The position numbers and the translations under genes are program-made. 40,021 bases of DNA, from assembly GCA_947632395.1 (NCBI GenBank), contig CANRPA010000006.1:1-40021 (forward strand), in the 5' to 3' direction. This DNA is from an uncultured Bacilli bacterium. Lineage in GTDB: Bacteria; Bacillota_I; Bacilli_A; RF39; UBA660. The notes under the pieces were generated by a model. The model searched no databases. It was not told the DNA's origin and saw nothing but the letters and a program-made list of their open reading frames with translations. This document shows, one piece after another, positions 1-40,021 of the stretch (the stretch's first letter is position 1; each line of letters opens with the position of its first letter).

Positions 1-155
1 GTTGTTGAATATTTATCTTTTAACATTTCTACTACAAATGAAAAATCTACCATTTCATTTAGTTGTCTCCAAAAATTATCTTTTTCAATTAAGATATCAT
101 ATAATTCAATATGATTACTAAAACTTAATTCTAATTGGTTACTTCTCTTTAACAT
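1..155 (-). CDS. IS1182-family transposase, N-terminal part (cut by window edge)
   Basis: The minus strand reads MLKRSNQLELSF... then ...KDNFWRQLNEMVDFSF, continuing off the left edge. A short N-terminus followed by an 'xxKDNxxRxxNExVDFSF' segment is characteristic of IS1182-type DDE transposases, so I assign it to that family from memory of the family pattern. Only about 51 codons are visible, so the catalytic DDE residues cannot be checked. The start at 155 is chosen because GGTGAT lies just upstream, and a TATAAT -10 box lies at 187-182. It is not on the ORF track because it is short and open at the edge. Whether the element is intact is unknown. Confidence 0.72.
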   Translation of the reverse strand, partial: MLKRSNQLELSFSNHIELYDILIEKDNFWRQLNEMVDFSFVVEMLKDKYST

Positions 156-248
156 ACTATCACCATTGTCCTTATATATCTATTATACCAAAATAAAAGA
201 CTACTGTCTTTCTTTACAGCAATCTTTGTCTACTTTTTCAGCAGTCTC
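1..248 (-). mobile_element. One end of an IS1182-like insertion sequence
   Basis: Upstream of the transposase start, the minus strand holds a leader with two related blocks (GCTGAAAAAGTAGACAAAG and GCTGTAAAGAAAGACAG), a repetitive style I associate with IS1182-type ends. A TATAAT box at 187-182 would drive the transposase. The presumed terminus near 248 lies only a few bases beyond the rpmB stop codon. The exact tip and any target duplication cannot be set without the other end. Confidence 0.5.
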
Positions 249-252
249 GCTT

Positions 253-429
253 TTAAGCTGCTTTTGTTTTATTTAACGTTCTTTTTTCTCTCGCACTCAT
301 TTTAACTTTAGTTCCATCTTCTAAAGTAACTAATTGTAAATTAACTTTTTGTGTATGTTTAGTGGCTTTACAAGAGTGTGATCTTCTATTACCAGAAAGT
401 GGTTTTTTATTTGTCGCTTTAACTGCCAT
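253..429 (-). CDS. rpmB: 50S ribosomal protein bL28
   Basis: A 58-residue basic protein with the bL28 core GNRRSHSCKATK, then NLQxVxxxDGTKVKMSAREKR. It binds 23S rRNA near the tRNA exit site in the large subunit. The ORF track starts 23 codons earlier, but MAVKATNKKP at 429 is chosen because GGAGG sits six bases upstream and the length then fits the family. The N-terminal cysteines of zinc-binding L28 forms are absent. The gene is divergent from dnaE with its own promoter. Just 3' of the stop lies the presumed IS1182 end, so the native terminator may have been displaced. Confidence 0.9.
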   Translation of the reverse strand: MAVKATNKKPLSGNRRSHSCKATKHTQKVNLQLVTLEDGTKVKMSAREKRTLNKTKAA

Positions 430-469
430 AATATTCCTCCATTCAAAAGTTTTTTTCCTATGCCTTTTC

Positions 470-498
470 AGTCTATCATATTTTACTTTATAAGTCAA
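470..498 (-). promoter_or_regulatory. Sigma-A-type promoter of rpmB
   Basis: On the minus strand TTGACT and TAGACT are separated by exactly 17 bases, about 40 bases upstream of the rpmB start. Confidence 0.6.
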
Positions 499-562
499 AT
501 ATTTTAATAAAAATATTTAAAATAAATTTTATTTATAGTAAAATATATGTAGGAGGGATAGC

Positions 563-3490
563 ATGTATACACCATTTTATATAAAGACGGATAATAGTTT
601 GTTAGATTCTATTATAAGTGTAAATTCACTTATAAATTATGCACTAAAAAATAACATTAAATCACTTGCTATTACAGATAATAATATGTATGGTGTTATG
701 GATTTTTATAAACTATGTACTAAGAATAATATAAAACCTATAATAGGTCTTGAAGTAAAATATAATAATAAAAATTTAGTATTTTATGCAATTAATTATG
801 AGGGATATAAAAATTTAGTTAAATTATGCACACTTTCTAGCGAAAAAGAACTAACTTTAAATGAATTAGAAAAATATTCAGGATATTTGGTGTGCATAGT
901 TCCTTTTAATAGTTTATCTATTTATAATGATGTAAAAAGTTTTTATAAATATATATATATAGGTTATAAGACATTGGAAGAGTCAAACAATATAGATTAT
1001 GAAAATAAAATATATATGCAAGAAACCTTATATTTAGAAAAAACTGATAATCAGTATATTAAATATTTAAATGCAATAAAAATGGGGGTTACAATTGATT
1101 ATGTAGATGAATCTAAATTAGATAATTATTTATTATTAGAAGATGAATTTAACCAAAAATATAAAGAAAGTATTGAAACAAATCATTTTATAACAGATTT
1201 ATGTAATGTTAAGATAGAATTTAATAAGGATTTAATGCCTGAATTTGATAATCCTGATGGATTAGATAGTTTTTCATATTTAAAAAAGAAATGTGTAGAA
1301 GGACTAAAAAATAAATTTGGTTTGACAGTAAAAGAAGCATATAAAACAAGACTTAAATATGAACTAGATGTTATAAATAAAATGGGCTTTTGTAGATATT
1401 TTTTGATAGTTGAAGATTATGTTAGGTATGCGAAAGAAAACAATATAATAGTTGGAAGTGGTAGAGGTAGTGCGGTAGGCTCTCTTGTTGCTTATTTACT
1501 TAATATAACAGATGTAGATCCAATTAAATATAATTTACTTTTTGAAAGATTTTTAAATCCAGAAAGAGTAAGCATGCCCGATATTGATATAGATTTTGAA
1601 CATTTAAAAAGAGAAGAAGTAATAAATTATTGTATAAATAAATATGGTGAGAAAAGAGTTGTACCAATAATTACATTTAATACTTTTGGTGCAAAACAAG
1701 CAATAAGAGATTGCGCAAAAACAATAGATTTAGATTTAAAATTAATTGATATGTTATGTGGATTAATAGATTCTAAAAAAACTATAAAAGAAAACTATGA
1801 TAGCAATCCTAAAATTCAAGAATTGGTAAAAAGAAAAGATAATTTGAGTTTATTAATGAAAATAGCTAGTAAATTTGAAGGACTTAAAAAAAATACATCT
1901 ATACACGCATCGGGTATAGTTATGTCAAATATAGATTTAGATGAAATAATTCCTCTAAGTAAAAGTCACAACTTTTACATAAGTGGTTATGATATGACAT
2001 ATTTAGAAGAAATAGGATTACTTAAAATGGATTTTTTAGCAATCAAAACATTAACTACAATACATGATATTATAGATAGTATAAATCAAGAAAATAATAT
2101 TAATATAAAATTTGATGATATTCCAATGGGGGATAAAAAGGTATTAGACTTATTTAATAAGGCAGATACAATAGGTATTTTTCAATTTGAATCAGATGGT
2201 ATGATAAACTTTTTAAAAAAGTTAAAGGTAAAAAGTATGGATGATTTATTTGCAGCTATTGCACTATTTAGACCAGGCCCTATGAAAAACATTCCATCAT
2301 ATATAAATAGAAGGAACCAATTAGAAAAAATAGATTATATTCATCCAGATTTAGAAAAAATATTAAAACCTACTTATGGAATAATGATATATCAGGAACA
2401 AATAATGCAGATTGCAAATGTAATGGCGGATTATACATTAGGGGAAGCTGATATACTTAGAAAAGCAATGAGTAAAAAGAAAAAGGAAATATTACTTAAT
2501 GAAGAAAAAAGATTTAAAGACCGAGCACTTAAAAAAGGTTATGATGAAAAATTAATAGATAGAGTATACGATTTAATGCTTAAATTTGCCGAGTATGGAT
2601 TTAATAAATCTCATTCAATTGGATATTCAATAGTAGCTTATAAAATGGCATATTTGAAGGCATATTATCCTAAAAACTTTATTACTTATTTACTTTCAAT
2701 GGATATAAGTGATAGTTCTAAAACAAAACAATATATATATGAAGCAAGAAAAAATAATATAAACATTTTAAAGCCAGATATAAATTTAAGTGAAAGAAAA
2801 TATAAGATAGAAAATGGTGGTATAAGATATCCTTTATCTAATATAAGGAATATAGGTGCTGGAAGTGCAGAATTTATAATATCTGAAAGAAAAAATGGTG
2901 ATTATATAGATATATTTGATTTTGTTAGAAGATGTTATGGTAAAACAGTTACATCTAAGACATTAGAATCATTAGTTATTTCAGGAGCATTTGATTCATT
3001 TGGATATAATAAAAAAACACTTATAACTAATTTAGATTTAATAATTAATTATGGTGAATTAATAAAAGATTTAGATAGAACTTATGCTTTAGAACCGGAA
3101 ATAATAAAGGTAGAAGAATATACTAAAAAAGAATTAATGGAAAAAGAACTTGAAATATTTGGATTTTATTTAACTAATAATCCAATAACAGATTTTAAAT
3201 CTAAGTACAATAATATAATAGATGTAAAAGATATAGAATATTACTTTACTAAAAACATAGATATAATAGTAATGATAGATAAAATAAAAGAAATAACAAC
3301 ATCTAAAAACGAAAAAATGGCATTTTTAACTGGTAGTGATGAACTTAGAACATGTGATATAGTATTATTCCCTAAGACGTATAACAAATACAATAATTTA
3401 AATATAGGAGATATAATACATATAAATGGCAAAGTAGAAAGAAGATTTGATAAATACCAAATTGTAGTAAATACTATAACGAAATTATAA
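563..3490 (+). CDS. dnaE: DNA polymerase III alpha subunit (DnaE type)
   Basis: A C-family replicative or lesion-synthesis DNA polymerase, 975 residues, shorter than the usual 1,050-1,160. Order: PHP-like domain (1-~200), palm and fingers with SGRGSAVGSL and the catalytic aspartate motif PDIDIDFE, the ALFRPGPM segment, helix-hairpin-helix region, and a C-terminal OB fold (last ~75 residues, ending VERRFDKYQIVV). The PHP metal site is eroded: the usual HxHxxYS...TDH positions read YIKTDNS and TDNN, so PHP phosphoesterase/proofreading activity is unlikely. The start follows AGGAGGG. It stands alone, divergent from rpmB. No polC is in view, so it is unclear whether this is the main or the accessory replicase. 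Confidence 0.92.
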   Translation: MYTPFYIKTDNSLLDSIISVNSLINYALKNNIKSLAITDNNMYGVMDFYKLCTKNNIKPIIGLEVKYNNKNLVFYAINYEGYKNLVKLCTLSSEKELTLNELEKYSGYLVCIVPFNSLSIYNDVKSFYKYIYIGYKTLEESNNIDYENKIYMQETLYLEKTDNQYIKYLNAIKMGVTIDYVDESKLDNYLLLEDEFNQKYKESIETNHFITDLCNVKIEFNKDLMPEFDNPDGLDSFSYLKKKCVEGLKNKFGLTVKEAYKTRLKYELDVINKMGFCRYFLIVEDYVRYAKENNIIVGSGRGSAVGSLVAYLLNITDVDPIKYNLLFERFLNPERVSMPDIDIDFEHLKREEVINYCINKYGEKRVVPIITFNTFGAKQAIRDCAKTIDLDLKLIDMLCGLIDSKKTIKENYDSNPKIQELVKRKDNLSLLMKIASKFEGLKKNTSIHASGIVMSNIDLDEIIPLSKSHNFYISGYDMTYLEEIGLLKMDFLAIKTLTTIHDIIDSINQENNINIKFDDIPMGDKKVLDLFNKADTIGIFQFESDGMINFLKKLKVKSMDDLFAAIALFRPGPMKNIPSYINRRNQLEKIDYIHPDLEKILKPTYGIMIYQEQIMQIANVMADYTLGEADILRKAMSKKKKEILLNEEKRFKDRALKKGYDEKLIDRVYDLMLKFAEYGFNKSHSIGYSIVAYKMAYLKAYYPKNFITYLLSMDISDSSKTKQYIYEARKNNINILKPDINLSERKYKIENGGIRYPLSNIRNIGAGSAEFIISERKNGDYIDIFDFVRRCYGKTVTSKTLESLVISGAFDSFGYNKKTLITNLDLIINYGELIKDLDRTYALEPEIIKVEEYTKKELMEKELEIFGFYLTNNPITDFKSKYNNIIDVKDIEYYFTKNIDIIVMIDKIKEITTSKNEKMAFLTGSDELRTCDIVLFPKTYNKYNNLNIGDIIHINGKVERRFDKYQIVVNTITKL

Positions 3491-3524
3491 AACTATTATT
3501 TTATAAAAAACTAAATAAAATATG

Positions 3525-3553
3525 TTTCATTTTTAAAATAATTATGTTAAAAT
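3525..3553 (+). promoter_or_regulatory. Promoter of sepF
   Basis: TTTCAT, a 17-base spacer, then TAAAAT, about 35 bases upstream of the sepF start. Confidence 0.5.
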
Positions 3554-3588
3554 GTTATTAGTAGAAGTTAGAATTGGAGGAACAAAAA

Positions 3589-3987
3589 ATGGGTTTTGCT
3601 AAAAACTGGTTTAATAAAAACGATAAAGATTCAGAATTAGAGAACGATTTTTATGATATAAAGAAAGAAGATGCTATTGAAGAAGGCGGATCTAAAATGA
3701 TTCTTTTAGAACCTCGTGCATATTCTGAAACTGATCAAATAGCTAATCATTTGAAAAAAAGGAATACAGTAGTTGTTAACCTTAAAAGAGTAACAGGTGA
3801 ACAAGCTCAAAGAATTATGGATTTTTTGAGTGGTGTTATATTTGCTATTAAAGGTGAAATACAAAAAATTGGAACAGGGATTTATTTATGTACACCAAAT
3901 AATGTAAATATACAAGGTAAAATATCAGATGAAAATGAGAAAGATAAAAAAGATAAAGATGACGATAATGCAAATTATGAGTGGTAA
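3589..3987 (+). CDS. sepF: Cell division protein SepF
   Basis: SepF tethers FtsZ filaments to the membrane and helps shape the septum. The 132-residue protein has an N-terminal amphipathic stretch (MGFAKNWFN), an acidic linker, and the conserved core LEPRAYSETDQIANHLKKRN...VVVNLKRV...QRIMDFLSGVIFAI, then an acidic tail. The track extends five codons upstream to a TTG. ATG 3589 is preferred because GGAGG lies eight bases before it. It precedes divIVA and ileS, as in many Gram-positives, but the usual intervening ylmG and ylmH are missing here. Confidence 0.92.
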   Translation: MGFAKNWFNKNDKDSELENDFYDIKKEDAIEEGGSKMILLEPRAYSETDQIANHLKKRNTVVVNLKRVTGEQAQRIMDFLSGVIFAIKGEIQKIGTGIYLCTPNNVNIQGKISDENEKDKKDKDDDNANYEW

Positions 3988-4051
3988 AATGCTTGAAAAA
4001 TAAAGATTAGTGTGTTATTATATATAACACTACTTTAATTGAGGGATGCTT

Positions 4052-4534
4052 ATGGAAAGTGGTAGAACATTTAAAAACTATACTCCTGAAGAAATTGATA
4101 GATTTTTAGATAAAATAATTAATCAAGTAGAGATAATGATTGAAGATAATAAGTCTAAAGTTAGAGAGATTGTTCTAAAGGATAAAAAAATTGAGGAACT
4201 TGAAAAAAGACTTAGTGATTTGAGTCGTATTCAAGAAAAATTAAATCATTATGAGCGTATGGAAGGTACATTAAATAGAGCGATTATGATGGCACAAAAA
4301 ACTTCTGATCAAATAAAAAGTACAGCACATAAAGAAAGTGAAATAATACTTGAAGACGCTAAAAGGAATGCTAATCGTATAGTAAATGAATCTCTACTTA
4401 AAGCAGAAAAAACCGAAATGGAAGCAGAAGCACTCAAAAGAAATATAGTAATATTTAAAAAAAGGCTTAGAAATATTATAGAAAATCAACTTGCTATGGT
4501 TGATGAGATAGAGGAAGTTGATTTTAAGTATTAG
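4052..4534 (+). CDS. divIVA: DivIVA-domain septum/pole protein
   Basis: A 160-residue protein with an N-terminal DivIVA-like segment (RTFKNYTPEEIDRFLDKI) followed by a long charged coiled coil, KDKKIEELEKRL onward, and an Ala/Glu-rich helix. DivIVA proteins sense membrane curvature and organise division or polar complexes. The second ATG at 4052 is chosen over 4046 because the GAGGG ribosome site directly abuts the first ATG and is well spaced from the second. Its position between sepF and ileS supports the call. The N-terminal motif is divergent, so the exact role is inferred. Confidence 0.82.
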   Translation: MESGRTFKNYTPEEIDRFLDKIINQVEIMIEDNKSKVREIVLKDKKIEELEKRLSDLSRIQEKLNHYERMEGTLNRAIMMAQKTSDQIKSTAHKESEIILEDAKRNANRIVNESLLKAEKTEMEAEALKRNIVIFKKRLRNIIENQLAMVDEIEEVDFKY

Positions 4535-4560
4535 GTTAATAAAGACATTATATAAAATAA

Positions 4561-4758
4561 ATGATAGAGACGATATAATATAAATTTTAAAGAGAGTCTA
4601 AGTTTGGTGGAATTAGATAAACGAATATTATATGAATCACTCTTGATATTTTTAATGAAAATTAAAACGGTTAATGAACGTTATACATTTAAGAGCATAA
4701 TACTATTATGAAATAGGGTGGTACCGCGTAAATCGTCCCTATATTTATAATAGTTTTT
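4561..4758 (+). promoter_or_regulatory. T-box riboswitch for tRNA-Ile (AUC specifier) controlling ileS
   Basis: The leader contains the canonical T-box AGGGTGGTACCGCG (4715-4728), whose UGGU bulge pairs with the uncharged tRNA acceptor end, closed by CGTCCCT. A competing terminator is formed by ACTATTAT (4702-) pairing with ATAATAGT (ending ~4754) followed by TTTTT. In the 3' side of stem I, GAATCACTC places AUC (4636-4638) as the specifier triplet, matching isoleucine and the downstream gene. Uncharged tRNA-Ile should favour antitermination and ileS expression. Confidence 0.93.
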
Positions 4759-4777
4759 ATATATTTAGGAGGTTAAT

Positions 4778-7700
4778 ATGTGTAGATTTGAAGAATTAAG
4801 TAAAGATAAAAATAGTGAAGTAGAAGCAAAATTAAGTGAGAAGTTTATAAATGAAAATTTACTTGAAAAAACAATAGAAAATAGAAAAAATAGTAAAAAT
4901 TTTGTATTTTATGATGGTCCAGCAACTGCAAATGGTATGCCAGGTATACATCATATGCTTGCTAAACTTTTAAAAGATACAGTTTGCAAATATAAAACTA
5001 TGAAAGGATATAGAGTCCTTAGAAAAGTAGGTTGGGATACACATGGATTACCAGTTGAGGTTCAAGTAGAAAAAGAACTTGGATTTAATGGTAAGGGAGA
5101 TATTGAAAAATACGGTATAAAAGAATTTAATGAAAAATGTAGAGAAAGTGTTTGGAAAAATGAAACTGCATTTAAAGATTTTACAAATAAAATGGGACAA
5201 TTTATAGATTTAAAAAATCCTTATATTACTTACGACAATAATTATATAGAAACAGAATGGTGGATACTTAAGAAATTTTTTGATGCTGGACTTATTTATA
5301 ATGGACTTAAAATACTTCCTTATTGTCCTAGATGTGGTACAGGACTTGCAAGTCATGAAGTTGCTCAAGGATATAAAGAAATAACAGTTAATACTGTAAC
5401 AGTACCATTTAAAGTTAAAAATCAAGATAATACTTATTTACTTATTTGGACAACAACTCCATGGACACTTATGTCAAATGTTGCTGCATGTGTAAACCCA
5501 AATGAAAAGTATGTCAAGTGCTTATCAAAAGGATTAAATTTTATAGTTGCCGAAAAATTATCTCATAAAGTACTTGGAGATGAATTTGAAGTAGTAGAAG
5601 AATACATGGGAAAAGATTTAGAATATTTAGAATATGAACAATATATGGATATTCTTAAAGTAAACAAAAAGGCTTTTTATGTAACATGTGCAGATTATGT
5701 AACAATGGAAGATGGTACAGGTATAGTTCATATCGCACCAGCATTTGGTCAAGATGACTATGAAGTAGGACTTAAATATGATCTTCCAGTATTGAATCCA
5801 GTAGATGAAAATGGTTGTTATACAGATGGACCTTGGAAAGGTAGACTTGTTGTAGATAGCGAATTAGAAATAGAAATAATTAAATATTTAGCAAGCCAAG
5901 ATAAAATATTTAAAAAACAAAAAATGGTTCATAATTACCCACATTGTTGGAGATGTAAAACTCCTTTAGTTTATTATTCAAAACCAAGTTTATATATAAA
6001 GGTAACAGACTTTAAAGAAAAAATAATAGAAGCTAATAAAACAGTTAATTGGTATCCAGATTATGTAGGAGAAAAGAGATTTGGTAATTGGTTAGAAAAT
6101 TTAAATGACTGGGCAATATCTCGTAATAGATATTGGGGAACTCCAATACCTTTATGGGAGTGTGAATGTGGTCATAAAGAAATGATAGGATCAAGAGAAG
6201 AATTAGTAGAAAAATCTATAGAAAAAATTGATAAAACTATTGAACTTCATAGACCATATGTTGATGATGTACACATTAAATGTCCTAAATGTGGTAAACA
6301 AATGTCTAGAATCAAGGAAGTAATGGATTGTTGGTTTGATTCTGGTTCAATGCCATTTGCTCAATATCACTATCCATTTGAAAATAAGGAACTATTTGAA
6401 AGTCAATTTCCAGCCGATTTTATATGTGAAGGTATAGATCAAACAAGAGGATGGTTTTATTCATTACTTGTAATATCAACATTTGTAATGGGTAAAAGTC
6501 CATATAAAAATGTATTAGTTAATGATTTAATAACAGATAAAGATGGTCATAAAATGCATAAAAGTAAAGGTAATGCAGTAGAACCATTTACTAGTATTGA
6601 AAAATATGGTGCAGATCCAATTAGATGGTATATGCTTTATACATCGCCAGTTTGGACACCTCTTAGGTTTGATGAAGAAGGAATAAAGGAAGTACAATCA
6701 AAATTCTTTAATACATTAAAAAGTACATATTCATTCTTTAGTATGTATGCTAATATAGACAAAATAGATCCTAAAAGTTATGAAATAAAGTATGAAGATT
6801 TAGAGGAAATAGATAAATGGTTATTATCTAAATATAATAAATTAGTTAAGAATGTTACAAACAATATGGATAATTATGATTTAACTACAGCAGAACGTGA
6901 AATACAAAATTTTGTAGTAGAAGATTTATCAAATTGGTATATAAGACGTAACAGAAGAAGATTTTGGTCAAGTGAAAATAACATATCTAAACTTGCAGTA
7001 TATAAAGTAACATATGATATATTAGTTGGTGTATGTAAACTTATCGCACCAATGATACCATTTACAAGTGAGGAAATATATACAAAATTAACTAAAGAAG
7101 AATCAGTTCATTTAAGTGATTATCCTACATTTGATGAAAAATTTATAAACGAAAAAATAGAAAACAGAATGGATTTAGTAAGAGATTTAATTAGTCTTGG
7201 TAGAAATATAAGAGAAGAAGTAAAAATAAAAGTTAGACAACCAATTAGTGAAGCACTAATAGATGCTAAAAACGAAAAACTTATTAGTGATTTAACAAAT
7301 TTAATAAAAGAAGAATTAAATGTAAAAGAAGTTAAATTCATTAAAGATGTAGAAAATTATATGAATTTTACAATAAAACCAAACTTTAAAGAAGTAGGAA
7401 AAATATTTGGATCACTTATGAAAGAATTTGGTGATAAACTTTCTAAATTGAATACTACTGATATATTGAAATTAAAAAATGATGAAACAATTAAAATGAC
7501 TATCGGAGATACCGAATATGACATAGATTCAAATATGGTAGATATTAGAATAAGTTCAAAAGAAGGTTTTGACGTTGCAACTAGTTTTTCTAATTTCATA
7601 ATAATAAATACTGAACTTACTGAAGAACTAATTATGGAAGGAATTGCTCGTGAATTAGTATCTAAAGTACAAAATATGAGAAAAACAAAAGATTTTGATA

Positions 7701-7879
7701 TAGCAGATAGAATAACATTATACTATAGTGGTGATGAAGAAGTAATTAAAGCAATAAATAGTTTTGAAGACTTTATTAAAAATGAAACTTTATCAACTAA
7801 TATTGAAATTAAATCTAATTTAAAAGAAGAAGTAGATTTAAATGGACATATGATTTATATAGATGTAGAAAAAAATTAA
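4778..7879 (+). CDS. ileS: Isoleucyl-tRNA synthetase, type 2 (GIHH signature)
   Basis: Class I aminoacyl-tRNA synthetase, 1,033 residues, cytosolic, attaching Ile to tRNA-Ile. The N-terminus has FYDGPATANGMPGIHH. The HIGH motif is therefore GxHH (residues 56-59) rather than HxGH. The second signature reads KMHKS (592-596) in place of KMSKS. The editing CP1 domain (TTTPWTL), zinc-like CPRCGTG and CPKCGKQ knuckles and an anticodon-binding domain follow. The overall type is eukaryote-like IleRS2. Altered GxHH signatures have been linked to strong mupirocin resistance in IleRS2 enzymes. Start 4778 follows AGGAGGT. Expression is controlled by the Ile T-box immediately upstream. Confidence 0.95.
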   Translation: MCRFEELSKDKNSEVEAKLSEKFINENLLEKTIENRKNSKNFVFYDGPATANGMPGIHHMLAKLLKDTVCKYKTMKGYRVLRKVGWDTHGLPVEVQVEKELGFNGKGDIEKYGIKEFNEKCRESVWKNETAFKDFTNKMGQFIDLKNPYITYDNNYIETEWWILKKFFDAGLIYNGLKILPYCPRCGTGLASHEVAQGYKEITVNTVTVPFKVKNQDNTYLLIWTTTPWTLMSNVAACVNPNEKYVKCLSKGLNFIVAEKLSHKVLGDEFEVVEEYMGKDLEYLEYEQYMDILKVNKKAFYVTCADYVTMEDGTGIVHIAPAFGQDDYEVGLKYDLPVLNPVDENGCYTDGPWKGRLVVDSELEIEIIKYLASQDKIFKKQKMVHNYPHCWRCKTPLVYYSKPSLYIKVTDFKEKIIEANKTVNWYPDYVGEKRFGNWLENLNDWAISRNRYWGTPIPLWECECGHKEMIGSREELVEKSIEKIDKTIELHRPYVDDVHIKCPKCGKQMSRIKEVMDCWFDSGSMPFAQYHYPFENKELFESQFPADFICEGIDQTRGWFYSLLVISTFVMGKSPYKNVLVNDLITDKDGHKMHKSKGNAVEPFTSIEKYGADPIRWYMLYTSPVWTPLRFDEEGIKEVQSKFFNTLKSTYSFFSMYANIDKIDPKSYEIKYEDLEEIDKWLLSKYNKLVKNVTNNMDNYDLTTAEREIQNFVVEDLSNWYIRRNRRRFWSSENNISKLAVYKVTYDILVGVCKLIAPMIPFTSEEIYTKLTKEESVHLSDYPTFDEKFINEKIENRMDLVRDLISLGRNIREEVKIKVRQPISEALIDAKNEKLISDLTNLIKEELNVKEVKFIKDVENYMNFTIKPNFKEVGKIFGSLMKEFGDKLSKLNTTDILKLKNDETIKMTIGDTEYDIDSNMVDIRISSKEGFDVATSFSNFIIINTELTEELIMEGIARELVSKVQNMRKTKDFDIADRITLYYSGDEEVIKAINSFEDFIKNETLSTNIEIKSNLKEEVDLNGHMIYIDVEKN

Positions 7880-7908
7880 AGAAAGATAGTATTATCTTCT
7901 TTTTTTAT
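7880..7908 (+). terminator. Intrinsic terminator of ileS
   Basis: AAGATA and TATCTT arms around a short loop, followed by a long T run, directly after the ileS stop. Confidence 0.75.
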
Positions 7909-7945
7909 TTTAAATAATGTGTTAATATATACGGAGGTGATATAT

Positions 7946-9073
7946 GTGCAAGAATTTTATGAAACGATACCTCTCTCAGTAAATAAAGCAAAATTATATA
8001 TAGAAAATTCTAAAATAGAACAAGAAAAGAATGAATTAGAACAATTTATAAGTGATAATAAATATATGAATAGTAAAGAATTTTCAAAAAATGTTTTATT
8101 TACACAAGAAATAAAAGCTAATAATACTATTGAAGGTTATACTGATGATATTGGACTTATATATGATATAATAAAAAATAAACTAAATATAAATGATAAA
8201 ACAAAAATGGCAAGAATATTGAATTTATATAATGGGTATAAATTTATATTTAAAAATAAAGAAATAAATAAAGAAAGTTTAAAAACTTTATACAGCATAT
8301 TGTCTAAAGATTTGCTTGAAGAATACGATGTAAATAATATGGGAAAGTATTATAGAAATAAACCAGTATATATATATTATAGCGCTAATTTAGATGTCTT
8401 TCCTGATATGGGAATGGATAGTGAATATATAGATAAATATATGAACGAATATTTTGAATATGTAAATAGTAATAATAATTTAAATACACTTACTGATTAT
8501 TATATTAAATCTCAAGTAATGCATTTTCAATTTGTAAATATACATCCTTTTTTTGATATAAATGGTAGAACAGCTAGAACAGTTAGTATGTGGTATTTAT
8601 TAAATAATAAAGTATATCCTTATATAATATTTAATAGGGCAATAAGTCTTAGTAAAACAAAATATTATAAAGTGATAAGAAAAGCAAAACAAACATGTAA
8701 TGTAACGTATTTTTTAAAATTTATGTTAGATAACGTAAGAATAGAATTAGAAAAAGAATATATTATGGAAATGATAAAATCGTCTAGTAGTGGGTTAACA
8801 CCAATTGATTACCAAACTATATACTATATACTTTCAATGAATGGAATTTTAACAGCGAGAGATTTTTGCCACTTTTATAATTTAAATAATGATAAGAAAA
8901 AAGTAAAGGAAATATATGAAAATATGATAATACCACTACTTGATAAAAATATAATAATAATTCTTAGGGAAACTGATAAGTTTATAAATGATAAAGATAA
9001 AAATTTTATATTTAAATTAAATGAAGATAAATATGAAGTGAATCCCAATAAAATAAAAAAATTAAAGTTATAA
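7946..9073 (+). CDS. Fic-domain protein (AMPylase-like)
   Basis: Fic proteins transfer AMP or related groups to target hydroxyls. This 375-residue protein carries the full active-site motif HPFFDINGR (about residues 200-208), with catalytic His, the acidic residue and the phosphate-binding Arg. The N-terminal ANNTIEGY resembles the autoinhibitory helix (S/T)xxxE(G/N) but has Asn where Ser/Thr is usual. The C-terminal ~100 residues look like a winged-helix module, as in Fic/DOC proteins with a DNA-binding tail. The track starts at GTG 7919; GTG 7946 is preferred because GGAGGTGAT precedes it. No separate antitoxin is adjacent. The target is unknown. Confidence 0.85.
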   Translation: MQEFYETIPLSVNKAKLYIENSKIEQEKNELEQFISDNKYMNSKEFSKNVLFTQEIKANNTIEGYTDDIGLIYDIIKNKLNINDKTKMARILNLYNGYKFIFKNKEINKESLKTLYSILSKDLLEEYDVNNMGKYYRNKPVYIYYSANLDVFPDMGMDSEYIDKYMNEYFEYVNSNNNLNTLTDYYIKSQVMHFQFVNIHPFFDINGRTARTVSMWYLLNNKVYPYIIFNRAISLSKTKYYKVIRKAKQTCNVTYFLKFMLDNVRIELEKEYIMEMIKSSSSGLTPIDYQTIYYILSMNGILTARDFCHFYNLNNDKKKVKEIYENMIIPLLDKNIIIILRETDKFINDKDKNFIFKLNEDKYEVNPNKIKKLKL

Positions 9074-9092
9074 GTATAAAAATACTTTTATA
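9072..9092 (+). terminator. Weak terminator after the Fic gene
   Basis: AAGTAT-AAAA-ATACTTTT hairpin at the stop codon. A second AT-only hairpin (ATACAAAT/ATTTGTAT) follows near 9148-9168. Confidence 0.45.
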
Positions 9093-9170
9093 TAAAATTT
9101 ATCACATACTAAGAAAAAAATAACATTATTATCTTTTTGACGTAAAATACAAATATTTTATTTGTATTTC

Positions 9171-9199
9171 TTTTGTTTTACAATGAAAAGTGTTATAAT
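9171..9199 (+). promoter_or_regulatory. Promoter of the hydrolase-mur-ddl operon
   Basis: TATAAT at 9194-9199 with a weak TTTTGT 17 bases upstream, about 20 bases before the hydrolase start. Confidence 0.45.
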
Positions 9200-9217
9200 G
9201 TAGAAGGTGATATACTT

Positions 9218-9946
9218 ATGGAGCATATAAAAGGTATTGACATAAATTACATAGATTATGGCAAAGGAGAAAATACTGTAGTACTTTTACATGGTTGGGG
9301 TCAAAATATAAGTATGATGCAACCTGTAGGAGATAAACTCCAAAAAAATAATAGAGTAATAATAGTAGATTTACCAGGATTTGGTGAAACAAAAGAACCA
9401 GAAGATATATGGACTATGTATGATTATGCAGATTGTATTAAAGAACTTTTAGACAAATTGAATGTAGATAATCCAATAATGATTGGGCATTCATTTGGTG
9501 GTAAAATAAGTTTAATATATGCGAGTAAATATAAAACACAAAAATTAATATTATTTGGAAGTCCATTTAAACGTGCAATAAAAAAACTTAGTATGAAAAC
9601 TAGGATATTAAAGAAACTAAAAACAGTACCAATAATAAATAATTTAGAAGGTTTTGCAAAAAAACATATAGGTTCTAGAGATTATAAAAATGCAAGTGAA
9701 TTTATGCGAAAAATATTAGTAGAACATGTAAATTTAGATATTACAGAGGATGTAAAAAAAATAAAATGTCCAACACTTATAATATGGGGAACTAATGATG
9801 ATGAAGTACCAATAGAAGATGCATATGAACTTGAAACTTTAATAAGTGATTCAGCAGTAATTCCATATGAGGGATGTACTCATTATGCATATTTAGAGAA
9901 CTTAGGTCAAACAGTAAATATAATAAAAAATTTTATAGGAGGATAG
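9218..9946 (+). CDS. Alpha/beta-fold hydrolase
   Basis: A 242-residue soluble hydrolase with oxyanion segment LLHGWGQN (from residue 23), nucleophile elbow GHSFGGK (Ser about 92), an acidic residue in WGTNDDEVP, and a C-terminal catalytic His in CTHYAYLE. These make a complete Ser-Asp/Glu-His triad. The substrate cannot be read from sequence. The start ATG 9218, 15 codons inside the track ORF, follows AAGGTGAT. It is one base from the downstream Mur-ligase-like gene and probably cotranscribed with it and ddl, so a role linked to cell-envelope metabolism is a reasonable inference. Confidence 0.88.
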   Translation: MEHIKGIDINYIDYGKGENTVVLLHGWGQNISMMQPVGDKLQKNNRVIIVDLPGFGETKEPEDIWTMYDYADCIKELLDKLNVDNPIMIGHSFGGKISLIYASKYKTQKLILFGSPFKRAIKKLSMKTRILKKLKTVPIINNLEGFAKKHIGSRDYKNASEFMRKILVEHVNLDITEDVKKIKCPTLIIWGTNDDEVPIEDAYELETLISDSAVIPYEGCTHYAYLENLGQTVNIIKNFIGG

Positions 9947-9947
9947 T

Positions 9948-11525
9948 ATGACTTTATTTTTAATATCTTTAATTCCATATTTGATATTTACAATATGTAA
10001 AACAAAAAATTCATTTCATATGTTACAGCAAAATTTTTACAATGATGATAACAGATATTTAAAATGGATACTTGCTAATATAACAAAAATATCATTTGAG
10101 TCAGATATATTATTTGTAACTTTAGTATGTACTATATTTTTTAAAACAACAATAACACTTAGTTTATTTATAATATTGTATTCAATAATATTTTTAATTT
10201 ATAGAAAGAAAAAAGTAATAGCGAAAAAACCATTAGTAATAACAGCCCGTATAAAAAGATTATCATTTACTATGTTCATTTTATATTTTATAATGATAAT
10301 TCCAATAATAGTTAATTTTGATTATGATAATCTAATTTATGAATATTTGGTATTAGGTCTTGCTACATATTTAAATGTATTTGTAGTAATGCTTGCTAAT
10401 ATAATAAACAAACCAGTTGAGAAGTGTGTATATTTATATTATAAAGTAAAAGCTATAAAAAAATTAAAACAAATGAATATACCTGTTGTTGGTATTACAG
10501 GAAGTTATGGTAAAACTAGTAGTAAAAATATAATAAATGACATATTAAATGTAAAATTTAATTCATTTGCTACACCTAAAAGTTTTAATACTCCATATGG
10601 TCTTATGAATTCAATAAATAATTATTTAGATAAATTTAACGATATATTTATAGCTGAAATGGGAGCATTTAAAATTGGAGAAATTAAACAAAATTGTAAA
10701 TTAGTAAAACCTAAATATGGAATTATTACTAATATAGGTGAAGCACATTTAGAGACATTTGGTTCAAGAGATAATATAATGAAGGGTAAATTTGAATTAG
10801 TAGAATCTTTACCATCAGATGGTTTAGCAATTTTAAATGGTGATGATGAATATCAATTAAAATATAAAATAAAAAATGATTGCAAAGTAAAATGGATTGC
10901 GATAGATAATCATGATGTTGACTTGTATGCTACAAACATAAAATTATCTAATAGTGGTACAAGTTTTGAATGTGTATTTAAAGGTGATAATACTAAATAT
11001 GAATTTCATACTAAGTTGTTAGGAAAACATAATGTATATAACATATTAAGTGGTATATTACTAGGACATGAACTTGGATTAAGTATAGATGAGTTAAAAA
11101 GAGGAGTAAATAGTGTAAAAACTATAGAACATCGTTTAGAACTTAAAAAATATGGGAATATTAATATAATAGATGATGCTTATAATTCTAATCCAGTAGG
11201 ATCTAAAATGGCAGTTGAAGTTTTAGGACTTATGAATGGGACTAAAATAATAGTAACTCCTGGTATGATTGAATTAGGCGCCAAACAATATGAATTAAAT
11301 AAAAAATTTGGAGAATATATAAGCAAATCTGTGGATTATGTTATATTAATAGGTAAAAAGCAAACTAAACCTATATATGATGGATTAATAGAAAATAAAT
11401 TTGATGATAAAAAAATATTTATATTAAATGATGTAAGGGATGCTTTTACTCTTATGAAAAAACTTGCTAAAGGTGATACATACGTGCTTTTAGAAAATGA
11501 TTTACCAGATTTATTTAATGAATAG
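9948..11525 (+). CDS. Membrane-anchored MurF-like Mur ligase
   Basis: A 525-residue protein. Residues 1 to ~155 form several hydrophobic segments and a basic linker (YRKKKVIAKK). From ~178 there is a Mur ligase: P-loop GITGSYGKTSSK (182-193), EMGAFKIGEI, the NIGEAHLETFGS segment, HNVYNILSG, and the C-terminal domain with IIDDAYNSNP. The EMGA and DDAYNSNP motifs match MurF, which joins D-Ala-D-Ala to UDP-MurNAc-tripeptide. Adjacent ddl makes that dipeptide, supporting the call. The N-terminal membrane region is extra relative to standard cytosolic MurF of about 450 residues. The gene ends inside the ribosome site of ddl, indicating tight coupling. Confidence 0.85.
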   Translation: MTLFLISLIPYLIFTICKTKNSFHMLQQNFYNDDNRYLKWILANITKISFESDILFVTLVCTIFFKTTITLSLFIILYSIIFLIYRKKKVIAKKPLVITARIKRLSFTMFILYFIMIIPIIVNFDYDNLIYEYLVLGLATYLNVFVVMLANIINKPVEKCVYLYYKVKAIKKLKQMNIPVVGITGSYGKTSSKNIINDILNVKFNSFATPKSFNTPYGLMNSINNYLDKFNDIFIAEMGAFKIGEIKQNCKLVKPKYGIITNIGEAHLETFGSRDNIMKGKFELVESLPSDGLAILNGDDEYQLKYKIKNDCKVKWIAIDNHDVDLYATNIKLSNSGTSFECVFKGDNTKYEFHTKLLGKHNVYNILSGILLGHELGLSIDELKRGVNSVKTIEHRLELKKYGNINIIDDAYNSNPVGSKMAVEVLGLMNGTKIIVTPGMIELGAKQYELNKKFGEYISKSVDYVILIGKKQTKPIYDGLIENKFDDKKIFILNDVRDAFTLMKKLAKGDTYVLLENDLPDLFNE

Positions 11526-11536
11526 GAGAGATGTAT

Positions 11537-12736
11537 ATGAAGATAAAAGTTGGTGTAATATTTGGTGGAGAAACTGTAGAACATGAAGTAAGTATAATAT
11601 CTGCAGTTCAAGCAATGGAACACATTAATACTGAAAAATATGAAGTAGTTCCAATATATATAAGTAAAGATAGAATTTGGTATACTGGTAAAATGCTTAT
11701 GGATATAGATGTCTATAGAGATTTTGAAGAACTAAAAAAATACGCTAAAGAAGTAACTTTAGTAAAAACTAAAGATGGTTTCTATTTACAAAATACTAAA
11801 GGATTATTTAGAAAAAATATAACTGATATAGATATAGCATTTCCAATAGTACATGGAAATAATGCAGAAGATGGAACTATTCAAGGTTATTTAGATAGTG
11901 TTGGAATTCCATATGTTGGAAGTAAGGTACTTGGTAGTGCTTTAGGTCAAGATAAAGTAATTATGAAACAAGTTATGAAAGATATGGGACTTCCTATAGT
12001 GGATTATATTTGGTTTTATGATAATGAATATGCTGATGATACAGAAAAGATATTTGATAAAGTAAAAAAATTAGGTTATCCAGTAATAGTAAAACCAGCA
12101 ACACTTGGTAGTAGTGTAGGTATTACATATGTAAAAGAAGAAAAAAATCTTGCAAATGCTATAGAAGAAGCAATGAAATATGATATAAAAATAGTAATAG
12201 AAAAAGCAGTACAAAATTTAACAGAAGTAAATTGTAGTGTATTTGGAAACTATGCATATCAGGAAACAAGTGTTATAGAAGAAGTCACTAGTGATGAAGA
12301 ATTTTTAACATATGCAGATAAATATATTGGTGGAGGTAAAGGAAAATTAAAAGGATCTTCCAAAGGTATGGCAAGTGCTTCAAGAAAAATACCTGCTGAT
12401 ATTAGTAAGGAAATGGAAAAAAATATAAAAGAAACTTCTAAAGAAGTATTTAGATGTTTAAACTTATCAGGTGTATGTAGAATAGATTATTTAATTGATA
12501 AACAAACAAATAAATATTATGTAAACGAACCAAATACAATACCTGGTTCATTAGCATTCTATTTATGGGAACCTACAGGTAAAAAATATCAAGATTTACT
12601 TGATGATATGATAACTTTAGCTATTAAAGATTATAAAAATAAATCAAAAAAAATATATTCATTTGAAAGTAATATATTAAGTAATTATGGTGGAACTAAA
12701 GGATTAAAAGGAATGAAAGGGAAATTAAAAAATTAA
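11537..12736 (+). CDS. ddl: D-alanine--D-alanine ligase family protein
   Basis: ATP-grasp ligase of 399 residues forming D-Ala-D-Ala (or a variant depsipeptide) for peptidoglycan. Seen are GVIFGGETVEHEVSI at the N-terminus, PVIVKPATLGSSVGI, and the C-terminal metal/substrate loop NEPNTIPGSLAFYLWEP. The omega-loop half of the last motif, SLAFYLWEP, differs from the FT-x-SMYP pattern of housekeeping Ddl, so the second-substrate preference is not certain. ATG 11537 is chosen over 11531 because AGGAGAG is too close to the first ATG. It is the last gene of the operon with the Mur ligase. Confidence 0.9.
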   Translation: MKIKVGVIFGGETVEHEVSIISAVQAMEHINTEKYEVVPIYISKDRIWYTGKMLMDIDVYRDFEELKKYAKEVTLVKTKDGFYLQNTKGLFRKNITDIDIAFPIVHGNNAEDGTIQGYLDSVGIPYVGSKVLGSALGQDKVIMKQVMKDMGLPIVDYIWFYDNEYADDTEKIFDKVKKLGYPVIVKPATLGSSVGITYVKEEKNLANAIEEAMKYDIKIVIEKAVQNLTEVNCSVFGNYAYQETSVIEEVTSDEEFLTYADKYIGGGKGKLKGSSKGMASASRKIPADISKEMEKNIKETSKEVFRCLNLSGVCRIDYLIDKQTNKYYVNEPNTIPGSLAFYLWEPTGKKYQDLLDDMITLAIKDYKNKSKKIYSFESNILSNYGGTKGLKGMKGKLKN

Positions 12737-12747
12737 TTTCTCTTTTT
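12718..12747 (+). terminator. Terminator overlapping the 3' end of ddl
   Basis: AGGGAAATTAA pairs with TTAATTTCTCT, then TTTTT. The left arm lies within the last ddl codons. Confidence 0.75.
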
Positions 12748-12770
12748 AAATATCAATGAGTTAAATATTA

Positions 12771-12799
12771 TTTTCAAAAATAAAAAAATATGATATACT
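12771..12799 (+). promoter_or_regulatory. Promoter of the HD gene
   Basis: TTTTCA, 17-base spacer, TATACT, with GAGGTGA downstream ahead of the start. Confidence 0.5.
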
Positions 12800-12827
12800 A
12801 TAGTAGTATTTGAGGTGAAATCAAAGC

Positions 12828-13340
12828 ATGGTAAAATACAAAAAAGATCAAGAATACTTATTAATTATAGATAATATAATGCAAAATAAAAAGTTTAAAG
12901 AAATGCAAAATATAAAGCATCATAACACAAATAGATTAGATCATTCACTTAAAGTTTCGTATTATTCATATAAAATAGCAAAATCATTAAAGTTAGATTA
13001 TAAAGATGTAGCTAGAGGTGGTTTATTACATGATTTTTATACTGAAAAAATAAGTGATTGTGATAAAATAAAAGATAAAATATTATTGTTTTCAACTAAG
13101 CACCCAAATGAAGCAGTAGAAAATTCGTTAGAATATTTTGATTTATCAGAAAAAGAAATAAACATTATAAAAACACATATGTTTCCTATAGATTATAAAG
13201 TTCCAAAATATGCAGAAAGTTGGATAGTAAGTATAGTTGATAAAGTACTTAGTTTAGGCGAGTTTTCTAAAAAAATTAGTCATAAACTAACTTATATGAT
13301 TAATTTATATTTATTATTTGTAGTTAATATAATAAAATAG
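12828..13340 (+). CDS. Small HD-domain phosphohydrolase
   Basis: A 170-residue HD-superfamily protein. Metal-binding signature residues are visible: H in RLDHSLKVSYYSY, HD in GGLLHDFY, further His in FSTKHPNEA and KTHMFP, and the terminal Asp in SIVDKVLSL. This spacing matches the YqeK/cyclic-nucleotide-like HD proteins that cleave phosphate esters, but no specific substrate can be assigned. The extreme C-terminus (NLYLLFVVNII) is hydrophobic. GAGGTGA lies nine bases before the start. The gene has its own promoter and sits between ddl and tRNA-Arg. Confidence 0.82.
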   Translation: MVKYKKDQEYLLIIDNIMQNKKFKEMQNIKHHNTNRLDHSLKVSYYSYKIAKSLKLDYKDVARGGLLHDFYTEKISDCDKIKDKILLFSTKHPNEAVENSLEYFDLSEKEINIIKTHMFPIDYKVPKYAESWIVSIVDKVLSLGEFSKKISHKLTYMINLYLLFVVNIIK

Positions 13341-13363
13341 GCTTACAATGTAAGTCTAGATTT

Positions 13364-13440
13364 GTATCCGTAGCTCAGTAGGATAGAGCGATTGCCTCCT
13401 AAGCAATAGGTCGTTGGTTCGATTCCAATCGGGTACACCA
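13364..13440 (+). tRNA. tRNA-Arg (anticodon CCU)
   Basis: 77 nt cloverleaf: acceptor GTATCCG pairs with CGGGTAC; anticodon stem ATTGC/GCAAT with loop CTCCTAA giving CCU; T-arm GTTGGTTCGATTCCAAT; encoded CCA end. It reads AGG codons. The 3' side is the attachment point of the cassette array that follows directly. Confidence 0.95.
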
Positions 13441-13495
13441 GATTGATACCAAACTCGGACTATTTATAATTCGAGTATATATAATAAAAGACAAC

Positions 13496-13524
13496 TTGCA
13501 AAAAAGTTGTTTTTATGTTATGAT
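13496..13524 (+). promoter_or_regulatory. Promoter of antisense RNA 1
   Basis: TTGCAA, exactly 17 bases, TATGAT. The -35 lies inside the terminator hairpin that would end the tRNA transcript. It is repeated identically at 14150-14178. Confidence 0.6.
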
Positions 13525-13530
13525 GTATTT

Positions 13531-13642
13531 GTCAAGGAAACTTGCATAAAATAAAAAAAGGATACATTTGATTGCAGGAATCAGATGTTATCCCTTATGG
13601 AATGCATCTGAAATCAACTATTGTTGAAATCAGATGCTTTTG
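13531..13642 (+). ncRNA. Candidate antitoxin RNA 1
   Basis: Predicted short RNA from the TTGCAA/TATGAT promoter. It would contain hairpin 13560-13593 (GGATAcATTTGATT against AATCAGATGttATCC) and end at hairpin 13604-13637 (GCATCTGA...TCAGATGC) followed by TTTT. It is complementary to the 3' untranslated end of the minus-strand peptide mRNA, the arrangement of TxpA/RatA- and Fst-type type I antitoxins. Ends are estimated, not mapped. Confidence 0.55.
13560..13593 (-). terminator. Terminator of the minus-strand peptide mRNA (unit 1)
   Basis: Read on the minus strand, GGATAACATCTGATT pairs with AATCAAATGTATCC and is followed by TTTTTTT. Confidence 0.65.
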
Positions 13643-13720
13643 CTATTTTAGAAGTAAAATAATTACGACTAAGAATAGGAGTAATATTGTAATAAATTGA
13701 GAAAATTCTCTTTTTGTCAT
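13643..13720 (-). CDS. 25-residue hydrophobic peptide, candidate type I toxin (copy 1)
   Basis: Too short for the ORF track. The minus strand reads MTKREFSQF followed by an uninterrupted hydrophobic run (ITILLLFLVVIILLL) and a final Lys: one predicted transmembrane helix with a charged N-terminus. AAGGCGGTGAT lies upstream at suitable distance, and a promoter with a 17-base spacer lies at 13827-13799. Size, composition, leader structure and the convergent antisense RNA match membrane-active type I toxins (Fst, TxpA, Ibs classes), though I recognise no specific family. The unit 2 copy is identical in sequence, consistent with either recent duplication or selection. Toxicity is inferred only. 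Confidence 0.62.
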   Translation of the reverse strand: MTKREFSQFITILLLFLVVIILLLK

Positions 13721-13798
13721 AAATATCACCGCCTTTCTTTTATCCTTTGATAAATAGAAAGGGAAAGCATCTGATATATTTCAAATGTATCCATGAAT

Positions 13799-13827
13799 AT
13801 TATATCAAACATTCGTTCTTAATACAA
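13799..13827 (-). promoter_or_regulatory. Promoter of candidate toxin 1
   Basis: Minus strand: TTGTAT, 17-base spacer, TATAAT. The predicted start near 13792 gives a leader of about 70 bases beginning with GGATACATTTGA. Confidence 0.6.
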
Positions 13828-13844
13828 TAAAAATAATATTTGAT

Positions 13845-14067
13845 ATGAAAAAAAGCATAAAAGTTGAAAAAAACTACATAGTAGATAATTTTTTATCAAA
13901 AGGTTATGCTCAATTTTATGTAGAAAATGAAATAATAAATCTAACTGAAGGAGAAATGTTAGTATACAAAGTATGCATTTAAAGGACATTTTATTTCTAT
14001 TTTGATAGATTGTCCTACCTTTGATTCAGCAGATGATATTATTTATGAGGAACAAATTAAAGAATAA
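13845..14067 (+). pseudogene. Decayed ORF in unit 1
   Basis: The plus strand reads MKKSIKVEKNYIVDNFLSKG... for 45 codons to a TAA. A shift of one frame then continues as FKGHFISILIDCPTFDSADD to a stop at 14067, suggesting an original protein of about 75 residues. No ribosome site precedes the ATG. I do not recognise the family. The unit 2 copy is also broken, at different positions. Confidence 0.45.
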
Positions 14068-14184
14068 GTGCTTTAAAAAATTGTAGTACTTCTTAGATTG
14101 ATACCAAACTCGGACTATTTATAATTCGAGTATGTATAACAAAGACAACTTGCAAAAAAGTTGTTTTTATGTTATGATGTATTT

Positions 14185-14296
14185 GTCAAGGAAACTTGCA
14201 TAAAATAAAAAAGGATACATTTGATTGGGATAATCAAATGCAATCCCTTATGGGTTGCATCTGAAATCAACTATTGTTGAAATCAGATGCTTTTGC
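14185..14296 (+). ncRNA. Candidate antitoxin RNA 2
   Basis: Driven by TTGCAA-17-TATGAT (14150-14178). Contains hairpin 14213-14247 and terminates at hairpin 14257-14290 followed by TTTT. Same layout as RNA 1. Confidence 0.55.
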
Positions 14297-14373
14297 TATT
14301 TTAGAAGTAAAATAATTACGACTAAGAATAGGAGTAATATTGTAATAAATTGAGAAAATTCTCTTTTTGTCAT
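14296..14373 (-). CDS. 25-residue hydrophobic peptide, candidate type I toxin (copy 2)
   Basis: Identical peptide to copy 1 with the same AAGGCGGTGAT ribosome site and the same promoter (TTGTAT-17-TATAAT at 14480-14452). One predicted transmembrane helix. It sits between a convergent antisense RNA and the decayed ORF of unit 2. Function is inferred from architecture, as for copy 1. Confidence 0.62.
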   Translation of the reverse strand: MTKREFSQFITILLLFLVVIILLLK

Positions 14374-14451
14374 AAATATCACCGCCTTTCTTTTATCCTT
14401 TGATAAATAGAAAGGGAAAGCATCTGATATATTTCAAATGTATCCATGAAT

Positions 14452-14480
14452 ATTATATCAAACATTCGTTCTTAATACAA
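14452..14480 (-). promoter_or_regulatory. Promoter of candidate toxin 2
   Basis: Minus strand TTGTAT, 17-base spacer, TATAAT, same as unit 1. Confidence 0.6.
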
Positions 14481-14497
14481 TAAAAATAATATTTGAT

Positions 14498-14730
14498 ATG
14501 AAAAAAAAGTATAAAAGTTGAAAAAAACTACATAGTAGATAATTTTTTATCAAAAGGTTATGCTCAATTTCATGTAGAAAATGAAATAATGAATCTAACT
14601 GAAAGAAAAATGTAAGTGATTTCTAAAAATACAAAGTATTCATTTAAAGGACATTTTGATTCCTTTGGGCAGATTGTCCTGCCTTTGATTCAGCAGATGA
14701 TATTATTTATTAGGAACAAATTAAAGACTA
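14498..14730 (+). pseudogene. Decayed ORF in unit 2
   Basis: Homologous to 13845-14067, but an extra A in the run after the ATG (ATGAAAAAAAAG) shifts the frame after a few codons, and in-frame stops follow. An internal block (GTGATTTCTAAAAAT) retained here is missing from unit 1, so the two copies decayed separately. Confidence 0.45.
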
Positions 14731-14759
14731 AGTGCTTTAAAAAATTGTAGTACTTCTTA

Positions 14760-14959
14760 GATTGATACCAAACTCGGACTATTTATAATTCGGGTATGTA
14801 TAATAAAAGACAACTTGCAAAAAAGTTGTTTTTATGTTATGACACATTTGTCAAGGAAACTTGCATAAAATAAAAAAGGATACATTTGATTGTGTGAATC
14901 AGATGTTATCCCTTATTGGTTGCATCTGAAATCAACTATTGTTGAAACCAGATGTTTTT
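14760..14959 (+). repeat. Truncated unit 3: antisense-RNA part only
   Basis: Third copy of the array unit, homologous from GATTGATACC through the second hairpin (GCATCTGA...CCAGATG, ending ~14955), then diverging. The toxin ORF and its promoter are absent. What follows is the HD gene. Confidence 0.9.
14850..14959 (+). ncRNA. Orphan antitoxin RNA candidate (copy 3)
   Basis: TTGCAA, 17-base spacer, TATGAC (14815-14843; weaker -10 than copies 1 and 2) would give an RNA with both hairpins, ending at 14932-14955 with a better T run (TTTTT) than the other copies. No cognate toxin is attached, but its sequence could still pair with toxin mRNAs of units 1 and 2. Confidence 0.45.
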
Positions 14960-15082
14960 ATTATCTAAATAGTAAGCATTATCATTTAATAAAATCACTA
15001 AACAAATAGTTCCTTTATCATTTTCTTGACTTTGATTTATCATCGTCAAATAATTTTTTTGTTATTTTTCTTAACTTATCAA

Positions 15083-16255
15083 CTAAAAATTCATATTCTT
15101 TTGCTTTACTCGTTGTTTAATTACACCATTGCTTAAGTCAAATAAATTGTTATCCCTTACTACCCTTAGCATATTAACAAATTCTGGAAAATCTTGACTA
15201 TCTTTATATATATCTATATCATATCCATACCATATATCAAATGCAGTTTGAGCTCCATTTTTTAACATTTGTTGAACTTTAGAACTTCCAAAGACACAAT
15301 TATTACTTTGATCATTTAAAGAATGATGTAATCCACTATCTTGATATAATTTAGATTGTAAATCAGCTTCAAATTTATCAAGGAAATGAGCAAGTATTGA
15401 CTGATTAGTAATTAAATCATCAAAATCAAACAGCATTTTTATTATTCTTTTTCTGTCACTTAAATTACCAACGGCATTAATCATTGCCTTATGTTCCATT
15501 TTTTTCTTTTCTTCAGGTGTAATTCCATCAAAAGGTGTTATATCTCCAATTAATGTTTCTCCAATTTCATGAATAGCTAAAAGTTTGTTAACTTCATCTA
15601 TTTCAATATTTCTATCAAAATTTAATTTCTCATTATAATCAAATTCTGAATCCATTGCTATTGCCAAAGCAATCGTACCTACAATATGTTCTGATATTCT
15701 TTCTATTCTTTCAGAATTGATATTCCAATGTTTACTGTCCCATCCACTTCTAATTTTATTCTTTAACCTAAAATTAAGATAATAAAACCTAAAAATTTCT
15801 TCATATTTAGAATATTCTTCAGCATTTTTAGGCATAAAAATTTTAACACCTTCTTTTAGTAAATTCGAATATTCCAATGAATTTCCTTGTTCTGAAATTA
15901 ACTTAGTTAAAGAAAAATCTAACATTTTATATTTAAAAATAAGTTTAGATTCTTTAGTTTGTAATAAACGTGTTTCATCTATTTCAGCTTTATATTGTTT
16001 TCCTTTTTTTAAAGAATCTACAAAATTATAATTTGGATTTAATCTTGAAAAATCATCTAATAACATAATTCTCAATAACTTTCCTACGTTATCAGTTTCC
16101 TTAAATTCAGAATCAATCGCTATTGCTAATATCATACTTCCAAAAATATGATCAGCAACACTATAATTATTAATTTTATCTATAATTGTAGTTTTTAATT
16201 TATTTGCTTGCGTATAAAATGTTAATGTATTTTTTATTTCTTCTAATTTTTGCAT
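15083..16255 (-). CDS. Double HD-domain protein (second HD likely catalytic)
   Basis: A 390-residue soluble protein with two related halves. Residues ~28-72 (YSVADHIFGSMILAIAIDSEF, then VGKLLRIMLLDDF) mirror residues ~184-238 (RISEHIVGTIALAIAMDSEF, then VNKLLAIHEIGETLIGD). The second half keeps the YfbR/HDDC2-type (HD_3) pattern: His190, His229, GDITPFD and a late Asp in AHFLDKFEADLQ. The usual HD pair is His-Glu (229-230). The first half has lost the pattern and is probably structural or regulatory. This family usually dephosphorylates nucleotides. Beyond the stop, another frame reads EYEFLVDKLRKITKKLFDDD, suggesting a 3' frameshift removed a tail. GGGAGAT and a TATAAT box precede the start. 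It is cargo of cassette 3. Confidence 0.75.
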   Translation of the reverse strand: MQKLEEIKNTLTFYTQANKLKTTIIDKINNYSVADHIFGSMILAIAIDSEFKETDNVGKLLRIMLLDDFSRLNPNYNFVDSLKKGKQYKAEIDETRLLQTKESKLIFKYKMLDFSLTKLISEQGNSLEYSNLLKEGVKIFMPKNAEEYSKYEEIFRFYYLNFRLKNKIRSGWDSKHWNINSERIERISEHIVGTIALAIAMDSEFDYNEKLNFDRNIEIDEVNKLLAIHEIGETLIGDITPFDGITPEEKKKMEHKAMINAVGNLSDRKRIIKMLFDFDDLITNQSILAHFLDKFEADLQSKLYQDSGLHHSLNDQSNNCVFGSSKVQQMLKNGAQTAFDIWYGYDIDIYKDSQDFPEFVNMLRVVRDNNLFDLSNGVIKQRVKQKNMNF

Positions 16256-16364
16256 GATAAATCTCCCTTGTTGATTGTATATTATACACTATATTTTTTA
16301 ATTTTTAATAATAATTTTAACTTTTTTTAATTATTTTTTGTTATTTGTGCTAAAGTACTATTAG

Positions 16365-16432
16365 AGATTGGTATCAAATTTGGAAAATTCGATTAAAAAT
16401 TTAAAACGTACTTGATAAAAGCGCGTTTTTTT
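16365..16432 (+). repeat. Right-hand junction of the tRNA-Arg array with terminator
   Basis: AGATTGGTATCAAATTTGGA matches the unit start AGATTGATACCAAACTCGGA at 16 of 20 positions, all differences being transitions. The preceding AGTACTATTAG matches the unit end AGTACTTCTTAG, and AATTCGA follows as in the units. A hairpin (AAAACG/CGTTTT, 16403-16427) with a T run then takes the place of the unit's terminator. This looks like a diverged fourth copy, closing cassette 3. Confidence 0.65.
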
Positions 16433-16529
16433 ACAATGTATATTTAATTAAAATGTAAAAGGCTATAAAAAAAAATAAATTTTAATAACTTTTTTCTTTT
16501 TATATGATAAAATATTAGTAGGTGGTAAG

Positions 16530-17372
16530 ATGAAAAATAAAAAAGTGATGGTATTTTTGTGCATAACTTTAATATTTTTGATAACATTTTGTTATAATAT
16601 AATGCCAATATTAGCTGATAGTGGTTTCGATTCAAGTTTTGATAGTGATTTTGATTCAAGTTTTGATAGCGATTCATCTAGTGATGGAGGTTCAGGTGGA
16701 CTATTTTATTTAGTATATTTATGTTTTGAGTATCCTCTTTTAGGGATAATAGTCCTAGCAATAATAATAGCTTTATTATATTTTCACAGTAAAAAGGCAA
16801 AAGAAGTAATAAGTAAGGCGTTAACTTCTAAATTAGAACTTTTGGATGTATCTAAATATCCAGAAGAAAAACAACTTGAAATAGAGGCGTTTAATATATA
16901 TAAGCAAATACAATATGCATGGATGAATTTTGATGAAGAAACAATTAGAAAATGTACAACAGATGAAATGTATAATATGTATTTGATGCAACTTGATACA
17001 TTAAAAGTTAAAAATCAAAAAAATTTAATGTATGATATTAAATATTTAGGAAGTAATATAAAGAAGAAAGAAGTAATAAATGGTCAAGAAACAATAATTA
17101 TGGAAATGAGAGTAAGCTGTCATGATTTTATATATGATACTAAAGCAAATAAAGTTGTAAGAGGAAGTTCTTCTAAAGTAAATTATTATACTTATGAACT
17201 TACATATGTTAAAACAGTTAATACTAAAGAAAATTCAGAAGATATTTGTCCTAGTTGTGGTGCTCCAGTAAAAGGAAATAATAGTGGAGTATGTGAATAT
17301 TGTAGATCAACATTAATTAGTAAAAATTATACATTAATTTTAAGTAAAAAGAAAATGATTTCACAAAGATAA
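16530..17372 (+). CDS. Tim44-like-domain membrane protein with zinc ribbon
   Basis: A 280-residue secreted/membrane protein: N-terminal hydrophobic signal (VMVFLCITLIFLITF), a low-complexity Asp/Ser/Phe stretch (FDSDFDSSFDSD), a transmembrane helix near 60-85, a Tim44/MRPL45-like domain (about 95-235; YPEEKQLEIEAFNIYKQIQYAWMNFD), then a CPSCGAP...CEYC zinc ribbon near the C-terminus. Bacterial proteins with this layout are of unknown function. The start follows AGGTGGT and the gene stands alone with its own terminator. The Tim44 assignment rests on overall pattern, so it is moderate. Confidence 0.7.
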   Translation: MKNKKVMVFLCITLIFLITFCYNIMPILADSGFDSSFDSDFDSSFDSDSSSDGGSGGLFYLVYLCFEYPLLGIIVLAIIIALLYFHSKKAKEVISKALTSKLELLDVSKYPEEKQLEIEAFNIYKQIQYAWMNFDEETIRKCTTDEMYNMYLMQLDTLKVKNQKNLMYDIKYLGSNIKKKEVINGQETIIMEMRVSCHDFIYDTKANKVVRGSSSKVNYYTYELTYVKTVNTKENSEDICPSCGAPVKGNNSGVCEYCRSTLISKNYTLILSKKKMISQR

Positions 17373-17387
17373 TCATTTCTTTTTTTA
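17350..17387 (+). terminator. Intrinsic terminator of the Tim44-like gene
   Basis: AGAAAATGATT pairs with AATCATTTCT followed by TTTTTTT, overlapping the end of the coding region. Confidence 0.75.
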
Positions 17388-17456
17388 TGCAAAGTTTCTT
17401 AAAAGAACTAGTTAATTAATAAATTTTTTAGTATAATACTAATAGGTGAGGAATAC

Positions 17457-18764
17457 ATGAGTGAAAAAGGTATCAGCAAATCTAAAGTTATAGAAATATC
17501 AAAAATAAAAAAAGAACCAAAATGGATGACAGATTTTAGAATTAAATCATATGAAAAATTTATGGAATTGCCTAATCCATCGTTTGGTCCTGAATTAAAC
17601 ATTAATTTTGATGATATAACTTATTATAAAAAAGTAGGAAAAAATGAAAATAGTTGGGATAAAGTACCAAAAGAAATTAAGGATACTTTTAATAAACTTG
17701 GAATTATAGAAGCAGAACAAAAATATTTAGCAGGTATAGGTGCTCAGGTTGAAAGTGAATCAATATATCATAATATGTTGAAAGAATTAACTGATAAAAA
17801 TGTAATTTTTTGTGATACCGATACAGCACTTAGAGAATATCCAGACATATTTAAAAAATATTTTAATAAATTAGTTAAATATGATGAAAATAAGTATACA
17901 GCACTTAATGGCGCAGTGTGGAGTGGTGGAACTTTTATATATATTCCACCACATACTAAACTTGATAGACCACTTCAAAGTTATTTTAGAATAAATAGTG
18001 TTAATATGGGGCAATTTGAAAGAACAATAATAATAGTAGATGAAGATTCAGAACTACACTATATGGAAGGATGTACAGCGCCTACCTACTCAACAGATTC
18101 ACTTCATGCAGCCGTTGTTGAAATATATGTAGGAGCAGGTTCAAAATGTAGGTATACAACAATTCAAAATTGGTCTAATAATGTATATAATTTGGTAACT
18201 AAAAGGGCAATAGTAGAAGAAAATGGATTAATGGAATGGATTGATGGTAATATTGGTTCAAAAACAAATATGAAATATCCTGGTTGTATATTAAATGGGG
18301 AGTATGCTAAAGGAAGATGCATTTCTATTGCTGTTGCAACTAAAGATCAAATACAAGATGCAGGTTCTCGTATGATTCATTTAGCGCCACATACAACAAG
18401 TGAAATAATAAGTAAATCAATTGCTGCTAATGGTGGTGATGCGACATATAGAGGAAAAGTAAGAATAACTAAAAATGCTACAAATTCTAAGAGTATAGTA
18501 AAATGCGATACAATAATATTAGATGAAGAATCTAGAAGTGATACAGTACCAGATAATATAGTAGAAAATAATTCATCTAATATAAATCATGAAGCAACAG
18601 TATCTAAAATAAGTGAAGAAAAATTATTTTATTTAATGAGTAGAGGATTAACTATGGAAAAGGCAAAAGAGTTATTAATAATGGGTTTTATAGATAGATT
18701 TAGAGAAGAACTTCCTATGGAATATGCTGTAGAGTTAAATGCTTTACTCAAAAATTATTTTTAA
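17457..18764 (+). CDS. sufB: Fe-S cluster assembly scaffold SufB
   Basis: SufB is the scaffold of the SUF Fe-S assembly complex (SufBCD). This 435-residue protein is somewhat shorter than the usual 465-495. It shows [13 protein letters not shown], the beta-helix core ([18 protein letters not shown]), the candidate cluster/persulfide Cys in [11 protein letters not shown], and the conserved [21 protein letters not shown]. No sufC, sufD, sufS or sufU is adjacent, although these are normally in one operon. It is followed by mnmA, which needs sulfur from a cysteine desulfurase, so the pair may share sulfur supply. The start follows GGTGAGG. Confidence 0.93.
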
Positions 18765-18791
18765 TATTATTAAAGAATTAGCAGGTGAAGT

Positions 18792-19829
18792 ATGAAAAAA
18801 GTATTAGTAGGTATGAGTGGTGGTGTTGATAGTAGTGTAAGTGCTATTATACTAAAAGAACAAGGATATGATGTATATGGTGCAACTATGAAACTATGGA
18901 CTCCAGATGGCGAAAATGTCGCTAGTACAGATGCTAAAAAAGTATGTGACAAAATAGGTATACCACATTATACAATAGATTTAGAAAATCAGTTTAAAAG
19001 TTGTGTAATTAAAAAATTTATAGATGGATATAAAAATGCAAGGACTCCAAATCCTTGTATTGAATGCAATAAGTATTTAAAATTTGGTGCAATGTATGAA
19101 AAGGCTAAATCATTAGGTATCGATTATATATCAACAGGGCATTATGCTAAGATAGAATATAGCGATAAATATAAAAGATATATACTAAGAAAATCAAAAA
19201 ATTTAGAAAAAGATCAAAGTTATGTACTTTATAATATTCCTAAAAATATCCTTGAATATGTTTTATTCCCTCTTGAAAACTTTGAATCAAAAGAAGAGAT
19301 AAGAAAAATTGCATGTGATAATAATCTTTTAGTAGCAAGTAAACCAGATAGTCAAGATATATGTTTTATACCAGATGGTGACTATAAAAATTTTTTAGAA
19401 AAAAATAGTGATTTAAAGTCAAAAGAAGGTAATATTATATTTCATGGAGAAGTAATAGGTAAACATACTGGTCTTTATAAGTATACTATAGGTCAGAGGA
19501 AAGGACTTGGTATATCACATGAAACTCCACTATATGTGATAGGTTTTAATATAGAAAAAAATGAACTTATTATTGGTGAGGAAAAAGATTTATATATAAA
19601 AAGTTTTAAAGTTAAAGATTATAATTTACTTCTTATAGATTCTATAACAGAGCCTATAAAAGTAAATGTTAAAACAAGATATAAAAGTTTAGAACATCCA
19701 GCAATAATATCTATGGATGGTAATTTAATAAATGTAGAATTTGAAGAATTACAAAAGGGTGTTACGAGTGGACAATCAGCAGTATTTTACATTGATGATA
19801 TAGTACTTGGTGGAGGTATAATAGTGTAA
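18792..19829 (+). CDS. mnmA: tRNA-specific 2-thiouridylase MnmA
   Basis: Thiolates U34 of tRNA-Lys, -Glu and -Gln using ATP and relayed sulfur. The 345-residue protein has PP-loop GMSGGVDSSVSA at the N-terminus, the first catalytic Cys in TPNPCIECN, the STGHYA motif, and the second Cys in SQDICFIP. The IGQRKGLG segment and a C-terminal beta-barrel ending in LGGGIIV complete the family pattern. It begins 27 bases after sufB, preceded by GCAGGTGAAG, and is likely cotranscribed. The terminator lies downstream at 19862. Confidence 0.95.
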   Translation: MKKVLVGMSGGVDSSVSAIILKEQGYDVYGATMKLWTPDGENVASTDAKKVCDKIGIPHYTIDLENQFKSCVIKKFIDGYKNARTPNPCIECNKYLKFGAMYEKAKSLGIDYISTGHYAKIEYSDKYKRYILRKSKNLEKDQSYVLYNIPKNILEYVLFPLENFESKEEIRKIACDNNLLVASKPDSQDICFIPDGDYKNFLEKNSDLKSKEGNIIFHGEVIGKHTGLYKYTIGQRKGLGISHETPLYVIGFNIEKNELIIGEEKDLYIKSFKVKDYNLLLIDSITEPIKVNVKTRYKSLEHPAIISMDGNLINVEFEELQKGVTSGQSAVFYIDDIVLGGGIIV

Positions 19830-19861
19830 ATAAAGTTTTTTTAACTTTTATAAGATTATTG

Positions 19862-19897
19862 AACAAATAGGTAAATATTTTACTTATTTGTTTTTTT
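19862..19897 (+). terminator. Terminator of mnmA; left inverted repeat of the pilin cassette
   Basis: AACAAATAGGTAAA and TTTACTTATTTGTT arms followed by seven T. Its sequence reappears in inverse orientation at 21476-21440, differing by one T in the loop. Confidence 0.8.
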
Positions 19898-20012
19898 GAT
19901 AAAGACAATATATCTAGTATGATTAATGATAGCTTAACAACGTTTTTATATGAATAAATTAAGTATATTTGACAAATATAATGTATATAAAATAAAATAT
20001 AAATTAATAATA

Positions 20013-20041
20013 TTGACAAAGATTTATGGTTTTGATAAATT
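20013..20041 (+). promoter_or_regulatory. Promoter of the prepilin-like gene
   Basis: TTGACA, 17-base spacer, TAAATT; AGGAGG follows ahead of the ATG. Further -35-like TTGACA lies at about 19968. Confidence 0.5.
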
Positions 20042-20076
20042 AATATTGTAGACGATAAGTATAGGAGGATATTGAT

Positions 20077-21285
20077 ATGATTAATAGAAAAGGTTTTACA
20101 TTAATAGAATTATTAGCAGTCATTGTAATTTTAGCAATCATTGCTCTAATAGCAACCCCAGTCATTTTAAATATTATTAATAGTGCTAGAGCAAATGCTA
20201 AACAAAGATCTGCTGAGTTGGTATATACAGGAGTTCAATATGCATATGTATCTGCTATGTATGGTGGAATTGAAGGAACTTATGTACCTAATCCAAGTTT
20301 AGAAGACATAAAACAATACTTAAATGTAGATAATGTAGATAAAGAAAATAAAGTTACATTCGATAAAGAAGATGCACCAGAAATGCTTAAAATAGAAACA
20401 AATGATGGAGCATACTGTGAAGTAACTATAAACAATGGATTACAAGTTTCATGTTATTCTAGTACAGAAAAAGAAAATGCAAAACATTACTTTACAAAAT
20501 ATGTACAAACTGATTCAGAAGCTGCAGATGCTACTCCAGATGATTCAGAAGTTACAGATGCTACTCCAGTATCATTTGAAACTGATGATTGGGCTACAAT
20601 ACAAAAAGCTGTACAATCAGGAAACTATCCATATCAAGTAGGTGATACTAAAACTGTAGAATTAACTGATTTTGGAACATTTACACTTCGTATAGCAAAC
20701 ACAACTACACCAAGTGTTTGTAATGAGCCAGGTTTCTCACAAACAGCATGTGGATTTGTAATAGAATTTGCAGATATTATAATTACCTATAGGATGAATC
20801 CATCTACACCTGAAAATAAATATGGAACAAATGTGGGGGGATGGAATGGCAGTGGATTAAGAATATGTTTGAATAATACAATATATGAGGCTCTACCACA
20901 AGAACTAAAGGATGTAATAATAGATACATATGTGGTATCAGGGCATGGATCTTCTGATAGTAGTAATTTTGAAACAACAGATAAGCTATATTCACTTTCA
21001 ACTGCAGAAATATGGGCAAATGGCTCAAGTAATACAAAAATAATGTATGATACAGCACGAGACAAAACAAGACAATTAGATTATTATGCTAAAGAAGGTG
21101 TAACAACAGATAATTATTCTGCAGCCATTAAGCGTTATAATTATGGTATAGTTCCTACCTGGTGGCTCCGCTCGGCTCATTCTCTTTATACTAACTATTT
21201 CTATGGTGTGGAGTCTGATGGTGATTATACTAATATGACTGCTAGTAAAACTACTGGTGTCTCTCCAGCTTTCCGAATTGGATGA
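20077..21285 (+). CDS. Prepilin-like surface protein with C-terminal DUF6273-type domain
   Basis: A 402-residue secreted protein. The type IV prepilin motif is complete: basic leader MINRKG, cleavage after Gly6, Phe7, and Glu at mature position 5, then a hydrophobic helix (LLAVIVILAIIALIATPVIL). Residues ~38-130 are a pilin-like globular part. A short Asp/Ala/Thr-Pro repeat (DSEAADATP, DSEVTDATP) links to a C-terminal domain with WWLRSAHS and GVSPAFRIG, the DUF6273-type pattern. It has a fold-like resemblance to C-type-lectin display domains. No pilus assembly genes are in view. The final ~130 bp is visibly richer in G and C and uses CGC, CTC and TCG codons unlike the rest. The start follows AGGAGGAT. 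A pseudopilin/adhesin role is inferred. Confidence 0.82.
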   Translation: MINRKGFTLIELLAVIVILAIIALIATPVILNIINSARANAKQRSAELVYTGVQYAYVSAMYGGIEGTYVPNPSLEDIKQYLNVDNVDKENKVTFDKEDAPEMLKIETNDGAYCEVTINNGLQVSCYSSTEKENAKHYFTKYVQTDSEAADATPDDSEVTDATPVSFETDDWATIQKAVQSGNYPYQVGDTKTVELTDFGTFTLRIANTTTPSVCNEPGFSQTACGFVIEFADIIITYRMNPSTPENKYGTNVGGWNGSGLRICLNNTIYEALPQELKDVIIDTYVVSGHGSSDSSNFETTDKLYSLSTAEIWANGSSNTKIMYDTARDKTRQLDYYAKEGVTTDNYSAAIKRYNYGIVPTWWLRSAHSLYTNYFYGVESDGDYTNMTASKTTGVSPAFRIG

Positions 21286-21343
21286 TGTGATAAAAGAAAT
21301 TATATTTAGCATTATATTAAATAAAAAAGTTTATATATTTCAG

Positions 21344-21378
21344 ACTATTGACAAAGTAAAATTTTGTTAATAGTTTTT
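21344..21378 (+). terminator. Terminator of the prepilin gene
   Basis: ACTATTGACAAA against TTTGTTAATAGT, then TTTTTATTTTT. Confidence 0.65.
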
Positions 21379-21439
21379 ATTTTTGTAAAGATTAACAATA
21401 AATATATATAAAATGAATTTAAGGAATTTGCCTATTATT

Positions 21440-21476
21440 AAAAAAACAAATAAGTAAAAATATTTACCTATTTGTT
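21440..21476 (-). terminator. Terminator of the DUF192 gene; right inverted repeat of the pilin cassette
   Basis: On the minus strand AACAAATAGGTAAA / TTTACTTATTTGTT followed by seven T, the same sequence as the mnmA terminator but inverted. Confidence 0.75.
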
Positions 21477-21490
21477 AGTAGTCTAAAAAG

Positions 21491-21805
21491 TTATGAAACT
21501 TTTATTTTTTCATTAATACTAAATTCATATTTATTTATTGGAAATTCAAAAGTATAATAAATATTTTTTTTAAAGAAAATAACATGCCAAGGTTTAAAGT
21601 TTTTATAAATATATAGAATATTAAAATTTTTATCGGTCATAATAATATCAATAGGTTTTAACATAAAAAAAGTATGTACTGAATTACATTTAGGAAAACA
21701 TATTGGTGTATCTATATTTTTTTTTAACATAAGTCCCTTAAAGCGACTTAATAAATTATTGCAAATTTTTATATTAATGGTTGAATTATTTTTTATAATT
21801 TCCAT
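21491..21805 (-). CDS. DUF192-family protein
   Basis: A 104-residue protein with the DUF192 pattern: LLSRFKGLMLKK near the N-terminus, then VHTFFMLKPIDIIMTD, and a final strand pair around YTFEFP. No signal peptide is visible, so it is probably cytosolic. The biochemical function of the family is unknown. The start follows GGTGAT. It is divergent from the Flp-like pilin gene. DUF192 genes are often near Tad/Flp pilus loci in Gram-positives as I recall, which fits this position, but a functional link is inference. Confidence 0.78.
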   Translation of the reverse strand: MEIIKNNSTINIKICNNLLSRFKGLMLKKNIDTPICFPKCNSVHTFFMLKPIDIIMTDKNFNILYIYKNFKPWHVIFFKKNIYYTFEFPINKYEFSINEKIKVS

Positions 21806-21834
21806 ATAATCACCATATTTATTATATCACGTTA

Positions 21835-21863
21835 TTGACAAAAAGATAAAAAAATTATAAAAT
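21835..21863 (+). promoter_or_regulatory. Promoter of the Flp-like pilin gene
   Basis: TTGACA, 17-base spacer, TAAAAT: the best promoter match in this intergenic region. Confidence 0.65.
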
Positions 21864-21886
21864 TAATATAGTAATGGAGGTGTATC

Positions 21887-22093
21887 GTGAAGAAGTTAAA
21901 TAGCAATGGTCAAGCTTTAGTAGAATATCTACTTATAATAGCTGTTATAAGTGTAATTGTAGTAAGTTTGGTTAAATTATTAGGAGGCTATTTAAAAGAT
22001 TCTATTACTAAGTCCTCTTGCGATATTAATAATCAAACTTATGTTGAGGGTTCAAAACCTGGTGAAGGTACTTGTCAGGATCTTGAAGAATAA
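21887..22093 (+). CDS. Flp-type (type IVb/Tad) pilin-like small protein
   Basis: A 68-residue protein: short polar leader with NGQALVEY, a hydrophobic helix (LLIIAVISVIVVSLVKLLG), then a short polar tail with two cysteines (SSCDINN, GTCQDLEE) that could form a disulfide. The G-Q-A-x-V-E-Y junction is typical of Flp/TadE-type prepilins, in which cleavage precedes the hydrophobic helix and Glu is at mature position ~5. The GTG start follows GGAGGTG. It is a single gene with its own strong promoter and terminator. Tad secretion genes are not in the window, so assembly must occur from elsewhere if it is functional. Confidence 0.78.
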   Translation: MKKLNSNGQALVEYLLIIAVISVIVVSLVKLLGGYLKDSITKSSCDINNQTYVEGSKPGEGTCQDLEE

Positions 22094-22094
22094 T

Positions 22095-22154
22095 ATGTAC
22101 AATATCTAGAAATTAAATATTTTCTAGAATTTTTTAAATATTGTACATTTTTTT
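22095..22154 (+). terminator. Strong nested-hairpin terminator of the Flp-like gene
   Basis: ATGTACAATAT pairs with ATATTGTACAT around an inner TCTAGAAA/TTTCTAGA stem, followed by eight T. Confidence 0.8.
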
Positions 22155-22156
22155 TA

Positions 22157-22185
22157 TTTACAATAATAGTTATGAATAGTATAAT
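22157..22185 (+). promoter_or_regulatory. Promoter of glyQS
   Basis: TTTACA, 17-base spacer, TATAAT, ending 23 bases before the glyQS start. No T-box is present. Confidence 0.65.
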
Positions 22186-22208
22186 ATATAAAGGTTGGAG
22201 GAAACAAA

Positions 22209-23579
22209 ATGCAAGAAATGACAATGGATAAAATGGTTAATTTATGTAAACAATATGGTTTTATATTCCAAGGTAGTGAAATATATGATGGACTAGCTAA
22301 TACATGGGATTATGGTCCATTAGGTAGTAGATTAAAAAATAACGTAAAAGATTGTTGGAGAAAAAGATTTATACAAGAAAGACCTAATGCATATGAACTA
22401 GATGCAGACATTTTAATGCATCCTAGAGTATGGGAAGCATCAGGACATGTAGATTCTTTTGCTGACCCACTTACTGATTGTAAAGAATGTAAGACACGTC
22501 ATAGAGCAGATAATTTAATTAATGATTATTCTAAAAGTTCAATTGGAGATTCAATGAGTAATCAAGAAATGATGGATTATATTAAAGAAAATAAAGTTCC
22601 ATGTCCTAAATGTGGTAAAAGTAATTTTACTGAAATAAGACAATTTAAATTAATGTTTGAAACATATAGAGGAGTTATACAGGATGCTAAAAGTATTGTA
22701 TATTTAAGACCAGAAAATGCACAGGGAGAATATGTCAATTTTTTAAATGTTCAAAGGAGTATGAGGGCTAAACTTCCATTTTCTATAGGACAAATTGGTA
22801 AAGCATTTAGAAATGAAATAACGCCAGGTAATTTTACTTTTAGAACAATAGAATTTGAACAAATGGAGTATCAAACTTTTTGTAAAGAGGGTAGTGATAC
22901 AGAACTTTATGAATATTTTAAAGAATATGGAAAAAAGTTCTATATGGATTTAGGAATTCCTAGTGATAAATTGAGATTTCATGATCACGAAAAACTTGCT
23001 CATTATGCTAAAGCAGCATGCGATATTGAATATTTATTTCCATTTGGTTGGGGTGAAATAAATGGTACACATAATAGAACAAATTTTGATCTTACTAGAC
23101 ATCAAGAGTTTAGTGGTAAAAGTCAGGAATATTTAGACCCAGAGACTAATGAAAAATATATTCCTTATATTATAGAATCAACATATGGACTTGATAGAAC
23201 TGTTCTTGCACTTTTGTTTAATGCATATCACGAGGATACACTTGAAGATGGTACTACAAGAGAAGTGTTAAGTTTACATCCATATCTTGCACCATATAAA
23301 GTAGCAGTTTTACCACTTGTTAAAAAATTCCATAGTGAAAAGGCATTTGAAATATATCAAAAACTTTGTAATAAATTTATGACAACATATGATGAAAGTG
23401 GTAATATAGGTAAAAGGTATAGAAGACAAGATATAACAGGAACACCATTTTGTATAACTATAGATGATGAAACAATAAATAATAATACAGTAACAATAAG
23501 AGATAGAGATACAATGGAACAAGTAACAATTCCTTTAGATGAAGTAGAAAAATATATAAGTGAAAGAATACAATTTTAA
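22209..23579 (+). CDS. glyQS: Glycyl-tRNA synthetase, homodimeric class II type
   Basis: Single-chain alpha2-type GlyRS, 456 residues, charging tRNA-Gly. It begins with the family motif GFIFQGSEIYDGLANTWDYG. A CKECKTRHRAD...CPKCGK zinc-like insert follows, then class II motif 2 (FRNEITPGNFTFRTIEFEQMEY), motif 3 (ESTYGLDRTVLALL) and the anticodon-binding domain (APYKVAVLPL). This type is common in Gram-positives other than those with alpha2beta2 GlyRS. The gene has its own promoter and a clear terminator. The start follows TTGGAGG. Confidence 0.96.
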   Translation: MQEMTMDKMVNLCKQYGFIFQGSEIYDGLANTWDYGPLGSRLKNNVKDCWRKRFIQERPNAYELDADILMHPRVWEASGHVDSFADPLTDCKECKTRHRADNLINDYSKSSIGDSMSNQEMMDYIKENKVPCPKCGKSNFTEIRQFKLMFETYRGVIQDAKSIVYLRPENAQGEYVNFLNVQRSMRAKLPFSIGQIGKAFRNEITPGNFTFRTIEFEQMEYQTFCKEGSDTELYEYFKEYGKKFYMDLGIPSDKLRFHDHEKLAHYAKAACDIEYLFPFGWGEINGTHNRTNFDLTRHQEFSGKSQEYLDPETNEKYIPYIIESTYGLDRTVLALLFNAYHEDTLEDGTTREVLSLHPYLAPYKVAVLPLVKKFHSEKAFEIYQKLCNKFMTTYDESGNIGKRYRRQDITGTPFCITIDDETINNNTVTIRDRDTMEQVTIPLDEVEKYISERIQF

Positions 23580-23583
23580 TAAT

Positions 23584-23627
23584 AAAAAAATGCAACATGT
23601 AAAATAAATATATGTTGCATTTTTTTA
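23584..23627 (+). terminator. Terminator of glyQS
   Basis: AAAAATGCAACAT and ATGTTGCATTTTT arms with T run; may act in both directions for the convergent DUF3048 gene. Confidence 0.8.
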
Positions 23628-23656
23628 TTTAAAATTTATAATTTAATAAATTTTTT

Positions 23657-24673
23657 TTATTCTATTGTTAATGGTTGACTATTTAATTGAAGTTGAATGA
23701 ATGTATTACCATCGCTAAGAATAACTTCACTTCCATCTAAATATGTATATTTTGTTTTCTCAGTTCTACTAGATTTGCTCCATTTAATTGGTACAGCATA
23801 ACCATTTGTAATATAAAAACCATTTCCACTTCCTATTGTTCCTAAATCTAGATAATAGTTGCCACTAGTCATTTTTGAATCAATTTTTTGTACAATAATA
23901 TTTTTTGTAGTATATTGTTCCTTAGTTTCATGATCTATATTAGCGTTTCCATTAACAAACCTTTTATAAACTTTTTTCTCTGTATCGTATTCATAAGTAG
24001 CATCAGCACTTCCACTTGGAATATATACTTTGTTTGCAATTTGAGCATTTTCTTTATTAGATAAGTCAACATCATTTGCATCATAATTTAATACTAATCC
24101 TTTATCTGTTGTAGAAGAATAGTTATTATCATTTGAGAATGATATTAATCTTGATAAATTTGTATAAGCAGTATGTTCAGTTGCTAAATTCTCTGGATTT
24201 TCTCTCCAAAAAGGACTAGAATGTATCATACCATTAATATGATTTATACCAGTAGAATTTATATCATTTTGTGCATATGTACTCCAACCATAAGCAACAA
24301 AAATAGCATCATGTTCAAAGGCATAATCTAAAAAATTATGTCTAGCACTTCTTATAGTACCTACTTTTAAATCATCTATGTCTTTATACAATGCCATTAA
24401 TCTTGTAAGACCACCTTCTACAGGGAATTCATAAACAATATAAGCCTCTTGTAATCCCTGTTGAACTTTAACAGCAGCAGGTGAATTATTTACTACAATA
24501 GCATAAGGTCTAGAATTAGAATTTATATCAATAATATCTATTGTTCCTGATATTTCTGGTTGGTCTATTACAGGTTCATCATTTGGTTTTTCATCTACTA
24601 TTTCTTTTTCTTTCTTTCCACATCCAGTTATGAAAAGTAAAGAAACAAGAAAAACTAACAATACTTTTTTCAT
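23657..24673 (-). CDS. DUF3048 (YerB-like) lipoprotein
   Basis: A 338-residue exported lipoprotein with signal peptide and lipobox LLFITGC (Cys about 18), a charged linker, then the DUF3048 region: SRPYAIVVNNSPAA, the segment VYEFPVEGGLTRLMALY, and VGTIRSARHNFLDYA. A C-terminal domain (PIKWSKSSRTEKTKY) completes the YerB layout. The molecular function of the family is not established; the protein acts outside the membrane. The start follows AAGGAGTG. It is transcribed alone, convergent with glyQS. Confidence 0.88.
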   Translation of the reverse strand: MKKVLLVFLVSLLFITGCGKKEKEIVDEKPNDEPVIDQPEISGTIDIIDINSNSRPYAIVVNNSPAAVKVQQGLQEAYIVYEFPVEGGLTRLMALYKDIDDLKVGTIRSARHNFLDYAFEHDAIFVAYGWSTYAQNDINSTGINHINGMIHSSPFWRENPENLATEHTAYTNLSRLISFSNDNNYSSTTDKGLVLNYDANDVDLSNKENAQIANKVYIPSGSADATYEYDTEKKVYKRFVNGNANIDHETKEQYTTKNIIVQKIDSKMTSGNYYLDLGTIGSGNGFYITNGYAVPIKWSKSSRTEKTKYTYLDGSEVILSDGNTFIQLQLNSQPLTIE

Positions 24674-24792
24674 TTAACAACACTCCTTTAACTACATTAA
24701 ACATATATCATAAAATATTGTTTACAAATTAATTATATATAAAAATAATTATAAAATCAATAGTTCATTTATTAGTATAATTTATGTAAAAT

Positions 24793-24817
24793 AAAAAAGG
24801 ATTAGAGCCCTTTTTTT
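24793..24817 (-). terminator. Terminator overlapping the end of the SspI-like gene
   Basis: Minus strand AAAAAAGGG and CCTTTTTT arms around CTCTAAT, followed by ATTTT. The hairpin includes the stop codon. Confidence 0.65.
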
Positions 24818-25005
24818 AATGTGTTTAATATATTTTCTTTTTCTATATCACTTGAATTATTCCATAAAATTTCAAAGAAAACTCCAAGACCTGGTAAAGT
24901 AATTTCATCATTATCTTTAATTGATGATACGATAGATTCTCTAATTTCATTAATATTGCTTTCTTTAAAATTCTTTTTAATACTTTCTCTAATATTTATA
25001 TCCAT
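24802..25005 (-). CDS. sspI: SspI-like small acid-soluble spore protein
   Basis: A 67-residue protein beginning MDINIRESIKKNF, with the conserved ITLPGLGVFFEILW segment and an acidic-basic C-terminus. The start MD(x)N(x)R and LPGLGVxFExxW are the signature of the SspI/minor SASP family of spore-core proteins in Bacillus. The track start lies 16 codons upstream; ATG 25005 is chosen for its GGGAGG ribosome site and family length. A spore role implies a sporulating lineage, but no other sporulation gene is in the window, so this is the only direct hint. Confidence 0.82.
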   Translation of the reverse strand: MDINIRESIKKNFKESNINEIRESIVSSIKDNDEITLPGLGVFFEILWNNSSDIEKENILNTLKKGL

Positions 25006-25062
25006 AAAATTCCTCCCAATATTATGATGAAAATAAAAACTAAAATTATACAAAAAAAAGAA

Positions 25063-25920
25063 TTACTTAAATAATTCTAATTTTAAATTTTCAAGATTTT
25101 GATCCATAAGTGTAATATAATCATTTCTATCAAGTAATATATCATGTAGATCAGTTAATGTATATAATTCAATAGTAGTGCATCCAGTTTTTTCTATAAT
25201 ATCATTTATTTCATCACTTACTGTTTCTCCATATTTGATAAATACATAACTATTATTTTTGCTATTTAAAAGATTTAATGCATTATTAACTTCCTTATCA
25301 GTTTTAGTATCTTTATCTAAAGATATAACATTAATTCCATATTTTTCTAAATATTTAAATGCATCATCAGTAACAATAATATTCTTATTAACGGCATTTT
25401 TAATACTACTATAATATCTACCATCTAGACTAGTTAAATTAATTTTTAGTTTTTCATAATTTTTTTCAACATCATTTATAAGATAAGTCTTTTTAATATA
25501 TTCAATAAAACCATTTTTTATATTATTTGCAATTGTCAATAATTTATTAGGATCTAACCATAACTCTTCTACAGAATAATCTATAGGTATATCACTTGTA
25601 GCATCTATTATTTTTAATTTTTTATTTTTTTCATTCATAGTTTTTAAATAGTCAGTTTCTTTAGTTAATCCATTAAATATAAATAAATCATTTTTTGAAT
25701 ATTCATCAAGTAAAACATCGGTAACTTTAAAATCTTCAATATTAGAATCTGTTGGATAAATACTATAAATTTTACTATGATTTCCATATAAATAATTAAC
25801 TACATAATTTATTGGATATACTGATGTAGTAATAGATATATTATCCATATTTTCTTCTTTAAAACAACCTGTTAAACTAAAAAGTATAATAGTTAATAAT
25901 AATAATTTTATTTTTTTCAT
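25063..25920 (-). CDS. ZnuA-like substrate-binding lipoprotein with altered metal site
   Basis: A 285-residue lipoprotein: signal with LFSLTGC (Cys about 19), then the fold of cluster A-I metal-binding proteins (ITTSVYPINYVVNYLYGN, NDLFIFNGLTKE, LWLDPNKLLTIANNI, IIVTDDAFKYLEKYGI). The three histidines expected at the PHDYEP, DPHxW and SHxAFxY positions are replaced (IEDF, ELWLDP, TDDAF). The start overlaps the yidD stop by four bases (ATGA), indicating cotranscription and translational coupling. No permease or ATPase gene is adjacent. It may bind a different ligand or no metal. Confidence 0.75.
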   Translation of the reverse strand: MKKIKLLLLTIILFSLTGCFKEENMDNISITTSVYPINYVVNYLYGNHSKIYSIYPTDSNIEDFKVTDVLLDEYSKNDLFIFNGLTKETDYLKTMNEKNKKLKIIDATSDIPIDYSVEELWLDPNKLLTIANNIKNGFIEYIKKTYLINDVEKNYEKLKINLTSLDGRYYSSIKNAVNKNIIVTDDAFKYLEKYGINVISLDKDTKTDKEVNNALNLLNSKNNSYVFIKYGETVSDEINDIIEKTGCTTIELYTLTDLHDILLDRNDYITLMDQNLENLKLELFK

Positions 25921-26138
25921 TTTTTTACTCCTTTTGGTACTAAATCAATTCCACCTTTAGATAATGGATTGCATTTAATTATTCTTTTTATTGTTAAAAG
26001 ACCACCTTTAATACATCCATATTCACCTATAGCCTCAATTCCATAATTAGAGCAAGTAGGTATAAATTTACAATTTTTATGGGAATTAAAAGGTATCATT
26101 TGGTATGCTTTTATCATTCCAATTAATATATATTTCAT
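25917..26138 (-). CDS. yidD: Membrane protein insertion efficiency factor YidD
   Basis: A 73-residue protein with the YidD signature: CKFIPTCSNYGIEAI, GYCIKGG-like CIKGGLLTIKRIIKCNP, and GGIDLVPKG. It assists YidC-dependent membrane insertion at the inner membrane. The track begins 11 codons earlier; ATG 26138 follows AGGTGTTT and matches the family N-terminus. Here it is uncoupled from the usual rpmH-rnpA-yidC cluster and instead leads the ZnuA-like lipoprotein. Confidence 0.93.
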   Translation of the reverse strand: MKYILIGMIKAYQMIPFNSHKNCKFIPTCSNYGIEAIGEYGCIKGGLLTIKRIIKCNPLSKGGIDLVPKGVKK

Positions 26139-26281
26139 GTAAACACCTAATATAATTATACTAAAAAACATACGAAAAGTAAATTCCTCAAATCACTAAA
26201 TATAATGAAATGTTTAAATATAAAATATTTAATACTTATTAACATTTTATGTTTAAAAATTACAAAAAAATTAAATACTAA

Positions 26282-26310
26282 TTTCTATTTTGAAAAATAT
26301 TTGATATAAT
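26282..26310 (+). promoter_or_regulatory. Promoter of rnc-yebC
   Basis: TTTCTA, 17-base spacer, TATAAT ending about 16 bases before the rnc start. Confidence 0.45.
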
Positions 26311-26326
26311 AATGTTGGTGGTTTAA

Positions 26327-26998
26327 ATGGAAGAATTATTAAATAAATTAAATATTCCATATAAAAATATAAAATTATATGATAGGGCTTTGACTCATAC
26401 TAGTTATGCTAATGAAAATAATGTAGAGAGTTATGAAAGATTAGAATATCTAGGTGATGCAGTATTAGAACTTATAATAAGTGAATATTTATATAAAAAT
26501 ACAGAATATGAAGAAGGAAAAATGACTAAATATAGAAGTCATTATGTATGTGAAAATGCAAATAATGAGTATTCTAATAGATTAGGATTAAATGAATACT
26601 TAAAACTTGGTCATGGAGAAGAAGAACGAGGAGGAAAATTTAGAAAAACTATTGGTGGAGATATATTTGAATCATTTATAGGTGCTATGTACTTAGATTT
26701 AGGTCTTGATGAGGTAAAAAAATTTATATATAAAAATGTAATACCTTTAATAGAAGATAAAACTGTAGATTTTTTTGATGATTATAAATCAGTATTACAG
26801 GAATTAGTCCAAACGGATAAGAAAAGTTTAGAATATATAGTAATAGATGAGCAAGGACCAGCTCATGATAAAACATTTACAGTAGAGGTAAGAATAGATA
26901 ATATAGTATATGGTATGGGGGTTGCACATAGTAAAAAAGAGGCGGAACAAATTGCCGCACATGATGCTTTATTAAAAGCACAAAATGGTTTAGAATAG
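26327..26998 (+). CDS. rnc: Ribonuclease III
   Basis: Double-strand-specific RNase of 223 residues that matures rRNA precursors and cuts RNA duplexes. It contains the signature ERLEYLGDAVLEL with catalytic Glu/Asp, GGDIFESFIGAMYLD, and a C-terminal double-stranded RNA-binding domain (from about 150; DYKSVLQELVQ to KEAEQIAAHDALL). All catalytic carboxylates appear present. It is 11 bases upstream of yebC. Antisense duplexes formed at the type I toxin units in this window would be expected substrates. Confidence 0.96.
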   Translation: MEELLNKLNIPYKNIKLYDRALTHTSYANENNVESYERLEYLGDAVLELIISEYLYKNTEYEEGKMTKYRSHYVCENANNEYSNRLGLNEYLKLGHGEEERGGKFRKTIGGDIFESFIGAMYLDLGLDEVKKFIYKNVIPLIEDKTVDFFDDYKSVLQELVQTDKKSLEYIVIDEQGPAHDKTFTVEVRIDNIVYGMGVAHSKKEAEQIAAHDALLKAQNGLE

Positions 26999-27009
26999 GA
27001 GAGAATTTT

Positions 27010-27723
27010 ATGGGAAGATTTCCAAATATAGCTGCAGCTAAAGCAAAAACAGGAGCAGCAAAAGGTAAATTATATGGTATGTATGCTAAGGAAATATATC
27101 AAGCAGCAAAAAATGGTGGAGTAACACCAGAAGGTAATCCAAGTCTTAAAAGATTAATTGAAAAGGCTAAAAAGGAACAAGTACCTAGTGATGTTATAAA
27201 AAGAGCAATAGATAAGGTAAGTAGTGGAACTGGAGAAAATTATGAAACATTGACATATGAAGTTTTTGGACCAGCAGGATCTACTCTTATGGTAGAATGT
27301 TTGACAGATAATACTAATAGAAGTGTAAGTGATGTTAGAGCAGTTGTAAATAAATGTCATGTAAAAATGGGAGGCATGGGAAGTGTTTCTTACATGTATG
27401 ATAATTTATGTATAGTAGGATTTAGTGGATTAACAGAAGATGAAGTTATGGATGCTTTAATTGAAAATGGTATAGATTTTGTCGATATAGAAAATAATAA
27501 TGGAAATATATTAATATATGGTAATCCTTCAGATTTGTTTAAAATAAAGGAAGCAATACAAAGTGTAAAAAGTGATATAGAATTTACTATAGATGAAATA
27601 AGTATGCTTCCAAAAGATAGAATAAAAATTGAAGGAGAAGATTTAGAAATATTTAATAAATTATTAGATATGTTAGATGAAGTTGATGATGTACAAAATG
27701 TATATCACAATGTAGAATTATAA
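27010..27723 (+). CDS. yebC: YebC/PmpR family protein
   Basis: 237-residue protein with the family N-terminus GRFPNIAAAKAKTGAAKGKLY, GNPSLKRLIEKAKKEQVPSD, YEVFGPAGSTLMVECLTDNTNR, and VGFSGLTEDE. YebC proteins act as transcription regulators; one subgroup assists translation of proline-rich stretches. Which subgroup this belongs to is not decided here. It starts after AGGAGAG, is closely coupled to rnc, and ends at a strong hairpin. Confidence 0.94.
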   Translation: MGRFPNIAAAKAKTGAAKGKLYGMYAKEIYQAAKNGGVTPEGNPSLKRLIEKAKKEQVPSDVIKRAIDKVSSGTGENYETLTYEVFGPAGSTLMVECLTDNTNRSVSDVRAVVNKCHVKMGGMGSVSYMYDNLCIVGFSGLTEDEVMDALIENGIDFVDIENNNGNILIYGNPSDLFKIKEAIQSVKSDIEFTIDEISMLPKDRIKIEGEDLEIFNKLLDMLDEVDDVQNVYHNVEL

Positions 27724-27743
27724 AATATTATAAAAATTAACAT

Positions 27744-27790
27744 AAAAAAGTTCATGAAAATGATGTAAACATCAAAATCATGAACTTTTA
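27744..27790 (+). terminator. Bidirectional terminator of yebC and the P-ATPase gene
   Basis: AAAAAAGTTCATGA and TCATGAACTTTT outer arms with inner GATG/CATC, flanked by A and T runs on both sides. Confidence 0.75.
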
Positions 27791-27802
27791 ATTTTTAATA
27801 GA

Positions 27803-30439
27803 TTAATTATTAATATCTTTTGTATTAGTTATATAATCTTTAAATAATTTTGTATATATTGGTTTTGCCATTTCACCAATGAAAAATGTTATTAAACAAA
27901 TTCCTAATGTAATTAATATACTTACAAAACTTATTCCACTAGTAATAAAGAATCTTGATAATCCGGTAGTTAAAATAATGATTTGTATTAATATTATAAC
28001 TCCAACTCCTATTATTAATCTTTTATTATCAAAGAATGATTTATTGATTACTGAATGTTTTAAATTTTTGCATGAAAATGAATATAATAGTTCGTTAGCA
28101 ATTAAGTATATAAACATTAATGATCCAGCAACACTTACATTATAAGTTTTAACATAATATATAAACATAATTATCATAATTGTGGATTTAAATATTGCAT
28201 TTATAATTATTTTAGAAATTAAAAATGGAGTAAAGAAACTTTTTGATTCTTTATTTGATGGAGAATTATTCATAATTTCTTTGTCTGCTTTTTCGAATGC
28301 TAACATTATTGCTGGTATTGAATCTGTAACTAAATTTATCCATAGTAATTGAAGGGTTGTAAACATTTCCATATTTAGTAACATTGAAACAAATACTAAT
28401 ATTACTTCAATTATATTTCCAGCTAGTAGATATAAAATAATTTTTTTAATATTTGAAGTTATTCTTCTACCTTCTTCGATTCCATCAACTATTGTTGAAA
28501 AACTATCATCTACTAATATACAATCAGCAACTTTTTTAACAACTTCTGTTCCGGTTATTCCCATACCAATACCAATATCTGCTTTCTGAATTGCTGGTGC
28601 ATCATTAACTCCATCTCCTGTCATAGCGACAACATATCCTTGACTTTGTAATGCTTCAACAATACGAAGTTTACTATTAGGAGTTATTCTTGCATAGACT
28701 TGATAATTTCTTACTGCTTTAAGTAATTCAGAATCTGTCATTTTTTCAACAGTTTTTCCATCAATAGATTTATCATCTGTATCTATTATTCCTACTTCTT
28801 TTGCGATTGCTGTTGCAGTATTTATACTATCTCCTGTAATCATTATAGGTTTTATTCCAGCATTTTTACATATTTGAATAGCATTTGAAACATTATTTCT
28901 TGGAGGATCCATCATTCCTATTAAACCAATAAATATCATATTATGTTCTGGATCTTCGATATTTTCATATTTAAAGGAAAATGCTAGTAATCTTAATGAA
29001 TTTAAAGATTGTTTTTTTTCAATATCAAAAATTTTATTTTTATATTTAGGAGTCATATTATATAATTTACCATCAATAATGTATTTAGAACAATTATTAA
29101 TAACAGAATCTAAACTCCCTTTTGTAAATGCATATGCTTTATCATTTATTTTATTTATAGTTGTCATCATTTTTCTATCAGAATCAAATGGATATTCTTT
29201 TAGTCTTGTGTAGGGATGATTTACAGGAAAATTTATTGATTCTAAATATTTGTAAATAGCAACTTCTGTTTCATCTCCAATATATTTATCTTCGTTTTTA
29301 GTAACATTATGATTAACTCCAGCACATATTTTTAACATATCGATATTATCAATATTATCTTCATTCATATAAAGTTTATTATTTACAAATAATGATTTTA
29401 CAAGCATTTTATTTTGAGTAATTGTTCCAGTTTTATCAGAACATATTATATCAGTAGATCCAAGAGTTTCAACTGATGACATTTTTCTGATAATAACATT
29501 TCGTTTAGCCATTTCAGTCATACCAATAGATAGTATTATAGTTATAACTGAAGATAAGCCTTCTGGAATAGCAGCAACTGCAAGTGATATTGAAATCATT
29601 AAAATATCTAGTAAATTATTTTTCATAAGTAGTCCAATAATCATCATTATAACTACTATTCCAAGAATAATGTAAGTAAGGACTTTACTAACTTGATTTA
29701 TCTTTTTTTGTAATGGAGTTAAATCATTTTTTTTATTTGCTAAACTATTAGCTATTTTTCCTAATTCTGTTTTCATTGCAGTTCCAGTAACTACAACAAA
29801 TGCATGGCCATTTGTAACATTACAACCAGCAAATACCATGTTTTTTCGTTCATATAGTTCTCGTTCTTCTTTTATATCAGCACTATCTTTTTTTATCGCT
29901 TTTGATTCTCCTGTTAATGTTGATTCATTTATTTCAAGATTTTCACAACTGATAATTCTTCCATCTGCAGATACATAATCTCCAGCTTCAAGTTCTATTA
30001 TGTCACCAACAACAATGTTTCTAGCATCAATATTTTGTTTTATACCATTCCTAATTACATTATTATTTGTGACAAACATCTTGTTAAGTTCTTCAATAGC
30101 AGCGTCAGCTTTTTTTTCTTGAATAAAACTTAATATTGCATTTATTACAACTATTATAATTATTATAATTGAATCAACATAAGATTCATGTCTAATATAA
30201 GATATAATAGCTGAAAATATTGAAGCAAATATTAATAATATAATCATAAAGTCGTTGAATTGTTCTAAAAATAACATTAAATTAGATTTTTTTTTGGCTT
30301 CAACTAATTTATTTTTTCCATCACGTTCTAGTCTTTGATTTGCTTCTTCTTCAGTTAAACCTTTTTCATTAGTCTCAAGTCTATTATATATTTCTTCAAT
30401 AGTTTCATTATAAACTTCCAATCTTTTTTCTTCTTGCAT
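27803..30439 (-). CDS. P-type calcium-transporting ATPase (PacL/SERCA-like)
   Basis: An 878-residue P2-type ATPase. Seen are the N-terminal cation domain, actuator TLTGES (about 174-179), the M4 motif VAAIPEGL (288-295), phosphorylation site CSDKTGTITQNKM (Asp335), KGSLDSV, MITGDS, and TGDGVNDAPA. The M6 segment NLVTDSIPA and ten predicted helices complete the fold. PEGL in M4 with NxxTD in M6 indicates Ca2+ export, with Mn2+ possible. The start follows GAGGTGA. It is a single-gene unit convergent with yebC. Confidence 0.93.
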   Translation of the reverse strand: MQEEKRLEVYNETIEEIYNRLETNEKGLTEEEANQRLERDGKNKLVEAKKKSNLMLFLEQFNDFMIILLIFASIFSAIISYIRHESYVDSIIIIIIVVINAILSFIQEKKADAAIEELNKMFVTNNNVIRNGIKQNIDARNIVVGDIIELEAGDYVSADGRIISCENLEINESTLTGESKAIKKDSADIKEERELYERKNMVFAGCNVTNGHAFVVVTGTAMKTELGKIANSLANKKNDLTPLQKKINQVSKVLTYIILGIVVIMMIIGLLMKNNLLDILMISISLAVAAIPEGLSSVITIILSIGMTEMAKRNVIIRKMSSVETLGSTDIICSDKTGTITQNKMLVKSLFVNNKLYMNEDNIDNIDMLKICAGVNHNVTKNEDKYIGDETEVAIYKYLESINFPVNHPYTRLKEYPFDSDRKMMTTINKINDKAYAFTKGSLDSVINNCSKYIIDGKLYNMTPKYKNKIFDIEKKQSLNSLRLLAFSFKYENIEDPEHNMIFIGLIGMMDPPRNNVSNAIQICKNAGIKPIMITGDSINTATAIAKEVGIIDTDDKSIDGKTVEKMTDSELLKAVRNYQVYARITPNSKLRIVEALQSQGYVVAMTGDGVNDAPAIQKADIGIGMGITGTEVVKKVADCILVDDSFSTIVDGIEEGRRITSNIKKIILYLLAGNIIEVILVFVSMLLNMEMFTTLQLLWINLVTDSIPAIMLAFEKADKEIMNNSPSNKESKSFFTPFLISKIIINAIFKSTIMIIMFIYYVKTYNVSVAGSLMFIYLIANELLYSFSCKNLKHSVINKSFFDNKRLIIGVGVIILIQIIILTTGLSRFFITSGISFVSILITLGICLITFFIGEMAKPIYTKLFKDYITNTKDINN

Positions 30440-30667
30440 ATTAGTTTCACCTCTAGTTTATTTTTACAATGAATATTATTATAATATAAGTATAACATAA
30501 AAGAGCGTATTATATTATTATAATTAGTATTTTTCTTCATTTTATTTACATATATTTTATAGTCAAAAAAATAATTTTTATATTGATTCTTAATCTTAGG
30601 TATATAGTAGATTTTTTTTTAAAATTTTGATAAAATATATATATCAGGAAAAAGGAAGGTTAATTGA

Positions 30668-31807
30668 ATGGAAAAAATTATAGTTAATATTGTATCAAGT
30701 GCGGATAAAGTAGAGGGACAAGGAGTAGGAAGTGCATACGAAGAACAAGTCGCACTTGTAAAAGATAAGTTAAAAGATAGATTTGAAATAAGGGAAAATT
30801 CTAAAAAAGATGCAGATATACTTCATTATTATACTGTTGATTTAGGAAATTATATGAAAATGATTTCAACTAAGGGAGTTAATGTTGCTCATGTTCATTT
30901 TTTACCTACAACTCTTGATGGTAGTATAAAACTTCCAGATACAATATTTTCAGTATTTAAAAAATATGTTATAAGTTTTTATAATAAAGCAGATTATTTA
31001 GTAGTTGTAAATCCTACATTTATAGATGAACTTGAAAAAAATGGTATTTCAAGAGAAAAATCAATTTATATACCTAATTATGTATCTAAAGAAACATTTT
31101 ATAAAAAAAGTGAAAAAGATGTATTAAAGTTAAGAGAAAAATATAATCTAAAAAAAGATGATTTTGTAGTATTAGGAGTAGGTCAAGTTCAAACTAGAAA
31201 AGGTGTTATGGATTTTATAGACATAGCAAAAAAAATGCCTAGTGTTAAGTTTGTATGGTGTGGAGGATTTTCGTTTGGTAAAATTACTGATGGTTATGAG
31301 GAACTTAAAAAAGTTTATGATAACCCACCAGAAAATGTTCAATTCTTAGGAATAGTACCAAGAAGTAATATGAATGATATGTATAATATGGCAGATGTAC
31401 TTTTTATGCCTTCATATAATGAATTATTTCCTATGTCAATACTTGAAGCAGTAAATTCGGAAAAACCATTATTACTTAGAGATTTAGACTTATATAAAGA
31501 TATATTATTTAAAAAGTATATGAGTGCGAATGATAATGATGGATTTAAAGAAAAATTAGAAATACTTATTAACGATAAAAAAGAATATGAAAAATATAGT
31601 AAATATTCTAAAGATATAAGTGAATTTTATTCAGCAGAGCATGTAGCAGATATGTGGGATAAATTCTATACAAGAATTTATTTAGATCATCAAAAAGAGT
31701 TGGCTGATAAAAACAAACTAAAAAAAGAAAAAGTAAAATTAGGAAAAGATAAAAAAAATAAAATAGATAAAAAAATAGATAAAAAAACAAATAAAGTAAA
31801 AATGTAA
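30668..31807 (+). CDS. GT4 glycosyltransferase, CpoA/diglycosyl-DAG synthase type
   Basis: A 379-residue retaining GT-B enzyme. The N-terminus VNIVSSADKVEGQGVGSAY, VAHVHFLPTT and the acidic EX7E motif in NELFPMSILEAV match, from family memory, the CpoA (pneumococcus) and Acholeplasma DGlcDAG synthases. These add the second sugar to monoglycosyl-diacylglycerol on the inner membrane face. A Lys-rich tail (KDKKNKIDKKIDKK) could help bind anionic lipid. The first-step enzyme is not in the window. The start follows GGAAGGT. The exact sugar donor cannot be told from sequence. Confidence 0.82.
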   Translation: MEKIIVNIVSSADKVEGQGVGSAYEEQVALVKDKLKDRFEIRENSKKDADILHYYTVDLGNYMKMISTKGVNVAHVHFLPTTLDGSIKLPDTIFSVFKKYVISFYNKADYLVVVNPTFIDELEKNGISREKSIYIPNYVSKETFYKKSEKDVLKLREKYNLKKDDFVVLGVGQVQTRKGVMDFIDIAKKMPSVKFVWCGGFSFGKITDGYEELKKVYDNPPENVQFLGIVPRSNMNDMYNMADVLFMPSYNELFPMSILEAVNSEKPLLLRDLDLYKDILFKKYMSANDNDGFKEKLEILINDKKEYEKYSKYSKDISEFYSAEHVADMWDKFYTRIYLDHQKELADKNKLKKEKVKLGKDKKNKIDKKIDKKTNKVKM

Positions 31808-31829
31808 AAACCTATAATAAGGTTTTTTT
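31806..31829 (+). terminator. Terminator of the glycosyltransferase gene
   Basis: AAAACCT and AGGTTTT arms, then T run, directly at the stop. Confidence 0.75.
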
Positions 31830-31919
31830 GAATGTTAATGTCATAATTTAATAAAGAATATAAAATGTAGTATATGATTCAACTTAGGCATAAAAATAGA
31901 ATATATTAATAGAGGTGAT

Positions 31920-33686
31920 ATGATGATAAAAATGTTTAAAAATTTTACAAGAAAAGATTACTTAATGATAATAATAAGTTTTAGTTTAATAGTTTTTCAA
32001 GTTTGGTTAGATTTAAAATTACCTGATTATATGAGTAATATAACAAAACTTATTCAAACTGATGGAAGTACAATGAGTGAAATTTTAAAACAAGGTAGTT
32101 TTATGTTAGCATGTGCTTTAGGTAGTTTAATTTCTGCAATAATTGTTGGATATTTAACATCTAATTTATCGGCTAATTTCTCTTTAAATTTAAGAAATAA
32201 AATATTTAAAAAAGTTAGTAAATTTGGTATGAAAGAAGTTAAGGAATTTGAAACAAGTAGTTTAATAACTCGTACTACAAATGATGTTACTCAGCTTGAG
32301 ATGTTTATAGCCATGGGATTTCAAATGCTTATAAAAGCGCCTATTATGGCATTTTGGGCAGTAAGTAAAATACTTAATAAAAGTATTCAATGGAGTTTAT
32401 TAACTGGAGGATGTGTTGTAATATTATTACTTACAGTAGGAATTCTCCTTATGATAGTATTTCCAAGATTTGAAAAAGTTCAAAAATTAATAGATAAAAT
32501 AAATAGTGTTACAAGAGAAAATTTAACCGGTATTAGAGTAATAAGAGCATTTAATGCTGAAAATTTTGAACAAGGTAGATTTGAAGAAGTTAATGATAAT
32601 TTGACTAATATGCAACTATTTAACCAAAAATGTTTTTCTATACTAAATCCAATAATGAATTTAGTTATGCATGGTTTAACTCTTGGTATATATCTTATAG
32701 GTGCATTTTTAATAAATGCAGCTGGGATGCTTGATAAAATAACATTGTTTAGTAATATGGTAGTTTTTTCAAGTTATGGTATGCAAGTAATAGCATCTTT
32801 CTTAATGCTTGCGATGATATTCATGATATTACCAAGAGCTCAAGTTTCTGCTAAAAGAATTAATGAAGTATTAGATAGCGATATTTCAATTAAGGATGGA
32901 AATTTAGATGAAAGTGCTTCTAAAGAAGTTGGAACAGTAGAGTTTAAAAATGTATCATTTAAATATCCAGATGCAGATGAATATATACTTAAAAATATTT
33001 CATTTAAAGTAAATAGAGGAGAAACTATAGCATTCATAGGTTCAACTGGTAGTGGTAAAAGTACCTTAATTAACTTAGTACCTAGATTTTACGATGTAAC
33101 TGATGGAGAAATACTTGTTGATGGTATAAATGTTCGTGATTATAAAGAAGAAGTATTGCACAATAAAATAGGTTATGTACCACAAAAAGCAGTAATGTTT
33201 ACTGGTACTGTAAAATCTAATGTAGGTTATGGTGATAATGGAAAAGAATCTCCTAGCATGAAAAAAATTAAAGAAGCAATAGAAATTGCACAGGCAACAG
33301 ATTTTGTAACTAAAATGGATGGAGAATATGAGGCACATATTGCACGTGGTGGTACTAACGTTTCTGGTGGACAAAAACAAAGATTAGCAATTGCTCGTGC
33401 CATAGCAAGAGACCCTGAAATATATATATTCGATGACTCATTTTCAGCACTTGATTATAAGACTGATTCAACGCTTAGAAAAGAGTTAAAAAAATATACA
33501 AAAGATGCAACAAGCATGATAGTTGCTCAAAGAATTGGTACAATTATATCTGCTGATAAGATAGTTGTACTTGAAAAGGGTGAGTGTGTAGGATTTGGTA
33601 CACATAAAGAACTTTTAAAAACTTGTGATGTTTATAAAGAAATAGCCTTATCACAAGTAACAAAGGAGGAGTTGGAAAATGCCTAG
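31920..33686 (+). CDS. ABC exporter half-transporter with degenerate catalytic site
   Basis: A 588-residue type I ABC exporter half: six-helix membrane domain (~1-320) then nucleotide-binding domain with Walker A GSTGSGKST, Q-loop GYVPQKA, signature VSGGQKQR, and Walker B IYIFDDSFSALD. The residue after the Walker B Asp is Asp instead of the catalytic Glu. This is usual for the inactive site of heterodimeric exporters such as BmrCD. The next gene overlaps by eight bases and carries a canonical site, so the two very likely form one heterodimer. The start follows AGAGGTGAT; ATG 31920 or 31923 are both possible. The substrate is unknown. Confidence 0.92.
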   Translation: MMIKMFKNFTRKDYLMIIISFSLIVFQVWLDLKLPDYMSNITKLIQTDGSTMSEILKQGSFMLACALGSLISAIIVGYLTSNLSANFSLNLRNKIFKKVSKFGMKEVKEFETSSLITRTTNDVTQLEMFIAMGFQMLIKAPIMAFWAVSKILNKSIQWSLLTGGCVVILLLTVGILLMIVFPRFEKVQKLIDKINSVTRENLTGIRVIRAFNAENFEQGRFEEVNDNLTNMQLFNQKCFSILNPIMNLVMHGLTLGIYLIGAFLINAAGMLDKITLFSNMVVFSSYGMQVIASFLMLAMIFMILPRAQVSAKRINEVLDSDISIKDGNLDESASKEVGTVEFKNVSFKYPDADEYILKNISFKVNRGETIAFIGSTGSGKSTLINLVPRFYDVTDGEILVDGINVRDYKEEVLHNKIGYVPQKAVMFTGTVKSNVGYGDNGKESPSMKKIKEAIEIAQATDFVTKMDGEYEAHIARGGTNVSGGQKQRLAIARAIARDPEIYIFDDSFSALDYKTDSTLRKELKKYTKDATSMIVAQRIGTIISADKIVVLEKGECVGFGTHKELLKTCDVYKEIALSQVTKEELENA

Positions 33687-35652
33687 ACCTATGGGAAGAG
33701 GTAGAATACCTGAAAAATCAAAGAATTTTAGGGGATCTATCAAAAGATTATTTAATAGTTTAAATAAATGGCGTTATTTACTTGTAATATCTTTAATACT
33801 AGCATTTACAAGTGCTATTATGGCATTAATTGCTCCTGATAAATTATCTGAATTGACAGACACAATAACAATTGGTCTTAATCCTAATATATCAGAAGAT
33901 ATAGTAAAAAATATTATGAATGATAGTAATATTAGTACTCAAGATAAATCACAATTTATGGAAGTTTTAAATATTGCAAATGATACTGATAATATAGATG
34001 TAAATGAAGTACTTACTAAATTAGATCAACTTCCAAAATCAATAAAAAATATAATTGAACCAAAAATAAACATGGCAAAAGTTAAGTCAATAGCATTTTT
34101 CCTTGCAATTTTATATGTAGCAAGTGCTATATTTAATTATATACAATCTATTTTAATGACTATAATTGCTAATAATTTTGCCAAAAAGCTTAGAACAAAT
34201 ATCAGTACTAAAATAAATAAGTTACCACTTAAATATTTTGATACTCATGAAACAGGAGATGTTTTATCTCGCGTAACAAATGATGTTGATACAATCGCAC
34301 AAAATATGAATCAAAGTTTAGCATCTTTGGTTACAAGTTTAACTTTATTTATAGGATCAATAATTATGATGTTTATAACTAATTGGATTATGGCAATTAC
34401 TGCAATAGTTGCTAGTCTAGTAGGATTTAGTTTAATGGGATTAATTCTTGGTAAATCACAAAAATATTTTATTCAAAGACAAATTGAATTAGGAAATTTA
34501 AATGGATATATAGAAGAAATATATTCAGGACATAATGTAGTTAAAGCATATAATGGAGAAAAACAAGCAAATATTGAATTTAATGATTTAAATAAAAAAT
34601 TATATGAGTGTAATAGGAAAAGTCAATTTTTATCTGGAATTATGCAACCAATTATGATGTTTGTTGGAAATTTTGGGTATGTTGCAGTTTGTGTAGTAGG
34701 TGCATTACTTACTTCAAATGGTATTATATCATTTGGCATTATAGTAGCATTTATGATATATGTTAGATTATTTACAAATCCACTTTCACAAATAGCTCAG
34801 TCTATGACTTCACTTCAATCAACAGCAGCTGCATCAGAAAGAGTATTTGAATTTTTAGATGAAAAAGAAATGTATGATGAAAGTAAGTTTACTAAAAAAC
34901 TTGAAAAGGATAAGGTTAAAGGTGAAATAGAATTTAAAAATGTTAAATTTGGTTATGATGATACTAGAACTATAATTAAGAATTTTAGTGTTAAAGTAAA
35001 ACCAGGAGAAAAGATTGCTATAGTAGGACCTACTGGTGCAGGAAAGACTACTATGGTTAATTTACTTATGAAATTTTATGAAATAAATTCAGGTGATATA
35101 TTAATTGATGGAGTATCAACTAAAGAATTAACTAGAGAAAATATTCATGATTTATTTGTTATGGTACTTCAAGATACATGGGTATTTGAAGGAACAGTTC
35201 GTGATAACCTAAAATTTAATAAAAAAGATGTAACAGATGAAGAAATTATGCAAGCATGTAAAACTGTTGGAGTAGATCATTTCATTAAAACTTTACCAGG
35301 TGTATTGGATGCTAAAATAGGGGATAATGATACTATTAGTGGTGGACAAAAACAATTACTCACAATCGCTCGTGGTATGGTTGAAAATGCACCATTCTTA
35401 ATATTAGATGAGGCTACATCTAATGTAGATACTAGAACTGAGGAATTAGTTCAAAAAGCTATGGATAAGTTAACTAAAGGGAGAACTTCGTTTATAATAG
35501 CTCATAGATTGTCTACTATTAAAAATGCTGATTTAATTTTAGTTATGAAAGATGGTAATATAGTTGAACAAGGCTCACATGATGACTTACTTAAAAAGAA
35601 TGGTTTTTATGCCGATTTATATAATTCACAATTTGATACAATTAATGATTAA
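33679..35652 (+). CDS. ABC exporter half-transporter, catalytic partner
   Basis: A 657-residue half-transporter. Between the first two membrane helices is an extra extracytoplasmic region of about 80 residues (from DKLSELTDTI to PKINMAK), as seen in this exporter class in Bacillota. The nucleotide-binding domain has Walker A GPTGAGKTT, signature ISGGQKQL, Walker B FLILDEATSNVD with catalytic Glu, and the H-loop AHRLSTI. Its start overlaps the end of the first half gene and follows AAGGAGG. It forms the active ATPase site of the heterodimer. Role: multidrug, lipid or peptide export, undetermined. Confidence 0.92.
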   Translation: MPRPMGRGRIPEKSKNFRGSIKRLFNSLNKWRYLLVISLILAFTSAIMALIAPDKLSELTDTITIGLNPNISEDIVKNIMNDSNISTQDKSQFMEVLNIANDTDNIDVNEVLTKLDQLPKSIKNIIEPKINMAKVKSIAFFLAILYVASAIFNYIQSILMTIIANNFAKKLRTNISTKINKLPLKYFDTHETGDVLSRVTNDVDTIAQNMNQSLASLVTSLTLFIGSIIMMFITNWIMAITAIVASLVGFSLMGLILGKSQKYFIQRQIELGNLNGYIEEIYSGHNVVKAYNGEKQANIEFNDLNKKLYECNRKSQFLSGIMQPIMMFVGNFGYVAVCVVGALLTSNGIISFGIIVAFMIYVRLFTNPLSQIAQSMTSLQSTAAASERVFEFLDEKEMYDESKFTKKLEKDKVKGEIEFKNVKFGYDDTRTIIKNFSVKVKPGEKIAIVGPTGAGKTTMVNLLMKFYEINSGDILIDGVSTKELTRENIHDLFVMVLQDTWVFEGTVRDNLKFNKKDVTDEEIMQACKTVGVDHFIKTLPGVLDAKIGDNDTISGGQKQLLTIARGMVENAPFLILDEATSNVDTRTEELVQKAMDKLTKGRTSFIIAHRLSTIKNADLILVMKDGNIVEQGSHDDLLKKNGFYADLYNSQFDTIND

Positions 35653-35705
35653 AAGGTATTTACAAAATTTAAAAAATAGTGTATATTTGATATATGCTAT
35701 TTAAT

Positions 35706-35779
35706 GCAGGTGTGGTTCAATGGTAGAATGCGGCCTTGCCAAGGCTGAGACGCGAGTCCGATTCTCGTCACTTGCTCCA
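35706..35779 (+). tRNA. tRNA-Gly (anticodon GCC)
   Basis: 74 nt cloverleaf: acceptor GCAGGTG with CACTTGC, anticodon stem CGGCC/GGCTG around loop TTGCCAA (GCC), T-arm GCGAGTCCGATTCTCGT, encoded CCA. The 35720 ORF on the track begins inside it and is not real in that part. It anchors the second cassette array. Confidence 0.95.
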
Positions 35780-35818
35780 ATTTGTATTTTAGTCGAACTT
35801 TTTAGTTCGCTTTTTTAT
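35771..35818 (+). repeat. tRNA-Gly 3' end plus terminator, array copy A
   Basis: GCTCCAATTTGTATTTTAG then CGAACT-TTTT-AGTTCG and a T run, forming the tRNA terminator. Related copies lie at 37257 and 39906. Confidence 0.75.
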
Positions 35819-35847
35819 TGCCGAAAAGTTGCCGAAAAGTTGCCGAA
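35818..35847 (+). repeat. Helically phased 11-bp repeats upstream of AlbA_2 promoter
   Basis: TTGCCGAAAAG occurs twice in tandem and a third partial copy (TTGCCGAA) follows, at 11-base spacing, four bases before the -35 box. Likely an operator; possibly a recombinase arm site. Confidence 0.6.
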
Positions 35848-35851
35848 TAAA

Positions 35852-35880
35852 TTGATAATTAAAGAAAATAAGTATATAAT
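35852..35880 (+). promoter_or_regulatory. Promoter of the AlbA_2 gene
   Basis: TTGATA, 17-base spacer, TATAAT; AGAGGTGAT precedes the start. Confidence 0.7.
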
Positions 35881-35899
35881 AATACTAGAGGTGATAACA

Positions 35900-37201
35900 A
35901 TGTTTGTAGAAAATGAATATATAGAATTAAAAAGTGAATTAACAAAAGATATAAAAAAAGAGATTGTAGCTTTTGCAAACTCTAAAGGTGGTACAATTTA
36001 TATTGGTGTAAATGATGATGGAACGATTAAAGGACTAAAAAATGTTAGTAAAGATATTGAAGCTTTAAGTGGTATGATTCGCGAAGGAATAAAATCTGAT
36101 TTATCATTATATACAAATATAGAGGCTAACAAATATGAAAATAGAGATATTATAGTGTTAAAGATAATGGATGCTCCAAATAAGCCATACTATTTAGCAG
36201 ATAAAGGAATAAAATCTAGTGGTGTATTTTTTAGACATGGTAATGTTTCTGCACCTGCATCAGATGAAATGATTAAAAATTTAATAAAGGAAAATCATGA
36301 TGCATTTGAGAGCGAAATATCTCATAACCAAAATTTACATTTCACATATTTAAAAAATGTATTTCAAAATAAAGATATAGTTTTTAATGAAAATAAGTAC
36401 AAAACATTAAATTTAACAAATGAAGGTAATTATTATACTAATTTAGCACTACTTTTATCGGATGAATGTCCATTTTCCATAAAATGCGCAATTTTTGAAG
36501 GAAACAATAAAATTACGTTTAAAGATAGAAAAGAATTTAATGGTTCTCTTATAAAACAACTTGAAGATACATTAGACTACTTAAATATAGTTAATAGAAT
36601 AAGCGGAAAAATTATAAATTATAAGAGAGTTGATACTCGTGATTATCCTGAATATGCAATCAGAGAAACAATTTTAAATGCTATTATTCATAGAAATTAT
36701 AATTTTTCTGGAAGCATTCTAATATCAGTTTTTGACAATAGAATAGAAGTTGTTTCTTTGGGAGGATTAATGTCTGGAATTACTATTGATGATATACTTT
36801 CTGGTGTTTCTCAACCTAGAAATAAAAATCTTGCCAATATTTTTTATAGATTAAAATATGTAGAAAGTTATGGCACAGGAATTGGACGTATGTTAGATAT
36901 TTATAATGAATTTAATTTGAAACCAGAATTTAGTATTAGTGATAATTCATTTAAAGTAATATTACCAAATGTAAACTATAAAGAAGAAACTAAAGATATA
37001 TTGATAGATGATAAGACACAAAAAGAAAAAATTATAGACTATTTAAAAGAATATGGAAAAGTAAAAAGAGAAACTATTGATAAATTATTTAATGTATCTT
37101 CTGCTAGATCAAAAGTTATTTTATCTGAATTATTAAAAGAAAAAATTATAGAAAAAGTTGGTACTGGAAAAAATACATATTATGTGTTAAAACAAAATTA
37201 A
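35900..37201 (+). CDS. AlbA_2/Schlafen-type ATP-binding regulator
   Basis: A 433-residue protein: N-terminal AlbA_2 domain (ENEYIELKSELTKDIKKE, AFANSKGGTIYIGVNDDG), a middle region, then a GHKL-type HATPase_c_4 module (YPEYAIRETILNAIIHRNY, then YVESYGTGIGRML) and a C-terminal winged helix (YLKEYGKVKRETIDKLFNVS...SELLKE). These proteins are usually annotated as transcriptional regulators or RecG-like. Their activity is not defined, and related proteins occur in defence loci. The track start at 35720 lies in tRNA-Gly; ATG 35900 is the true start. It is the only intact gene of cassette G1. The neighbouring phased repeats suggest self-regulation by the winged helix. Confidence 0.85.
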   Translation: MFVENEYIELKSELTKDIKKEIVAFANSKGGTIYIGVNDDGTIKGLKNVSKDIEALSGMIREGIKSDLSLYTNIEANKYENRDIIVLKIMDAPNKPYYLADKGIKSSGVFFRHGNVSAPASDEMIKNLIKENHDAFESEISHNQNLHFTYLKNVFQNKDIVFNENKYKTLNLTNEGNYYTNLALLLSDECPFSIKCAIFEGNNKITFKDRKEFNGSLIKQLEDTLDYLNIVNRISGKIINYKRVDTRDYPEYAIRETILNAIIHRNYNFSGSILISVFDNRIEVVSLGGLMSGITIDDILSGVSQPRNKNLANIFYRLKYVESYGTGIGRMLDIYNEFNLKPEFSISDNSFKVILPNVNYKEETKDILIDDKTQKEKIIDYLKEYGKVKRETIDKLFNVSSARSKVILSELLKEKIIEKVGTGKNTYYVLKQN

Positions 37202-37256
37202 TTGATTTACTATACATCAATTCGTCAGGAATGAAAGTTGTAGATATCTTCCACAA

Positions 37257-37303
37257 TCGCTCCAGATTGTATTTTAATCGAACTTTTTAGTTCGATTTTT
37301 TAT
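37257..37303 (+). repeat. tRNA-Gly 3'-end-like junction with terminator, array copy B
   Basis: TCGCTCCAGATTGTATTTTA, then CGAACT-TTTT-AGTTCG and T run: nearly the same as copy A, without a tRNA body. It also terminates the AlbA_2 gene. Confidence 0.75.
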
Positions 37304-37361
37304 GTAAAAATGAAATATGGTCGAATAAATTGATAAAATAATTATAATTTGAAAAAGTATA

Positions 37362-37383
37362 GCGAACGAAAAGTGAACGAAAG
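37362..37383 (+). repeat. Phased 11-bp repeats, second copy of the operator layout
   Basis: GCGAACGAAAA and GTGAACGAAAG, in tandem at 11-base period, two bases before a -35 box. The layout parallels 35818-35847 although the bases differ. Confidence 0.5.
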
Positions 37384-37385
37384 TA

Positions 37386-37414
37386 TTGATAATATTTTTA
37401 AAATTGGATATGAT
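37386..37414 (+). promoter_or_regulatory. Promoter of the truncated AlbA_2 relic
   Basis: TTGATA, 17-base spacer, TATGAT; AGGTGATG follows ahead of the ATG at 37432. Confidence 0.55.
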
Positions 37415-37431
37415 AGTATTAGGTGATGACA

Positions 37432-37556
37432 ATGAAATTTATTGAAAATGAATATTGTGAACTAAAAATGGTGTTAACAAAAGACATAAAAAAGGAATTG
37501 AAAAAGCAACCAAACATTTAAATGTTGAAATGAATGAAGATGCTGAAGAATTTTAA
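37432..37556 (+). pseudogene. Truncated relic of a second AlbA_2 gene
   Basis: MKFIENEYCELK...LTKDIKKE aligns to the start of the intact AlbA_2 protein (FVENEYIELK, LTKDIKKE) and then runs into a stop at 37521. In another frame GIEKATKHLNVEMNEDAEEF continues to a stop at 37556, apparently the C-terminal end of some other or the same gene joined by an internal deletion. The promoter and ribosome site survive. Downstream to 37753 is AT-rich sequence with no recognisable feature. Confidence 0.7.
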
Positions 37557-37753
37557 AACAAAGAAAAATATAGAAAAAGACGATAGCTAATCATTATAAT
37601 ATAAAATTTATGATAAAATAATTAATTAAGAAACTTTATTTAATCGTTGAATTTGAAAGATTAAAGAAAAATGAAAATTTAATAATTTGGAATGTATTGA
37701 AAATAAAGTTAATAACAAACAAGAATTGCTTTTATAATAAATTTTGAATATAG

Positions 37754-37787
37754 CAAAACGATGGCTTATTACAAGTCATCGTTTTTG
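37754..37787 (-). terminator. Terminator of the Ltp-type lipoprotein gene
   Basis: AAAACGATG and CATCGTTTT arms with nested CTT/AAG; suitable for either strand, located at the lipoprotein stop. Confidence 0.7.
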
Positions 37788-39104
37788 TTATAATCCATTT
37801 TGAGTAACTCCATATTCAGCTTGTTCACTAGTAAATCCTTCATATTCTAGTTGTTCAACTAATTCATCATGTGAAAAAGTAGAAAAACTTAAATATGATT
37901 TAGCTGACTTAACTGCTTGTTCATTCCAATTAGCACCACAATTATTTACGCCATAGCTTGCTTGCTCACTAGTAAATCCTCCATATTCTAATTGCTCCTT
38001 TAAACTGCTATATGAAAAAGCAGAAATATTTAAATATGATTTAGCTGACTTAACTGCTTGTTCATTCCAATTAGCACCACAATTATTTACGCCATAGCTT
38101 GCTTGCTCACTAGTAAATCCTCCATATTCTAATTGCTCCTTTAAACCGCTATATGAAAAAGCAGAAATATTTAAATATGATTTAGCTGATTTTAATGCCT
38201 GTTCATTCCAATCAGCACCACAATTGTCAACAGCATAAGTAGCATCTTCGGTAGAATATTTTTCATATTCTAATTGTTCTATTAATCCTTTTCTTGAAAA
38301 AGCAGAAAAACTTAAATATGATTTAGCCGATTTTAATGCATTTTGTTTGCTTACACTAACTGAAAGAGTATTATTTTCAGGTTGTGTTTGTTGTTGATTA
38401 TTTTGCTGAATATTAGAATTATTATTTGATTGATTATTTGATTGATTATTTGAGGTTGTATTATTATTTGATTGAGTATTTGTTTGATTATTTGGAGTTA
38501 TATTATTATTTGATTCATTTTTTGTTGTATTATTGTCTGAATTAATTTCAACTTTATTTTCAGTTTTATCATCACTATATTTTTCTTTAGATTTAATTGT
38601 AAGATTTCCATGTGATAAATTAGATATAATGTAATTTCCAATTTCGGTATTATCTGTTGATCCTGACGTTGTTAAGATTTTTCTTATATTTGCTAATTCA
38701 TCAATAGTAAAATTAAATTTAGAATATTTAATTACTTCTTTAGCTAACTCAATCGAGTCATCATCATATTTATCATATATTATATTAACAAACATAAATT
38801 CTTGTTCCTTATCAAAATAGAAAGTGAAAATTGTATCAGCTTTTTCATTTATATAAGAAAAAGTATAATATGTATCTATTTCATCAGAACTTGCCAATCT
38901 CATTTTTCCATCAAAATTTAATTCATTAAATAATGTGTTAAGATAATCGTTTATTTTTTCATATGTTGTGCTAACAATTAGATCTTTATGAGTATATGTA
39001 TCTTTATAATTTGATGTATTTGATGATTTAGTTTCTTTATTATCACAACCAGTAAAACATATTAAACATATTATAATTATTAATATTGTATATCTTCTTT
39101 TCAT
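37788..39104 (-). CDS. Lipoprotein with four Ltp-type repeats (superinfection-exclusion-like)
   Basis: A 438-residue lipoprotein: signal with lipobox CLICFTGC (Cys ~20), an N-terminal domain (about 30-180), a long Asn/Gln/Thr linker (about 190-250), and four C-terminal repeats of 47 residues (256-438) of the form KSAKSYLxxSAFSxxxLxEQLEYxGFTSEQAxYGVxNCGAxWNEQA. This pattern matches the Ltp repeat (PF07553), known from the Streptococcus phage TP-J34 lipoprotein that blocks DNA entry of other phages. Repeats two and three are nearly identical at base level. It lies in cassette G2 of the tRNA-Gly array. A superinfection-exclusion role is inference; Ltp repeats also occur in ordinary surface proteins. 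Confidence 0.8.
   Translation of the reverse strand: MKRRYTILIIIICLICFTGCDNKETKSSNTSNYKDTYTHKDLIVSTTYEKINDYLNTLFNELNFDGKMRLASSDEIDTYYTFSYINEKADTIFTFYFDKEQEFMFVNIIYDKYDDDSIELAKEVIKYSKFNFTIDELANIRKILTTSGSTDNTEIGNYIISNLSHGNLTIKSKEKYSDDKTENKVEINSDNNTTKNESNNNITPNNQTNTQSNNNTTSNNQSNNQSNNNSNIQQNNQQQTQPENNTLSVSVSKQNALKSAKSYLSFSAFSRKGLIEQLEYEKYSTEDATYAVDNCGADWNEQALKSAKSYLNISAFSYSGLKEQLEYGGFTSEQASYGVNNCGANWNEQAVKSAKSYLNISAFSYSSLKEQLEYGGFTSEQASYGVNNCGANWNEQAVKSAKSYLSFSTFSHDELVEQLEYEGFTSEQAEYGVTQNGL
37791..38339 (-). repeat. Four tandem 141-bp Ltp repeats
   Basis: Period 141 bases; the two central copies differ by only a base or two, the outer two are more diverged. The last repeat is truncated at 42 codons. 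Confidence 0.85.
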
Positions 39105-39212
39105 ATATTACCATTACCTCGTTTCTATAAATAAAAAAATTACTGAAATAAATATGATTTCATTTTGTTGTATCCATTTATCGCATCAGTATCTGCAGCT
39201 ATGTTTAACATT

Positions 39213-39430
39213 TTATAAGTTTTTGTATTGCTCACTTAATTTTTGAGTTTTCTTTTTATCATTCTTGTTCTTTATTGTTATAAATTCAAATATACCATCA
39301 ACAATTAATAAAAGCACAACAATTCCAATTATAATTTTTTCTTTGAAATACCATTTCCAATTTTGACTTTAGTTACCTCAACTTTTTGTGGCTTTTTTTC
39401 TACTGGACAACCACATTTACTACATACTCG
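39213..39430 (-). pseudogene. Frameshifted zinc-ribbon membrane protein relic
   Basis: The minus strand reads VCSKCGCPVEKKPQKVEV and then, after a frame change, WYFKEKIIIGIVVLLLIVDGIFEF and a charged tail to a stop at 39213. It looks like a small zinc-ribbon plus transmembrane protein whose start is lost and whose frame is broken. Sequence between here and the lipoprotein (39105-39212) shows nothing recognisable. Confidence 0.55.
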
Positions 39431-39566
39431 TTACCACTTTAAACAATACTTATTACTTTCATTTTAATTATATCTCAAAAAATAGAACTTGACAATGCTA
39501 TACAGGACTTTTCTGTTCCCGGACATAAAATTCCTTTTATTAGAGAATATTATTAAGGGTGATAGT

Positions 39567-39809
39567 ATGACTAATTTTAAAAGAAATTTTGAATTTGATG
39601 ATAATATTATGGCAAGGGTATCAGAGAATATTAGAAAGTATAGAAAAATTGCTGGTATTACTCAAGAACAATTGGCAGTTGATGTTGGAAAATCTTATGA
39701 TTTCATTAGAAGAATTGAATATAAAAAATGAGCTATAGGTTGTTCTATTGATACTTTATATAAAATATCAGTTGTACTAGGAATTACAATGGATAAACTT
39801 TTTGAATAA
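39567..39809 (+). pseudogene. XRE-family regulator with an in-frame TGA
   Basis: MTNFKRNFEF leads into a helix-turn-helix (VSENIRKYRKIAGITQEQLAVDVGKSYDFIRRIE). TGA at 39729 then interrupts the frame, which continues uninterrupted as AIGCSIDTLYKISVVLGITM...FE to TAA at 39809, completing a normal 80-codon XRE domain. The first base change GGA to TGA is the simplest origin. AAGGGTGAT precedes ATG 39567, preferred over the track start at 39489. The truncated 54-residue product would lack the last helix. Confidence 0.8.
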
Positions 39810-39905
39810 TATTTAAAATTTTGCTATGACATTTAATTTATATAAATTTATACAAAGTGTATTAATTCACAATTGTGCTGGAAAAGTTGAAAATAATTTA
39901 ACCAA

Positions 39906-39953
39906 TCGCTACAGTTTGTATTTTGATCAAACCTTTTTAGTTTGATTTTTTTA
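39906..39953 (+). repeat. tRNA-Gly 3'-end-like junction with terminator, array copy C
   Basis: TCGCTACAGTTTGTATTTTG, then CAAACC-TTTTT-AGTTTG and T run. Relative to copies A and B the stem has changed on both arms (CGAACT/AGTTCG to CAAACC/AGTTTG), keeping most pairing. Downstream to the window end (39954-40021) only an AT-rich stretch and a small hairpin CAAGAT/ATCTTG are seen. Confidence 0.65.
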
Positions 39954-40021
39954 TATAATAGGAAATTAAAGCAAAAATATATATAAAAAAACCATGCCAA
40001 AAATCCAAGATGAAAATCTTG

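What the first reader, a model, noticed from the sequence alone, without database searches (positions are those of the whole stretch)
13364..16432. Cassette array at tRNA-Arg with homologous boundaries and no recombinase
AGTACT..TTAG-GATTGATACCAAA...AATTCGA plus a terminator hairpin occurs at the unit 1/2 and unit 2/3 boundaries. The GATTGATACC part follows the tRNA CCA directly. A diverged form (AGTACTATTAG-AGATTGGTATCAAA...AATTCGA, terminator) closes the array after the HD gene. So three cassettes (two TA-like, one TA remnant plus HD gene) sit head to tail behind one tRNA. Each carries a copy of the tRNA's downstream terminator, which keeps the tRNA transcript terminated after each insertion.
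Basis: partly seen in the sequence, partly recalled or inferred. Interest (0 to 1): 0.72.

Follow-up and report, generated by a model that had tools for sequence, protein, structure and literature searches.

The report
tRNA-end gene cassettes with serine recombinase
Behind one tRNA gene of a small gut bacterium sits a worn array of mobile gene cassettes whose ends match a family of larger mobile elements; those elements appear to use a serine recombinase to insert at the 3' ends of many different tRNA genes, a target choice that surveys credit almost only to tyrosine integrases.

Summary
The repeats are real: three boundary copies (13441, 14096, 14760) and a diverged fourth (16366). The array is a worn local example of something larger. 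The same left end directly follows the CCA of many tRNA genes and tmRNA across the genus, and tRNA-Arg(CCT) is empty in some congeners and differently loaded in others. Full-length elements read: tRNA | left end | small ORF | large serine recombinase (LSR) | relaxase | cargo | right end. In a GTDB-wide scan 54 of the best 80 LSR relatives lie downstream of a tRNA/tmRNA; these LSRs form one clade. Eighteen complete elements place the crossover at tRNA dinucleotide C72-N73, where the joined site is also most palindromic. The own genome carries such an LSR, split over two contigs. In the window, units 1-3 are tandem duplicates with a damaged right end; unit 3 is a deletion fusion to a truncated HD gene whose full-length relative sits in a tmRNA array of another species (87% identity at fourfold sites, 42% for a host gene), so that cassette moved between species. 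That the LSR moves passenger cassettes in trans, and reads the T-arm, is inferred. New variant of LSR-borne integrative mobilizable elements; interest 0.7.

The parts
13364..13440 (+). tRNA-Arg(CCT); insertion target. Inferred crossover dinucleotide C72-A73 at 13436-13437; T-loop GTTCGA starts at 13417
   Evidence: ARAGORN; crossover inferred from 18 complete elements
13441..13475 (+). left end (family I) of unit 1, directly after CCA: GATTGATACCAAACTCGGA...hairpin
13441..14095 (+). unit 1: cassette with a type I toxin-antitoxin-like module
13485..13520 (+). terminator-like hairpin overlapping a promoter-like -35/-10 for the presumed antitoxin RNA
   Evidence: hairpin and shuffles; promoter read from the sequence, inferred
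13643..13720 (-). 25-aa hydrophobic peptide MTKREFSQFITILLLFLVVIILLLK (presumed toxin), unit 1
   Evidence: no Pfam match
14075..14095 (+). shortened right end of unit 1 (AAAAAATTGTAGTACTTCTTA), lacking the GCACCA of intact right ends
14096..14759 (+). unit 2: tandem duplicate of unit 1
14296..14373 (-). identical 25-aa peptide, unit 2
14739..14759 (+). shortened right end of unit 2, same sequence as that of unit 1
14760..14975 (+). unit 3: left 216 nt of a third copy, toxin lost
15083..16255 (-). HD_3-domain gene, 390 aa, C-terminally truncated (full-length relative 538 aa in the tmRNA array of G010)
16354..16445 (+). diverged right-end/left-end junction plus terminator, remnant of a further toxin-antitoxin-type cassette; end of the array
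   Evidence: score 71, shuffle maximum 35 of 1000

Best explanation
The array is a decayed stack of non-autonomous cassettes at an insertion site of a family of tRNA-targeting mobile elements. The autonomous members are integrative mobilizable elements with a large serine recombinase. The element's attachment site (right end joined to left end) recombines with the 3' end of a tRNA gene. The crossover lies at the dinucleotide C72-N73, so the tRNA gets its CCA back from the element's left end, while the old CCA is carried to the element's right end. Because the recognised half-site probably includes the conserved T-arm (GTTCRA), one recombinase can use many tRNA genes and tmRNA. Later elements insert again between the tRNA and the previous left end, which builds arrays. 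The left end carries a hairpin and often a terminator, so the tRNA transcript still ends. Shown by sequence: shared ends, empty and loaded sites, LSR linkage, one LSR clade, core dinucleotide identity, dyad, and recent transfer of the HD cassette. Inferred: that the LSR is the catalyst, T-arm recognition, and movement of passenger cassettes in trans. In the window, units 1-3 then arose by tandem duplication and deletion.
For: Left ends lie directly after the CCA of tRNA-Arg, Leu, Phe, Met, Thr, Gly, Lys, Cys genes and tmRNA, with 0 hits of the reversed control pattern. tRNA-Arg(CCT) is loaded in G000, G008, G015, G006:C6, G011, G007 and empty in G005, G013, G010, G004, G001, G002, G006:C24. 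Autonomous elements lie at tRNA-Leu, Gly and Phe genes of six genomes. 54 of 80 GTDB relatives have a tRNA/tmRNA upstream on the same strand, mostly 520-692 bp. The tRNA-linked LSRs group in one clade, support 100/97. Core dinucleotide matches in 18 of 18 (15 CA, 3 CT) and the dyad peaks exactly there, 9.3 of 18 against 6.9 or less elsewhere. HD cassette: 87% identity at fourfold sites against 42% for a host gene of the same genome pair. The own-genome LSR reads across contigs C4 and C29, at tRNA-Leu(GAG).
Against: No LSR gene is in the window array, and no PF07508 hit was found in G006 and G013, which carry left ends. Family I ends, those of the window, are tied to an LSR in only one genome (G002). 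26 of 80 LSR relatives show no upstream tRNA, though many have cut contigs. Textbook LSRs do not use attL as a target, yet new elements insert beside old left ends. Two junctions, L108:4001 and L121:9420, have no tRNA or cassette seen upstream. All genomes are fragmented metagenome assemblies.
Confidence: 0.78

Rival explanations
1. A tyrosine integrase of the classical tRNA-targeting kind, or the host XerC/XerD, moves the cassettes.
For: Most known tRNA-targeting elements use tyrosine integrases (PMC4383910). Every genome has PF00589 proteins; in G000 two of them are XerC- and XerD-like by sequence and gene context.
Against: Of the non-Xer tyrosine recombinase loci examined, none had a left end adjoining the integrase gene (whose printout was cut). 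The identity between tRNA and right end is only about 4-7 nt, and LSR genes lie next to the left end at six tRNA sites.
Confidence: 0.1
2. The boundary is just a conserved tRNA-operon trailer and terminator of this genus, and the array is an ordinary local duplication.
For: Units 1-3 are indeed tandem duplicates, and the boundary carries a terminator.
Against: Most tRNAs of the same genomes have other, simple trailers. Orthologous tRNA-Arg(CCT) sites lack the boundary in about half of the congeners. The boundary also occurs after right ends away from tRNAs.
Confidence: 0.05
3. The window cassettes are only decayed remains of autonomous elements and never moved on their own; no trans-mobilised cassette system exists.
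For: Right ends in the window are damaged. Many array members could be leftovers of larger elements.
Against: The HD cassette is at different tRNA genes in two species with high silent-site identity. Close copies of the window's toxin-antitoxin module lie near tRNA-Ala in G007 and elsewhere.
Confidence: 0.35

Closest known systems
Dehalococcoides ssrA genomic islands with serine recombinase DsiB (PMC3146451)
   Same: Serine recombinase, insertion in the 3' part of a tmRNA gene, tandem islands at one site, mobilizable-element-like
   Different: Single target ssrA, 20-bp direct repeats, crossover placed in the T-loop, CcrB-like DsiB with partner DsiA and a six-gene module; here many tRNA genes, about 4-7 nt repeats, crossover at C72-N73, and small LSR-free cassettes
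Serine-recombinase IMEs of Firmicutes such as Tn4451 (PMC5704250)
   Same: LSR plus relaxase, very short direct repeats, 2-bp core
   Different: Described ones insert inside protein genes or at low specificity; in the table rows read, tRNA targets belong to tyrosine enzymes
tRNA-targeting genomic islands with tyrosine integrases (Islander, PMC4383910)
   Same: Element restores the tRNA 3' end; tandem arrays occur
   Different: Tyrosine enzymes and longer tRNA fragments; [quoted passage not shown]
Multi-targeting LSRs (PMC10083194)
   Same: One LSR cluster uses several target sites
   Different: Described by protein-coding targets; tRNA is not mentioned in that paper's main text
Integrons with toxin-antitoxin cassettes (from general knowledge, not tested)
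   Same: Arrays of small gene cassettes, some with toxin-antitoxin modules
   Different: No integron integrase or attC identified here; a tRNA-proximal end and an LSR instead

Membership tests
Large serine recombinase (integrase) | Resolvase catalytic domain followed by Recombinase domain and zinc ribbon | tested here: met
   PF00239 (1.3e-34) and PF07508 (1.5e-17) above cut-off, PF13408 weak (20 bits, cut-off 25.3), in L228:5280-7235
Large serine recombinase (integrase) | 2-bp identical core in attP and attB, attP pseudo-palindromic around it | tested here: met
   18 of 18 core match and dyad peak at the same dinucleotide
Large serine recombinase (integrase) | attB motif shifted about 5 bp inward relative to attP (PMC3783163) | tested here: inconclusive
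   By position of the GTT motif, tRNA arm is 19 nt, element arms 22-23 nt: same direction, 3-4 bp; counted by hand
Large serine recombinase (integrase) | Recombination activity | not testable with these tools
   No experiment possible
Integrative mobilizable element | Own integrase plus relaxase, no conjugation machinery | tested here: inconclusive
   LSR and Mob_Pre found in L228, Mob_Pre also in L238; oriT and absence of a full conjugation set not searched
Integron cassette array | IntI-type integrase and attC sites | not tested
   No integron model was searched; tyrosine recombinase loci seen did not adjoin left ends
Type I toxin-antitoxin (Fst/TxpA-like) | Short hydrophobic peptide with a convergent antisense RNA | tested here: inconclusive
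   25-aa peptide and inverted repeats seen; no Pfam match and no Rfam toxin-antitoxin match

The most novel reading that the evidence does not exclude
A genome-wide cassette system: helper elements with a T-arm-directed serine recombinase insert LSR-free gene cassettes, many with toxin-antitoxin modules, in trans at the 3' ends of many tRNA genes and tmRNA, so that tRNA genes together act as array platforms much as an integron does at one site.
Probability: 0.45. Interest if true: 0.85.

Novelty: new variant of a known kind. Interest (0 to 1): 0.7.

Why it matters
[quoted passage not shown] the one precedent found here is tmRNA-only. This clade would show how a serine recombinase can treat much of the tRNA gene set as a target while leaving each gene intact. 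It also offers compact att sites for insertion behind tRNA genes in poorly studied gut Bacilli and Clostridia; left ends of one type occur in 71 of 145 genomes of the family.

Tried and rejected
Exact-pattern scan of viral contigs with the conserved toxin-antitoxin promoter region: no hit. Xer or other tyrosine recombinases as the mover: loci examined had no adjoining left end. IS200/IS605-like or integron-like single-strand mechanisms were considered because of the hairpins and dropped once LSR-bearing elements with the same ends appeared. Rfam gave no toxin-antitoxin RNA family for the units. A group II intron reading of sequence after two boundaries was not confirmed by Rfam. PADLOC gave nothing for the window HD protein. 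Short alignment of the right-hand junction alone was not significant; the longer alignment was.

Full report
What is in the window. tRNA-Arg(CCT) lies at 13364-13440. Directly after its CCA begins a 35-nt left end, repeated at 14096 and 14760. Units 1 and 2 are 93.7% identical over 667 nt and encode the same 25-aa hydrophobic peptide on the minus strand; unit 3 keeps only its left 216 nt. An HD_3-domain gene follows at 15083-16255, minus strand, then a diverged boundary at 16366. On a matrix from 48 outside boundaries the three copies score 35.1, the fourth 14.6 and the next best site 8.9. The fourth is secured by its 80-nt alignment to a cassette at tRNA-Leu(CAA) of the same genome: score 71, maximum 35 in 1000 shuffles.

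The boundary is not a local oddity. The same DNA follows tRNA-Arg(TCT), tRNA-Leu(CAA) and tmRNA in this genome. A left-end pattern hits 13 of 16 genomes of the genus, with no hit of the reversed control. Across the loci fetched, left ends adjoin tRNA-Arg, Leu, Phe, Met, Thr, Gly, Lys, Cys genes and tmRNA. In five genomes most tRNAs have other, simple trailers, so the boundary is not the genus's usual tRNA trailer.

Empty and loaded sites. Next to the conserved host HD gene, tRNA-Arg(CCT) is followed by cassettes of different content in G000, G008, G015, G006:C6, G011 and G007, and by unrelated short trailers in G005, G013, G010, G004, G001, G002 and G006:C24.

Right ends. Where a left end is not at a tRNA, it is usually preceded by a second conserved motif, AAAGTTGTAG...(G)CACCA, 27-29 nt from GTTG to the junction. 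In the window both internal junctions carry the same shortened form without GCACCA. The simplest reading is one damaged cassette that was duplicated in tandem.

The recombinase. In G001 (L228), G002 (L120), G008 (L238), G003 (L239), G015 (L255) and the own genome (L180), a tRNA is followed by a left end and a large serine recombinase (LSR) gene; a 90-121 aa ORF lies between them in five of these six, and a relaxase gene follows in several. Pfam finds Resolvase and Recombinase domains in the L228 LSR, and Mob_Pre in its neighbour and in L238. In the own genome the LSR starts at the end of contig C4 and its continuation ends contig C29; the two protein pieces abut (GAIKAG / HIPARAPLGY), which suggests one gene.

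Beyond the genus. A GTDB scan with six of these LSRs found 426 relatives and kept 80. In 54 a tRNA or tmRNA on the same strand lies upstream, mostly 520-692 bp, and the left end begins right after its CCA. Close relatives with near-identical left ends sit at different tRNAs, for example L282-L287 at Thr, Leu and Arg genes. The tree puts the tRNA-linked LSRs in one clade (100/97), apart from most other LSRs of the same genomes; a second LSR group that also sits in such arrays (L120:4558, L228:15804, L240) falls outside it. One left-end family occurs in 71 of 145 genomes of the family, with no control hits.

Where the crossover lies. Eighteen elements with LSR, left end and right end were extracted. 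The dinucleotide at positions -5 and -4 of the tRNA (C72-N73) equals that of the right end in 18 of 18, including all three CT cases; if independent, the chance of that split is about 1 in 816. Inverted symmetry of the joined right and left ends peaks at the same dinucleotide, 9.3 of 18 matches against at most 6.9 at other offsets. Re-pairing right and left ends of different elements gives 8.6, so the symmetry is a family feature. The known inward shift of the zinc-domain motif in attB is 5 bp (PMC3783163); here the T-loop motif is 3-4 bp further in than its counterparts in the element, in the same direction. That last count was made by hand and is suggestive only.

Mobility of a passenger. 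The window HD protein is identical at 330 of 384 positions to a 538-aa protein in the tmRNA array of G010. At fourfold degenerate sites the cassette gene is 87% identical (79 sites), a host gene of the same pair 42% (24 sites). The cassette was therefore exchanged between species after they diverged, and sits at different tRNA-type genes. Copies of the toxin-antitoxin module at 84-92% identity lie at other places in congeners, one beside tRNA-Ala in G007. Other cargo includes restriction-modification genes and KilA-N proteins.

What is not shown. No reaction was observed. No LSR gene lies in the window array, and two genomes with left ends gave no PF07508 hit. Only one LSR is tied to the window's own end type (family I, G002). 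New elements insert beside old left ends ('next' column), which standard LSR rules do not predict. Movement of LSR-free cassettes in trans, and recognition of the T-arm, remain inferences.

Literature. The closest precedent found is the Dehalococcoides ssrA islands with serine recombinase DsiB (PMC3146451). [quoted passage not shown] The IME review describes serine-enzyme IMEs inside protein genes (PMC5704250). Eight paper searches were run, in an open-licence library only, so a description elsewhere may exist.

Noticed in passing
L056:8640-8714 and L068:3880-3965: Sequence resembling the 5' end of a group II intron directly after the boundary hairpin at two contig ends; Rfam did not match it.
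   Followed up: partly
L124-L137, tRNA-Arg(CCT) downstream of the host HD gene: The tRNA-Arg(CCT) gene at the same syntenic place has several clearly different sequences among congeners.
   Followed up: no
L228:4814-5104, L180:689-961, L238:10332-10658, L239:9625-9900: A 90-108 aa ORF lies between left end and LSR; the copies in L228 and L180 had no Pfam match. Possible accessory or directionality factor.
   Followed up: partly
L108:4001 and L121:9420: Right-end/left-end junctions with no tRNA or cassette seen just upstream.
   Followed up: no
L238:841-6661, L121:11012-12960, L184:3891-4598: Cargo matches restriction-modification, OLD/AAA-like and PDC-M04A models in PADLOC.
   Followed up: partly
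window:16530-17372: First host gene right of the array encodes a Tim44-like domain protein.
   Followed up: no
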